Positions 1-64,000 of a DNA stretch of 64,000 nucleotides are shown here, one piece after another; the stretch's first letter is position 1; every line of letters starts with the position of its first letter. The notes beneath the pieces were generated by a model, which had not been told where the DNA came from, did not search any database, and saw nothing but the letters and a program-made list of their open reading frames with translations. Made by a program: the position numbers and the translations under genes. This DNA is from Symbiodinium natans. Lineage: Eukaryota; Sar; Dinophyceae; Suessiales; Symbiodiniaceae. Location of the stretch: contig CAJNDS010002202.1 of the NCBI GenBank assembly GCA_905221605.1, positions 455,501-519,500 on the forward strand, in the 5' to 3' direction.

Positions 1-63
1 GTCTAGGGTTAAGGGGTTTTGAGATCCAAGGGCTTATCAGCCCCAAACCCTAAACCCTACTTA

Positions 64-165
64 GTTGCTGAGTTCATAAGCCCCCCAAAAAAGTTTACAC
101 TTGCAGTCCTGTAGGGGATTATAGTATCCCAAAAAGTGTAATGTCGTATCCTGATTAGTCTGGAC
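64..165. mobile_element. Element sharing sequence with 8.87-8.95 kb
   Basis: GTTGCTGAGTTCATAAGCCCC, AAAAAAGTTTACACTTGCAG and GGGGATTATAGTATCCCAA recur at 8860-8940, within intron 2 of the ankyrin gene. The matching right end AAGTGTACTCAACC is at about 515-530. Confidence 0.5.
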
Positions 166-778
166 CCCCTCAATAATGAAAAGTTTTCCAAAAATTATTC
201 AGGAGACCCAATTTGGATTGCCCCCCCACAATAAAGTAAAGTTTTTCGGGCATAGCTTACCTGAGCTTTCCTGAGCTTACCTGAGCTTACCTGAGCTTAC
301 CTGAGCTTAATTATGTAAGAGGAGAGGGAAAGGAAGAGGAGAGGAAGAGGAGAGGGAAGAGGAGCGAAGAGGAAATGAAGAGGAGCCGGTGGGGGGGGGC
401 CCGGGGCCGAAAATTAGTTTGGGGGGTCCCTTTTTTTTTAACACTATTACGGGGGTGGATTTAGTTTGGGGGGGGGGGGGGGGGCCCCTCACACTAATCA
501 GGATACCACATTAAAGTGTACTCAACCATGAAAACCCTTGAGCGTAAAGCCCAAAAATCACGAACCCTAAATCCTAAACCCCAAACCCTAAACCCTGAAC
601 CCTAAACCCCAAGCTGAGCCAATCCTCGGCATCGTGGCAGCCGTGGGCGGTGGAGGCGTCACGGAGCGATAGGCTGCGGATGCCTCCGCAAGGCACCCAA
701 AGCAAGTCGCGGGTTCTTTTGGGTTTCTTAGGGTTTAGGGTTTGGGGTTTGGGATTTGGGGTTTGGGGGTTTAGGTTT

Positions 779-880
779 AGGGGTTCAGGGGTTCAGGGGT
801 TCAGGGGTTTAGGGGTTTAGGGGTTTAGGGGTTTAGGGGTTTAGGGGTTTAGGGGTTTAGGGGTTTAGGGGTTTAGGGGT
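779..880 (+). repeat. TTTAGGGG (8-mer) array
   Basis: Uniform 8-bp TTTAGGGG and TTCAGGGG units, not the 7-bp unit. Confidence 0.9.
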
Positions 881-2933
881 TTTGTGGTGGGGTTGCAGGA
901 GCCTGGTCTGTATCAACAGAAGCTGAGCCGCTTCCCAACTCATTGCAGATAAACGGGTCCGCCTGTGCGCAAAACTTGCAACGGCCTTGCGTAGGTTTCC
1001 CAGTACGCAAATTAAAACAAGAGTACCCCAATTTTGGGGGTTGGTCACTCCATATACGGGAACCTTGAACCAAAAAAAGGGGCGAAAGGACCTGGCCCAC
1101 CAAGCTTAGCAGGAGCTCAGTTCGTCATTGTAAGGATATCAGAGATGCCACTCATGACAAGGTTCCTTGTATCAGAAAGGTGCTCTCGGACCCCCCCCCC
1201 CCCACTCGTCCCAAGCAGAACAGGGTTCAGGGTCCTGCCATCGTTGACCCTAAACCCTAAACCCTAAACCTAAACCCTAAACCCTAAACCTAAACCCTCA
1301 ACCCTCAACCCTGAACCGTAAACAACACCAAGCCCTGCCCTAAAACCCTAGGGTCAGTTCGCATGACAGGCCCTGAAGCTTCAACACATGTTGTCCTAAA
1401 CCCTCAACAATGCACCCTAATGAGATTTTGGGGATCAGGGTTCAAGGTTCAGGGGTTAGGCTTTCGGACGGGTTTCGGGTGCAGGACCCTAAACCCCAAA
1501 CCCTAAACCCCAAACCCCAAACCCTAAACCCTACACTACCCTAAACCCCAAACCCGAAACCCTACACCATCCTAAACCCTAAACCCTACGCCATCCTAAA
1601 CCCTAAACCGTTTGGGGCCGCTGCGTTCTCCAGCAGCGGAACCGGCGTGCTGGCGGGAAGTGTGGCGCAGAGGCCATCAGATCCAGGGGCGTGGCACAGC
1701 GGGCCTTGGAGGGAAGTGGACCCCTAAACCCTAAACCCTAAACCCTAAACCCTAAACCCTAAACCCCTAAACCCTAAACCCTAACTCACATTTCCCGTCA
1801 GCGGTTCTTTGGGATTTTAGGGACTTAGGGTTTACCGGGGGTAGGGTATAGGATTTAGGGTTTGGGGGTTGGTTGTGGGTTTAAGGTTTAGGGCTTAGTG
1901 TTTAGGATTGTTCAGGGTTTAGGGTTTAGGGCTTAGGTTTTAGGGTTTAGGATGTTGTAGGGTGTAGAGTTTACAAGTGGGGTGGGAGACTTTCCGGATT
2001 TCAGGGGTTTGGGGTTTGGGGACTGCGGGGTTTAGGGGTTTTGGGTTCCGGGTTTGGGATGTACAGACTCTTGAAGGGGATTCCTGCTTTACGGCGGGAG
2101 TTTGAGGAGGTCCTTGAAAAAGTTTAGACCAAGCCCTAAACCCTAAGCCCCCAAACCCTCAACCCCAAACCCCAGCGGCCTTTCGGGAGCTCGCCCTAAA
2201 GCCTAAAGCTTAAACCCTAAACCCTGCATACAGGTCGGTTTCAGGTCGCAGGGCTGGGGGTCGGTGGGCCTAGGCTTATACTTATTAGGGGTTTTTACGG
2301 ATTTAGGGTTTAGGGTTTAGGGTTTAGGGCCTTGGCTTTATAGGGTTTTAGGGTTTTGGGGGCTCATGGGTCTTAGGGTTTAGGGTTGTTGGAGGTTTTT
2401 GGGGGGCGTTTGCGGTGTTTGGCGCTTCAGGGTTTTAGGGTTCTAGGGTTTTTTTTTCGGGTTTTTGGGTCTTTTTTTGGGCTTTCTGCAGTTTTAGGGT
2501 TTTGGGAGCTTTAGGGCTTTTAGGGTTTTAGGGCTCTTGGCTCTTTAGGTTTTTGGGGTCTTGGGGCTTTCGGGTTTTGGGGCTCCAGGCTTCGAGGGCT
2601 TTTGGGTTTCGGGCTTGCTTTGGGGGGTTTTATGGCTTGGGCTTTAGGTTTTTTGGGCCGTAGGTTTTAGGGTGCTTGGGTGTTGGGGATTAAGGGCCAA
2701 AACCCGAAACCCAAAACCCGAAACCCCAAAGCCTAAATCCTTGAGATGGCGCTTGTACGGTGGGTTGACTTCAGGACCCCGTCTAGGGGCTCAGTGGCTT
2801 GATATGGGTATTTCGCCAACTAGGGGTAGCCCTTTTATACCCCAAATAGAAGAGAATCCTAAACCCTAAGCCCTACACCCTAAATCCTAAACCCTAAACC
2901 CTAAACCCAAAAAGGGCACCCTTGGTATCCCTG

Positions 2934-3036
2934 AGGGTCCATGTGTAGTACCATGATGGAATTAGGTACCCGAAAACCATGCTAAATAGTAGTCTTGGGG
3001 TGCCAATTTCCATAAGAGTACTACAAATGGATCCTC
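2934..3036. mobile_element. Family 3 fold-back element, copy 1
   Basis: Inverted ends AGGGTCCATGTGTAGTAC and GTACTACAAATGGATCCT, with interior GGAATTAGGTACCCGAAAACC. Shares the whole length with 9597-9698. Confidence 0.7.
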
Positions 3037-3360
3037 TGGGTATATGCTTATGGGTTTATAGGCTCTTGGGCTTACGGGGCTTTTTGGCTCTGTAGAGTTT
3101 AGGGCCTTTAGGGTTTGGGATTTAGGGTTTAGGTTTAGGGTTTCGGGTTTGGCTTACATTGGCCCAAGCCCTTCGTAGCTCGTTTGGAGGCGACAGGCCT
3201 TAGGGGCACGCCGCTTTCAACCTGCGAGCCTTCTAGCACACCCGAGTCCATTCAACCCTAGACCCTAGACCCTCATCCCTAATACCCTAACACCCTGAAA
3301 CCCTCAACCCTAAACCCTGACACCCTGAAACCCTGAAGCCTGACACCCTAAACCCTAACA

Positions 3361-3560
3361 CCCCAACAGCCTGAAACCCTGAAACCCTGAAACCCTGAAA
3401 CCCTGAAACCCTGAAACCCTGAAACCCTGAAACCCTGAACCCTGAAACCCTGAAACCCTGAAACCCTGAAACCCTGAAACCCTGAAACCCTGAAACCCTG
3501 AAACCCTGAAATCCTGAACCCTGAAACCCTGAAACCCTGAAAACCCTGAAAACCCTGAAC
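3361..3560 (-). repeat. CCCTGAAA (8-mer) array
   Basis: More than 20 units of CCCTGAAA. A 140-codon minus ORF of GFRVS-type repeats here is a by-product of the array. Confidence 0.9.
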
Positions 3561-4834
3561 CCTCCTGAAACCCCTAAACCCTCAACCCTAAATCCAAACA
3601 CCCCAGCACCCTGGAACCCTGAACCGTAACACCCTAAACCCGAACACCCTGAAACCCTAAACCCTAAACCCTCCTGGAACCCTAAACCCTCCTGGAACCC
3701 TAAACCCACCTTTTAGGCTGCGGCAGGTCCGACAGGCGGATGCCGTGGAGATGCGCGGGCCACGAGGGCTGAGACCCTAAGTTCTAGGGTTGTTAGGGGT
3801 TTAGGGTTAAGGGTTTAGGGATTAGGGTTTAGGGTTGTAGGCTTCTTAGGGGTTTAGGGATTAGGGTTTAGGGTTTAGGGTGTAGGGTTTAGGGATTAAG
3901 GTCTAGGGTTCAGGGGGGGGGGGGGGGCAACCTAAGGAACCTTGGGGAAGCTTCGGGAGGAGTGCGGAGTGTCATGCAATTAGGTCCCAGGGCTCATGTA
4001 AATTTGAAGCTCAGGGCTTTCTTTAAGGTTTCGGGCTGAGGAACGCTTCGGATATCGGAAGGTTTAGGGCTTAAAGTTTGCTTTTTGAGGTTTGGAGTTC
4101 CGTGTTTGCTTCAGAAGAACCGACCAAAGCCCAAGCAGCATCCCTAAACCCTAGTCTCCCCCCTCTAAACCCTAAACCCTAAACCCTAAACCCAACACCC
4201 AAAACCAAAAGCCCTAAGCCCTAAGCCCTAAGCCCTAAGCCCTAAACCCTAAGCCCTAAACCCTAAGCCCTAAGCCCTAAGCCCTAAACCCTAACCCTAG
4301 AAACCCTGCTCCCCCCATGCAGGCCAGTGTTCTTATGACTTTGGGAGGGGCGGGGGGGGGGGTCTCCTGGTAGGGGGGTGCGATAGGTTTAGGGTTTAGG
4401 GTTTAGGGTTTAGGGTTTATGGTTTAGGGTTTAGGGTTCAGGGTTTGGGGCTACAGAACCTGGGCAAGACAAGCCGCCTGGTCTGTCACAAGCGTCGTTG
4501 GCTCCGTGACGACCACGGCCTGTGCTCGAAAGAATTTAGGTTTTAGGGTTTAGAGTTTAGGGTTTAGGGTTTCGGGTTTAGGGTGTTACGCTGCATGCTG
4601 GGGTCCTGGCCTTTGCCTTGGTTATCCCATTCAAGGCCCTCATACTTCTGCCTACACCCTAAACGGTCCTAAACTGCCCCAAACTGCCCTAAACCCTAAA
4701 CCTTGAACCCTAAAACCTAAACCCTAAACCCTAAACCTTAAACCCTAAATCCGAGTGGGACATCCACAGAGACTTGAACCTGAACACGCGAGCCAGAAAG
4801 GTCCAGTGTTGGCCTTGACGACCTCCACATTCTA

Positions 4835-5022
4835 CTTGGAGGTTCATGGTACTTCTTAACCAATTAGAACTGTACTTAGTTTAGGGTTTAGGGTTTGGGG
4901 TTTGGGGTTTAGGGTTCATCCAATTATGACTGTACTTATACCCAGACCAGGGCACTTGAGAGGCTTATAAGTGGGCCATAAGTACAGTTACACTTGGTGA
5001 ATGCGTACCATGAACCTCCAAG
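4835..5022. mobile_element. Inverted-repeat element split by a telomere-type tract
   Basis: Perfect 18-bp inverted ends CTTGGAGGTTCATGGTAC (4835-4852) and GTACCATGAACCTCCAAG (5005-5022). A TTTAGGG/TTTGGGG tract at 4879-4919 interrupts it and is flanked by near-identical 19-bp copies of CCAATTAGAACTGTACTTA. Relatives of the ends occur near 10,150-10,240 and 49,240-49,330. Confidence 0.8.
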
Positions 5023-5716
5023 AAGTCCCTACATTCCTCTGAACCCCAACCCTATCTAAGGCTCTAAGGACTTTTTTTAAGGTTTAAAGGGCGTTTGGGC
5101 ACAAACACCATACTCCGTATACAAGGATTTTGAGCTTTGCTGAGCCGAAGGGTTTAGGCTTTTGGGTTTAGGGTTTAGGGCTAGGGTGGTTTAGGGTTTG
5201 GGGTTTGGGGTTTGGGGTTTAGGGTTTAGGGTTTAGGGTTTAGGGTGAACCTCTACACCCTGCACCCTGATCCCACACCCTCTACCTGTCAGATTGAAAC
5301 TGGAAGCCCGCGCAGCGGCTTGGTGTTCCTTCAGGCTCTATTGGGGGTGTTTGGGTTGGTTTAGGGTTTAGGGTTTAGATAGGATGTAGTAGGGGCGTTG
5401 TGGTGGCAAGCCTGTCCCATCGGGCCCATCGAGTGGCGCAGCGTGTCTGTCATAATCGGCACGGGGGCAGATGACAGACGCCTCGGGTGCTTCAGACTCA
5501 TCCATGGTTGGGCATGGGCTTAGGGCTTAGGGTTTAGGGTTGAGGGTTTAGGGTTTAGGGTATAATACCCTATGATCCCTCAAAAGGCCCTTTATAGGGT
5601 TGACTATGGGGACTGTAGGACTGAAGAGCCCATCCTGGGAATCCTGGCGGTTGAGAGGCTTTTGCAGGTTGACCCAAAACCCTAAACCCTAAACCCTAAA
5701 CCCTAAACCCTAAACC

Positions 5717-5984
5717 CTAAACCCTAAACTTCATAGTCTTTAGCGTTTGTTTTTGGAATGCAGGGTGAGCATTCTTGGTTTGTGAATGGACGTATGACCC
5801 TGACGCTGACGCTGATGACACAGCATTTCTCTCCGTGATGCGATGTAACCGTCCTGAGTCTCGCGACCACTTGTAGGTCGAAAGCAGTCGCATGATTTGA
5901 CGCCGATGGCGGCCACTGGCCGCCTGAAGATTCGTCGTGCCGTGCCTGTCGCGTGTTTCTGGGCTTGCCCTGGCCTGCAGGAGC
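5717..5984 (-). CDS. Exon 9, ankyrin gene (last repeat and tail)
   Basis: Encodes the end of repeat 4, a degenerate fifth repeat (core GTTNLQAASGRHRRQIMRLL) and a Ser/Lys-rich tail of about 55 residues, stopping at TAG 5719-5717 inside a CCCTAAA array. The tail may be partly intronic read-through; the repeat part is secure. Confidence 0.75.
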
Positions 5985-8900
5985 CTTCGTAGCCCAGTAG
6001 CCATGTTATAATAAGGGAAACCTTTTTTTTTGGTTGGTTACTTTATAAAAGATCACAGAGCAAAAAAAAGGGTACCACTGGGCTACCAAGGAGCAGGCGC
6101 ACGACCTTCACATGTCCACGTCGGCAGGCTACGCTCAGGCAAGTTGTGCCGTCATCATCTGCCGCATTCCGGTGTGCCCCAGCCTGCAAAAGCAAGCGGG
6201 TGACCTTCACCTTGGTAGCCCAGTAGCAAGGGAAACCTTTTTTTGGTTGGCTACTTTATTAAGGGAACCCAGAGCCAAAAAAAAAAAAGTAAAGGGTACC
6301 ACTGGGCTGCCAAGTCACCCTCCCAAAGAAGGAAGCTACCCACAGTGGAGTTGTACCCTCCATGCAGCTTGCCTCCTGTGCACCGCGAGCCGCCATACTA
6401 ACTGAGCCACCCCAACAGATAGCAGGGAAAGGCCTGCACCCTGCAATCCCACATGCAAAAGAAGCGGGAAGGTTTATGTACGCTGTGCGAAGGGATGCGT
6501 GGAGAACGTATACGAACGTGTATGCAGTTCACAGAATAACTTACAAGTTCTTGATCAGGGAAGAAAACTGGTAGGGCGTATTCCACTATAGAGCACTTAA
6601 GGGTTGACAAAGGGTACCCAAATCCAAAATTCCCTACTAAGAACCACTCAAACCCTAAAGCCCGAATTAAACCCTAAACCCTAAACCCTAAACCCTAAAC
6701 CCTAAACCCTAAACCCTAAACCCTAAACCCTAAACCCTAAACCCTAAACCCTGCATGGATCTCCTTGTTCGCACCAGCATCCAGAAGGACCCGCACCGCA
6801 TCCACCAGGCCATCTTCCGACGCGCGCGTCAAGGCTGTGTGACCCCAGGCATCCTGCCTGTCCTTGGGGTTTAGGGTTTAGGGTTTAGGGTTTAGGGTTT
6901 AGGGTTTAGGGTTTAGGGTTTAGGGTTTAGGGTTTAGGGTTTAGGGTTTAGGGTTTAGGGTTTAGGGTTTAGGGCTTAGGGCTTAGGCTTTAGGGTTAGG
7001 GTTGAGGGTTTCGGGATGAAGGTTTGGGGTTTAGGCTTATAAGCCCTGACACCCGTAACACCTAAACCCTGAAGGTTTGGGGTTTGAGGATTCAAGGTGT
7101 GGGGCTAGAAGTGGAGGTCTTTGCCGTTCCTAGACTCGGCAAGCCCAGTAACCATATTAGAACACTTTCTTTGTAAGGGAACCTTGAACCAAACAAAAGG
7201 GGAAAAATGGTACCACAGGGCTACCAAGTATAGAGTGCACGGGAACTTCTGCGGATCAAGCAGGAGGGTCTAGGGCTTAGGGCATACTATAGGGCTTGGG
7301 GCTCTTCGTACACATTCGTAGATACGCTTAAAAACAAGTGGGGTTTGTAGGGTTAGGGGCTAGTAGGGGTTATTTGGGGGCTACTTAGATATATAGGGGC
7401 TATAGAAGGTATATATAGGGACTATAGAAAGTATATATAGGGGCTAGTAGGTGTTATTTGGGGGCTACTTAGATATATCGGGACTATAGAAGGTATATAT
7501 AGGGGCTGAAAAGGGGAATGGGATTAAGGGTCTCTTCAAGGGGTCTCTCCTTTTACCCCTTAAGTAGGGGAAAACCTCCAATGCTTTATAACCAGTGGGG
7601 TTTAGGGCTTTTTTTTTGGGGTTTAGGGTTTAGGGTTTAGGGTTTAGGGTTTAGGGGAAAAACATCCCAAGGGCCCAAAACCGTGCGTCTACGGCCGCCC
7701 TGGCTTCGAGCAGCAGCCGCATCATGTCCAGCTGGCCCTCGCAGGCCGCGAGGTTCAGCATGCCCATGCCAAATCGCTCGTGGAATGCCTGGGTTTAGGG
7801 TTTAGGGTTTAGGGTTTAGGGTTTAGGGTTTAGGGTTTAGGGTTTAGGGGGCTCGAGGCTCATAGTGGAGCGCGAAGACTTTTAGAAGTTTGAAAACCAG
7901 AAGGTCATCTCTCCCATCCCCACCGGCCCCCCTCCACCGCCACCATACACCCTAAACAGTAAACCCCCTCCTGCCTGCATCTTAAGCAACTCATAGCAGC
8001 TAAGCGCAGAAGCTAAGCCCTGAATAAGAAGCATAGGGCTTTTCACTTCACGAGTAGCAGTCACCGCCATGGGCGATGATTACTCATAGCACGCTTCCTT
8101 GCAACCCAAACCTCCCTAAACCCTAAACCCTAAACCCTAAACCCAAAACCCTAAACCCTAAACCCAAAAAGCCAAAACCCAAAACCCTAACCCTAAACCC
8201 TAAACCCACACTAAACCCCACTAAGCCACAAAGGTGTCCGCCTAGTCGCCACCAATGCTGCCGAGCAGCCTCCTCATCAGGATCCTGCGGTTTCTGAAGT
8301 ATCTCTTCAACCTTGGGAACCAAATGGTTCGTATTAGGGTTTAGGGTTTAGGGTTTAGGGCTTTGGGTTTTAGGGTTAGTATCTCTTCAACCTTGGGAAC
8401 CAAAGGAACCCTAACATGGGGACCATTATACCCTCTACTGCTATAATCCTTATTAGGGTTTAGGGTTTAGGGTTTAGGGCTTAGGGTTATGAACCATCAA
8501 CCCTTTCAGGGTTCATCTGGTTCTCAAGGAGCTTGGGACACAGACCCGGTGATGATGGCCAAGTGAAGCTCATGGAGCTCAGACGCCGCAGCACCGGTGA
8601 AGCCCAGCAAGACCAACTGTAGGTCCAGGGGCGGATCCAAGCTCAAGTCATCCTCCAAGATCTCGGAACCTTAGTTAGGGTTTAGGGTTTAGGGTTTAGG
8701 GTTTAGGGTTTAGGGTTTAGAGTTTAGGGTTTAGGGTTTAGGGTATAGGGTTTAGGGTGTAGGGTTTGGGTTTAGGGTTTAGGGTCTAGGGTCTAGGGTT
8801 TAGGGTTTAGGGTTTAGGGCTTAGGGATAAGGTTTAGGGTTTAGGGTTTAGGGTTGCTGAGTTCACATGCCCCAAAAAAGTTTACACGTTCAGTTCTATA

Positions 8901-9273
8901 GGGGATTATAGTATCCCAAGAAGTGTAAAGTGTACTCATTCAGCTACTAAGGAACCAAGCAGCAGCCTCTGCCGGAAGCGCGGTAGACCGCAGACGTTGG
9001 CCAGGTGCTGCTTCAACTCCCTCCTGAGTTGTGCTTTCAACTGTTTGAAAAGTCATGGATAGGTTCCCTTTACGGGAAGAAGGGAAAGTATTACTTATGA
9101 ATAGGTTCCCTTATAAGGAAGGAAGGGAAATTATTACCTATGAATAGGTTCCCTTGCAAGGGAAGAAGAGACACTACAACTTATCCCAAAGCACAACCCA
9201 GGCGCACTGTGAGAGGCCCAGGCCCAGGCAACTTTGCCAGCACCTCCCCCGAGGTCCTTCGAACCTGGATCAT
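5717..9273 (-). CDS. Ubiquitin-like/ankyrin-repeat protein, nine-exon gene
   Basis: Spliced gene of nine exons: 9273-9208, 9040-8956, 8669-8533, 8311-8270, 7788-7682, 6857-6764, 6375-6319, 6210-6095 and 5984-5717. It gives 323 residues and a TAG stop. Residues 1 to about 95 resemble the divergent ubiquitin-like N-terminus of dinoflagellate ankyrin proteins, with hallmarks LPRFRQRLL and DLQLVLL. A linker VEEILQKPQDPD follows, then five ankyrin repeats from about residue 116 to 275. Repeats 2-4 are exactly 33 residues each although four introns interrupt the repeat region, which strongly supports the splice model. Introns are 108-824 bp, all end in AG, and start with GT (4), GC (3) or GA (1). 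Ankyrin repeats bind partner proteins; the partner is unknown. The last 55 residues match nothing I recognise and the stop lies in a telomere-type array, so a further exon cannot be excluded. Confidence 0.85.
5985..6090. mobile_element. Introner element family 1, copy A (is intron 8)
   Basis: 106 bp with 14-bp terminal inverted repeats CTTCGTAGCCCAGT and ACTGGGCTACCAAG (one mismatch), flanked by GAGC at 5981-5984 and 6091-6094. The interior is an A/T-rich fold-back with TTGGTTGGTTACTTTATA. On the minus strand the intron is exactly element plus one GCTC copy: GC donor from the duplicated target, AG acceptor from the element end. Confidence 0.9.
6095..6210 (-). CDS. Exon 8, ankyrin gene (repeats 3-4)
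   Basis: 116 bp between two introner elements. Encodes VKVTRLLLQAGAHRNAADDD and then GTTCLSVACRRGHVKVVR, the end of repeat 3 and most of repeat 4. Acceptor CTACCAAG is the terminal inverted repeat of the preceding element; the donor GC comes from the duplicated target site GCTC. Confidence 0.85.
6211..6314. mobile_element. Introner element family 1, copy B (is intron 7)
   Basis: 104 bp with ends CTTGGTAGCCCAGT and ACTGGGCTGCCAAG, flanked by TCAC at 6207-6210 and 6315-6318. The intron (6318-6211, minus) equals element plus one GTGA copy, so the GT donor is target DNA and the AG acceptor is element DNA. Splicing restores the ankyrin frame. Confidence 0.92.
6319..6375 (-). CDS. Exon 7, ankyrin gene (start of repeat 3)
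   Basis: 57 bp, phase 0-0, encoding EASCMEGTTPLWVASFFGR: the TTPLWVA helix of repeat 3. Acceptor GTGCACAG; donor GTGA, which is the target-site duplication of the element that forms the next intron. Confidence 0.85.
6664..6752 (-). repeat. CCCTAAA array (intron 6)
   Basis: About 12 perfect units, opposite in orientation to the array on the other side of exon 6, so exon 6 is bracketed by converging telomere-type arrays. Confidence 0.95.
6764..6857 (-). CDS. Exon 6, ankyrin gene (repeat 2)
   Basis: Encodes DAWGHTALTRASEDGLVDAV followed by RVLLDAGANKE, a near-consensus ankyrin repeat. The donor reads GAGATCC, a GA donor, in a CTCCT direct repeat (6761-6765 and 6373-6377, plus strand). A 824-bp intron with a long TTTAGGG array separates it from exon 5. 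Confidence 0.85.
6867..6985 (+). repeat. TTTAGGG array (intron 5)
   Basis: About 16 nearly perfect TTTAGGG units beginning immediately next to ankyrin exon 6, degenerating to CTTAGGG at the right end. Confidence 0.95.
7135..7228. mobile_element. Family 1 element, copy C
   Basis: Ends resemble CTCGGCAAGCCCAGTAACC and CCACAGGGCTACCAAG, with the family core GGGAACCTTGAACCAAA. It lies inside the 824-bp intron of the ankyrin gene and is more diverged than copies A and B. Confidence 0.7.
7370..7520. repeat. TATATAGGGGCTA short tandem block
   Basis: Two copies of GGGGGCTACTTAGATATAT with several TATAGAAGGTATATATAGGG units between and after. Diverged relatives at about 19,795-19,860 and 58,020-58,110 are bordered by GGGTCTCTTCAAGGGGTC-like ends, suggesting one mobile family. 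Confidence 0.55.
7682..7788 (-). CDS. Exon 5, ankyrin gene (repeat 1)
   Basis: Encodes the first ankyrin repeat, core GMLNLAACEGQLDMMRLLLE. Acceptor CCCAG at 7789 is formed at the edge of a TTTAGGG array; the donor is GTTTTG at 7681. It ends in phase 2 and joins in frame to the next exon. Confidence 0.8.
8270..8311 (-). CDS. Exon 4, ankyrin gene (14-codon microexon)
   Basis: A 42-bp exon encoding VEEILQKPQDPDEE, the conserved linker before the ankyrin repeats in this family. The acceptor is CCCAAG at 8312 and the donor GCTGCT at 8269. A 26-bp copy of its start, AGTATCTCTTCAACC and onward, recurs at 8379-8404 inside the upstream intron. Confidence 0.75.
8533..8669 (-). CDS. Exon 3, ankyrin gene
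   Basis: 137 bp completing the ubiquitin-like segment (SEILEDDLSLDPPLDLQLVL) and the first helix of the following region (ELHELHLAIITGSVSQ). It ends at a GC donor (8532) inside the 7-bp direct repeat CTTGGGA that also marks the next acceptor. Confidence 0.8.
8671..8950. mobile_element. Intron 2 as an element holding a TTTAGGG array
   Basis: Flanked by the 6-bp direct repeat GGAACC (8665-8670, 8951-8956), with ends TTAGT and ACTAA. About 190 bp of the 280 bp is TTTAGGG array, the rest is the GTTGCTGAGTTCAC element. On the minus strand the GT donor is inside the duplicated GGTTCC, as in the family 1 introns. Confidence 0.65.
8956..9040 (-). CDS. Exon 2, ankyrin gene (ubiquitin-like part)
   Basis: Acceptor TTTTCAAACAG lies at 9041. 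The 85-bp exon encodes LKAQLRRELKQHLANVCG then LPRFRQRLLLG, the helix and following strand of the ubiquitin-like segment. It ends in phase 1 at a GT donor (8955) that lies in a GGTTCC direct repeat shared with the next exon. Confidence 0.8.
9208..9273 (-). CDS. Exon 1, ankyrin gene (start codon)
   Basis: Begins with ATG at 9273-9271 and encodes MIQVRRTSGEVLAKLPGPGP followed by LT, 22 codons in phase 0. The donor is GTGCGC at 9207. The opening MIQV..SGEVLA is typical of the ubiquitin-like start of this family. The next upstream stop-containing exon ends at 9410, so the promoter must lie in about 136 bp. Confidence 0.75.
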
Positions 9274-9409
9274 CTTCACCCAAGGCTGGGCTCCGACTTC
9301 CCAAGGGCTTCTACCCAAGGATCACACTGTGTGGTGTATTACCCCCTAAACCCTAAACCCTAAACCCTCAACTCTCAACCCTAAACACTATTATCTGGTA
9401 TTTTACCGC

Positions 9410-9561
9410 CTACTGTAGAAGGCAGCCCCTGGTATTTAGGGTACCCCCAAAAAAGGCACCATACAGCTTAGAGGACTCGCGGTCTTGCTTAACGGGTTCA
9501 GAGGCAAACACATTTGGGCATACATATTCTCCCAGCAAGGGCACGTTCTGTGTAAATCTGT
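9410..9561 (-). CDS. Terminal exon of the gene upstream of the ankyrin gene
   Basis: Minus-strand frame of 50 codons ending TAG at 9412-9410. It encodes RFTQNVPLLGEYVCPNVFAS then EPVKQDRESSKLYGAFFGG. Acceptor CACGCAAG precedes it and a family 3 element lies just upstream. Product unknown. The stop is 136 bp from the next start codon on the same strand, a tandem one-directional layout. Confidence 0.5.
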
Positions 9562-9596
9562 CTTGCGTGTTAAGCTGGGTTTAGACTATTGCCCAG

Positions 9597-9698
9597 AGGG
9601 GTCCATTTGTAGTACCATCATGGAATTAGGTACCCAAAAACCATGCCAAAAAGGGTCTTGGGGTGCCCAATTCCATAATAGTACCACAAATGGACCCT
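9597..9698. mobile_element. Family 3 fold-back element, copy 2
   Basis: 102 bp; inverted ends AGGGTCCATTTGTAGTACCA and GTACCACAAATGGACCCT, centre ACCATGCCAAAAAGGGTCTTGG. Lies immediately upstream (minus strand) of the terminal exon at 9410-9561, so it probably lies in an intron. Confidence 0.75.
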
Positions 9699-9821
9699 GT
9701 GAGTAGGTTATTAAGGTTTAGGGTTTAGGGATGTGGTGGTGGGGGCTCCCAAGATGCGTAAACCCTAAACCCTAAACCCTAAACCCTAAACCCTAAACCC
9801 TAAACCCTAAACCCTAAACCC

Positions 9822-9912
9822 TAAAGGCACTGGGCGACCCCTGAGCCGAGAGCAGCTTCGTGAGAGTGGAGATTCACGGGGCCCACGCTAGAGCCGCACA
9901 CCCCCGACCCTC
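9822..9912 (-). CDS. Exon candidate, unknown protein
   Basis: GC-rich island open over its length on the minus strand (GSSVGPVNLHSHEAALGSGV), while the best plus frame stops. It may belong to the same gene as 9410-9561. Confidence 0.3.
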
Positions 9913-11095
9913 CTCGGATTTAGGGTTTAGGGTTTAAGGCTAGGGTTTAGGGTTAGGGTTTAAGGTTCAAGGTTTAGGGTTTAGGGAAAGGGTTTAGGGC
10001 CTAGGGTTTAGGGTTTAGGGCTTAGGGTTTTCTAGCAGTTCGAGGTTTAGGACAAAAAGCTCTCTTATGGCTCTCGGGTTCAAGGGTTTAGGGTTTCGAG
10101 ACACAAAACCCCCACACCCTGAACTCATCCGAAAACCTGCCTCCGAGGCCCCGAAGTAACTATAACTGTACTTACAAGCCCCCTTAGTCCCCTATATAAG
10201 TCCCCTCTCGGTTATAAGTTTCAAGTACTTCCAAGTAACCCCCCACGCCAGCAACCGCAAGCGCATCGCAGAAAAAAGAAAGACGCCTCCACCGCAGGTT
10301 TGGGGTCGAGGGTATCGGGTTTAGTTTAGAGTGCAGCCTGAGAAACCCTCAACCCGTGAACCGCTCTGGAACCTTCAAACCCTAAAACCACTGGAACCTT
10401 TAACCTTCAGCCCTATCAACCCTGTAAATGCCCTGAAAGCGCTGGACCTCTCCCCCTGCCCCCCCCATACCCCTTGACAAGCAAAAAGAATTCTCGGGTT
10501 TAGGGGTTAGGGCATAGGGTTTAGGATTTAGAGGTGTGTAGAGCTGACTGACAAACCCGCAAGCCCTCAAAGAAAAACTAAATCCCTCAACCCGCACCCC
10601 TAAACCTCGAAATTCCTAAACGCCCCCCTGCATGCACCACTAAAGCCCTAAACCCCCAAATAACCCCGAACAACCGGCAAGGCCTAATGTTGCGTGCTGA
10701 TTAGTCTGATCCCCCCCAGAATTGTGGTATCTGCGAGAAATTATTGAACGGGATCATGTCATGATCCTAGGGATTTGTGCTCAGGTTTTCGGGTCATCTG
10801 AAACGAAAATGTATCGGTTAGTTACTCTTAAACACTTAAACTCCTCAGCTAACCCTAAACCCTAAACCCCTATACCCTAGCCCTAAACCCCTAAACCCAA
10901 ACCCTAAACCCCAAACCCCTAGACCCCTAGACCCTGGACCCTAAACCCTAAACCCTAAACCCCTAAACCCTAAACCCTAAACCCTAAACGAGCACTCCTC
11001 GGGTGCCCCCGCACAGGTACCGGCGGCGTGGCCGGCGGCGTGAAGCCCAGGCGCACGCCCGGCGGTAGAGTCCTGGCCACTTGGGGTTTAGATTT

Positions 11096-11395
11096 TAGGG
11101 CTAGGGTTTAGGGTTTAGGGTTTAGGGTTTAGGGTTTAGGGTTTAGGGTTTAGGGTTTAGGGTTTAGGGTTTAGGGTTTAGGGTTTAGGGTTTAGGGTTT
11201 AGGGTTTAGGGTTAGGGTTTAGGGTTTAGGGTTTAGGGTTTAGGGTTTAGGGTTTAGGGTTTAGGGTTTAGGGTTTAGGGTTTAGGGTTTAGGGTTTAGG
11301 GTTTGGGGTTTGGGGTTTAGGGTTTAGGGTTTAGGGTTTGGGTTTAGGGTTTAGGGTTTAGGGTTTGGGGTTTAGGGTTTAGGGTTTAGGGTTGG
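11096..11395 (+). repeat. Longest TTTAGGG array, about 40 units
   Basis: Nearly uninterrupted TTTAGGG with rare GGGTTAGGG and TTTGGGG variants, followed at 11,396-11,457 by G-rich GGGGGAGGGGGCGGGG repeats, an unusual purine block. Confidence 0.95.
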
Positions 11396-11557
11396 GCGGG
11401 GGGGGAGGGGGCGGGGGAGGGGGCGGGGAAGGGGGCGGGGGAGGGGGGGGGAGGGGGAATAGGGTTATAAGGTTATAGGGTTTAGGTGCAGGGTGTCTAG
11501 GGGTTACAAGGGTTTAGGGTCTCGGGTGTGGGGTTTATAGGGTTTGCTTTTGGGGGT

Positions 11558-11761
11558 TTAGGGTTGATAGGGAGTGGCGATGTTCGTGTGCATCGGGTGC
11601 GGGGGGTGCGGTACGTCGTCATGCCCACTTGCCCCACTTGCCTTCCTCCCTCGCCCTGCGCCATATTTTTTGTCTCTTAAGTTGCATGGCCGCACTGAAA
11701 AAGCCTGGCAGTTGTCAGCGGCAGTAGTTTGGGAATGTGACAAGTAGGGCAAGCAGGACAC
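11558..11761 (-). CDS. ORF with ATG, unknown protein
   Basis: 67-codon minus ORF from ATG at 11761, N-terminus MSCLPYLSHSQTTAADNCQA. The first 45 codons are non-repetitive; the end runs towards telomere-type sequence. Possibly a first exon; no family recognised. Confidence 0.3.
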   Translation of the reverse strand: MSCLPYLSHSQTTAADNCQAFSVRPCNLRDKKYGAGRGRKASGASGHDDVPHPPHPMHTNIATPYQP

Positions 11762-13302
11762 ACGACGAGCGAGGCAAGTGCGGACACGCGGGAGAGGGGG
11801 GGAAGCGCAACTCGGGTTTAGGGTTTAAGCTTTAGGCAAAGACGCTCTGCACTGTGACTGCACATAAGCAATTCAAAGCCCCCAAATGCCCTAAGCTGTG
11901 TTGGGCCCAAAACCCTTCGGACAGAAACAAAAACAACATCCTTTTTTAGACATCAACGTATATACCCAGGAGCCCTCAAACAAGTGCATGTGTATGTATA
12001 TATATATATATGTTTATACATATGTATATACCCAGGAGCCTACCTCATTAGTTGCAGAACTCATCAGGAGAACATCATCAGGCCCACAACTACTGTAGGA
12101 CCTAGGGAACCCCACAGAGGATTTGCCACCCGAACAGCCCTTGGGCTTCTGTTCTAGGCTCCCCTAGATCAAAGGGAGAATTTTACAGGTGGGCAAGTAC
12201 TGTCAACCCTAAACACCCTACACCCCCAAAATGTAAGCCTCTTATAAGGCCCTGATGAAAGGCTCTTACCAGGGAGGCTTCGCAGCTGAGACTGTCTTAG
12301 CCCGGAGCCCTAGAAGCCCTAAACCCAAGCGTCGTGGCCAGACATTGACTCCAAGCCCTGAAAAATGAGGCCAACAACGAAACCCCAAACTTGGCACCCC
12401 TAGACACTAATCCCTAATTGAAAGTAGGGCTACAAGTACGGTTTAGGGTTTAGGGTTTTGGGTTTAGGGTTTAGGGTTTAGGGTTTAGGGTTTAGGGTTT
12501 AGGGTTCAGGGTTCAGGGTTTAGGGTTTGGGGTTCAGGCGCGCGGCCCGACTTGTGGAGCCCCACCCACGCTTGCGCTCCACCCTCGCCTTGACCTTTGC
12601 GGGTTTAGGGCTAACCCTCAACCCTAAACCCTAAACTTTCTGATCGTGCGGAAAAAAATGTGCTGAAACTAAATAGAAAAGCACTCCAACAAGACCAAAT
12701 CAGCCAGAAAAGGTCGATGGCCCATATACTTTCGGAATGAATTTCATGTTTAGGGTTTATCTCTGATCCCTACCCCAAACCCTATAATTAAACCCTAAAA
12801 CCAACCCTAAACCCAAACCCCATATAGTCCCAAGAGAATGGTGCCAGGGAGGCAAGGTGATCGGTGTCGTCGCCATCTGGGCAGGCTCTCAGGTGCGGAC
12901 TTAAGGGTCTTTGGGCTGAGGATCTTTTAGGGTTTAGGGCTTGGGTTTTAGGGTTTAGGGTTTGGGGTTTAGGGTTTAGGGTTTAGGGTTTAGGGTTTGG
13001 GGTTTAGGGTTTGGGGTTTAGGGTTTAGGGTTTTAGGGTCTAGGGTTTAGAGCTTAGGATTTAGGGTTTAGGGTCTCTAATTTCTGGCGCTTTAAGTAGG
13101 CATGGGTTTAGGGTTTACGGGTCCTCTAGGGGGGGTCCTCAAGTGTGCGGTTGCCAACCAATACCACCTGAGGATCGTGCAACGCTGACCTCAGCAGATC
13201 CGTTTGGGGTTTAGGGTTTGGGGTTTGGGGTTTGGGATTTTGGGTTTGGGGTTTGGGATGTAGGGTTTAGGGTTTAGGGCTTCGGGTTTAGGGTGTAAAC
13301 AT

Positions 13303-13417
13303 CCGAACTCGAAAGCCTCCCAACATTGAGCTCCGGGAACCCGAAACAACTGCCCCAGCACGTTGGAGCAAGGGGCTCGAGCTCTAGATCATCTGCACGC
13401 ACATGACCCTAAAGCGC
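13303..13417 (-). CDS. Exon candidate, unknown protein
   Basis: 115-bp island fully open on minus, encoding VRADDLELEPLAPTCWGSCF then GFPELNVGRLSSSD. The plus frame also reads well but stops, so minus is preferred. Confidence 0.35.
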
Positions 13418-15229
13418 CCTAAACCCAGCAAAATCTCCAAACCCTAAACCTAAACCCTAATCCCTAAACCCTAAACCCTAAACACTAAACCCTAAACCCT
13501 AAACCCTAAACCCTAACCCTAAACCCTAAAACCGATTCCCAGGTAGCTGCCTCTGCGCGCAGGGACTCCAGCGCATGCGTCGGCGAGGCCACGTCGGTTG
13601 GAGCGCTGGGGATGCGCGGTTATAACTCTCCAAACCCCCCCAAAAAATCTAACCCCAGAGGACACTCGAATGCTAAGCCCCAAAGCACACTAAATCCCAA
13701 AACGCACACCTGGGCTCCGAACCTCTTATTCTGAGACCCAAAGCCCAATGCAATTCTAGCACAGGCTTCATCCCAATGATCAGATCACCCGCGTCGACTT
13801 GTGACCAACAAAGCATGGGCGCGGCGAAGGCTCTTTGTGGCAACATACTAAGTTCCAGGGGTTTGGGTCTCGGGCCCTAGGGCGAATTACTCACCGTTTG
13901 AAGGGGCGTAAGGGTTTCAACCAAACCCAAAGTCCAAAACCCAAACTAAACCCTAAACCCTAAACTCTAAACCCTAAACCCTAAACCCTAAACCCTAAAC
14001 GCTAAACCCTAAACCCTAAACCCTATAGACCCTAGACCCTAAACGATGAGCCTTGGGGTTGATCCATAGGCACTACAAGTGACAGAGGCAGCCTGCAGCC
14101 CTCCACCATCAACCCCGAACCCTAAACCCCAAAAACCCTACACCCTAAACCCTAAACCCTAAACCCTAAACCCTAAACCCTGAACCCTAAACCCCAAAAA
14201 ACCCAACTTGCGTTTTTTGAGGTGAGGTTCGAGCCCAAGCCCTAAACCCTAAACCCTAGCCCTCTAACGACCCTCAACCCGAAGACCGCAACCATGAAGG
14301 AGGCCCTGAAGTACCTTCTGGTTTAGGGTTTAGGGTTTAGGGTTTAGGGTTTAGGGTTTAGGGTTTAGGGTTAGGGTTTAGGGTTTGGGAAAAGTGCTGG
14401 CCATGTGGGACAAGCGTCATCGGTGGGGGCGGGAGGGGGGGGGGGGGGGGAGTCGAAGCTTCTGAAAGGAAATCCCAGATGAGGGTCTAGTTGCGGAACC
14501 TGAACCCTGAACCCCAAACCCTAAACCCTAAACCTTAAGGTAACAAGAGTGCGAGCATATGGCTTGAGCTTTTAGGGGGCATCAGAGCTTACGGTTTGGG
14601 GTATGAAGGTCTCAACAAGCGGCAGTACTTAGTGGCAAAAGTTTGTGATATCTAGCATCAGATTCTCCTTACTGGGCTTCTGATGTTGCGGCTGAGGGTT
14701 TAGGGTTTAGGGCTGAACCTGAGCCCCAAGCCGTAAACCGACTTAAACGTTCTTAGCCCCCGGCAGTGCAAAGATCACCAAAGACCATCCGCCGACGAGG
14801 CCAGATCCCACCAGCATCCGCCAAAGCCGAAGCCAAAAATGAAAAACACGAATGTGCTTAGGGTTTAGGCTTTGAGAGTTTTAGGGTTTGAGAGTTTAGG
14901 GTTTGAGAGTTTAGGGTTTAGGCTTTGAGAGTTTAGGGTTTAGGGTTTGAGAGTTTAGGAACCCTGACTATAATATCAAAGGCTTCCGCCACTCCAGGAC
15001 ATGGGCCCCTAATTGGGCCTTGGGGTTCAGGGTCTTGGGGTTTCGGGGTCTTTAGGGGTCCAGGGTTTCGGGCAGCTCAGAGATATACTAAGCAATTTCT
15101 TATCTTAGGTCACGACATCCTCGACGATAGGAATTTCTGTGGATGTCCCAGAAGCTAACCCCAAAACCCTAAAAACTGGACTAAAACCCACGAAACCCTA
15201 ACCCTAAACCCTAAACCCGAAACCCCCTG

Positions 15230-15260
<31 letters not shown>

Positions 15261-15719
15261 GTTTTACATGAAGTAAGCCCTAAACCCTAGACCCTAAACC
15301 CTAAGCCCTAAACCCCAACCGCGTCCCTAAGCCCTGAGGTTTAGGGGTTTGAAGCTTAGGGGCGTTGGGGTGTATACAGGGCTTTAGGCACCCTAAACCC
15401 TAAACCCTAAACCCTAAACCCTAAACTCTAAACCCTGAACCCTGAACCCTAAAACCCCCCCAAAACCCCCAAAAGGGCGAAACTGCCGGGTGAGACATCT
15501 GAGTTAACCGACTACCGGGTTGCTGCTACGGATCTCAACATGAGACACAGGAAATGTGGGGTTTGGGCCCTAAACCCTAAACCCTAAACCCTAAACCCTA
15601 AACCCTAAACCCTAAACCTTGGATAACTTCTGCCATGACAGCAAATCAACCTCTCGGATACATTTACATTGTTTTTTGGGTTACTTGTGGTAACTTTGGG
15701 TTTAGGGTTTAGCAGTCTA

Positions 15720-15833
15720 AACCCTAAACCCTAAACCCTAAACCCTAAACCCTAAACCCTAAACCCTAAACCCTAAACCCTAAACCCTAAACCCTAAACC
15801 CTAAACCCTAAACCCTAGACCCTAAACCATAGC
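15720..15833 (-). repeat. CCCTAAA array with a TTTAGGG hairpin at its left end
   Basis: About 15 units. Just before it, TTTAGGGTTTAG GCAGT CTAAACCCTAAA-type sequence (15,695-15,730) forms a near-perfect hairpin. Confidence 0.9.
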
Positions 15834-16675
15834 ATGACTTACATCTTCCTTCCTTAGCAGCAACCCAGACTAAGGCAGACACAGCGCGCTGCTGACGCCG
15901 GAAAGAATGCAATTCGCTAGCCCCAGGCCCAGTTGATTCAGGGCCTTTTGGCTGTTAGATTATTCTATAAGCCCTAAACCCTAAACCCTAAACCCTAAAC
16001 CCTAAACCCTAAACCCTAAACCCTAAACCCTAAACGGGTTTCGGGCGCTGAGGGCTTGTGGGGTTTGAGGCTTGATTGGCCGGTGCGCCGGTCCCCAGGG
16101 GCTACATTGTACCAAGAATTCTAGTCCCCAAGCCCCTTTCAAACAGGCTCCCGGCGAAGGGTTTAGGGCTTAGGGTTTGGGAGTTATTTTAGGCCCCTTT
16201 CTTTCAAATCCCGGGGAGGATGTTTCGTGTCACAGGAAGTCCTATTCCCTCGCCCCACCCCTGCATCCAACAATGAATTGTAACTTCGCCTAGTTAAGGG
16301 GAAACCTTGGGGGAGTGCAGGGGAGGGAAGGGGCAAGAACAAATCCTAACGATACCGCCACTACTCCTAAAGACGTGCCTGTCGGGCCTGACCCTAAACC
16401 CTACACCCAAAAGTTTCTGGTCTTCGAAAGGGGTGCAGGGCTGGCATCCAGGGGTCGTTTCATGGGGCTTCCCTGAGTGTGGTCCCTTTGCCTCCTTAAA
16501 AGGGTTCCGGTGTATGGGCCATTGGGTTGTATAGGGTATTTGAGGGGTATGTAAGGGTGCCCTTGTATAGGCCCATTTTATATAAGGGGCCATGTAGCTA
16601 CCCTGAGATGGCAGGGTTTACCTGTTTAGGAGTTTAGGGTGTCGTGTTTAGGGTCTGGGGCTTCGGATATGTTCA

Positions 16676-16802
16676 TCAGGAGCAGATGACTATACGGCTA
16701 TGCCCGAGGACTGGGAGCAAACCTCCCATCACTCGGCGTCGCTCCGGTCGAAGCGCAGAAAAGTCCTCGAGCCGTCGCTGATCTGAGCCCGTATCAGGCT
16801 GC
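16676..16802 (-). CDS. Terminal exon candidate, unknown protein
   Basis: Open minus frame ending TGA at 16678-16676, encoding QRRLEDFSALRPERRRVMGG then LLPVLGHSRIVICS. The plus alternative (MPEDWEQTSHHSASLRSKRR) also stops inside the island. Confidence 0.4.
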
Positions 16803-17493
16803 TTGAGGATAGCTGTGGCTACCCATAGGCTCCAGTAAGCTTTATAGTTAAGGTGAATTCCCGATGTGCCCTACACCCTAATGCCAACAGAAAGAGAAGC
16901 AGATGCAACATCATCCTCGGTTCTAGGGAGCTTATCTCGAGCCCACACGACGCGTCACCTTCCACTCTCGATGCCCGCCCTAAACCCGAGATGATGTAAG
17001 GCTCCATGTCCATGGGGTTGGGATTTCTAGGGTTTATGAAGGGCTCAGGGTTTAGGGTTTAGGGCTAGGGTTTAGGGTCTAGGGTCTAGGGTCTAGGGTC
17101 TAGGGTTTAGGGTTTAGGGTTTAGGGTTAAGGGTTTAGGGTTTAAAGTTCAGGGTTTAGGGGCTCAGGGGGGCTTCGGGTTTGAGTCTAAGGTGGGCAGG
17201 TCCAAAGGCCCCCAACGGGGGCTTTCAAAGGAATGCAAAAGGGACGAAAGGCCGGGCGTAACGCGCAGCCGCCGGGAGTGCGGGCGAAGCCAACGAACGC
17301 CAAGAACTGAACCTTGTCTAGGGATTCTATGAACCCCACAAACCATTCAATCTTATCTAAACCACGTAAGCTCTATACAAACTCTTTCTAAGCCAACCGT
17401 TTTTGGGGTTTAAAAAGACAAGTTGGCGTGGATATTATTAGTGACCAAACATCCGTCGATTGAAATTACACTAGCCCCGCCTCTCCCCTGTAT

Positions 17494-17595
17494 CTTACTT
17501 CTCCAATGACCAAGGGGAAAAAAAGGTTAAACTTTAATATTCCTACTATATAAGCAAACCCAAAAAGTTTAAAGTTCAACTAAAGGCGAAGTAAG
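17494..17595. mobile_element. Family 2 inverted-repeat element, copy 1
   Basis: 102 bp with ends CTTACTTCTCC and GGCGAAGTAAG and a perfect GTAT target-site duplication (17490-17493, 17596-17599). The interior has the fold-back AAACTTTAATATTCC...AGTTTAAAGTT. No coding capacity. Confidence 0.85.
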
Positions 17596-18316
17596 GTATT
17601 GTCATTTCAATACGGACTGCTGCGCGGAAACATGCTATGCCCTAAGCTCTAAACCCTGAACCCTATAAACTCCAAGCATTGAAACCCCCAAGCCCCCTAG
17701 ACCCCAGACCACCTAAAGCAGCTACACCCTTCAACCCCTGAACCCTGGACACTTTAGACTTTCAACCCTAATTAAACCCTAAATCCTAAACCCTAAACCC
17801 TAAACCCTAAACCCCTAAACCCTAAACCCTAAACCCACTTGAAATGCCCGCTGGCCCGCCACTGGCTCACTCCCACTGGCCGCGGATCTCGCCGCGCTCA
17901 GGGGTCGCCTCCCCCCCTTAAAGAAGCACACTTAGACTTAGGGTTTAGGGTTTAGGGTTCAGGGTTTAGGGTTCAGGGTTTAGGGTTTGGGGTTTAGGGT
18001 TTAGGGTTTAGGGGTGCAGGGTTTATGCAGCAAAAGTCCTGAGCCATCGATTTCCAGAATGTTCAGTGGGGCTTCGGGTTTCCGGTCGAGGGTTTGGGGA
18101 CGAGTATCGCAGGATCACTGATGGGGCCTCTTCCTTGCGAAAGTACCCCTTTGCCTGCCGAATTCCAAAACACTTGGTACCAGTAACCATACCCTCACGG
18201 TCCGTGTACCTGAATAGGGTATACTTGGGCCTTGCAGTGCCTCCTATACAAGGACTTGGAGGGCCAAGTATATGACAACAAGGTACATGGACTCTTAGGG
18301 CTTTGAAGGGGGAGCT

Positions 18317-18386
18317 GGCCACTTTATCTAAGGGAACCTTGAACAAAGGAAATGGGGCCACCAAAGGGTACCACTGGGCGACCAAG
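18317..18386. mobile_element. Family 1 element, truncated copy D
   Basis: Only the right half is clear: CTTTATCTAAGGGAACCTTG, then GGGTACCACTGGGCGACCAAG ending at 18386. The left inverted repeat is missing. Confidence 0.6.
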
Positions 18387-18481
18387 ACCGTGAGTGTCCA
18401 ATGTCAACCCGAAACCCTAAACCCTAAACCCTAAACCCTAAACCCTAAACCCTAAACCCTCCAAAACAATGGCATGCCCAA

Positions 18482-18593
18482 GGGGAGGAGGAAGTGAAGA
18501 ATGCATCTGAATTCGGGCATGTTGCCACGGACTGATCCCAAGATGCTCGGACTCGTCACCTGAGTCTTCGTGTCGTCCTTTGCTAAGCGTTTA
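18482..18593 (-). CDS. Exon candidate, unknown protein
   Basis: Island open on minus: LAKDDTKTQVTSPSILGSVR then GNMPEFRCILHFLLP. Bordered by TTTAGGG and CCCTAAA arrays. Confidence 0.35.
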
Positions 18594-18938
18594 GGGTTTA
18601 GGGTTTAGGGTTTAGGGTTTAGGGTTTAGGGTTTAGGGTTGAGGTTTAATCTACCTCCAGTGCCCTTTCCTGAGATATGGGGGTCTCCGAAATCAGGGGT
18701 ACCTTATTGGGGTCCTTCTTCTCGGGAATCCTGCTATTTGGGTCGTAAACTCCCATATGTCGCCCCGGATTGGGGGGATTCTAGCTTCACTGACACCAAG
18801 GCTCTTGTCCGAGCGGCGGGATCGAAGAATTCAAGCATTAAAGAACTGCACCTACTCTCTGGGCCACCGGGCATAGGCTGCGAAGCTTCAAATCGCAAGG
18901 AACATGAACAAGTCCTTTCTGGACTGGAGCGACCCTGC

Positions 18939-19105
18939 TAGTAGTAGTAATCATCATAGTAGTGGTGGTAGTAGTAGTAGCAGTAGTAGTGGCAGCAGCA
19001 GTAGCAGTAGCAGTAGCAGTAGCGGTAGCAGTAGGAGTAGGAGTAGGAGTAGAAGTAGGAGTAGTAGCAGTAGTAGTAGTCGTCGTCGTGGTGGTGGTGG
19101 TAGTG

Positions 19106-19169
<64 letters not shown>

Positions 19170-19172
19170 CAG
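18939..19172 (+). repeat. AGT/AGC trinucleotide microsatellite
   Basis: About 230 bp of AGT with AGC, AGG, CGT and GGT variants. The poly-Ser, poly-Val and poly-Tyr ORFs here are products of the repeat. Confidence 0.95.
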
Positions 19173-19333
19173 AAGTACCCTAGAACGACTCGCGGATGCC
19201 CGAGGCGGAATGTACACGGAATGTACATCGGTCCACCCATCAAGGTGCCTCCAACACACCCCGGCTGAGTGGGTCGAGTGGCGTTTAGGGTTTAGGGTTT
19301 AGGGTTTCAGGTTTAGGGTTTAGGGTTTAGGGA

Positions 19334-19433
19334 ACCCCAGATCAGTACGCCAATACTGACCAGCAGAATCAGCTGCATGATGAATGCCTCCAGGGCCAAA
19401 TTCTGGAAAATGCGATCGTGACGAAGCAGACCC
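19334..19433 (-). CDS. Exon candidate with a membrane helix
   Basis: Minus frame encodes LLRHDRIFQNLALEAFIMQL then ILLVSIGVLIWG. The second half is a typical transmembrane helix preceded by an amphipathic segment, suggesting a multi-pass membrane protein or channel. Both sides are TTTAGGG arrays. Confidence 0.5.
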
Positions 19434-20848
19434 CATGGGTTTAGGGTTTAGGGACTTAGGGTTTAGGGTTTAGGGTTAAATGTAAGGCTCCGAATTTGTA
19501 CCCCAAATTTGCCCAAGACCCGGAAACCTAGCTAAACCCTAACCCTAAACTCTAGACCGAAAACAGTAAAACCTAAACCTAAACACAAAACGCTATAGCG
19601 TGTTGTCTCCTCATCACACTGTCGTTCAAACGACGGTCTTTCCACAGCCGGTGGGATTGTTCGCGAAAGACGGTGCTATAGCAGTAGTTAAGGGGTATAA
19701 GAGGGACCCTTAATCGTATTCCCGTATATTTGAGGGTAGGCTTCGGGAGGCTACTTCGAGGGACTAAAGGAGGGACCCTTCTCAAGGACCTTGGGGGACT
19801 ATTTAGGGGCTACTTAGGACTACAGCGACTATACAAGGTATATACAAGGGTTTTTTAGGGACCCTAAACCCTAAACCTAAACCCTAAACCCTAAACCCTA
19901 AACCTTAAACAAGATTAATTAAGGGTCACTTCTAGGGGACACCTTATATACCCTCTTTGCTACCATTAAGGGCCCATACATCAGAACCCTTCAGCAGCGG
20001 TAAGGGACCATATTTAAGGGCCCATAGAACCACCCTTAGACACCTAAAGGGGTCCATCTTACCAGCTCTCACCTTAAACCATAAGTCTTAGGGTAGTTTC
20101 ATGGTCCCTTAGTATGTGCTTCGGGGTTTACGATTTAGGGTTTGGGTTTTAGGGTTTAGGGCATAGGCTTGAGGGTCTTAAATGGGAACCCCTTGTATAC
20201 CCCATAAACGCCGGAAAAGAAAAAATCAAGGGCCCTTTACTTCAGAACCCTTCGAGGAAGGTACGGGACCATATTACGGGACCTACCCCTAAGCCCCAAG
20301 AAAGGGAGTTAAGGCTTCAGGGTTTTTAGGGTTTAGGGTCTAGGGTTTGGGTTTTAGGGTAGGGCATAGGGAATCCGAAAGGTCCCCAAAGCTACAAGGA
20401 TATACGAGAAAACATAATGCTTGTATTGGTCCTGGTCAAAAACAACCTTAACCCTAAAACAGTAAAACCCCAAAGACCGAAGGCCGCAAAATCTCAAACC
20501 CCCCGCAAAAAAAAAAACGCAACAACTGCAAAGAACTATGGGCTTAGCAACGACTTACAATGCTTGGAAAGTCTGCTGAGGTCCCTGGAAGAAGAAGCCC
20601 GTTTTGAAACTAAGGATGAAAGGGTTTCGGGTTGAATGATGCCTTGAGGACCTATAAACCCTAAAGTTTAGGGTGCAGGGTTCAGGGGGTTTAGGGGTTT
20701 AGGGTTTAGGGTCCAGGGTTTAGGGCCCAGACCCAAAAGCCCATTCGATACTTTCTCGGAGCAGGACCTAGTTGTCCTAAACCCTAGAAAACCCTAACCC
20801 CTAAACCTTAAACCCTAAACCCTAAACCCCAAAAAGGTCAAAGGTTAC

Positions 20849-20962
20849 CTGCTCTACTACTAGGAGGAAATGGCAGGAAAGACCAGGGCTTCGAAAGAAA
20901 CGGCTCAAGCGGAAGATCGTATCAGGTCCGGCGCGGCTGCTGGTGCAGCTGGTCGTCCTGGT
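20849..20962 (-). CDS. Exon candidate with consensus donor
   Basis: Minus frame TTSCTSSRAGPDTIFRLSRF then FRSPGLSCHFLLVVEQ, ending at a GAGCAG|GTAACC donor (20849/20848). The plus alternative starts MAGKTRASKETAQAEDRIRS at 20871; the consensus donor favours minus. Confidence 0.45.
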
Positions 20963-21729
20963 TTAGGGTTTATAGAGATTGTATAGGGTTTGTGTCCGGA
21001 GTTTTGTCGGGGTTTTGTGGGGGGTTTTAGGGGGGTTTGGGGGGGTTTTGTTTTTTTGCTTTTGCTGAAATGGGTTTTGTTGGGTTTGGTGGGGGGGTGG
21101 TCGTTTTGGGGCGTTTGGAAGGGTGTGGGGGGGGGGGGGGGGGGGGGGGGGTTTTGGGGGAGGTTGGGCTTTTGGGCGGGCTTTGGGGGCCGAAAGAGGC
21201 GCCCCCTGTTTAGGGTCTTTTTGGGTGCCCTGCAAGCCATGCTGTTTGTCTGACTTTTTTGTACTGTAAAGGATGAAGGATTATTGCACGAGCTGCTCGG
21301 AATGAAACACGTACAATTTCTATTTAGGGTGGGTTGGGGTTTTAGGGCTTGGGATTCAGGGATCCAAAGTTTAGAGTTCAAACCCATCCTAGACCTTGCA
21401 CCCTCCCGACTCCACCCAGCCACTGTCCTGGCCTGACACTTTCTGCCTGTCTTTAGGTTTAGGGTTTAGGGCCCAGGGTTTAGGGTTCAGGGTCTAGGGT
21501 TCCCCCTTGAATATACCTTTTGGGGTATGCGGACAAGGATGGTTTTTGGAGTTTTCTGTAAGCTCTCACTTAGGGGAGTTGCTTGGGCCCCGAAGTCCTT
21601 GTCTGGAGATACTTTAAGGCCTTAAAACCTCAACCCTACACCCTAAACCCTAAACCCAATAAACCCTAAACCCCTATTTAGGTACGTGGACTCTTAGGCA
21701 ACCCTTAGGGGGATTTGCGCCTGGTACGT

Positions 21730-21812
21730 TTAGCGAGCCAGGCGGTCGTCCATGTGGATCTTCTCGATGACCTGCGTGCCACCGGAAGTGTTTGGGGGGT
21801 CAGTCCACACAC
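21730..21812 (-). CDS. Terminal exon, unknown protein
   Basis: Acceptor AGGGAG; 83 bp encoding VWTDPPNTSGGTQVIEKIHM then DDRLAR and TAA at 21732-21730. Joins in frame (phase 1) with 22004-21941 through a GA donor to give SVRRVIRVWTDPPNTSGG. The amphipathic end and clear stop make it one of the best exons here. No family recognised. Confidence 0.6.
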
Positions 21813-21940
21813 CTCCCTAAACCCTAATCCCGAAACCTTAAACCTCAAACCCGAAACCCCAAACCCGAAACCCTAACCCTAAACCCGAAACCCTAAACCC
21901 GAAACCCTAAACCCGAAACCCTAGACTCGAGTTCATGTTC

Positions 21941-22004
21941 GGATCACTCGTCTAACCGATGGCATGTCAACCCAGTCGAGGTGCAGAGACATCTTCTTGT
22001 ATCC
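21941..22004 (-). CDS. Penultimate exon, unknown protein
   Basis: Acceptor TTAAGTAAG; encodes GYKKMSLHLDWVDMPSVRRV then I and one base of the next codon. The donor would be GAACAT. Splices in frame to the terminal exon at 21812. Confidence 0.55.
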
Positions 22005-22404
22005 CTTACTTAAGTAATCATAGGGTTTAGGGTTTAGAGTTTAGGGCTTAAGGTTCAGGGTCTAGGGTTTAGGCCCCAAGTCATCCTACTATGATCTTCG
22101 GAGTATTGCGTGAGGTCCTAAAGAACCTTCCCTAAGTTGCTTCTTCCGGATCTACGGTTCAGGGTTTGGACTTGAGGGAGTAGGCTTTGGGGCAGGATTC
22201 TGTTTTTGGTTTTTCTTTGCGGGGGGGGGGGGGGGGGGGGGGGGGGGCTGGGGACTCTAAACCCTGCACCTTACAGAGGCCAAATCTACGCCCTGCACAG
22301 TAAACCCTAAACTCTAAACCCTAAGTAAGCCCTAAACCCCAAACCCCAAACCCCAAACCCCAAACCCCAACCCCCAAACCCTAAACCCTAAACCCTAAAC
22401 TCGC

Positions 22405-22508
22405 TAAACCCTTACAACTCTTGGCGCCGAAGTGCGTCCCTGACGGTGGCTGTCTCAGGCAGCCTTGGACATCAAGCACTTCGAGGTCTTTTCCTACGGG
22501 GTTCTTGA
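22405..22508 (-). CDS. Exon candidate, unknown protein
   Basis: Minus frame LKNPVGKDLEVLDVQGCLRQ then PPSGTHFGAKSCK. The plus frames stop or are weaker. Likely the same transcript as the exons at 21.7-24.8 kb. Confidence 0.4.
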
Positions 22509-22934
22509 GGTTTAGGGTTTATAGGGTTTAGGGCTTAGGATTTGGGGTTTAGGGTTTGGGGTTTATGATTTGGGGTTTAGGGTTTTAGAGTTTGGGGGTT
22601 TGGCTGTTCGGGTTTAGGATTGAAGGTTTTGGGTTGAGGGTTTTCAGGGTTTAGGGTTTAGCGTTGAAGGAGGGAATTAGTCACCTTATGTCCTCTACAA
22701 ACCCTTCAAGGGACAGGACTCATTCCCTACTCTAAGAAACAGTCAGTTGGTTCAAAGTAGAAGTTTTTAAGAGCCTTTAGGTCCCACAAACAAGAAAAGA
22801 TGGTGTGATTCCGAGTGTCCTAGGAAGAAAGAGTTCCGTTTATCGTACTTTTTGCGGCCGAGCTCAGGTGCTTATGAGCCCTAAGCCCTAAACCCTAAAC
22901 CCTTAAATAATGTAGAAGAAACAACCCAGAAAGG

Positions 22935-23060
22935 GGAAGTAATTCTTGCGAAGTCTAAGTAGACCGCCGAACTGCTCAAAGCCGAGCACGGGCTTGAGGC
23001 CAAAGGGCACTGAATTGCGAGGTCTCGGCGTTTTCGACTTCGTGTCCGTACAGCTCATAC
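22935..23060 (-). CDS. Exon candidate, two overlapping frames
   Basis: One frame is open throughout (RPRNSVPFGLKPVLGFEQFG); another reads RVYELYGHEVENAETSQFSA for 29 codons before TGA. Which is used depends on the splice phase of the neighbours. Confidence 0.4.
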
Positions 23061-23107
23061 ACGCGGGGTGAGGGTTTAGGGTTAAGGGTTAAGGGTTAAG
23101 GGTTTAG

Positions 23108-23204
23108 GGTGGCATAAAAAACTTCCGCTGCTGGCACAGTGCTTCGCGGAATTGAGGCACCAGAGCGTCCTACTGCCACCGTGAGCCCAACGTCGTCAAT
23201 GATC
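23108..23204 (-). CDS. Exon candidate, unknown protein
   Basis: Acceptor GGTTCAG, frame IIDDVGLTVAVGRSGASIPR then STVPAAEVFYAT. It joins in frame to 23590-23510 (donor GTATACTG) giving WFGISSVVIIDDVGLTVAV. Confidence 0.5.
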
Positions 23205-23509
23205 CTGAACCCTAAACCCCAAACCCCAAACCCTAAACCCTAAACCCTAAACCCTAAACCCTAAACCCTAAACCCTTGACTGACCCCTGGAGGCCATGCC
23301 GCAACCAAGGCTCTCATGGCGTCTCTAGGTGTGAGTTCGAACCGATGTCGCAAAGCAAACGCCCCAAGCTTGCAGAAGCAAGGGCCCAGCAACAGGGAGT
23401 TTAGGGTTTAGGGTTTAGGGTTTAGGGTTTAAGGTTTAGGGTTTAGGGTTAAGGCTTTAAGGTCTAGGGTCTAGGGTTTAAGGTTTAGGGTTTAGGGAGT
23501 GTACAGTAT

Positions 23510-23590
23510 ACACAACGGAGGAAATTCCAAACCACTGCAATGCATTGCCAATCTTGCCTCGGATGGGTGCCAACATTTTGCTTGCACACC
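23510..23590 (-). CDS. Exon candidate, unknown protein
   Basis: Minus frame ASKMLAPIRGKIGNALQWFG then ISSVV, ending at a GT donor. Hydrophobic C-terminal part. Product unknown. Confidence 0.5.
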
Positions 23591-24629
23591 CTAAACCCCA
23601 AAATCAGGTTTAGGGTTTAGGGTTTAGGGTTTATGGCTTAGGGTTTAGGCCCCAAACACTCAACCCTAAACCCTACACCCTAAACCCTAAGCCAGGCTTC
23701 GGAATGACTTCGACACCGGATTTTTGAATGGGGGTCAGGCTTTAGGGTTCAGGGCTTTTCGCTTTGCAAGGTACCACTATGAACCCTAGCCCTAAACCCT
23801 AAACCCCTCAAGACATCCAGCTTCACACGCCAGAACGCCCCCCCCCCCCCCCCCCCGGGGCAAACCTCAACCCGCAACCCTAACCCGATCCTATCAGCCC
23901 TAACCCTAAACCCTAAACCCGAAACCCTGAACCCTAAGCCTATAAACCCTAAGCCCCATGGGACTACAAACCCTAAACCCGAAACCCTAAACCCCTGAAA
24001 GGGACCCGAATGGACCCTAAACCCTAAACCCTAAACCCCATTTCCTCTCGGGGGCCTTAAACCCTAAACCCTAAACCCTAAACCCTAAACCCTAAACCCC
24101 ATTTCCTCTCGGGGGCCCTAAACCCTAAACCCTAAACCCTAAACCCTAAACCCGAAACCCTAAACCCTAAACCCTAAGCCCTAAACCCTAAACCCTAAAC
24201 CCGAAACCCTAAACCCTAAACCCTAAACCCCTCAAGACATCCAGTTTCACACGCCAGCGCACGTGTAGTGGTGCAAAGCCAGTGCGGGGGCTCCCTTGGC
24301 ACCTTCGTCCGGGGCCCATGGTGTGGGTTTGGGGTTTAGGGTTTAGGGTTTAGGGTTTAGGGTTTGGGGTTTAGGGTTTAGGGTTTAGGGCTTAGGGTTT
24401 AGGGTTTAGGGTTTAGGGTTTAGGGGCTGGGTGGGGGTTTGGGGTTTAGGGTTTTTCGGCTTTAGGATTTGGGCATTTCCCGAAATAGGGTCCCCCTAAT
24501 ATACCCGCAAAAGACGAAAAGCTTTATTCTAGGAGACCCTCAAAAAGGGTACCTAAACCCCAAACCCTAAAGCCTAAACCCTGAACCCTAAGACCTAAAC
24601 CCCCCATGTAGGGCCCACGGGTTTCCGCT

Positions 24630-24724
24630 TGAGCCTAGGTCTGCTGGTCGAAGCTACGTCATCCAGACATATCCCTCGTTCCTTGTACGCCCGCCTGTGG
24701 GAGAGGATGCTGAGCCAGACGACT
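24630..24724 (-). CDS. Exon candidate, strand uncertain
   Basis: Minus frame TVVWLSILSHRRAYKERGIC then LDDVASTSRPRLK. The plus frame (RSYVIQTYPSFLVRPPVGED) is also fully open. Minus fits the neighbours. Confidence 0.4.
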
Positions 24725-24779
24725 GTGGGGTTTAGGGTTTAAGGTTTAGGGTTTGGGGTTTAGGGTTTAGGGTTTAAGG

Positions 24780-24830
24780 TGTCCGATGCAGTCCACCAGG
24801 TAGTGGCTTGCCAGGATTGTGCTGTTTAGG
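24780..24830 (-). CDS. Short exon candidate
   Basis: Minus frame TILASHYLVDCIG after a CTAAACAG acceptor formed by telomere-type sequence. Confidence 0.4.
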
Positions 24831-25540
24831 GATCATGTCACATGTCTGTGATAAAAAAGGAGATGAGGGCTTCCTCATGTCGACTTAGGACATTCCCGTG
24901 TAGTCTTCGGGCCTAGATATGGGTCTAGGGCTCTGGGCTCCGACTCCGGTCCTCAGATAGATATTACCTGAAGCCCTCGGTCCTTCACTCGCCTCGCCTG
25001 GAGCCCTCTCTCACACACATCATCTGTGGCTCCCTAACCCCTAAAACCAGAAACCGCATAAACCCCAAGCCCCAATCCCCAAATCCCTAAACCCCCAAAC
25101 CCGAACCTCTAAAGCCCTCAGACCTCTACTCTTGCCGCGATCACCTCAGGTTGATTGTGTGCTGTCTACGTCAGGAGAGGGTTTAGGTTTAAGGTGTAGG
25201 GTTTAGGCCTCAGGGTTTTGGGTGTACTGATTCGGTTTAAGGGTCCTTAAACCCGAAAGTTTTGTACCTAAACCTCCAAAGTACTCAGGTACTACAGGTA
25301 CTCTTCGTAGCCATGCAAGCCATACCTGCTAGACAGAGGCAATGATGATGGGTACCGCATGAAGGCCTGCAGGCTAAAACCCGAACCTGGGGTTTCGGGC
25401 ATAGGGTTTAGGGTTGGGAAACCCTAAACCCTAAAACCTAAGCCCTAAACCCCACTAACCCTACTAACCCTACTAACCCCTAAACCACACCCTGACCCCT
25501 GAACCCTAAACCCCTCCCCCCCCCCCTCCCCCCTTCAAGG

Positions 25541-25604
25541 GCGGCCAAGCCACTCAGCTCGGGGATACGCCCAGCGTCCAACTCCTCTCCCACAGGAGCT
25601 CTTT
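25541..25604 (-). CDS. Exon candidate, unknown protein
   Basis: Minus frame PVGEELDAGRIPELSGLAA, preceded by GAGCTCCTGTGG and followed by a C-rich tract. Confidence 0.4.
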
Positions 25605-25711
25605 GGGTTTAGGGTTCTAGGGTTTGGGGTTTAGGGTTTGGGGTTTGGGGTTTCGGGTTTCGGGTTTGGGGTTTAGGGTTTGGGGCTTAGGTTAGGGTGT
25701 AGGGTTTGGGG

Positions 25712-25746
<35 letters not shown>

Positions 25747-25787
25747 GTTTGTAGCCTTCGAGTGCCCCCAGGTTTCTTTGGTGTTGG

Positions 25788-25970
25788 GTTTAGGGTTTAG
25801 GGTTTAGGGTTTAGGGTTTAGGGTTTAGGGTTTAGGGTTTAGGGTTTAGGGTTTAGGGTTTAGGGTTTAGGGTTTAGGGTGCTTCGCAAGAATTATTGAT
25901 CTTGGTTCCCCTAAACCCTAAACCCTAAACCCTAAACCCTAAACCCTAAACCCTAAACCCTAAACCCTAA
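25788..25970. repeat. Converging TTTAGGG and CCCTAAA arrays
   Basis: TTTAGGG units to 25,880, a 30-bp spacer containing CAAGAATTATTGATCTTG, then CCCTAAA units: a large interrupted palindrome. Confidence 0.9.
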
Positions 25971-26437
25971 CTCATTTGCTGCCATGTAGGGGCTCCGAAA
26001 CCCCAAGGACACCCACCGGTCTACCAAGAAACCCACGGGGGTTTCTCAACCCCAAACAGCGTAATTAGACCCTGGGTTTAGGGTTTAGGGTTTAGGGCTT
26101 AGGGTTTAGGGTTTAGGGTTTAGGGTTTAGGGTTTAGGGTTTAGGGTTTAGGGTTTAGGGTTTAGGGTTTAGGGTTTAGGGGCCCCAAGGCCAGGCCTAC
26201 GGGGCAATCCGAAGGCACGAGACCTGCAATGGCTCGGATCCCAATGCTTCAGAGCGCAACGCCGTGCCTTCATCCCCAGCTTACGCATCCGAGAATGCAA
26301 AGAGGTTAGGGTTTAGGGTTTAGGGTTTTAGGGTTTAGGGTTTAGGGTTTTGCAGGAGGGTTTAGGGTTTAAGGTTTAGGGTTTAGGGTTTAGGGTTTAG
26401 GGGCTTAGGGGGCTTAGGGTTTAGGGGCGTAGGGTGC

Positions 26438-26494
26438 TTAGATCAAAGAGATCAGATCCTTCAGCAACTCGTCGTAGACTCGCAGCAGCGTGTC
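26438..26494 (-). CDS. Terminal exon, unknown protein
   Basis: A textbook acceptor CCCTTTTTTCCAG precedes 18 codons DTLLRVYDELLKDLISLI and TAA at 26440-26438. The peptide is an amphipathic helix. It joins in phase 0 to 26710-26664 (donor GTCACC) giving GDVDVLKCDTLLRVYDELL. Confidence 0.6.
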   Translation of the reverse strand, partial: DTLLRVYDELLKDLISLI

Positions 26495-26663
26495 CTGGAA
26501 AAAAGGGCCGCGGTTCGGGGTTAAGGGTTGATGTGACAGACAGAAAAGTTTCTTTGATCTGAGATGTAAACGCCTGGCGTAAACCCTATACCCTAAACCC
26601 TAAACCCTCAACCCTGAACCCTAAATCCTAAACTGGGAGCACTTAATTTGGAGCAAAGGTGAC

Positions 26664-26710
26664 GCATTTCAGCACGTCGACGTCACCTCCCCTCTTTCTC
26701 CACTCAAGCA
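26664..26710 (-). CDS. Exon before the terminal exon at 26.4 kb
   Basis: Minus frame VLEWRKRGGDVDVLKC, ending at TGC|GTCACC. Unknown protein. Confidence 0.5.
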
Positions 26711-26821
26711 CTTGCAGTTAAACCCAAAGCCCTGAACCATAAACCCTAAACCCTAAACCATCCCATCAGGAAAAAAAAAAACACGGCCCCAAAAAAACCC
26801 TAAGCCCTATAAATACAGCCC

Positions 26822-26876
26822 CAAAATGGCCGTGATTTGCGCGGCAAAACGAGGCATTCTGGTGCGGTTTTCGGGC
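26822..26876 (-). CDS. Short exon candidate
   Basis: Minus frame ENRTRMPRFAAQITAILG; a helix-like segment in the same orientation as the exons at 26.4-26.7 kb. Confidence 0.35.
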
Positions 26877-27024
26877 TTTGGGGTTTCAAGGGTTTAGGGT
26901 TTAGGGTTTCGGGTTTGGGGTTTTAAGGTTTTGCGGCTTCGGGTTCCTCAGGAAACAGCTCTAAAGAGTTTAGGGTTCAGGGTTCAGGGTTTAGGGTTTA
27001 GGGTTTAGGGTTTAGGGTTTAGGG

Positions 27025-27180
27025 TTTAGGGAACCCCCAAACAGCGAACCCCAAGAGCGCAGCAGGCATATACTAGGAATATACCTACCAGGGTCCGTAT
27101 ATTCCCTTTGAATTCCTACTATATTCTTGGGGGTTCTCTGTTTAACTAGGGGTTCCCATCAGGATCCTTTTAGCATTTTT
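27025..27180. mobile_element. Family 9 element (pair with 63.2 kb)
   Basis: Contains CCTACCAGGGTCCGTATATT, TCCTACTATATTCTTGGGGG and GGTTCCCATCAGGATCCTTT. The same order of blocks recurs at about 63,170-63,310, so the two are copies of one element; ends are imprecise. Confidence 0.55.
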
Positions 27181-27604
27181 GGGGTTTGGGGCCTATCATT
27201 CGGAGGATGTTTAGGGTTCAGACCCTGAACCCTAAACCCTAAACCCTGAACCCTAGGCTCTTTAGGGCTTTCGAGGGCCCTTATCAGGCCAAGGCGCGTG
27301 CGCGTGGTCAACGCACCACTTCCCGAAGCGCGGCCACAAGAATTGCGCCAGGCCAAATGCCCAAGGCAACACCACGGAAGACCTTTGTGCATTCATTCAG
27401 GGTTTAGGGGGTTTAGGGGGTTTAGGGTTTAGGATTTAGGGTTTAGGGGGTTTCAGGGGTGTAGGCTTTGAGGATTGACGGGTTTGAGGTTCTTTCTGTG
27501 ACACTTTGGCCACTTCAGATCTTCCGAGCTAAACCCTAAACCCTAAACCCTAAACCCTAGACCCTAAACCCTATAAACCCTAAACCCTAAACCCCTTAAG
27601 CCTC

Positions 27605-27678
27605 AGACTGTATCGGCCGCTCGGCAACAGCGGCCACGATGCGCTGGTGGAGTGCCACCTGGCCGCACACAGCTGCTG
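27605..27678 (-). CDS. Exon candidate, Ala-rich helix
   Basis: Minus frame AAVCGQVALHQRIVAAVAER then PIQSE. A plus frame (LYRPLGNSGHDALVECHLAA) is shorter and stops. Confidence 0.35.
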
Positions 27679-27705
27679 AAGGGTTTGGGGCTTAGGGTTT
27701 AGGGT

Positions 27706-27902
27706 TTAGGGCTTGGGGTTTAGGGGTTTAGGGGTTTAGGGGTTTAGGGGTTTAGGGGTTTAGGGGTTTAGGGGTTTAGGGGTTTAGGGGTTTAGGGGGT
27801 TAGGGGGTTAGGGGTTTAGGGGTTTAGGGGTTTAGGGGTTTAGGGGTTTAGGGGTTTAGGGGTTTAGGGGTTTAGGGGTTTAGGGGTTTAGGGGTTTAGG
27901 GC
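27706..27902 (+). repeat. TTTAGGGG (8-mer) array, about 24 units
   Basis: Almost pure 8-mer TTTAGGGG, with two adjacent GTTAGGGG units in the middle. Confidence 0.95.
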
Positions 27903-27906
27903 AACC

Positions 27907-28010
27907 CTAGAATAGGAGTGCTTGGATCCTTAGGGATGGAGCTTGGGTTCCGGGTTAATAGCAGTGCAGTGTATTTCTTGGGGCTGCTAATTTTTGGATC
28001 ATCCCAGGGA
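27907..28010 (-). CDS. Exon candidate, unknown protein
   Basis: Minus frame WDDPKISSPKKYTALLLTRN then PSSIPKDPSTPI, open for the whole unique island between two arrays. Confidence 0.5.
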
Positions 28011-28044
28011 AACCCTGAACCCTAAACCCCCTAAACCCTAAACC

Positions 28045-28091
28045 CTAAACTCATCCCGTCTGGGTAATGAACTGAGGGAATGATCCTCTTG
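28045..28091 (-). CDS. Exon flanking a family 1 intron
   Basis: Encodes RIIPSVHYPDGMS directly after the AG end of the family 1 element at 28088-28286; the first three bases overlap the target-site duplication. Confidence 0.4.
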
Positions 28092-28286
28092 GCAGCCCAG
28101 TAACCATATGATAATAAGGGTTTAGGGTTTAGGGTTGAGGGTTTAGGCCTAAACCCTAAACCCTAAACCCTAAACCCTAAACCCTAAACCCTAAACCCGA
28201 AACCCTAAACCCCTTTTTTGGGTTGCTTACTTTATCAGGGAGCCTTGAACCCAAAACAAGGAAAAGGGTACCACTGCGCTACCAAG
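28088..28286. mobile_element. Family 1 element with a telomere-type insert, copy E
   Basis: Ends CTTGGCAGCCCAGT and GTACCACTGCGCTACCAAG, flanked by TCCT at 28084-28087 and 28287-28290. After ATAATAAGGG the element is interrupted by TTTAGGG units followed by CCCTAAA units (about 28119-28213), then the family core resumes with TTTTTTGGGTTGCTTAC. As a minus-strand intron with a GA donor it would join WEFK to RIIPSVHYPDGMS in frame. Confidence 0.8.
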
Positions 28287-30713
28287 TCCTTAAACTCCCA
28301 GGGTTTAGGGTTTAGGGTTTAGGGTTTAGGGTTTAGGGTTTAGGGTTTAGGGTCCAACATCATGGTATCGTATAGGTGCCTCAACAAGAACCGATTGCAA
28401 GGGAATCACTTTAGGCGATATTGGAAGATCGTTGAGGGTTGCGGGGCTTGCTTTGTTTTCTTCCTTAGTGGCCCCCAGTTCAAAGTAGGAGTGTGTATGG
28501 TCTTGGGGTCTTCGCATTCCCCTAAACTCTACATTCTCCCGACCTTCTCCAGACCGCCAGGATCGCGAAGCATTTTCTGAGACTTCGGGAGCTGCTTGGG
28601 GTCTGGCATTACAAATCCTAAAGCCCTCCATAACCACCTAAAGTCGAAAATTCCTAACTCCAAATGCAACCCTTACTAAAACCCCAAAAAACCCAAAACC
28701 GGCTGAAGCCCCTAAAATCCTTTTCCAGAATTCAGCCCTGAATCAATACAAACCTTTCGGCTCAAAATCGCCCAAAACCTTACAAAGCCTGGTTTGTTGG
28801 CCAGAAAAACCTTTAGGGGTCCCGAGAGGCTTAGGGCTGGAGCAAGGAACCTACATACACGGAACGAAGGCAAACATAGGGTGAGCCAAAAACCCGCATA
28901 AGCGGCCTGCTCTGCTTGCATCGACCTGGGTATCTAGCAGGTAGGGTGTAGGGTTTAGGGCCAAGGAACCGAAACCCATTGGGCTAGGGGCTGACTGAAG
29001 CTCAGGCGTTTGCGGTTTGGGGCTTAGAAGGGTTCAGAGCTTGGAGTTTGGATTCCCGGGATTTTCAGGCTTCAGGGGGAGCTTCTTGGGGGCCTTCGAC
29101 CTTGATGCCTTTGTACACTGCATGCCCGGAATGGGGGAGTAACGGCTTCCTTAATCGTGGAGGGTTGAGGGCTTGTAAAGGGTTTAGGGTTTCGGTGTTG
29201 GGCGAGTTTTGGCGACTAAGTAGGGCAAAGCCCCATCAAATCCCTAACCCCTCAAGAAGGCACCTCTATAAAGCCTCCTAAACCCTAAACCCTAAACCCT
29301 AATCGCTCAACCCTAAACCCTAAACCAAAACCCCTCCTACGAAGTTGCAAAGCACATCTTCTTCCGAGGCACAGCGCGCGCAGCCAACCGCGCTCCGTGC
29401 CGGCGAGATGGGGGTACCGGAGGGCCACAGAACTCCAGGCTACAGGCCTCAGGGTTCAGAATTTAGGGCTCAGAGTTTAGGATTTAGGGTCAGGCCTCAG
29501 GGTTCAGAATTTAGGGCATAAGATGGCTTCAGGGTTCAGAATTCAGGGCTTAAGATGGCTGAAGGGTGTTGAGGCTTTGAGGTTTTGAGGCAGGGAGTTG
29601 AGGACTGAGAAGGTTGAGGAGTTAGGGCTCAAGGGTTCAATAGTTGAAGCCTTAGGGGGAGTTCTGAGGATTTAGAGGAACGCTGACGGTTAGTTTTGTT
29701 TTTTCTTGATTCTTTGGAGGGAGCCATGCCTGCAATCTCCAAAGCCCTTGCCCTGAAGCCCCCGAAAACAAAGTTTGGGACTTAGCGGCTCTTCGTTTTC
29801 AAGACTCACCGCCGACCACACCCAAAACCCTAAACCCTAAACCTTTTGGGGCTTCTCAGTCTCCGGAACAGCCATACATCGCACCCATTCCGCCAGCCGA
29901 GCTGCACAGCAGAAGCTGCTTCCAAGAGCCTGCGGTGAGGGTCTAGGGCCTAGAGGCTCAGCTTCGGATGGGGTTTAGGGTTTAGGGTTTAGGGTTTAGG
30001 GTTTAGGGTTTAGGGTTTAGGGTTAGAGGCTGTAAGAGTTAGGATTGGGGCTGAGGGTTTCGGGTTTCGGGCTTAGCGTTTAGGGCTTGGGGTTTAGGGG
30101 CTAGGCTTCAGGCATTGCAGGGTTTAGGCGGGTTTAGGGTTTCTGTTTTAATTAGGACAGATTCGGACCCCAAAGCCCAAAACCCAAACCCTGCTTTAAA
30201 CCCCTAAAACCCTGAACCCCTAAACCCTGAAAACCCTCAACCCTAAACCCTAACACCCTAAACCCTAAACCCTAAACCCTAAACCCCATCCGAAGCTGAG
30301 CAAAGGCGCTGCAGCCGACGTAGCCAGGCACTGCCAGCATTTCCCCAGCGGCGGAGCCTCGGAAAGGCTTTCAGCGGGTTGTTGGGCTCTATGCTTTAGG
30401 GTTTAGGGTTTTAGGGACTTAAGGATTTAGGGATTTAGGGATTGAGGGATTTAGGGATTGAGAGATTTAGGGTTTAGGGATTTAGGGATTTAGGGATTTA
30501 GGGATTTAGGGGTTTAGGGATTGAGAGATTTAGGGATTTAGGGGTTTAGGGATTTAAGGTTTACCCTCAACCTTAAGCCTTAAACCCGAAGCCCTTTAGG
30601 GTAAAGTTGGAACCATGGGCCCTTAGTACGGTCCCTTACCAATGTTTAAAGGGTTTGAAGGGATCCGACGTCGACGGTTGCGGTACCTACTGTGACGGTG
30701 AACAACATGGCAT

Positions 30714-31283
30714 ATGAAGGCTCTCCACATTGCCGAATCAGAAACTCACTTCCCGGCACGAGATGCCATGCAATCCTACTTTAGGGTTTCGGGTTTAGGG
30801 TTAGTGCAAACATTATCGAAACAAACCTGCGACCACGCACAAGTCGGCCATACTCGCCCCAACATCAGTGTACCCGTCTGGGCTCTGAAGACAACCAAGT
30901 TGTCATGTCCTCTGCAATCTTATGCGTCAAACATGGTCTTGTCGTGTGCGGCCACACGATTCCCCATACCGGCATGTCTTCCCAGCCAGCTTACACCGCG
31001 TGCCCTGATTTGCTGTGGGGGTTTGGGTGGGCATGAGGCCTTTGGGTCGTTTGGGCTTTGGGTCTGCAACTCGGAAGGGGTGGGTGGGGTCTCAAGTAGA
31101 ATGCATCCTTGGCTTAGGTTGTTGGGTCAAGGGTTTCGGGGCTTTGGGAGGGGGTACACCCTGAGCCCAAAAGCCCCAAAGCCTGAGCCGCAAACCCGAA
31201 AAAAAGTTGCGGGGTTTCCGGTTTGGTTTAGCAAAAAGCACGAGAGATTGAGGCTGCAAAGGTTCATACTTCAGAGCCCTTAA
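30714..31283 (+). CDS. Longest ORF in the window (189 codons), doubtful
   Basis: ATG-started plus ORF with no recognised domain. The first 95 codons are non-repetitive (start MKALHIAESETHFPARDAMQ), but it includes a TTTAGGG-like stretch after codon 24 and ends in G-rich and CCAAAGC-type repeats. It may be a chance ORF. Confidence 0.2.
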   Translation: MKALHIAESETHFPARDAMQSYFRVSGLGLVQTLSKQTCDHAQVGHTRPNISVPVWALKTTKLSCPLQSYASNMVLSCAATRFPIPACLPSQLTPRALICCGGLGGHEAFGSFGLWVCNSEGVGGVSSRMHPWLRLLGQGFRGFGRGYTLSPKAPKPEPQTRKKVAGFPVWFSKKHERLRLQRFILQSP

Positions 31284-33509
31284 TTCAAGCAAGGGACCAT
31301 ATGGGCGTGGTCCCTTTTTGGATCCCTATTATAATACGGCACCTAATATTCAGGGTACCCCAAAGGGATCATAATTTTGACAACCACCTATATTAAGGGA
31401 CCGTGCTACTTCACTTAGAGTCTAGCTCTCCATGGTCTACACTTAAGGGATCGGGCTGCTCGGAGTGCATGTCGAAGTCTGCACAATTCTCGCAGCGAAA
31501 CCCTAGACAGTAACCCTAAGACCCTAAGACCCTAAGACCCTAGACCCTCTCAAACCCTCAACACCCTAAAACCATAAAACCCTAAACGCCCTCCACGCAC
31601 TCTGCCTTAAGCCCAGAAAAGTGCGAAAAAACCCAAAACCCAAAACCCTAAACCCTGAACCCTAAACCCGAAGACCTAAACCCTGCACCCTGAACCCTGA
31701 ACCCTGAACCCTAAACCAACCAGGCAACTTAAAGCCAGAGGCCAAGTCCAGCATGCCACACATGACCTGGAGGCTGCAAACCCATCGGGGTTCACGGTTT
31801 AGGGTTTAGGGTTTGGGGTTTAGGGTTTGGGGCTTAGGGTGTGGGATCTCGGGTTTGGGGTTTCGGGTTTTGGGGCTAGGGTTTGGGGGTTAGGGTTTGG
31901 GGTTTAATTAAGGTGTGAGGCTGAGGGTGTAGGGCTAGGGCGTAGGCTTTGGGGCTGCGGAATAGTCAATGCCAGGCAGGACGGCGAAAAAGGATAAGCA
32001 ACAGCACCGATCAGTGCTTAAAGGCAGGTTTGTTTAGGGTTTAGGGTTTAGGGTTTAGGGTTCAGGGTTCAGGGTTCAGGGTTCAGGGTTCAGGGTTCAG
32101 GGTTCAGAATTTAGGGTTTAGTGTTTAGGGACTGTTGCTACAAATTTCAAGGCACGCCGACCAATTAAGAACCCTCATTCACCCGTACAAAACCATTTAA
32201 GCCCTAAACCCTAGGCCCTGAGCCCTAAACACTGAACACAAATACTAAACCCCAAACCCTAAACCCCAAAAATCTGGCTTCTTAAGGTGGGTGGGTACTA
32301 CCCACCTTCATGAGCCCTAATGCCCCCTTCTACCAATCCCTAAATCCTATCGGGGCAACCTCGTGAAATAGGAACCCTCAACCCTCAACCCTCAACCCTC
32401 AACCCTAAACCCTAGCCCTAAACCCTAAACCCTAAATCCATGGGCAAAGCCCTCGCCCCTTGAGTCAGCGCACCTTCGTCACTCCGTAGGCCGCCCGGTC
32501 CTGATTTCCCCGGATGTTTCGGGTGTGTTAGGGTTTAGGGTTAAGGGTTAAGGGTTTAGGGCCTAGGGTTTAGGGTTTGGGGTTTAGGGCGTCTGGGGCG
32601 TTTATGGCGTTTAGGTGTGTAGGGTTGAGATGCCCCTGAGCCCTAAACCCTGATTCGGGCAAACCCTAAACCCTAAACCCTGAACCCTAAGCCTTAAGTA
32701 CAGTTTAGGGCTTCGGGTTTTAGGGTGTCGGCCTTGAGGGTGAAGCATAGAACGAAACGGTGAGCACGCTTCGAAGAGAGCTGAAGTAGAAACGGAGTCA
32801 AACATTATGTTTCTCATTATTTCTCGAAGCCCTAAACCCGAAACCCTAAACCCTAAGCCCTAAACCCTAAACCCTAAACCCTAAAACCTAAACCCTTTCA
32901 TCTAGAATTACGTTCGCTTACTTTTCATATATTTTGTGCAGGTCGGAGCTGGGCCTGGCATTCGGAGCTCAAGGATTCCAGGATTCCAGGGGGGTGGGTG
33001 CCCCAGAGACCATGGGTTCCCAGGGTTTAGGGTTTAGGGTTTAGGGTTTGGGGTTTGGGGTTTAGGGTTTGAGGTTTAGGGTTTAGGGTTTAGGGTTTAG
33101 GGTTTAGGGTTTAGTAAGTGTAGGGTTTCGGGTTTAGGGTTTAGGGTTTAGGGCTCCCCCGGCTGCAGCCGTGATGCAGCCAGTGTCCCGGGCGACATGG
33201 CAGAGACACGCACGCCGCAGATGCTTTCCTTGGCTCTTGGGGTTTAGGGTTTAGGGTTTAGGGTTTAGGGTTTAGGGTTTAGGCCCGCTCACCCAGACCC
33301 CCGGGAGGAGCCTTTAGGGTTTAGGGTTTAGGGTTTAGGGTTTAGGGTTTAGGGCTTATAGGGCTTAGGGTTTAGGGTTGAACCCCACAAATAGTGCCCT
33401 ACGCTACTATTGGGTCATTGCTAGGGACCCTTAAGGGGACTTCTTCGATCCTCCCAGGGGTCTGGGCAGTACCCTGTCCCCGAAACTCACACCCTGGACC
33501 GCACAATCT

Positions 33510-33606
33510 GAACCCCAATACGCATGCCCTAGGCTATGTTTCGGGGAAGGAACATTCACAGCCGCAAAATGAATGCCATCCAAGCCCAACAAGACCTTCC
33601 AAAACG
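33510..33606 (-). CDS. Exon candidate, unknown protein
   Basis: Minus frame FWKVLLGLDGIHFAAVNVPS then PKHSLGHAYWG. First of a row of minus exon candidates up to 36,035. Confidence 0.4.
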
Positions 33607-34313
33607 GTTTAGGGTTTAGGGTTTAGGGTTTGGGGTTTGGGGTTTAGGGTTTAGGGTTCAGGGTTTAGGGTTTAGGGTTTAGGTTTAGGGTTTAGGGTTT
33701 AGGGTTTAGGGTTTAGGGTTTAGGGTTATGAGCTGAACATCGCCACCACCCCAAGGTTCGGTTTGACCCCAAGGTTGGCCCAGCGTTCAGGGTTCAGGGT
33801 TCAGGGTTCAGGGTTTAGGGTTTAGGGTTTTAGGGTTTCGGGTTTAGGGGTTTAGGGGTGGGGGGCTTGGGGATAAAGGTCTTAGGGTTTAGCGTTAGGG
33901 TTTACTTCGGGTTTGAGGATGAATTGGGATTTAGGGAACCAGGATACCAAACACCGTACCACGAAAAGGAGCACTGCTCCACTGCCTCGAGAAAGCCCCT
34001 GAAGCCCTAGACCGAACCCCGTTTAGGGTTTAGGGTTTAGGGTTTAGGGTTTAGGGTTTAGGGTTTAGGGTTCTGCACGCTTCACCACCACCTCATAGGG
34101 TCCCTATGGAGGGGTTGAGGGTTTAGGGCTTCAGGGACCCTCAAAGGGGCTTGCAGGGTGTACAGGGCGTCTTGGGGATCGGTCTTCGGACGCCCTAGGC
34201 CATAAGCCCTAAACCCCAAACCTCAAAACCGCACAACCCCAAACCGCCAAACCCCTAAACCCCTAAACTAAAAACCCCGAAGCCCTAAACCGAAATCGCT
34301 ACTTCCTCCACTT

Positions 34314-34430
34314 GCTAACCCCGTAACCATCTTATAATCAGGGCAGGCCCTGTTTGGGGTTGGCTACTTTACAAGGGAACCTTGAGCCCCCCCCAATAAA
34401 AAGGTAAAGGGTACCCCCCATGGCTGCCTG
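34314..34430. mobile_element. Family 1 element, degenerate copy F
   Basis: Recognised by CCGTAACCATCTTATAATCAGGG, GGTTGGCTACTTTACAAGGG and AAAGGGTACC before GGCTGCCTGGGC. Ends are decayed. Confidence 0.5.
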
Positions 34431-34804
34431 GGCTACTCTTGTCCACAATCATGGGGGGGGGGGGGGGGGGTTGCAAAAACAACGGGGCCCCCAATACAGA
34501 TCCCCAAATAGTAGGATCCCCTGATAATAAGGACCCTAAGCCCTAAACCCCAAACCCTAAACCCCAAACCCTAAACCCTAAATCCGGATATGCCAAGCTG
34601 CAGCGGACCAGACCTCAGAAAAGGAAGGAGCTTTGCAAAGGGGGCTCGGGGGTTGGTGGCTGTTCAAGGCTAGCATGATAGGGTTATGGGGTTATACGGG
34701 GTTATAGGGCCAAGGGTGGTAGGGCTATGTCAAGTTATAGGGTTTTAGGCTTGTAGGGTTATAAAGGGGTTAGGGTTGCCCCCTAAAAAAAGGGAATAGG
34801 AAAG

Positions 34805-34917
34805 CGTCCACACTCGTCACGCTGAAGGCACGCACACTCTGCGCCATGCACCTAGCAGACATGAGGCTTGCATGCGACAAAACTCGCGTCGAACCGATGT
34901 CTTTTTCAAGCACGTCT
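34805..34917 (-). CDS. Exon candidate, unknown protein
   Basis: Minus frame RDVLEKDIGSTRVLSHASLM then SARCMAQSVRAFSVTSVD, 113 bp open. Plus is also open (LVTLKARTLCAMHLADMRLA) so the strand is not certain. Confidence 0.4.
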
Positions 34918-35054
34918 CGGGTTTAGGGTTTATAGGGCTCAGGTGGCAAGGGCTCAGGATTCAGGGTTTAGGGTCTATATTCTTTAGGGTTTAGGATTTG
35001 GTTTAGGGTTTGGGGTTTCGGGTGAAGTTCAGGGTTTAGGGGTTACGGTGCCTA

Positions 35055-35174
35055 AGCCACATGTTCTGCGGCCCTGGCATTGTGCGGCAGCTGCCATTGT
35101 GGGGCGTCGCGTGACAAATGGAGTTGCGGTGCCTCCGCCAAGCATGCCAAGCTAAGTCCGAGGACCTCTTCCAG
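35055..35174 (-). CDS. Exon candidate, unknown protein
   Basis: Minus frame MLEEVLGLSLACLAEAPQLH then LSRDAPQWQLPHNARAAEH: leucine-rich helix then a polar tail. Plus also open, with a Cys-rich peptide. Confidence 0.45.
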
Positions 35175-35974
35175 CATCCTTTTTCCCTAGGCCATAGTAG
35201 AATTCGGAATTTCTGAGGTTCTTATAGTCAAACTTCGGCATGTAAAGCATGAATTCTACATGGGATGTCCCAAGATCTTGGTCCTCCTTGGGGTGTAGTG
35301 TTCAGGGTCTATAGAGTGCTTAGCTTTAGTCTTTACGGTTCTTAGGGTGTTTGGAGTTTAGTCTTTACGGTCTACAGGGTGCTTGGGCTTTCGTTAGGGT
35401 TTAGGGTCGGATTGGAGTGTTTCGGGTCTATAAAGGAATCAAGGAGGGACCCTCAGTTCGACAAGTAATTACCCATATACTTTAGCAGCCCGCGCAACAG
35501 GAACCCCCCCCTCCCCCTTGTTTTTTCCTAAACCCTAAACCCTAAACCCTAAACCCTAAAATCCCTCTTCAACCCCGCGCCCTCCCCTGTTCAGGGAAGC
35601 CTCGGAGAGGCAAGGGGCAGCGGGATCCTAGGAACCAACCTGAATCCTCCCTAAACCCTAAACCCTAAACCCTAAACCCTAAACCCTAAACCCTAAACCC
35701 TAAACCCTAAACCCTAAACCCTGAACCCTGAACCCTAAACCAAATCATCAACTATGAGAGAGCCTCAAGAAACCCTCAAGCGCCTAGACAAACGTAGATC
35801 CAGGGTTCTTAGGGTAGGGTTTAGGGTTTAGGGTTTAGGGTTTAGGGTTTAGGGTTTAGGGTTTAGGGTTTAGGGTTTAGGGTTTAGGGTTCAGGGTTTA
35901 GGGTTTAGGGTTCTGGGGTTTAGGGTTCAGGGTTCAGGGTTTGGGGTTTGGGGTTTGGGGTTTAGGGTAAGGTC

Positions 35975-36035
35975 GCACAGGCCTCGATTGGAACTGAAAC
36001 GAAGCCTTGCTGCCGTCGGTGGACGATGGCGGCAT
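35975..36035 (-). CDS. Possible first exon
   Basis: ATG at 36035-36033 in the context GGCCATGCC; encodes MPPSSTDGSKASFQFQSRPV. Could be the start of the minus gene whose exons run down to about 33.2 kb. Confidence 0.35.
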
Positions 36036-37227
36036 GGCCGGCCTAAGCTAGTGGCATATCTTCGGGTTCAGGGTTTAGGGTTTAGGGTTTAGGGTTTAGG
36101 GTTTAGGGTTTAGGGTTTAGGGTTTAGGGTTTAGGGTTTATTATGCCAAAATCCCATAATGAAGAGCATATTCGCTAGACCCAAGAGTAACCTAGGTATA
36201 AAAGGGGCACCCATTTTGGCTAAAAGGAGATTATACGGGAGCCTAAACCCCAAAAACGGAATAAGGGCCTACTCCGGGTCCTAGTTCGGGTTTAGGGTTT
36301 TAGGGTTTAGGGCTCAGCTCGAAGAACTCGCAGCACGATACCCGGAACCCTAAACCCAATACCCTAGCTGTCGAGGAATAACCCTGATTGATATCTGGGA
36401 GATTGGAAGACCTGGGCACTGTGATGAGGAGACGTTCTCCGGGAATTTCGGGTTCAGGGTTGAGGGTTAGGGTCTAGGGTTTAGGGGCTCAATGTTTAAG
36501 GTTGTGGGGCTAAGGGCTTAGGGGTCTAGGGGTCTAGGGGCTTAGGGTTTAAGGGTTTTGCTTTGTTGGGTTTCAGGCGGGGTTGGCTCAGGGGCCTTTC
36601 AACTACCATGATATTGGGGTCGGACAAATTACAAATAGTATTCCCTTATGGTCCCTAGATAGTTATATACTATAAGAACCACCCCCCCCCCCCCCCCCCC
36701 CAAACCCCTATTATTAAGGCCCCTATATTGAGAACCCTGCTAGCCGGTTCCCGCAAGCACGTGTGATCATGGCCTAAAGACGCCTTGTTGTGGGGCTCCA
36801 GGCTATAGTTGTGGGTGCTGTGAGTGTCTGGATAGGCTCTAGACCCGCAGCGCAAGACTGCAAGGATCTAGCTCCTCAACCCTCAACCCTCAACCCTCAA
36901 ACCCTAGGGTTCGGGGTATAGGGATGAGGGATAAAACCCTAAACCCTAAAAACCCTAAACCCTAAACCCTAAACCCTAAGCCCCCGAAAGCTTACGAAGG
37001 AAGCAAGGAACTCGGAAGAGGTTGGAGTTGGCAGCGCGGCTTGCCATGGTCTGCAACTCTTGTCTCTCCGCTTTCGTTCAGGGTTTAGGGTTCAGGGTTC
37101 AGGGTTTAGGGTTTAGGGTTTAGGGTTTAGGGTATTACGAGGTGCTGGAGGGGCTTGCGAGGACTCATGATGCGCTTGAGGAACACCGCTGCGGGTCCAA
37201 ACCCTGCACCCAGAATCCTGTACTAGG

Positions 37228-37365
37228 CAGGGTTTAGGGTTTAGGGTTTAGGGTTTAGGGTTTAGGGTTTAGGGTTTAGGGTTTAGGGTTTAGGGTTTAG
37301 GGTTTAGGGTTTAGGGTTTAATTAGGGTTTAGGGTGTAGGGTGTAGGGTGTAGGGTGTAGGGTTT
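37228..37365 (+). repeat. TTTAGGG array
   Basis: About 13 perfect units, then an AATTAGGG break and GTGTAGG variants. Confidence 0.95.
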
Positions 37366-38277
37366 AGGGTTAGGCGCCCTGCACTCTACCAAGCCAAAGC
37401 CCTTGAAACCCATGTCCGTTTCGGAGGTGGGATGCAAAAGCTCAGCATTGTAAACTCATCAACCCCAAATTACCAAACTCCTAAACATCGTCAGTTGAAG
37501 TGACCCTTCCGGGTTTCCGGGTTTAGGGCTTAGGGTTTGGAGTTTAGGAATTGGGGCAGGGTGTAGGCTTTAGGGTTTAGAGTTTAGGAATTAAGGTTTA
37601 GGGTTTAGGGTTTAGAGTTTAGCGATTGTCTAGTTTAGATTTGGCGGTTTAGGGTTTAATTAGGGATTAGAGTCTTAGGCTTACAGGGCATGACCTCTCA
37701 GCCCTAAGCCCACAAGGTCCGTAAGGCCTAAAAGCCCTAAACCCTGTAAACCCAAGAAACCCTACACACCCCATAAGCCCTTACAAATCCTATAAACCCT
37801 ATAAACCCAGAAACCCGACAAAGCCCTATCTTCAACGTGAGGCACAACCTTGTCTGAAATCCGCAACTTGCGCTGCTCCGCTGGCTCTAAATGCCGCATT
37901 TGAAAGTTCGGCCCAAGGCTTGTCCGTCCATCAGTCAGACATGCAGCCTGTCCTGTCTAGTACTGAAACCCTAGAACCCAAAGCCTCAACTCCCTAGGCT
38001 CTCTAAACCCTAAAACCTGAACCCGAAGCCGCTATACCCTAAACCCTCAAGAAGACAGCAACAAACGAGAACATCGCCCCAAAATATCTACTTTGGCTCG
38101 CCCTCCCGCTCCCTCTCTCTGTCTCTCTGCCCCTGAACTTTAAACCCTGTTTAAACTAAGGTTTAGGGGGTTGGGTTTGGGGTGTGGGGTGTGGGGTTTG
38201 GGGTTTGGGGTTTAGGGTTTAGGGTATAGGGTTTAGGGTTTAGGGTTTAGGGTTGAGGGTCTCGGATTAAAGTAATA

Positions 38278-38426
38278 GCTTCGACGGACAACCCAGAGCG
38301 CGCGGTGCCAGCTGTGAATAACTACTCTGGAAGCTTGTTCCCAGCCGAGGCAGCTTCTCAGCAACAAAAGATTCTCGAGAGTTGAAAAGCCTCTTTGCCA
38401 CCGCAGCCTCCGTAGGCAATTTGAAA
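38278..38426 (-). CDS. Exon candidate, unknown protein
   Basis: About 149 bp open on minus: FKLPTEAAVAKRLFNSRESF then VAEKLPRLGTSFQSSYSQLA. One of the longest non-repetitive islands; the plus frame stops at 38,387. Confidence 0.45.
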
Positions 38427-39061
38427 AACGCCAGGGATTTTCTAGGGTTTAGGGTTCAGGGTTTAGGTTTTGGGGTTTAGGGTTGCTAGCTAGCAGTTAG
38501 CATACGGGGTCTCCGAACTTAGGGGCACCTGCTTGGGGTCCTGATTTTGAGGGAATCCTACTATTTGGGGTCTATATTGGGGCTCCCTTATTGTCGGAAA
38601 CTCCCATATCAGTAGATCCCAAACTACGCCTGGAACACAGGGTGCGCCTTCTATTGGGTTAGGAACATTGAGAAGCTTGTGGAAGGTTCCATCTCTGACC
38701 GCAGTACAAAAAAGAAGTAGACACGGTTGCAGCGCAGGAACTAAACACCTTCCTCTGAGTGCTAAAGCCCACCAAGCCTATGCAGACCCTAAACCCTCAA
38801 CCCTAATCCCTAAACCCTGAGCCCTTAAATGGGACCGCTTACATACCCTCTTGAATACCCTATAAAAAAAGGGGCCCATACTTCTGAACCTGTAAAGGAT
38901 GTAAGGGACCACATTAGGGAAACTACCCCTGGAGGCTAGTAATTAGTGCTAAGTGCCAAGCCTCCTACTTCTGAGTGGCGGCGCGAGAAGAGGACACCCT
39001 GACCCTAAACCCTAAACCCTACACCCTAAACCCTAAACCCCACGCAAAGACCCAAGTGGCA

Positions 39062-39155
39062 GGAATTTAGGATTCATACAGACCCTCAACGTCTGTGTGT
39101 GTGTGTGTGATCCAGATACCCCTTCACTAGGAATTCGAGCTGCGGGTTGATGAGC
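39062..39155 (-). CDS. Exon candidate containing a CA repeat
   Basis: Minus frame LINPQLEFLVKGYLDHTHTH then TDVEGLYES; the HTHTH comes from a (GT)8 run on the plus strand. Confidence 0.4.
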
Positions 39156-39451
39156 CTTCAGGGGTTTAGGGTTTAGGGTTACAGGGTTTAGGGTTTTGGG
39201 TTTAGGGTTCAGGGTTTAGGGTTCAGGGCTTAGGTAGCTGCTGGCCTCCCCTACTAGAATACCAGCCTACTATAGATCCACGCGGCGCAGGCAAAGAGTG
39301 TATATATAAGACTTTGGCCGCAGGCAGGCTTCGCCAGGACCGCAAACTCATACCCTAAACCCTAAACCCTAAACCCTAAACCCTAAACCCTAAAACCCTA
39401 AACCCTAAACCCTAAACACGGACTGTTCGACTTCGGGCTTACAATGGTTTA

Positions 39452-39535
39452 GGGCGCCCCCTCCGCTGACTCGCAGAGGATCCACCCCTACTTGCCAACT
39501 TGGTCACAAGCGAGGATGTAGGCAGCTCATACGGT
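39452..39535 (-). CDS. Exon candidate, basic end
   Basis: Minus frame PYELPTSSLVTKLASRGGSS then ASQRRGRP. Confidence 0.35.
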
Positions 39536-40397
39536 TGCCTATATAAACCTTAAACCCTAAACCCCAAACCCCAAACCTTAAACACTGAGCCGCAGGCTGA
39601 AAGACCCACTCTCCGGCACAGTTGCTAGATGGCAGTGGTCAACCAAAAGGGTCGGTGTGAATGACGATGGCGTAGGTTTCAAGGTTTACAGTATAGGCAA
39701 CAGTCTAGAAACCCCAAGCCCTAAACCCTCAAAATAGTCTGGAAGCCCACGGGGGCCCCTTTTGGGCTCACATGGGCGCTGTCCTGTCCCCGACCGGCGC
39801 ATGTCACTCTGCCCAAGGGCTCCTGGCTCTGAGATTCTGTTGGGTTTAGGGTTTAGGGTTTAGGGCTTAGGGCTTAGGGTTTAGGGTTTAGGGTTTAGGG
39901 TTTAGGGTTTCGGGTTTAGGGTTTAGGGGATAGGGTTTAGGGTTTAGGGTTTAGGGTTTAAGGTTCTCAGATATTTCAGCTGAGGGCTTCAGGGTTGCCA
40001 TGGGGCATGACTCCCTACCTCCAAGGTTCCAAAAAATGTGCCTTTCATGTGGGTCCCCTTGTTAAGAAAGCCCCTACATACACAGAATACTGGGGTTTAG
40101 GGTTTAGGGTTTAGGGTTTAGGGTTTAGGGTTTAGGGTTTAGGGTTTAGGGTTGAAGGTTTATAAGGTTTTAAGGTTGAGTCTTCGGATCCCTCTGAAAC
40201 AAGTCTAATAGGGACCAGACTGGGGGCCCCTTTTTCCAACCTTAGAGTCGGGAGATGGCGCATGATCCGCCGTTTATGCAACAATGACCTGGGACTTTAT
40301 ATTTACCCACAGTTTAGGGTTTAGGAGGGTTTAGGGTTTAGGGTTTGGGGTTTAGGATTTAGGGTTTAGGGTTTAGGGGCGCGCCCTAAGTAGTAGG

Positions 40398-40500
40398 TAA
40401 AACGCACAACGCTGAAGGCAAAGAGGGGTCCCAGGGAGGTGCCAAGATATAGTTGTGCTGTGGGATACCTACGGTGTGCTCCGAGGGGGATGGCCAACTG
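40398..40500 (-). CDS. Exon candidate, Pro-rich
   Basis: Minus frame SWPSPSEHTVGIPQHNYILA then PPWDPSLPSALC, open over the island. Confidence 0.4.
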
Positions 40501-40682
40501 GGTTGGCCTTTAAACGTCCAGGGATTTAGCAGGTTTGTGGGGTGTAGGGCTTTAGGGTTTAATTAGGGTTTCATTAGAGTTCAATTAGGGTTTAAAAAGG
40601 GTTTGGTAGGGTTTAATTAGGGTTTTCGGGCTTTAGGGACCCCGAGCAGGGAAGGTGCAGGATCCTTCCAAACGGTGGAACC

Positions 40683-40773
40683 TCAGGCTGCGCCGTTGCC
40701 CCCGTTCTGGCGCGGGTACAGCACGGTGACCTTATAGCGGGCCAGGAGCAGTAAGGTGAAAGCAAAGCCCTGA
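40683..40773 (-). CDS. Exon candidate with a membrane segment and stop
   Basis: Minus frame QGFAFTLLLLARYKVTVLYP then RQNGGNGAA and TGA at 40685-40683. FTLLLL..VTVLY looks like a membrane segment followed by a strand; no family assigned. The plus alternative stops within the island. Confidence 0.45.
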
Positions 40774-40939
40774 CGCCCTAAGCCCGAAACGCCACACCCT
40801 AAACCCAAGATCTTAAATGCGAGCAACAAACTTGACAACCCTGAAACAACTATAAACTCTACAACCCGCCAAGACTCGCCGACAGTAGCTCCATGCTAAG
40901 CACTTCGGATGCGAATGAGCCCTAAAACATGCCTCCTGA

Positions 40940-41128
40940 ACCCTAAACCCCAAACCCTCACCCTAAACCCTAAACCCTAAACCCTAAACCCTAAACCCTA
41001 AACCCTAAACGCTAAACCCTAAACCCTAAACCCTAAACCCTAAACCCTAAACCCTAAACCCTAAACCCTAAACCCTAAACCCTAAACCCTAAACCCTAAA
41101 CCCTAAACCCTAAACCCTAAACCCTAAA
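40940..41128 (-). repeat. CCCTAAA array, about 26 units
   Basis: Almost perfect heptamers with one CGCTAAA variant; ends at a strong minus-strand exon candidate (41,135-41,228). Confidence 0.95.
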
Positions 41129-41134
41129 CCAATA

Positions 41135-41226
41135 CAGGGCCCTACGCGCTAGCTGCGTGGACTTCGCCGCATCTGGGGAGGCCACCCCGGCGAAAGATGC
41201 CATGGTGACGGCGCCCTGCTGAATGC
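41135..41226 (-). CDS. Exon candidate, unknown protein
   Basis: Minus frame KSIQQGAVTMASFAGVASPD then AAKSTQLARRALY, fully open with GC-ending codons; the plus frame stops. It abuts the 26-unit CCCTAAA array. Confidence 0.5.
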
Positions 41227-41764
41227 TTTTGGGTTTAGGGTTTAGGGTTTGAGGTTTAGGGGTTTAGGGGAACCCTAAACCCTCAACCCTACTAAACCCT
41301 AAACCCTCACCCTACACCCTAAACCCTGAACCCTGCTCCCGTACTCCACCTGCCAACCCAAACCCTAAACGCCAAATGACTGAATGCAGCCCGCAGCCGG
41401 CTATGCTCTTGAGAAGGGCAGAGAGAGAGAGAGAGGTTCAGAGAGAGAGAGATGATTTACACTTCAAGGTTGGGTTGATCTGTCGTCGGCGTTGGGGTCA
41501 CGCTGACACTAAACCAAAACGTAAAACAGCTACCTACTTGGGTGCTTGTTTACGTTGCTTGTGTGTGTGTGTGTGTTTCTTTGTTTGTTTGCGGTTTTGG
41601 GATTAGGCCTTCTAGGTGTAAGTAGAATACAAGATGCCCGAAACGCAACATGAGTGAACCCTAAACCCTACACCTTGATATTGTTACTTAGGATCTCAGG
41701 CCTGTGGTACTTTGACTGCGAAGCTACTCAGGTGCCAGGGCCTTTCATTCCCCTCATGCAGCCT

Positions 41765-41825
41765 GCATTACGCGGAATTGTTTGGGTTCTAGGACAAGCA
41801 TGGGCACCTTCGCTTCGTAAAGCCC
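41765..41825 (-). CDS. Exon candidate, strand uncertain
   Basis: Minus frame LYEAKVPMLVLEPKQFRVMQ then AA and TGA near 41,760. A plus ORF from 41,691 (acceptor TTGTTACTTAG, peptide ISGLWYFDCEATQ) overlaps it; only one can be right. Confidence 0.35.
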
Positions 41826-42124
41826 TTAGCCCTCAGCCCTAAGCCCAAAGCCCAAAGCCCAAAGCCCTAAGCCCTAGACCCTAGACCCCTAAGCCCTTTT
41901 TGGGGGAGTTGAGGGGTTCGGGATTTTCAGGGGTCCTGAAGGTCGGGACAGATGGGGGGGGGGGGGTGTCGATGAGGGGCTAGGTAGCCCAGTGCCCTTT
42001 GGTCGTGGGGTTAAATGATCCACGACTTGGGACTTAGGGTATTATACGCTTGAATCCCTAGAGCCAACCACTGAGACTAAACCCTAGATCCTAAACCCTA
42101 AACCCTAAAAGGCCCAAGCCCCCA

Positions 42125-42199
42125 AACCAGTCCACCAAAACCCTCCCCGGCCCCGGCCTCCTTTTGAAATCTATTGAGTGCGTCTTCAATCGCTTCCTG
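42125..42199 (-). CDS. Exon candidate, coiled-coil-like
   Basis: Acceptor GGTTTAGCCCAG-type sequence, then EAIEDALNRFQKEAGAGEGF GG on minus; a helix with heptad-like spacing. Confidence 0.45.
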
Positions 42200-42424
42200 G
42201 GCTAAACGCCAACAGAACCCTAAGCCTTAAAACCCTAAACCCTAAACCTTAGCCCTAAACCCTAAACCCTAAATCCTTCTGAAGCAGGTGAATGTTTGCA
42301 TCGTGTTGCTGGTTCTTGCTGCTCCTTCATTCTTGACCAACCACTAGAAAGATAATTCCAAGCGGTTAAAACATAAGCACACTACATGATAAAACACCAG
42401 ACCCCTAAACCCTAAAACCTACTG

Positions 42425-42573
42425 AAGCATTGAGTGAGTGGGGGCGGGGATTGCTGCTTACGATTCACCGTCACGAGAGCGGCGGTTGGATTCAACTGGG
42501 TGGGGTCTTTGTTCCGGGAGCCAAAGGAAGATCCCCAGGGTTCGGGCTTTTCGATGCAGAAGCCCACGGTCTG
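42425..42573 (-). CDS. Exon candidate, strand uncertain
   Basis: Minus frame QTVGFCIEKPEPWGSSFGSR then NKDPTQLNPTAALVTVNRKQ, about 150 bp open. A plus ORF with ATG at 42,430 (MSEWGRGLLLTIHRHESGGW) is equally long; minus matches the neighbours. Confidence 0.4.
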
Positions 42574-42719
42574 CAAACCCTAAACCATAGACCCCAAACC
42601 CCAAACCCCAAACCCCAAACCCCAAACCCCAAACCCCAAAGCCCAAACCCCAAACCCTACCCCCTAAACCCTAAAACCTGAACCCTAAACCCTAAACCTT
42701 TTTTCAGGTTCAGGGTTGA

Positions 42720-42796
42720 GGGGGCCTTGGGGAACTGAAGCCCAAATCCTGAACCTTCCTCAGCCATCGTGTGAAACACCCAGCACTGTAACCTGC
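42720..42796 (-). CDS. Exon candidate with polypyrimidine acceptor
   Basis: Acceptor TTGTTTTAATCCTAATGCAG, then minus frame AGYSAGCFTRWLRKVQDLGF SSPR in one reading. Confidence 0.4.
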
Positions 42797-43243
42797 TGCA
42801 TTAGGATTAAAACAAATCCTCAGTCCCTCACACCTAACCCCTACAAAGCTAAACCTAAACCCCGACACCCGAAACGCCTAAACCCTAATCCTTAATCCTA
42901 CACTATAAGCCTGTATCCCTGAACAATTAACCCTGAACCGCAACCCTAAAGCCCCTAAACCCTTCGGACTCCTAAATCCTAAACCTTTTTTGATCCTAAA
43001 CCCTAAACGCCCTAAAGCCTAAACCCCTACAAACCCAAAACGAGCCCTACTTAAACGGCTCACATCCGAAAACCTACACCTAAAACCCCTAACTAAACCC
43101 TAAGCCCTAAACCCTAGACACTGTGTTTTCCAACACCCTAAACCCTAACACCCTACACCCTGGCCCTGAACCCTAAACCCTCAACCCCTAACACCCTAAA
43201 CCCCAACACCCCAACACCCCAACACCCTAACACCCCAAAACAC

Positions 43244-43328
43244 CCTCGCCCGGCCTTGCCACTGTTGGACTGCCATCGCTCCTCCGCGCCGAATCGCACG
43301 TAGCGGTCCGGTGGCTGTCCCTGCCCCG
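43244..43328 (-). CDS. Exon candidate, unknown protein
   Basis: Minus frame PPGQGQPPDRYVRFGAEERW then QSNSGKAGRG. All three minus frames are open here. Confidence 0.4.
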
Positions 43329-43489
43329 GGGGCTTTTTTGGGTGGGCTCTGTGTGGGGGGTAGGGTTTAGGGTTTAGGGTTTAGGGTTTAGGGTTTAGGG
43401 TTCAGGGTTTAGGGTTTAGGGTTTAGGGTTTAGGGTTTAGGGTTTAGGGTCTAGGGTCTAGGGTTTAGGGTTAAGGGCTCAGGGTTTCG

Positions 43490-43663
43490 GGTTTCGTGCT
43501 TGAGTCTGCACGAAGTTTGGACAATAGCTTCGCCGTAAATTGTGACACTGCCTACTACGGCCGTAACATTCTGCAGTACGACTTGGGAGCTTCGGTTCAT
43601 CTGCTTGCCTAGCCCTTCTGGTCGTAGGCTGCAGTCCAACTCGCAAAGGCTCTGTTTAGCCAT
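43490..43663 (-). CDS. Possible first exon, unknown protein
   Basis: ATG at 43663; MAKQSLCELDCSLRPEGLGK then QMNRSSQVVLQNVTAVVGSV and more, to a GCACGAAACC donor next to the TTTAGGG array. An in-frame TGA lies 15 codons upstream of the ATG. Candidate start of the minus gene whose exons lie at 40.7-43.3 kb. Confidence 0.45.
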
Positions 43664-43816
43664 GTCAGATGATGCCGGACCATGTGAACCATCACCTCCT
43701 CCTGTCCCAGCTGCATCTCAGACCCAAGCCGAGGAGTGAACTTTCCATAGCCGACCACGTTGGCCTACTCCTGGGTCTATTTCCTCAGTGCCACACTCCC
43801 CTTAGAACCTTAATAA

Positions 43817-44135
43817 AACTAATATGTTTACTATCCTCTTGGGGTTTAAATAAACCAAAAACATAAATCCCAAGGGGGATATAGAGTGAATTAGAAAATA
43901 TTTTTACTATCCTCTTGGGGGTAACATGAACAAAAATAAAACAAATTCCCAAGGGGGATATAGAGTGAATTAGCCCAAGAAAGTTTTTTTGGGTCATATG
44001 TTTACTATCCTCATGGGTTTTTTATGAACAAAAAAACCCAAAGGGGGATTTTGAGTGAATTAGCCCTAAACCCTAAACCCTAAACCCTAAACCCGAAACC
44101 CGAAACCCAAGGGGGATATAGAGTGAGTAAGCCCA
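43817..44135. repeat. Tandem element, three and a half units, last one part-replaced by CCCTAAA
   Basis: Units of about 70-80 bp run from TTTACTATCCTCTTGGGG to CCCAAGGGGGATATAGAGTG. Three units are at 43,826, 43,905 and 43,998; in the fourth the left part is replaced by CCCTAAA repeats at 44,064-44,105. A diverged single unit is at about 52,850-52,930. Confidence 0.75.
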
Positions 44136-45014
44136 AGAAAGCTTATTTTGGGGTCTGAATCCTCAATGAAATTCGCCAAGCCAAGGGATGCTGCGGACCG
44201 GGGCCCGCACAAGCATGTTTAGGGTTTAGGGTTTAGGGTTTAGGGTTTAGGGTTCAGGGTTTAGGGTTTAGGGTGAGTACAAGCTTGCCGGGGCACCCAA
44301 ATGTTCTGTCGGGTGTGTGTTTTTCTTCCTGTCGGGGATTAGGCACGCTCTCGGTGTGAGTGTGTTAGGGTGTTCGTGCGTTAGGGTGTTCGGGTGTTAG
44401 GGTGGAGGGGTTAGGGTTTATAAGGTCTAGGTAACATCCTTTTGGGGGTTTGTCAGGCGCTTGGGAGAGGCGGAGGCTTTAGGGGATTTCAGGGAATTTG
44501 TCAAGGGCCTTCACCCTACTCTGGAGTAAAGCCTGGAAAAACAGTATATACTTTTTAGGTATAAGTAGCTACAATAGGAACCCCAAAACCAAAAAATATT
44601 AAAAATTGGTACTCCAAAGCCCAGTTTAAGGCTTTTCAAATTCAGGGCTTCTCAGATATTCCAGGGGTTTTCGGGAGGCTTCTGAGCTCTGAAGGGGACC
44701 AGTTAGAAGCCTTGAGGAGTCCTTGTCAGGTTGAGGGCTTAGGGCTTAGGGATTAGGGCTTAGGGCTAAGGGCTTAGGGCTTAGGGCTTAAGGCTTAGGG
44801 TTTAGGACTTAGGGCTTACGGTTTAGGGCTTAGGGCTTAGGGCTTAGGGTCTAGGGCTTAGGGTTTAGGGTTCAGGTTTTTGCAGCATTCGGGGGTTGAG
44901 GGCTGCAGAACTACAATGTGGCGTAGCAGGGGGGGGGGGGGCAAAAGCTGCTAATGCCTTGCAGTAAATCCGACCATGTCAGGCCGGAAACGAACCAGAG
45001 GCAAAATACCCGCT

Positions 45015-45100
45015 GGCTCTTAGTAGGGAATGAGGGAAATAGGGCCCTATATAGACCCTTTAAGGGTTTACATAGGGTACCTCATTCCCTACTAAGAACC
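45015..45100. mobile_element. Family 5 fold-back element
   Basis: Inverted ends GGCTCTTAGTAGGGAATGAGG and CCTCATTCCCTACTAAGAACC around ATATAGACCCTTTAAGGG. Related elements lie at 55,161-55,221 (as an intron) and 62,227-62,317. Confidence 0.75.
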
Positions 45101-45276
45101 TACTTAGAAACAGCCAGAATAAGGCGCCAGAACCAGTTCGTTTTAAGGTGTGGGGCCTGGGGCCTAGGGAGTTGTTTGGGGGTCGGAGGGCGTGAGGGTT
45201 GGGTGTAAGGTTAGGGTTGAGGGTTAAAGTGAAGGTAGGGCTTGTAGGGTTCAGGGCTTGATAGGGCTTCAGGGCT

Positions 45277-45420
45277 TTAAGAACATCCCGCAAGCCTCCT
45301 AAAAAGGTGCGCCAGCCTTGTAGGGGGTGGTGTCCACCACGATGGCTGCTTTCGAGGAAAGTAGGCCCTGTCCCGACGGAGGTTGCATTCGAAGGGGGGT
45401 TCTGTGCGGGTCCCATTCTG
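45277..45420 (-). CDS. Terminal exon candidate
   Basis: Minus frame NGTRTEPPFECNLRRDRAYF then PRKQPSWWTPPPTRLAHLFR and a TAA stop at about 45,277. Unknown, basic protein. Confidence 0.4.
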   Translation of the reverse strand, partial: QNGTRTEPPFECNLRRDRAYFPRKQPSWWTPPPTRLAHLFRRLAGCS

Positions 45421-45706
45421 CAGGGTTCTGACGTATGGGCCCTTGGGTTCGTCTTTAAGGGCCCATAGTAAGGGACCATGCAACTACCCCAAGAGACTGA
45501 GGTTGTATAGGGCTAAGGGAACCAAGGGATGGCAAGGGTATTTTGGGTTGAAGGTTTCGGGTTCAGCGTTTAGCGGGGCTTAAGCTCAACATGCACGTGT
45601 GGTTAGGGTTTATAATGAACATGCACGTGTGGTTAGGGTTTATAATTAGGGCTCAGGGTTTAGGGTTCAGGATTCAGGGTACAGGACTTAGGGAATATGA
45701 GATCCC

Positions 45707-45776
45707 TTAAGAAAGCAACCCCTTGAACGACATCCTTGCCGTTCTCTGGCGAGCTTCGGGTCGAGCTTCCTCTTCT
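45707..45776 (-). CDS. Terminal exon after the family 1 composite element
   Basis: Immediately after the AG end of the element: EEARPEARQRTARMSFKGLL S and TAA at 45,707. Probably spliced from 46275-46183 across the family 1 and family 2 elements; the phase could not be fixed. Confidence 0.4.
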
Positions 45777-46072
45777 CTTGGTAGCCCAGTAACCAGATTA
45801 TCATGAGGGCACCCATTTTTCTGGTTGGTTATGTTATAAGGGAACCCAGAGCAATAGCCCAGTAACCATACTATAACGAGGGCACCCTTTATTTGGTTGG
45901 TTACTTTATAAGGGAACCCAGAGCAAAAAAGGGGTAAACTTCTTTGGTTGGTTACTTTGTAAGGGAACCCAGAGCCAAAAAAAGGGTAAAGGGTACCTTT
46001 TTGGTTGGTTCCTTTATAAGGGAACCCAGAGAGCCCAAAAAAAGGGGTAAAGGGTACCATTTGGCTACCAAG
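45777..46072. mobile_element. Family 1 composite element, four internal core repeats
   Basis: Starts CTTGGTAGCCCAGTAACC and ends GGCTACCAAG but is 296 bp: the core GGTTGGTTACTTTATAAGGGAACCCAGAG is repeated about four times, and a second TAGCCCAGTAACCATA start lies at 45855. A 130-codon minus ORF across it is a read-through of the repeats and not a gene. It abuts a family 2 element at 46080. Confidence 0.75.
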
Positions 46073-46079
46073 TCTTAGA

Positions 46080-46180
46080 CTTACTTCTCCAATGACCAAG
46101 GGGAAAACAGGTTAAATTTTAATATTCCTACTATATAAGCAAACCCAAAAAGTTTAAAGTTCAACTAAAGGCGAAGTAAG
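46080..46180. mobile_element. Family 2 inverted-repeat element, copy 2
   Basis: Nearly identical to the copy at 17.5 kb; target-site duplication TAGA at 46076-46079 and 46181-46184. It sits between a family 1 composite and a strong exon candidate (46183-46275), so is probably intronic. Confidence 0.85.
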
Positions 46181-46182
46181 TA

Positions 46183-46275
46183 GAGCGCAGGGCGGGCCGA
46201 AGTTGCGCGCTTGGATTTGGAGTCCAGCTTCTTCACACAGTGCTGGCAGCTGTGTGTCCCTTGCGATCACCTCAT
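46183..46275 (-). CDS. Exon candidate, unknown protein
   Basis: Minus frame EVIARDTQLPALCEEAGLQI then QARNFGPPCA, bounded by a TTTAGGG array and a family 2 element. Confidence 0.5.
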
Positions 46276-46582
46276 TAGGGTTTAGGGTTTAGGGTTTAGG
46301 GTTTAGGGCTTGCTGTAGTGTTTAGGGTTTAGGGTGATTAGGCAGAGGACGTGGCGGTGGCGCCTCCCTCAGGAAAACCCGTCGGCGTCCTGGTGCAGCT
46401 TCCTCCTCCCGCAACCCCCCTCTCAATACACCAACGCCCGACTTTCAAGCCTTAACCTGAAGCGCAGCGGATCTCGTAGTAGAATCTTACAACCAACGCA
46501 CCCCCTTCAAAAAAAAAAGAAAAACAAAAATTGAAATTAGGGAAGAACTCTAAAATCCTAAGCCCCCCCCCCCTAACAAACA

Positions 46583-46831
46583 AATGACTTGAAGCCATGG
46601 AAGCTTGTGGACCTCGAAGCTAGAAGTTGAGGTTCCAAAACCCAGGAAAAAGTAGGTCGCTTGGGAGAAACAGGGTTTGGGGAAAAGAACGCGGTTCCCG
46701 AACAAAGGGTTTTGCACGATGCCTTTTTTTTTGTGTACGGGTTCCCCAGAGATGCAGAATTGTAGAACCAGGTTATCGTTGTAGAAAAGCGGCTTTGAGA
46801 ACTTGCCGTATATGAGCCAGAAGCTCACCAA
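46583..46831 (-). CDS. Possible first exon, unknown protein
   Basis: ATG at 46831; 83 codons beginning MVSFWLIYGKFSKPLFYNDN and containing LQFCISGEPVHKKKGIVQNP, ending at a CTTCAA|GTCATTTG donor. Less GC-rich than other islands. No domain recognised; the next exon may be 46430-46335 (GLREEEAAPGRRRVFLREAP). Confidence 0.45.
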
Positions 46832-46954
46832 ATCCTATAACCTGAACCCTAAATCCTATAAACCCAATAAACCCATAAACCCATAAACCCTACAAACCCC
46901 ATAAATTCTAAACCCTATAAACCCCACACACCCTCACCCCTAAACCCTCAGCCC

Positions 46955-47030
46955 GAAGGCCCGGAGTTTGGAAAGCCTCGTCCCGAAGCGTGCAGTAGTA
47001 GCTCCAGATGCTATCCTGTGCGCGCTGTTA
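46955..47030 (-). CDS. Exon candidate, strand uncertain
   Basis: Minus frame AQDSIWSYYCTLRDEAFQTP. The plus frame SLESLVPKRAVVAPDAILCA is also open. Confidence 0.3.
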
Positions 47031-47215
47031 GGGTGTGTCGAGGGTTTTAGGGTGTCGGATTTAGGCCGTATACCCCAAACCCTAAATCCCTAAACCCTCT
47101 CTAGCACATGACAATTTAAGCATGAATGAAATTCGTTGGCAAGTCACAAGTATTCGTGGGCAAGGCCCGTTTGGTGTTTGAGATTGAAATCGGCTGTGTG
47201 GAGAATGTTACCTAA

Positions 47216-47335
47216 ACCCTAAACCCTAAACCCTAAACCCTAAACCCTAAACCCTAAACCCTAAACCCTAAACCCTAAACCCTAACCCTAAACCCTAACC
47301 CTAAACCCTACACCCTAAACCCTAAACCCTACATG
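47216..47335 (-). repeat. CCCTAAA array
   Basis: About 16 units with CCCTAACCCTAAA slips; followed at 47,456-47,515 by a CCCAAAA variant array. Confidence 0.9.
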
Positions 47336-47616
47336 CTTTGGGATTATCTGGGGTGGTGGGCATTTTCCTAGCCCGAGGCACCAAGCTCGACTAGAGACTG
47401 CACCACCCAGGAGCTGCTGAACCCTAAACCGCCTAGTCTACATGCCTAAACACAAAACCCAACACCCAACACCCAAAACCCAAAACCCAAAACCCAAAAC
47501 CCAAAACCCAAAACCACCCAAAAGCCTATCCTTACCCTAAACCCTATAGCCCTTGGGGTTTAAGGTTTCGGGTTTGGGGTCTATAGGAAGGGTTCAGAGT
47601 TAAGGAAACTTACCCA

Positions 47617-47685
47617 TTCTGGCCGGGGAGCCTTCGCTGGCACGGAATGCTTATAAAAGCAAAAGCTGCAAGCTCGGAATTCCTA
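47617..47685 (-). CDS. Exon with perfect GTAAGT donor
   Basis: Minus frame ACSFCFYKHSVPAKAPRPEW ending at TGG|GTAAGT, the best match to a consensus donor in the window. Confidence 0.45.
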
Positions 47686-48132
47686 AAGGGTTTAGGGTTT
47701 AGGGTTTAGGGTTTGGGGTTTAGGGTTTAGGGTTTAGGGCTTAGGGTGTAGGGTCTATAGGGTTTAGGGTTTAGGGTTTGGTGTTTGCGGCTTAGGGCTT
47801 GGGTTTTGGGTGGTTGAGGTCTAGGGTTTAGGGTTTCGGGGTTTTGGGGTTCGGTCATTCCAGGGAGCCAACTTTACATACCAACGGGTATGTGTTGTGC
47901 AGTTGATGGCATCTATGCATGTAACCCTAAGAGTTCATGTACCTTACTACTATATACTTGGGCCCCAACAGTCCGTATACAGGAGGTACTTTAAGGCCCA
48001 AGCATAGCCTATAGGTACACGGACCCTTGGGGTAAGGCTTCGAAGGGGACAATCTGGGCAATCCTCAACCTTACACCCGAAACCCTAAATCCTATACACC
48101 CTAAACCCTAAACCCTAAACCCTAAACTCTAC

Positions 48133-48198
48133 CAGCCGTTGGAGCACGCGGCCTTATCCGCGTCGATGACGGCCAAATCAAAGGGGCCATCCTCTCAC
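48133..48198 (-). CDS. O-methyltransferase family exon
   Basis: Minus frame EDGPFDLAVIDADKAACSNG then W, ending at a CTG|GTAGAG donor. FDLAxIDADKA is the signature strand and metal-binding loop of SAM-dependent O-methyltransferases of the caffeoyl-CoA/catechol type (DADK acidic residues). Only this exon is recognisable; upstream and downstream exons could not be assigned, so it may be part of a gene or a fragment. Confidence 0.5.
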
Positions 48199-49531
48199 TG
48201 AACCCTAAACCCTAGCCCTAAACCCTAAACCCTAAACCCCAAACCCTAAACCCCAAACCCTAAACCCTAAACCCCAAACCCTAAACCCCAAACCGTCAAC
48301 CCTAAACCCTATACCCTAATCAGGTTTCCTATGTGTGGCCACCTTGTAGCCAGAGCTAGCTCGACATGGATTTGAAATTGGTAATATCAGAGGCCCCCCC
48401 CTCAACTCTCGCGAAGTACCCAAAACCTTACATGTACCTACTAGCCAGTAGTACCCAAACGGTCCATGTACCTATAAAGTCGGCTCTCAAACCTCAAGAC
48501 AGACTGCATATTAGCTACTTTGGTGTCCGGGTATTCCTCTAGATCCCCAGCTTACCTAGGAATGATAAGCGAACCCAAAACCCTAAACCCTAGCCCTAAA
48601 CCCTAAACCCTAAACCCTAAACCCTAAACCCTAAACCCTAAACCCTGAACCCTGAACCCTAAACCCTTTTGGGCTCAAACAGCAGTTGTTACGGAACACC
48701 GAAGCCTCAAAACAAAAGGGGGACCCAGTCCCGACTCTGGGGCTATTACGGGAAATCCGGTTTAGGGTTTAGGGTTTAGGGTTTAGGGTTTAGGGTTTAG
48801 GGTTTAGGGTTTAGGGTTTAGGGTTTAGGGTTTAGGGCCCCTCCCAGAGCACCCCCGACTCAAGAACCCCCTTAGAATGTGCCGGAACCCTAAACCCTGA
48901 ACCCTAAGCCCTAAACCCTGAACCTTAAAACCCTAAACCCGAAACCCTAAGCCCTGAACCCTAATCCTGAGACCCTGAAACCCTGATGTTCTGAAGCCCT
49001 AAACCCTGAACCTGAACCCACCTTGGCATTTGCATCGGGTTTACGGGTTTGCGGGTTTGTGTTTTAGGGTTTTAGGGCTTCAGGGGTCAGGATTTTACGG
49101 CTTTAGGGGTTAAGGGAGGGACTAGGGTTAAGGGTTTAGGCTTTAGGCTTTAGGCTTTAGGGTTTAGGGTTTAGGGTTTTAAGGTTTAGGGTTGTAGGGT
49201 GTGCATTTGGGCTGCAAGTCTGAAGGCTTTAGGGCATTACTTGGAGGTTCAAGGTACTTATAACCCCAATCATAACTGCACTTTTCAGCCCCCCAAGTCC
49301 CCTAAGTAGGTGAGAAGTAGACTTATAACCCTAAACCCTAAACCCTAAACCCTAAACCCTAAACCCTAAACCCTAAACCCTAAACCCTAAACCCTAAACT
49401 GTTTTCTGGGTGCACGCTGAGAGTGGTGGGAGTCTCATGGAGGCTCCTCAGCCCAAGCTTTCGCAAGAGGCATCCTTGGGTACCCAAAAGAAGAACCAGA
49501 AGAAAGAGTTCCCGAAGCCTTATACCCTAAC

Positions 49532-49633
49532 CTTACTTCTCCAATGACCAAGGGGAAAAAAGGTTAAACTTTAATATTCCTACTATATAAGCAAACCCAA
49601 AAAAGTTTAAAGTTCAACTAAAGGCGAAGTAAG
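49532..49633. mobile_element. Family 2 inverted-repeat element, copy 3
   Basis: Same 102-bp element; flanks TAAC and TAGC are a one-mismatch duplication. It lies just downstream of the TAG stop at 49650 on the minus strand. Confidence 0.8.
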
Positions 49634-49649
49634 TAGCTGGCCGTAAACC

Positions 49650-49755
49650 CTAAGAAATGGAACTCGTATCCCGGCTCGCCTGCTTGGCACTGCCGGACTT
49701 CAGGTAGTCTAGGGCCTCGGCCACGCGTGAAAGCGAAAGAAGGGCTTGAACCCGC
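49650..49755 (-). CDS. Terminal exon, unknown protein
   Basis: Minus frame LRRRVQALLSLSRVAEALDY then LKSGSAKQASRDTSSIS and TAG at 49,650. It is preceded by a C-rich tract and GGGCCTGAG acceptor, or is fused through that tract into a continuous Pro-rich ORF from 49,985. Confidence 0.55.
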
Positions 49756-49777
49756 CTTCTCAGGCCCGGGGAGTGGG

Positions 49778-49862
49778 GTGGGTCGGGGGGGGGGGGGGGG
49801 GGTGTGGAGGGGGGGGGGGGGGGTGGGGAGGAGGGGTAGGGGGGGGTGGGGGGGGGGGGGGT
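49778..49862 (+). repeat. G-homopolymer cluster (C tract on minus)
   Basis: Four or more runs of 8-17 G separated by T, GA or AGG. On the minus strand it is a C-rich pyrimidine tract between two exon candidates, or else codes a Pro-rich linker in one continuous ORF (49,985-49,650). Confidence 0.85.
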
Positions 49863-49865
49863 GGC

Positions 49866-50037
49866 AATTGCGTACTTCGAAGCTTGTGCCTTTGTGATTA
49901 CTGACAGGAGTTTCACACACACGCGAACTGAAGTCTTTATGGATGTACATCCTCCTAATCCTGTGAACCTCGTGGGTGGAATCACTTAAGTAGGGTACAA
50001 CTCTATGGATATCATTGAGGGACGCACTGTCACGCAT
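49866..50037 (-). CDS. Exon candidate, two good frames
   Basis: One frame starts ATG at 50037 (MRDSASLNDIHRVVPYLSDS then THEVHRIRRMYIHKDFSSRV); the other reads TSVRVCVKLLSVITKAQASK and continues into the terminal ORF. Splice phase would decide. Confidence 0.4.
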
Positions 50038-50079
50038 GGGGTTAAAGAGGATTGACGGTTTGGGGGCTTAAGGTTTAGG

Positions 50080-50190
50080 GCCAAGAGGTTGAAGCACTTG
50101 CTGTACAGCTCAGTCATTGGCATTTGGGGTTCAAGGCGTTGTGCAAATAACGACCCTGGACCCAAGCCACTACTGACCCCGAACTTCTAG
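50080..50190 (-). CDS. Exon candidate, unknown protein
   Basis: Minus frame VSSGLGPGSLFAQRLEPQMP then MTELYSKCFNLLALN. Confidence 0.45.
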
Positions 50191-50441
50191 TGAGGGTCCA
50201 GGGAATACGGCTTAGGGCCTAGAATTCTTAACGCACGTAGTCGTTACACCCATCATGGAGCCACCAACCACACATATACACACAACCAAAATAATAGCCC
50301 CTACATCCTACCGATTTAGCCTGAGCAGCCTAAACTCTACATCCTAACCCCGTTGAGACCCTAAACCCTAAACTCTAAACACTAAACCCTAGGCCCCTAA
50401 ACCCTAAACCCTAAACCCAAAACCCCGTAACCCTCTTGAGG

Positions 50442-50521
50442 CCCAAGGTGTCTCTCAGACGCAGACAGGGCCGACTACGGATCGAATCTTCTGCCTCGGC
50501 ATCGCAACGGCCTACAGTTAC
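50442..50521 (-). CDS. Exon candidate, strand uncertain
   Basis: Minus frame VTVGRCDAEAEDSIRSRPCL then RLRDTLGLK; the plus frame EAQGVSQTQTGPTTDRIFCL is also open. Confidence 0.35.
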
Positions 50522-51283
50522 AGGGCTTAGGGTTTAGGGTTTAGGGCTTAAAAGGGCTTAGGGCTTAGGGTTTAGGGTTTAGGGTTCAGGGTTTAGGGTT
50601 TAGGGTTTAGGGCTTTAGGGCTTAGGGTTTAGGGTTTAGGGCGTAGGGTTTAGGGGTTGCCTGAAACCTCAACTTGCAGGGTTTTATGAGAGCTTCAAGG
50701 TTTGTGGGTAAGATTCAGGGTTGCATCAGATGCAACATATTTTGCATGGGTATTTCCCAAACTAGGATCGCCCTACATATACACCAAAATACTAACTATA
50801 ATCCCCACCAAAAAGAGTGCCCCCTATCTTCGGACACCCCCCCCCCCCCCCACATGATAATCCAACTCCTCAAAGTAGCTAAAACCCAAAACCCAAAACC
50901 CAAAACCCTAAACCCTAAACCCTAAACCCCAAACCCTAAACCCTAAACCCAGATAGAGAGCCAGAGATGCTGCGGCAATGAAAGCTCCCTAAGCCGTAAA
51001 GCCAGCCTGCTCCCCAAGCCCAGGCCGCCAAACCCTAAACCCTAAACCCTGAACCCTAAACCCTAAACCCTACACCCTCAACCCTGAACCCTAAACCCAC
51101 TTCATCAGTTACCCTACACCCTAAACCCTAAACCCTAAACCCTAAACCCACTTCATCAGCTACCCTAAACCCGAAATCCTAAACCCTAAACCCTCAACCC
51201 TAAAACTTAAACCCTCAACCCTAAGCCTCTGAGGCTCCTACCCGTGCGAGCTGCGCGCCCAGTACCTTCAGGTCTCAAGCTCA

Positions 51284-51321
51284 CCCAAAGGGTCCTATGT
51301 AGGCTCTTAGGACCCTTTGGG
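51284..51321. mobile_element. Family 8 remnant, ends only
   Basis: CCCAAAGGGTCCTATGTAGG followed directly by CTCTTAGGACCCTTTGGG: the two inverted ends of the 61.3-kb element with the middle deleted. Confidence 0.6.
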
Positions 51322-51736
51322 TCAGGGGTTGTGGGATGGGGGGGGGGGGGGGGTGTTTAAGGGTTTCGGGTTTAGGCTTTGGGGGTTTAGGGTTTAGGGT
51401 GTTTAGGGTTTTAAGGGTTTTTAGTGTTTTTAGGGTTTAGGGTTTGACGGTTTAGGGTATTTAGGGTTTAAGGGTTCTAGGTTTCGGGCAGTGTTTAGTG
51501 TCTTAAGGCTTCAAGGTTGTGGAGCTTTGGGTTTAGGGATTTGGTTTTGGGGGGTTTAAGGAGTTTAGGCTTTAGGGTAGTCTTAGGGTCTTAGAGCTTT
51601 AGGGGTATCAAAGGGGTTGAAGTTTTAGGGTTTAGAGTTTAGGGCGATTGCTCAAACGAAGGAAGCCCCTTATGGTCTAGGACTCCCAGGACTTTATCAG
51701 GGTGGTGGCAAACCCTAAACCCTAAACCCTAAACCC

Positions 51737-51871
51737 TGGGCGAAGGCTCTCAGCTCTAATTCCCAAGAACCAAAGAAGAGCAAGAACTGAACGTCGCTTA
51801 ACCCTGAGACTCTCAGGACTCTTATTTGAGGCGTGTTTTTGAAGACCATGGTTTTGTTGGGGGGCGGCCAT
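51737..51871 (-). CDS. First exon with signal anchor
   Basis: ATG at 51871-51869; MAAPQQNHGLQKHASNKSPE then a basic stretch VKRRSVLALLWFLGIRAESL, a short hydrophobic segment typical of a type II signal anchor or targeting signal. Ends near 51,737 at a CAGG|GTTTAGGG donor built from telomere-type sequence. May head a minus gene with exons at 51.2, 51.0, 50.5, 50.1, 50.0 and 49.7 kb. The plus alternative stops. Confidence 0.5.
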
Positions 51872-52242
51872 TTTCTGCCGCTCAACCCTAAAACCTAAGA
51901 CCTAAAACCGAAACCCCAAACCCTGAACCTTGAACCCTAAGCCCTACACCTTGTGGGACGGGCCCCAGCCAGTCGATAGTTGAGCACCCAGATCTTCCAA
52001 CAGCCAGGGTATATTCTTTAAATTCTTGAGGATCTTGTGATGACTTCGTTAATGACAGAACAGAACAGAAGTAAAGCTACCTCTACCATTATGGCTGAGG
52101 GAATATTCCTTGGCTAAGTACGTTGAAACAGATCAGGGGCTCTTGCTCTACCTAGTGTCGAGTGCTGTCCCAGAGGCCAACAATACCTGACAACATGTAG
52201 GGTTTAGGGTTTAGGGCTTAGGGCTTAGGGTTCATATAGGGT

Positions 52243-52605
52243 TTGGGGTTTACGCCTGCAATTGCATTTTTTGTTGCTTCAGAGCCCTCCGGCTGTAAGA
52301 TGCCAAGCCCCGTCGCGACTCCTATACAGAGTCGGATCTTCTCCGAAGATTCCACGCGCAGACTGGCGTTCAAGTCCCACACGTTGGTAGCCTCTCGTCC
52401 GCCAGCAGGAGTCGCAGCAGCCAGCACGCCACCTGCAGCGCTCGCAACCGCGGCGGAACTGCCAGAGAAGCTCCTGAATCAGCCCCTGCTTCAGTCTGGC
52501 TGGCTGCTTCTCCGCCGAGTTGATACACCACTTCCTCTCTTCTTGCCGGCCTGGAATTTCGCAGCAGCTAGGGGGGCTGCGGCTTGGACTTGCACAGGCA
52601 GTAAA
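52243..52605 (+). CDS. Long non-repetitive exon candidate, strand uncertain
   Basis: Plus frame open for 121 codons, with a strong acceptor CATTTTTTGTTGCTTCAG at 52,263-52,280 followed by EPSGCKMPSPVATPIQSRIF and an Ala/Pro-rich segment. On minus a 250-bp frame (WDLNASLRVESSEKIRLCIG) ends at a GC|GTAAAC donor. It is the largest unique island. Confidence 0.35.
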
Positions 52606-53042
52606 CCCTAAACCCTAAACCCCTAAACGATAAACCCTAAACCCTACTCCCTAAACCCTAAACCCCAAACCCCAAACCCTAAACCCGAAACCCTACACCC
52701 TGAAAAACAAAACCCTGAACCCTGTTGGACGGCTCTCCAAGGCTAGGGTTTCGGTTTGGGATGTTCCCCCCCTTATGCTAGCAATACTTCATATTTAGGG
52801 TTTAGGGTTTAGGGTTTAGGGTTGGTGCCCCCTATCTATACTCCCATTAGAACCTTAAGAAACATAGTGTTCTTCGTATCCTCTCGTGTTTTGTATGAAC
52901 AAAACAAAACTCAATCCCAAGGGGGTTTAGGGTTCAGGGCTACTGGACCCGGCAGCAACCTAGAAAAAAAGGGTACCCTTTTTGTTTTTAAGGGGATTCT
53001 AAGGGAACCCCAACCCTAAACAAAAAGAAAAAAGGGCCTACT

Positions 53043-53152
53043 CCCGGTCCTAGACACAGCTTCCTCCGAGATCCGCGCTGTTTCCCGAAGTCCGCCAAGT
53101 AGGAGTCAATCTCGAGAGTGACTACCTGGTGCTTGCCGGGCTGAGGAAAGCC
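53043..53152 (-). CDS. Exon candidate, strand uncertain
   Basis: Minus frame FPQPGKHQVVTLEIDSYLAD then FGKQRGSRRKLC; the plus frame RSALFPEVRQVGVNLESDYL is equally open. Confidence 0.4.
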
Positions 53153-53881
53153 TAAACCATAAACCCTAAACCCTGAACCCTAAACCCTAAGATCCTGCGA
53201 GGTCAGCTCTAAAATCCCCGGGTCTCCAAACCCGAAACCCTATACACCTGGGGTATTATGCCTACACTTCCGCAAGCCCCCAAAGCTTAGGGCTTAAGGG
53301 CTTCAGGACTTTATAGGTTGGGTAAAGGCTTTAGGGCGTCCGGCTAAGGGCTGTAGGGTTCAGGACTTTGCAGGTGCAGAGTTTCGGGCTTACCCTAAAC
53401 CCTAAACCCTATAGCCCTAAACCCTTGCAGGAAAACACCAACACACTGATGGCATGCCCTGAGATCCTCAACTCCTCTGCCCCGAGACCTCCGCCAGATC
53501 ATCCAAGGGAAAGTTCAGGGTTTGGGTTTGGGGTTTCGGGCTTGGGGTTTGGGGCTTAGGGTTTGGGCTTTGTGGTTTAGAGTTTGGGGTTTATATGGGG
53601 TTTGGGGTAAGGCTTTGGGGTTGGGGTTTAGGGTTTGGTGCTTAGGGCGAATATCTTATTACTATGATTCAGGGCATACTCCTGAATTAGGAGGTGTCGG
53701 AAGAGCTGGGCACGTTGCCTTCGCCTATCCTTTATATTGAGGGGCTATGGGCTATCATGTTTTTTGTGCTTATTCTGGTTCATACTCCGATTTCTGTCAT
53801 TCTTACGATCACCCTCAAGGGAATCTTCACTGATTTGTGATTGAGAATTCAGAGCCCTAGCGAAGGGATTCGGATGGTTTT

Positions 53882-53956
53882 AGGGTGCAGGAGTTCAAAA
53901 AAGTGCTAAGTCCTACCGATGCCCTTGGCCAGGCCTTGGCGTCTTGGGGCATGGCC
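53882..53956 (-). CDS. Exon candidate after a CT-tract acceptor
   Basis: After TCTCGTTGCCAG the minus frame reads AMPQDAKAWPRASVGLSTFL. The plus frame (EFKKVLSPTDALGQALASWG) runs into the GA repeat. Confidence 0.3.
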
Positions 53957-53981
53957 TGGCAACGAGAGAGATTTGAGGGCA

Positions 53982-53982
<1 letters not shown>

Positions 53983-54016
<34 letters not shown>

Positions 54017-54103
54017 AAGAGAGATAGAGAAACACGAAAAGAAAGCGACAGAGAGAGAGAGAGAGAGAGAAAGAAAGAGAGAGAAAGAAAGAGAGATAGA
54101 TAA
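53983..54103 (+). repeat. GA-rich microsatellite (CT tract on minus)
   Basis: GAGAGA with AAAG interruptions. On the minus strand it is a long CT tract that leads to CTCTCGTTGCCAG (ending at 53,957), a good splice acceptor for the exon candidate just downstream. Confidence 0.9.
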
Positions 54104-54116
54104 AGGGGGTTTAGGT

Positions 54117-54216
54117 TGGGATGTTCCCCCTTATACTAACAGTCCTGAATAGGGATTATAGTAACCCCCATTATGAATCCCAACTAAGGACTGCTAGTAT
54201 GAGGTGGAACATCCCA
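54117..54216. mobile_element. Family 7 fold-back element
   Basis: Inverted ends TGGGATGTTCCCCCTTATAC and GTATGAGGTGGAACATCCCA around AATAGGGATTATAGTAACC. A solo half-copy lies at 52,755-52,796. Confidence 0.7.
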
Positions 54217-54711
54217 TGGTTTAGGGTTAAGGGTCGAGGGCGCTGCCGAACAAAGCTGCCAGCAACACATCTTGCCATGGATTCTAAATATGGGTTTAGG
54301 GTTTAGGGTTTAGGGTTTAGGGTTTAGGATTTCGGGCATAGGGTTGTGTGTGTGGGCTCCTGAAGGGACGGGGTTTAGGCTTAAACTCTGAAGCCTATAG
54401 CAAAAACCCCTAAAAACCCTCAAAAACCCTAAAAGCCCTAAAACAACCTAAAACACCCTAAAACCCCTAAAAACCCCTACAACACCCTTAATACTCAACA
54501 CACCCTTAAAAAACCCTTTAAAACCCTAAAACACCCTAAAAAAAACCCTTTAAAACCCTAAAACACCCTAAGACACCCTTAAAAACCCTTTAAAACCTCC
54601 AAAACCCCTAAAACCCCCAAAACCCCCAAAGCCCGCAAGAGGCCTCGGCCATGGCGAGCGTGGCAACGCCGCCTCAGCTCAAAGGGGTTACAAGGAGGGA
54701 CCGAAGGAAGG

Positions 54712-54850
54712 GTTTAGGGTTTAGGGTTTAGGGTTTAGGGTTTAGGGTTTAGGGTTTAGGGTTTAGGGTTTAGGGTTTAGGGTTTAGGGTTTAGGGTTTA
54801 GGGTTTAGGGTTTAGGGTTTAGGGTTTAGGGTTTAGTGCTTAGTGCTTAG
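54712..54850 (+). repeat. TTTAGGG array
   Basis: About 17 perfect units, then three CTTAGTG variants. To its left (54,400-54,620) is a long degenerate CCCTAAAA region in the opposite orientation. Confidence 0.95.
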
Positions 54851-55088
54851 TGCTTAGGGTTTAGGGTTTAGGTGTATCGGCAGAGAGCGCCATGCTGCAG
54901 TGGAAACTGCCAAATTTCAGGCGCGGAGCTTAAGGAAATGGATTGAAGATGTAGTCTGGGGGATAGGAGTCGGTTTAGGGTTTAGGGTTTAGGGTCTAGG
55001 ATTCAGGGTGCAGGGCTTACGGTGTAGGGCCAGGGTTTAGGACTTAGAGCTTAGGGCGCAAGCCTGTCGGTTCCTCGTAGCCTCATGG

Positions 55089-55160
55089 GCCGCAGAAGAA
55101 GAGGACGCCAGGCCGCCCAGAAGTCTGTGCAGTGCACAAGAACCCCCACCAAACTGGCTG
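55089..55160 (+). CDS. Exon upstream of the PARP-like exon
   Basis: Plus frame AEEEDARPPRSLCSAQEPPP then NWL, ending at CTG|GTAAGG (55161). A 61-bp intron formed from a family 5 fold-back follows, and the frame continues VAKPAKHEAGAGF in the next exon. Confidence 0.45.
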
Positions 55161-55221
55161 GTAAGGAGGTACTCTATATAATCCCTTAAAGGGTTTATAT
55201 AGGGCCATTACTAAGAACCAG
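55161..55221 (+). mobile_element. Family 5 remnant forming a 61-bp intron
   Basis: Runs from GTAAGGAGGTACTC to CATTACTAAGAACCAG, with an inner ATATAATCCCTTAAAGGGTTTATAT fold-back. The right end matches the family 5 terminal repeat (CTGGTTCTTAGTA, reversed). The frame is kept across it. Confidence 0.6.
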
Positions 55222-55600
55222 GTGGCAAAACCAGCAAAGCACGAAGCAGGTGCCGGGTTTCGGAGTATCAAGGGGATCTACTTGGCCGAAGAAGCCACAA
55301 AGATCGATCAATATCTGACCCAGGACCCTGGATGGAACAATAGACTTGACAAAGGGTTTGAAGGGACAGCCCAGACATATTCGGCAAGGGGATCTACTGG
55401 GCCGAAGACACCGCGATCTTCGATCAATATCTGACCCAGGACCCTGAATGGAGAGGCAACAACAAACCGACCTCCACAAGAAGCTCTATGAACGGGGAGG
55501 GAAAGTGCGCCGCTCACGTCAACTGTGCCTCGGGCTGCCGCATTGCTCTGGGTCTGGGAGATCCATTTCCCCCTGCCCCTGGCGTCCCCTCCCCCTTGGC
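55222..55600 (+). CDS. PARP/ADP-ribosyltransferase-like exon with internal duplication
   Basis: Acceptor AAGAACCAG at 55221. One frame gives FRSIKGIYLAEEATKIDQYL TQDPGW; 116 bp later a second frame gives FGKGIYWAEDTAIFDQYLTQ DPEW. G(K)GIY[LW]AE followed by DQY is the NAD-binding beta-strand and acceptor-loop motif of PARP catalytic domains; a further stretch CRIALGLGDPF resembles the next core strand. The two copies are in different frames and the LHKKLYERGG segment lies in a third reading, so the copy is probably frameshifted or needs further splicing. No His-Gly-Thr motif was found upstream. Confidence 0.5.
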
Positions 55601-56179
55601 CCTCCGGCCGTCCTGGCCTGGCCCCGGAGCGGTCCCACCAGGCGTACCGTGTGGCACACATATCGGACTGGTGCCGAGGCTGAGGTGGAATGTCCTGGAA
55701 TGAATGGTTTCTTCATGTTCAGTGCCCAAAAAGTCCTGACAGCGATGGAACTGCGACAGCTCCCTATAGAGGGGCCCTTAACACCGAAACCCAAACCCTA
55801 AACCCTAAACCCTAAACCCTAAACCCTAAACCCTAAACCCTAAACCCTTACCTCCTTGAAAGGGTTCTGATGTATGGGCCCTTAATTTGCATAGGGCACG
55901 TAAGGGGGTGTATAAGGGGCACCAGCCCTAGAAAGGGAACCTCAAGCTTATTCCCCTATATCACCCCTTTAATAACCCTCATATAGGGTTTAGGGTTTAG
56001 GGTTTAGGGTTTAGGGTTTAGGGTTTCGGGATAGTCCCTACATGCCAAAGTGGCCCCTAAGGAACCCCCAAAGAACCCCTCATGTCCCTAAGAAGGGTCC
56101 CTCCTTCGGTCCCTTGACTCGGCCGCTCCGCCGCTCCGCACCCAGATCTTCCCATATCACATTGGGGTGCAAGGTTTGG

Positions 56180-56300
56180 GTTTAGGGTTTAGGGTTCAGG
56201 GTTCAGGGTTCAGGGTTCAGGGTTCAGGGTTCAGGGTTCAGGGTTCAGGGTTCAGGGTTCAGGGTTCAGGGTTTAAGGTTTAGGGTTTAGGGCTTAGGGT
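56180..56300 (+). repeat. TTCAGGG variant array
   Basis: At least 12 consecutive TTCAGGG heptamers: one point variant of TTTAGGG fixed across the array. Confidence 0.9.
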
Positions 56301-56311
56301 TTGGGGTTCAG

Positions 56312-56408
56312 GGTTCAGGGTTTGCATTCCACTGTGAAGATTCAAAGGTTTGCTTTGAAGCGCTAAGCGCTTGCATCTGAAACTCCAATCTGGTTACCTT
56401 CCGTGTAG
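56312..56408 (-). CDS. Exon candidate, unknown protein
   Basis: Minus frame RPTRKVTRLEFQMQALSASK then QTFESSQWNAN; the plus frame stops. Confidence 0.4.
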
Positions 56409-56842
56409 GTCTGTGGGTTCAGGGTTCAGGGCTCAGGGTTTAAGGTTTAGGGTTTAGGGCTTAGGGTTTGGGTTTAGGGTTTAGGATCCAGGGCTTTAAG
56501 GTTTAGGGGTTTAAGGCAATATTCCCTGAATTGGTGCAGGATCCATTAGAACTAAGAAATGAGGGAATAGTCCTTTAGAACAAAGAAATGAGGGAATGGC
56601 CCCCCCCAAAAAAAGTCTAGGAGGATCTGGGAATAACCCCTCTATGGACCTATGGACCCTCGAAGGTCGTACCCAGGAGACTCGTCTACATCTTCACAGG
56701 GAACTGTCTGCAGAGGCCATGGCCATGGTAGCTGGAGGGTTTAAGGTTTAGGGTTTAGGGTGTAAGGTTTAGGTCCTGCTCTGTTCGGCGACCGTTGTCC
56801 CCCTGGATGGGGTCCAGGGTTTAGGTTTAGGGTTTAGGGTTA

Positions 56843-56962
56843 CCTGTGCTGGGGGGATTTCGGGCTTCGTGAGTCGGGCGGCTTCGTGAGTCGGGCCGGT
56901 TACCCTTGACGGTGAAAGAAAACCGAACTCAGCCGCGCCGGAGTGGGGGGTGGGGAGATCCT
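56843..56962 (-). CDS. Exon candidate with an internal 17-bp duplication
   Basis: Minus frame HSGAAEFGFLSPSRVTGPTH then EAARLTKPEIPPAQ. CTTCGTGAGTCGGGC is tandemly repeated near 56,865-56,900. Confidence 0.35.
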
Positions 56963-57091
56963 GTTTTAGGGGAGGGTAAGCGTGGGGTGTGGGATGGATT
57001 GGTGGGTTTAGGGTTTTTTAGGGTTTAGGGTTTAGGGTTCAGGGCTTAGGGTTCAGGGGAGGGGTCATCTTAAACCTCCATCCATGGACAC

Positions 57092-57220
57092 TCAACCGGC
57101 TGTCCCATGTTTTTTGCCTGTTTCCGCGGAGGAATAGGCAGCTGTCTCCGAGCAAGATGTTCCGAGGCAGCGGCAGCACTGTCCAATTTCTAGGACTCGC
57201 CTGTCCGGCAGTGCAAGGAC
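57092..57220 (-). CDS. Terminal exon candidate, Cys-rich
   Basis: Minus frame LALPDRRVLEIGQCCRCLGT then SCSETAAYSSAETGKKHGTA G and TGA at 57094-57092. Next to a family 4 element. The plus frame is also open. Confidence 0.4.
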   Translation of the reverse strand, partial: VLALPDRRVLEIGQCCRCLGTSCSETAAYSSAETGKKHGTAG

Positions 57221-57221
57221 C

Positions 57222-57363
57222 TAAGGGTAGTTACATGGTCCCATAGTATGGGCCCTTAAAAAAGGGTACCCCTTATATACCCTATACAAAGTATACGGGC
57301 GCATTCATCAGAGGCCTTTAAGCGAGGTAAGAGACCATATGAAGGACCCACGTAACTACCCCA
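57222..57363. mobile_element. Family 4 inverted-repeat element
   Basis: Ends TAAGGGTAGTTACATGGTCC and GGACCCACGTAACTACCCC; interior GGGCCCTTAAAAAAGGGTACC and GCCTTTAAGCGAGGTAAGAG. Partial relatives occur near 16,505-16,605, 19,940-20,110, 30,600-30,670, 31,270-31,460, 38,830-38,935, 45,430-45,490 and 55,855-55,920, making this the commonest decayed element in the window. Confidence 0.7.
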
Positions 57364-57619
57364 TAAGAAAAGAATTCCCTATGGTAGGTGCCACAAAGGA
57401 TAATGAACCCTCCATCCTACCCGCACAGTAGGATCCTTGGTAAGAACTACGGGAATGTACCGCAAGAGATGTGGTCGACGCTCCAGGAGGGTCGAGGGCA
57501 TCGCTAGAACTCAAACATCCTAGGCCGGATCCTAGGACATGCCAGAAGGGAAGATGAGCACATGACCAACCATGAGCAGTTTGCCTAAACCCTGAACCAA
57601 AAAGCTTCGAGGGTGTCAT
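57356..57619 (-). CDS. ORF with ATG, unknown
   Basis: 87-codon minus ORF from ATG 57619; includes GWSCAHLPFWHVLGSGLGCL. Its 3' end overlaps the edge of a family 4 element, so only part can be coding. Confidence 0.25.
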   Translation of the reverse strand: MTPSKLFGSGFRQTAHGWSCAHLPFWHVLGSGLGCLSSSDALDPPGASTTSLAVHSRSSYQGSYCAGRMEGSLSFVAPTIGNSFLMG

Positions 57620-57754
57620 CTAAAGATGTAGGTCTCGGGCTATGGTTTTTAATTTGTTGGGCGCTCTAAACCCTAAACCTCAAGTGTTGCAAGCGTGGGT
57701 GTGCCATGGGATGCGGGCCCTATTGTTGGGTTCTCAAGAACAAACCTTAAACCC

Positions 57755-57850
57755 TGAACCCGTTTCGTACGTTTGCAGCGCTCTTCGAAGCCCTAAATTT
57801 AGCAAGCTCCGTAGAGTAGACCGCGATGCCACAGTCGCATCTGGCGTTTT
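57755..57850 (-). CDS. Exon candidate, unknown protein
   Basis: Minus frame TPDATVASRSTLRSLLNLGL then RRALQTYETGS. Confidence 0.35.
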
Positions 57851-58437
57851 AGGGTTTGGGCTTTGGGGCGTATCAGGGTTTAGGGTTTAGGGCTAGGGTT
57901 TAGGGTTTAGGGCGGATTTAGGGTTTAGGGTTTAGGGTTCGAGGGTTTGAGGTTCGGGGTCCGATTCGAGACTTCCCAGCAAGGAGTGTTGGAGGCTTCA
58001 GTCAAGGGGCTAAAGGACTTCTGGGGCTCTTGAAGGGCTACTGTGGGGCAACTTAGGTATATAGGGACTACATAAGGTACATATAGGGCATATATATAAG
58101 GAAATAAGATGAAGCGTCCCTTCTAGGGGTCCCTCCTTCTGCCCCTGAATTCAGGGTGCCTTCCCATGGGAGATTCCATCAGCCTAAAGCCTTGCAGACG
58201 TACCCCTTTGCAAAGTGCTCTCAAAGGGGAACCCTAAAACCCTAAAACCCTGAAACCCTGAAACCCTAAAAACCCTAAAACCCTAGCCCTAAACCCTAGC
58301 CCTAAACCCTAAACCCCTACAACACTAAAACCATAAACCCGGAACCCTCAAACCCTAAAACCCTCGAGTCACCGCGGGCCTAGCGCCGGAGAGGGCGCAA
58401 AGAGTTTGCAGCAGTCCTCTGCGCCCAGGTTGGCATT

Positions 58438-58668
58438 AGGGTTTAGGGCTTAGGGTTTAGGGTAGGGCTTAGGGCTTAGGGTTTAGGGTTTAGGGTTTAG
58501 GGCTTAGGGCTTAGGGCTTAGGGTTTAGTGCTTAGGGCTTAGGGTTTAGGGCTTAGGGCTTAGGGCTTAGGGTTTAGGGCTTAGGGCTTAGGGTTTAGGG
58601 CTTAGGGCTTAGGGTTTAGGGTTTAGGGCTTAGGGCTTAGGGCTTAGGGTTTAGGGTTTAGGGCTAGG
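58438..58668 (+). repeat. CTTAGGG/TTTAGGG higher-order array
   Basis: CTTAGGG and TTTAGGG alternate in runs of two to three. Similar CTTAGGG-rich arrays are at 44,736-44,870 and (as CCCTAAG) at 4,205-4,290. Confidence 0.9.
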
Positions 58669-58677
58669 GTTGCAACC

Positions 58678-58836
58678 TGGCCGCGCCTTATCATTCCAAA
58701 CCATCCTTTCGAGCGCCACCAAAAAAAGGACTCGGCAAAACAGTTTAGTTTCTGGAAGGTTGAAGAAAAGGACCCCTAAACTCTGACAGCTCCGACAGAT
58801 TGACACCGAGGCCAACCCCCGCCCACTCAAGAACAC
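58678..58836 (-). CDS. Exon candidate with hydrophobic segments
   Basis: Minus ORF from ATG 58836: MFLSGRGLASVSICRSCQSL then GVLFFNLPETKLFCRVLFLV. Two hydrophobic stretches suggest a membrane protein. Confidence 0.35.
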
Positions 58837-59125
58837 CCTAAACCCTAAACCGTAAACCCTAAACCCTAAACCCTATACCCCACATAAAGGAAGACTTGAG
58901 GGAGTTCCCGGGTGGGGTGCCTATGGCTTCTACTACGGGGTATGGAAGGGCAGCAATAAGGGTTACATAAGGGTTAGGGTTTAGGGTTTAGTGTTTAGGG
59001 TTTAGGGGTTACCATCATTGGGGAAAGCTGCCACCGGAAATGGGCAGAGAAAAAAAGCCTCCAATGGTGCTAAATCGCGGTCCATGTCAGCCTCCCTGTT
59101 ACTTGCTAACAAGGCCCCTTTACGT

Positions 59126-59186
59126 CAGTGCATGACTATATATATATATATATACATCTCTCTCTCTATCTATCTATCTATCTATA
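59126..59186 (+). repeat. TATA and CTAT microsatellite
   Basis: ATATATATATATA followed by CTCTCT and CTATCTATCTAT units. Confidence 0.9.
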
Positions 59187-59861
59187 CATATGTGTTTATC
59201 TATATTTCGCATATTTGTGTACTCTTTAGCAATACCCGAAGCCGTGCACTTCATGTACTTAACTGGGGTTGCAGGTTAAGGAACTGCGGTGACAGCTCTT
59301 ACTGCAATGTGAGAAGCAAGGTTGGTGTATTTAGGGCTTTTTGGGTTTGGGGTGTAGGGTTTTGGCGCCTTCAGGGGGTTTATGGTTGTTTGGGTTTGGG
59401 TTTGGGTTTAGGGCCTTCAGGGCTTAGGGTTTTTTGAGCCTTTGAGACCTTTTAAGGCTTTGGCAGTCTTTAGGGGGTTTGCAGGTTCTTCTTTTTTTTT
59501 TGGGGGGGGGGTTAGGACCTTAAGGACCTCTAGGGCCTCTAGGGTTTTCAGGGTTTAGGGTTTTCTGAGCATAAGGCCTGCCGGTGTTGCAGGGATTGGA
59601 AGTTGTCAGGATTGAACTGCAGGATGTTTAGGGTTGAGGGCCTTCAGGGCTTTTAGAGTTTAGAGCTTTTCAGGCTATAGTGTCTTTAGGATTTCTAGGG
59701 TGAAGGGTTTTCAGGGCTTAGGGCCTGTTTAGGGTTTTTTGGGTTAAGGTTTCCGGGTTTAGGGTTTTCAGGTTTTGGGCCGGTTTTGGGCCTTTGGGGT
59801 TTAGCGGCTTCGGGTTTCGGTTTGAGGGCCTTTAGGGTTTTCAGGCTTGTCAGAGCCTTTG

Positions 59862-60024
59862 CCGATCCTTCTTATCATCGTTGAACATGTCGTTGGAGCG
59901 CGGCATCGGAAATCGTTTTTCCGGATCTGGTAGTCGCAGGAAGCATTCAATGATCTTGTCTGGTTCTGCTAAGACCAGGATCAGCCACGCCGCCAAAACG
60001 TCGCTGTAGCCCAATGCTGGTAGT
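59862..60024 (-). CDS. Strong exon candidate, unknown membrane-associated protein
   Basis: About 163 bp open on minus: ALGYSDVLAAWLILVLAEPD then KIIECFLRLPDPEKRFPMPR and SNDMFNDDKKDRQR. A hydrophobic helix is followed by a charged tail. The other minus frames stop. One of the longest convincing exons; no family recognised. Confidence 0.55.
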
Positions 60025-61051
60025 GCGTGCCTTCAGCGCTGAGCTAAACCCTAAACCCCAAACCCTAAGCACTAAACCCTAAACCCGAAACCCCAAGCCC
60101 TAAACCCTAAACCCTAAACCCTAAACCCCCTGAAGGCCCTCCCTTCCCCAACTGAGGCCAGGCGACCGCAGCGCTCGGGTCCGGCCGACCAGCCGCCCCC
60201 CATCCAAAACCTGGGTCGGGACCCACATGTTGGGGCGCTTAAGAATTCGAATAGGGTTTAGGGCTTAGGGTTTAGGGTTTAGGGTTTAGGCTTTGGGGTT
60301 TGGGGTTTGGGGTTTGGGGTTTGGGGTTTAGGAATACTAATGCTGTTTGTAAGCCTACTTGCAATGCACCCCTGCAGCTCCCAGCCCCCCCCAAATAAGA
60401 GGCATTGGGCTACACACTGGACCCTAAACCCCCTAAACCCTAAGCCCTAATCCCTTTCCCCCCAAATTTAGAGATATTTGGCCCTCCAGATCCGACTGAC
60501 AGATGTCAGTAAGCTTCTGCAGTCCAAGTCGGGTTCAGGGTTCCGCGTTGCTTCAACCCGTAACATTCCAATCCGTCATCACTTGATCCGCAAGCCCTCT
60601 GACGGATGACTGAAGATTTAGGGATTCGGGTTTAGGGTTTAGGGTTTAGGGTTTAGGATCTGCAAACTTGTGGGTTGATTATAACCCTAAACAGTGTTCA
60701 GGGTTTTAGCTTAAACGGGAAAACTCCACCCTGATTCAGAAAGTTTGAAGCCCAGAACCCTCAATCTTAAGCCCTACACCACCACTCAGGCCACTGACTT
60801 TGCGGTCTTGTGGGCTTGGCACCCTCAGGTTCAAAAATGGCCCGGATAGGGGTTTAGGGTTCAGTATTTAGGGTTGAAGGTTTAGGGTTTAGGGTGAGGG
60901 ATCCTGCAAAACAAACACGCTGTAAGTGAGAGTCTTGATAGAGCCTCAGGGTTTCGGTCTAAGGGTTTAGGGTTTAGGGTTTAGGGTTTGGGGTTTAGGG
61001 TTTAGGGGTTTAGGGTTTAGGGTTTAGGGTTTAGGGTTTAGGGTTTAGGGC

Positions 61052-61136
61052 CCCGAGTCCACGACTTGGTCTTGCCCTCTTTGTAGAGCTGATACCTCGG
61101 CAAGGAACAAACCAGGGGTGCGGCACCAAACCAGAT
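61052..61136 (-). CDS. Exon candidate, unknown protein
   Basis: Minus frame DLVWCRTPGLFLAEVSALQR then GQDQVVDSG; the plus frame stops. Confidence 0.45.
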
Positions 61137-61235
61137 CTTGGGGTTTAGGGTTTAGGGTTTAGGGTTCAGGGTTTAGGGCTTAGAAGCTGAGGTTAGGGTT
61201 TAGGGTTTAGGCCTTCGGGCTTTTAAGGACGAGGG

Positions 61236-61288
61236 CTTACCTCACATGCGCGGAAATGGCTGGCGACTCTCGGGTTCGGCGCAGGGGG
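61236..61288 (-). CDS. Exon with GTAAGC donor
   Basis: Minus frame PAPNPRVASHFRACE ending at GAG|GTAAGC, a near-consensus donor. Confidence 0.4.
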
Positions 61289-61305
61289 TTTTAGGGTTTA
61301 GGGTT

Positions 61306-61414
61306 CCCAAAGGGTCCTAAGTACCTGTATGGGGGACACTTGTCCAAACCATAATAGTAATTCCTATTATGGAAATCCTACTTTCTACTATGTAGGTACT
61401 TAGGACCCTTTGGG
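61306..61414. mobile_element. Family 8 element with perfect 21-bp inverted ends
   Basis: CCCAAAGGGTCCTAAGTACC plus T at 61306-61326 is exactly complementary to 61394-61414; the centre contains ATAATAGTAATTCCTATTAT, itself palindromic. A 38-bp remnant holding only the two ends is at 51284-51321. Confidence 0.85.
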
Positions 61415-62226
61415 GTCTGGGGCTAAGGGTTTAGGGTTTGGGGGTTAATTCGGATGCAACGAGTATATATCTCAAAACCTTAAACTCCTGAGCACCAAAC
61501 CCAATCTCCCTACAAGGGTGTACGGCCTATAGGGTTTCGGGTTTAGGGTTTAGGTTTTAGGGTTTAGGTTTTAGGGTTTAGGGTAAGGCCCCCAAAAACC
61601 CACAACCATCCAAAAGGAACTTTGAAGGAACAGCAATCATGATGATGATCAAGCCCCACCCTCAGCAAGCTCCCGCCCGGCCTTCCCAAAGAAAAAAAAT
61701 GAAACCCTCAGACGCATGGTCCCATAAACACCTGAAACAAAACGATCCCAAACCCTCAGCCCCCAAACACCAAAACCCAAAACCCACGCCTCAAACCCCA
61801 GAACCTGAACCCCAAACCCTAGACCCCGCGCCCTAAACCCCAAAATTCAAGCCCCAGACCTTGACGCCCGAAATTCAAACCCTAACGCCAATTCCCGAAA
61901 ACTCAAGCCCCAAACTCTAATTCCCAATTTTTAGTTCTTCCCAACATTCATACCCCAAACACGTTTATTTCCCCCACGTTTAGACGCAGCACCCTATTTC
62001 CCAAGCCCCAAACCCCTTTTCCCAAAACACCAAACCCCAAACCCTACCCCCAAGACCCGGACCCTAAGCCCTCAACCCCAAGCCCCAAACCCTGAACCCC
62101 AAAACCCCAAAACCCCAAACCCAACCCCTGAACCCGAAAACCCAAACCCTAAATCCCAAATCCCTAAACCCTAGATGCCTAAACCCTAGATCCCGAAACC
62201 CGAAACGCACGTGAGCCCTGAACAGG

Positions 62227-62317
62227 CTGGTTCTGAGTAGGGATTTGAGGGAACGAGGGCCCTCTGTAATACCTCAAAAGGCTGTATGTAGGGCCCTCAT
62301 TCCCTACTAGGAACCAG
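62227..62317. mobile_element. Family 5 fold-back element
   Basis: Inverted ends CTGGTTCTGAGTAGGGA and TCCCTACTAGGAACCAG, with inner palindrome AGGGCCC. Neighbouring islands look like exons, so it may be an intron core. Confidence 0.7.
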
Positions 62318-62469
62318 GGGGAAGCCCTAAAGTCCACGCTGAGGGCTCTGCCAGTCTGTGGTTTGCACCGCCTTCGAACTTCGGTCTATGGACTTTTGGT
62401 TTATAGGGTTTAGGGTTTAGGGTTTAGGGTTTAGGGTTTAGGGTTTAGGGTTTAGGGTTTAGGGCTTCG

Positions 62470-62588
62470 GGTGAAGACCCTTGATTCTCTTAATGTTATG
62501 GCATTCTTTGGGTGGGTGGGTATTCTCCCGCTTCACAACCACGTGACATTGGTTGACTTGTGAAAGCCAGTACGTGACATGCTGAACC
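62470..62588 (-). CDS. Exon candidate, strand uncertain
   Basis: Minus frame HVTYWLSQVNQCHVVVKREN then THPPKECHNIKRIKGLHPK, about 120 bp. The plus frame VKTLDSLNVMAFFGWVGILP is open to a stop at 62,557. Confidence 0.4.
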
Positions 62589-62737
62589 CTACACCCTAAA
62601 CCCTGAGCTATATAAATATATACTTATATAAATATATCATTTGGAGAACCCTAAACCCTAAACCCTAAACCCTAAATCCTAAACCCTAAACCCTAACCCC
62701 TAAACCCCTGAACCCTAAACCCTAAACCCTCAAACTC

Positions 62738-62822
62738 AAGGATGCTCCGGACTGAATCAAAAAACAAACAATCGGCTCTGGGACTCAGGGCTTCGGGTTT
62801 ACCTGAAGAACCCCAAAACCTA
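62738..62822 (-). CDS. Exon candidate, unknown protein
   Basis: Minus frame QPSRFWGSSGKPEALSPRAD then CLFFDSVRSILE. Confidence 0.4.
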
Positions 62823-63711
62823 CTTGGCTGAGGGTTTAGGGTTTAGGGTTTAGGGTTTAGGGTTTAGGGTTTAGGGTTTAGGGTTTAGGATTTAGGGTTT
62901 AGGTTGAGAGCTGAGGATTTAGGGGTTGAGGGTTGAAGGTCGACGGATCAATCAGGGTTTAGGGGTACAGCGTTTGGGGTTTAGTGGCCCTAAACCCTAA
63001 ACCCGAACCTCAAACCTGCAACCCAACATCCCACCTCACGCATCTCCCCCACAATGTCGCTGGGGGGCGCTTGAGGAGGTGACCTGGCACAAGGGCTCAG
63101 GGTTTAGGGTTTAGGGCCTATTGGGCTCAGTGTTTAAGGGAGGGTTTGAGGATTTAAAGGGACTTTAATGGAAACCTCAAACAGGCAACCCCAAAAATCT
63201 AGTAGGAAAAGAGTAAGAATGTACCTACCAGGGTTCTTCTACGCCCTTGATACTCCTACTATATTCTTGGGGTTGCTTGTTTAGGGGTCCCATTAGGATC
63301 CTGTTCGGTTTAGGGCTGAGGTTTCTCAACGGAACCCCTGGACACTGTACCCTAAATCCTGAAATGGTGCTGATGACCCGCTTTTGTCTGACGTACGCTA
63401 CAAAAAAATAGGGGTTTAGGGATTAGGGGAAAGGGCCTATGCCCCAATCTTAACCACCTCCACCCATGAAAGCAAGGCCGAAGCAACCCCTGAAAACAGG
63501 CCCTATTTTGGGGCTTCTTTCTTTTGGGGGGCAGGCCCCGATCTTCCAATGTCCCTTGTTTAAGGACAAATCCCCACGCAAATCACAAGGATTGTTAAGA
63601 GAATAGACTTCTTAATGAACGGAGTTGTTTATGCCTAAGCCCTAATACGTTAAACCCTAAACCCTACGGTCCGGGTGGTTAAGGTGGGGACGTTCCTTTT
63701 CACCCTAGAAT

Positions 63712-63805
63712 TCACACAATCCAAAGATGAAGCCCTAGTTTCGCAGCTCTGATGCTTTGTACTACAAAGTTTGTAGCCTTGCGCGAACAGCGCGGTAGCT
63801 CGTTT
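63712..63805 (-). CDS. Terminal exon candidate
   Basis: Minus frame NELPRCSRKATNFVVQSIRA then AKLGLHLWIV and TGA at 63714-63712. A second minus stretch, LRCSEGCGPLDRYDALDQRG, lies just upstream at about 63,830-63,890. Confidence 0.45.
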
Positions 63806-64000
63806 TGAAATCCACTAGCCCCTTTGATCTAGAGCGTCGTAGCGGTCGAGGGGACCGCATCCCTCACTGCACCGTAGCTGGGGTCTCACGAAATGACGGG
63901 GCCCCTTAGTAAAGCATAGACCCCCCCAAATAGTAGGATTCCCTCAAGAAGGGCCCCAATAAGGTGCCGCTATTTTTCGAAGTCTTCGGACCCAAAGAGG

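Follow-up and report, generated by a model that had tools for sequence, protein, structure and literature searches.

Inferred introns formed by an introner-like DNA transposon in an ankyrin gene of Symbiodinium natans, and the shared strand orientation of the element family

Can an intron be exactly one transposable element plus one copy of its target-site duplication (TSD), and would such a locus record the gain of an intron? The question is raised by an ankyrin gene on the minus strand of Symbiodinium natans, within the window (the whole 64-kb stretch of DNA that was analysed). The initial annotation had described a 104-bp element between two TCAC copies. This was borne out: copy A of a family here called INTR has terminal inverted repeat (TIR) ends, starting with CTTGGTAGCCCAGT and finishing with ACTGGGCTGCCAAG, and TCAC flanks it on both sides as a 4-bp TSD. 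The further claim that the intron equals the element plus one TSD copy agrees exactly with the sequence of 6211-6318, and we infer that this intron and a second one described below are spliced. In family orientation the TAACC end of element A comes first on the plus strand, and the ankyrin gene reads from the opposite end. The features at this insertion are as follows.

6211-6314, plus strand: INTR element copy A, 104 bp, identified by its TIR pair and an nhmmer match to the family model
6207-6210, no strand: TCAC, one TSD copy of element A, which in sense (GTGA) forms the first bases of the downstream exon
6315-6318, no strand: TCAC, the other TSD copy of element A, which in sense (GTGA) is the source of the inferred GT 5' splice site
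6211-6318, minus strand: inferred intron A, 108 bp, GTGACT...CTACCAAG; frame and Pfam ankyrin repeat regained on removal, two stops if kept

Excision of 6211-6318 on the minus strand fuses SFFGR to VKVTRLLL and regains the ankyrin frame, while the frame with element A kept meets two stops inside the element. Since 108 is a multiple of 3, retention would cause no frameshift and would add 36 codons, including the stops. A second INTR copy, B, absent from the initial annotation, lies at the next exon junction of the same gene. Its TSD reads GCTC in sense, giving an inferred GC-AG intron.

5985-6090, plus strand: INTR element copy B, 106 bp, with a TIR pair, an exact 4-bp TSD GAGC and an nhmmer match
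5985-6094, minus strand: inferred intron B, 110 bp, GCTCCT...CTACGAAG (GC-AG), made of element B and the TSD copy at 6091-6094; removal regains the frame, retention gives a frameshift and a stop
6319-6402, minus strand: ankyrin exon stretch before intron A, from the joined-frame translation and Pfam
6095-6210, minus strand: ankyrin exon between introns A and B, from the joined-frame translation and Pfam
5880-5984, minus strand: ankyrin exon stretch after intron B, from the joined-frame translation and Pfam

The gene model is partial, and the outer limits of the first and last exon stretches are those of the analysed sequence. Joined, the three stretches read TTPLWVASFFGR-VKVTRLLLQAGAHRNAADDDGTTCLSVACRRGHVKVVRLLL-QARASPETRDRHGTTNLQAA, and this 107-aa product matches Pfam Ank (E = 2.4e-16), which upholds the claim that removal restores the ankyrin frame, and Ank_4 (E = 5.6e-15). 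The Ank_4 match covers residues 21-70 and all 50 profile positions, spanning both junctions (that of intron A falls at 29/30). Two separate INTR copies thus sit in one gene, and the ankyrin repeat is regained at both. The locus had been called a complete intron-gain record. The insertion into a coding exon stands; the word complete goes too far, as splicing is inferred and a DNA search for an empty-site paralog of these ankyrin exons matched only the gene itself.

Element A is one of many related copies. Exact matches to the 13-mer tip number 3747+3734 across the 759-Mb genome, compared to 5+2 for the reversed pattern, and both perfect 14-mer ends stand 60-90 bp apart at 292 genome places, against 0 for the control. 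This excess indicates that the observation is real and that the element is a member of a repeat family, whose ends are CTTGGTAGCCCAG. When as many as 3 mismatches are allowed, the window shows no enrichment of the 13-mer (22 matches, where 31.7 are expected), and counts were therefore confined to exact or paired tips. A 32-base INTR end with at most 3 mismatches has 1233+1354 genome occurrences (control 0). The host is identified as a dinoflagellate by 104+101 exact genome copies of the spliced leader (versus 0). Its genome holds thousands of INTR copies, perhaps a few times ten thousand by a rough scaling of the 7481 exact tips from one window. The consensus of 111 bp folds into a long hairpin; of 40 perfect-ended copies, 38 went into it, L046 and L053 being omitted for a telomeric array at the centre. 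INTR thus has the features of a MITE (short, with TIRs, a TSD, a hairpin and no coding capacity). An autonomous partner was sought as two tips separated by 600-9500 bp and flanked by identical TSDs, and none was present in 264 kb, that is, 20 C1 loci picked for holding tips plus the window. We consider it very likely that INTR is a non-autonomous TIR DNA transposon of the introner kind, here inserted into a dinoflagellate ankyrin exon.

The window holds about ten INTR insertions and three exact 13-mer tips. Every retained INTR match is on the plus strand, the ankyrin gene being on the minus strand. Apart from A and B these matches are:

994-1104, plus strand: degenerate INTR copy (nhmmer, 46 bits)
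7142-7228, plus strand: degenerate INTR copy between two exons of the same ankyrin gene (nhmmer, 47 bits)
18313-18386, plus strand: partial INTR copy (nhmmer, 34 bits)
28088-28286, plus strand: INTR copy enclosing a telomeric-repeat array, TSD TCCT (tip pairing and nhmmer)
34311-34436, plus strand: degenerate INTR copy (nhmmer, 64 bits)
36186-36268, plus strand: weak, partial INTR match (nhmmer, 23 bits)
45777-46072, plus strand: compound INTR copy assembled from several partial units that all point the same way (tip pairing and nhmmer)
52967-53036, plus strand: weak, partial INTR match (nhmmer, 21 bits)

Loose tip pairs at 991-1104, 34311-34495 and 60002-60417 were rejected as clean TIR pairs with a TSD; those at 991-1104 and 34311 overlap degenerate INTR copies. 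A telomeric-repeat centre between intact INTR ends was seen in the window (28088-28286), in L046 (161-255), which lies in a PPR exon, and in L053 (161-264).

Copies in coding exons were sought among 134 tip-paired copies: 40 perfect ones (L029-L068), 23 in C1 loci (all 22 listed pairs, the listing being limited to pairs whose tips mismatch little or whose TSD matches, plus L019), four in the window and 67 from 76 further loci (L069-L144, nine of which were dropped as they had no tip pair). Eleven of the 134 lie in coding exons, seven supported by homology and four by codon usage (L073, L079, L110 and L111), and removal regains coding sequence at these exonic copies. The initial annotation had looked to intron boundaries as the place of genome copies; this holds for the 11 in recognised coding exons, all of which fit, and does not extend to the other 123, which lie outside recognised exons. 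L053 and L106 may be exonic too and were left out of the count.

Pfam scores exceed the curated cut-off at both window copies, at L046 (PPR) and at L021 (FNIP). Just below it are L023 (ubiquitin; 24.3 bits, cut-off 25.4), which is backed by paralogs, and L009 (LRR_2; 20.3 bits, cut-off 20.9). L011 has a RecQ-like motif recognised by eye and an exon 1 kb away that matches Helicase_C (23.0 bits, cut-off 23.5); its junction itself has no Pfam match. Junctions were tested with 10 of 111 frames and 10 frames of a second set, picked by eye, and at E values up to 1 nothing was found in nine of ten junction frames (L079, L106, L110, L111, L097, L119, L104, L140 and L142). The two sub-threshold matches of L073 (E 0.1 and 0.15) were taken as chance, and the four copies called by codon usage have no credible Pfam match. 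Pfam also returned nothing for four open frames of the window.

The codon model was trained on 917 codons from loci that include L009, L011, L021 and L023. Six copies score at least 7, and all of them fit (L111, L079, L011, L110, L021 and L073). Others rank low despite homology: L046 scores 4.5 and L023 3.6, and the window copies fall outside the 45 entries listed of 134. Sixteen of these 45 oppose the element sense; the highest-scoring of the sixteen, L034 and L064 (scores 6.9 and 6.5, TSDs TTAA and AGTA), have no homology support and were taken as noise.

Exonic copies differ from the rest in their target sites. In sense, all 11 exonic copies have a TSD whose first two bases are GT, GC or GA (2, 4 and 5 copies, respectively); three of these TSDs are imperfect (L011, L073 and L110). 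Among the 123 non-exonic copies, 50 have an exact TSD, and 11 of these 50 share such a start (Fisher p = 1.7e-6). Element orientation relative to the gene is also identical in 11 of 11 exonic copies. Exonic insertions with another TSD start or orientation were presumably purged. GC, GT and GA are among the predominant donors tabulated for Symbiodinium microadriaticum (PMC5177918).

Filled and empty sites can be compared at two other loci. L023 reads GCTC-element-GCTC inside a ubiquitin-like exon, and four paralogous exons on the same contig (L017, L021 and two in L018; 85.8-87.2% identity) are uninterrupted, with a single GCTC each. The L021 insertion lies within FNIP repeats, where 132 uninterrupted alignments cross the site, many of these coming from adjacent repeats in a single array. 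As a separate observation, ubiquitin-like and FNIP-repeat genes run on one strand through L015, L017, L018, L021 and L023 (C1, about 733-972 kb) and are apparently tandem paralogs.

These sites suggest how an insertion could become an intron. Staggered insertion at GTGA would have duplicated four bases, a duplication that is present in the sequence. The upstream TSD copy, in sense, would then supply the first bases of the intron (GT at A, GC at B and GA at some others), the element tip ...CTACCAAG would provide the AG acceptor, and the second TSD copy would open the next exon with a G. Once the element and one TSD copy are excised, the coding sequence is as it was before, and such an insertion would therefore be an intron from birth. 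The initial annotation had drawn the donor from the TSD and the acceptor from the TIR tip in the same way; the bases are as it stated, and the spliceosome would use them as splice sites. At the level of sequence, this model of a TSD donor and a tip acceptor is well supported.

Other repeats share this DNA. Interstitial telomeric arrays (at least 2 TTTAGGG or CCCTAAA units) are very dense and lie in both orientations, with a count of 268 for the 64-kb window and 956 for the 264 kb; a limited literature search turned up no paper on telomeric arrays of Symbiodinium. A MITE family, M2, is about 100 bp long with a TIR near TTGGGATGTTCCCCCTTATACTA and is unoriented (window 54117, L018 1214, L023 1726, L026 1847 and others). 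Another, M3, has a TIR near TACTTGGAGGTTCATGGTACTTA and is likewise unoriented (window 4833-5000 region, L024 6498, L019 8073 and others); one of its ends has 621 exact genome copies.

INTR copies are oriented beyond exons as well. In the 264 kb, neighbouring INTR insertions within a locus agree in strand in 25 of 25 cases, non-exonic copies included, compared to 3 of 7 for M2 and 2 of 8 for M3. Along C1 the INTR strand stays the same throughout long blocks and changes from one block to another. All 46 INTR insertions (55 pieces before merging, the only treatment applied) fit the strand of their block, compared to 8 of 19 M2 and 7 of 20 M3 matches (23 and 25 before removal of matches with a strand difference under 10 bits and merging of neighbours). 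Because the strand blocks were defined from INTR, the neighbour test is the fair one. Among C1/C2 pairs, 55 of 57 fit the block strand, and the misfits L098 (scores 19 and 15) and L133 (22 and 12) are poorly resolved.

The same pattern is seen in near-consensus INTR copies at 211 places on 140 contigs, among the matches listed (including the first 100 of 2587 and the first 100 of 280). Among these listed matches, agreement between neighbours is 8/8 within 20 kb, 15/17 at 20-100 kb, 26/29 at 100-300 kb and 11/17 at greater distances; two of the 50 listed perfect-ended places (C14 and C191) were omitted from the neighbour test as their orientation is unclear. For M3 the same distance bins gave 6/17, 11/20, 5/12 and 2/5 among the first 100 of 621 matches listed. 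Telomeric arrays in the 264 kb divide 486 to 470 between the strands, without bias. A general strand bias of repeats by gene block was rejected, M2, M3 and telomeric arrays being unoriented. Nor was this orientation lock put down to an insertion motif that differs between the strands, as no clear one was seen in the flanks of 50 copies; there is a mild T-A preference inside the TSD (TA in 24 of 50 exact non-exonic TSDs).

The blocks of constant INTR strand are likely gene blocks. Strong gene calls from codon usage or Pfam oppose the INTR model strand, as in exonic copies, at nine loci (L009, L011, L015, L017, L018, L021, L023, L027 and the window ankyrin gene), five of which also hold an exonic copy and five of which (L015, L017, L018, L021 and L023) form one tandem FNIP family. 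The gene-strand match at L027 is weak (E 0.006), and weaker codon segments, often of low complexity, point both ways (e.g., L019 and L013). Independent strand evidence is thin, which makes this reading likely rather than proven. As reported in PMC5177918, S. microadriaticum shows less unidirectional gene order than S. minutum does.

Two readings of the data would do away with either splicing or DNA transposition. The ankyrin locus could be a pseudogene disrupted by two MITEs and never spliced, in line with the partial gene model and the lack of an ankyrin paralog in the DNA search. Against this, the ankyrin repeat is continuous once the element and one TSD copy are removed at both insertions, both copies have GT or GC...AG ends, and exonic TSDs depart from random across the sample (p = 1.7e-6), so that we regard a pseudogene as improbable. 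Reverse splicing of intron RNA inserts sequence without target duplication. INTR TSDs vary between sites and match within each site, and the filled site of L023 carries two GCTC copies where each of its four empty paralogs carries one, which disfavours such a spread. Proposed for Micromonas introners in PMC3879977, where sense-only orientation is the argument made for it, it would account for the orientation of INTR and is nonetheless very improbable here.

The lock itself may come from selection or from insertion. Exonic copies are one-way and G-starting, and selection on splicing therefore exists. INTR might be spliced or tolerated in one direction only, with wrong-way copies lost wherever the DNA is transcribed; introns total 516 Mb in S. 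microadriaticum according to a table in PMC5177918, and most DNA of a relative is therefore probably transcribed. This explanation by purging has about an even chance of being right. It fits less well with the unconstrained TSDs of non-exonic copies (11 of 50 G[T/C/A]), whose orientation is equally strong, with the lack of orientation of M2 and M3 in the same DNA, and with the orientation of near-consensus copies (8 of 8 within 20 kb and 15 of 17 at 20-100 kb, among the matches listed). Because their TSDs are unconstrained, selection on donors does not explain the lock outside exons. The same non-exonic and near-consensus copies, and the 50 copies without a strand-asymmetric target motif, would be expected if the direction of transcription or replication fixed the orientation of each copy as it inserts, so that thousands of copies would follow the gene blocks whether or not introns result. 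We hold this second explanation only tentatively, at something like one chance in three: we know of no enzyme that acts in this way, and the TIRs are near-identical at both ends, so that the machinery would have to distinguish the inner ends.

INTR loci offer a clean comparison, with filled and empty paralogs, three TSD-derived donor types and non-exonic copies free of donor selection. If the lock is set at insertion, a DNA transposon would be tied to the direction of transcription or replication, which would help to explain the success of introners; such strand-aware insertion would make it pre-adapted for making introns, landing in the spliceable orientation. Under either explanation of the lock, the INTR strand may mark the direction of gene blocks from sequence alone.

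The initial annotation suggested that the family may be new; its kind is not, as PMC9860276 (Fig. 2B legend) describes elements of the same architecture from S. microadriaticum. Introners of that species have 4-bp TSDs and TIRs, with the 3' splice site lying in the TIR and the 5' splice site coming from the TSD, and its introner family 1 is alike to INTR by this description. A family 1 example of 115 bp, at LSRX01000224.1:86725-86839, equals the 111-bp INTR consensus plus a 4-bp TSD (PMC9860276), a length match that hints that INTR may be the same family. A text search of the literature with the INTR TIR strings gave no relevant match. Roy et al. (2023, Curr Biol), as summarised in PMC11453091, attribute many dinoflagellate introns to introners, and intron creation in dinoflagellate genomes would be common to these and INTR. 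The intron-gain mechanism is thus already known in the genus. The orientation lock of INTR is unexplained, and in the parts of the literature consulted no such lock was found described for introner copies outside genes.

Introner elements of Amoebophrya, as presented in PMC7789003, resemble INTR in having inverted repeats at intron ends and direct repeats of 3-5 nt at exon borders. Many Amoebophrya introns have non-canonical ends (PMC7789003); the inferred ends of INTR introns are GT, GC or GA...AG. Micromonas introner elements are in the sense orientation only, as INTR is, and the account in PMC3879977 places them in transcribed regions only and argues that they move by reverse splicing. Unlike them, INTR has TIRs and site-specific TSDs, which point to DNA transposition, and most of the INTR copies examined lie outside recognised exons yet are oriented.
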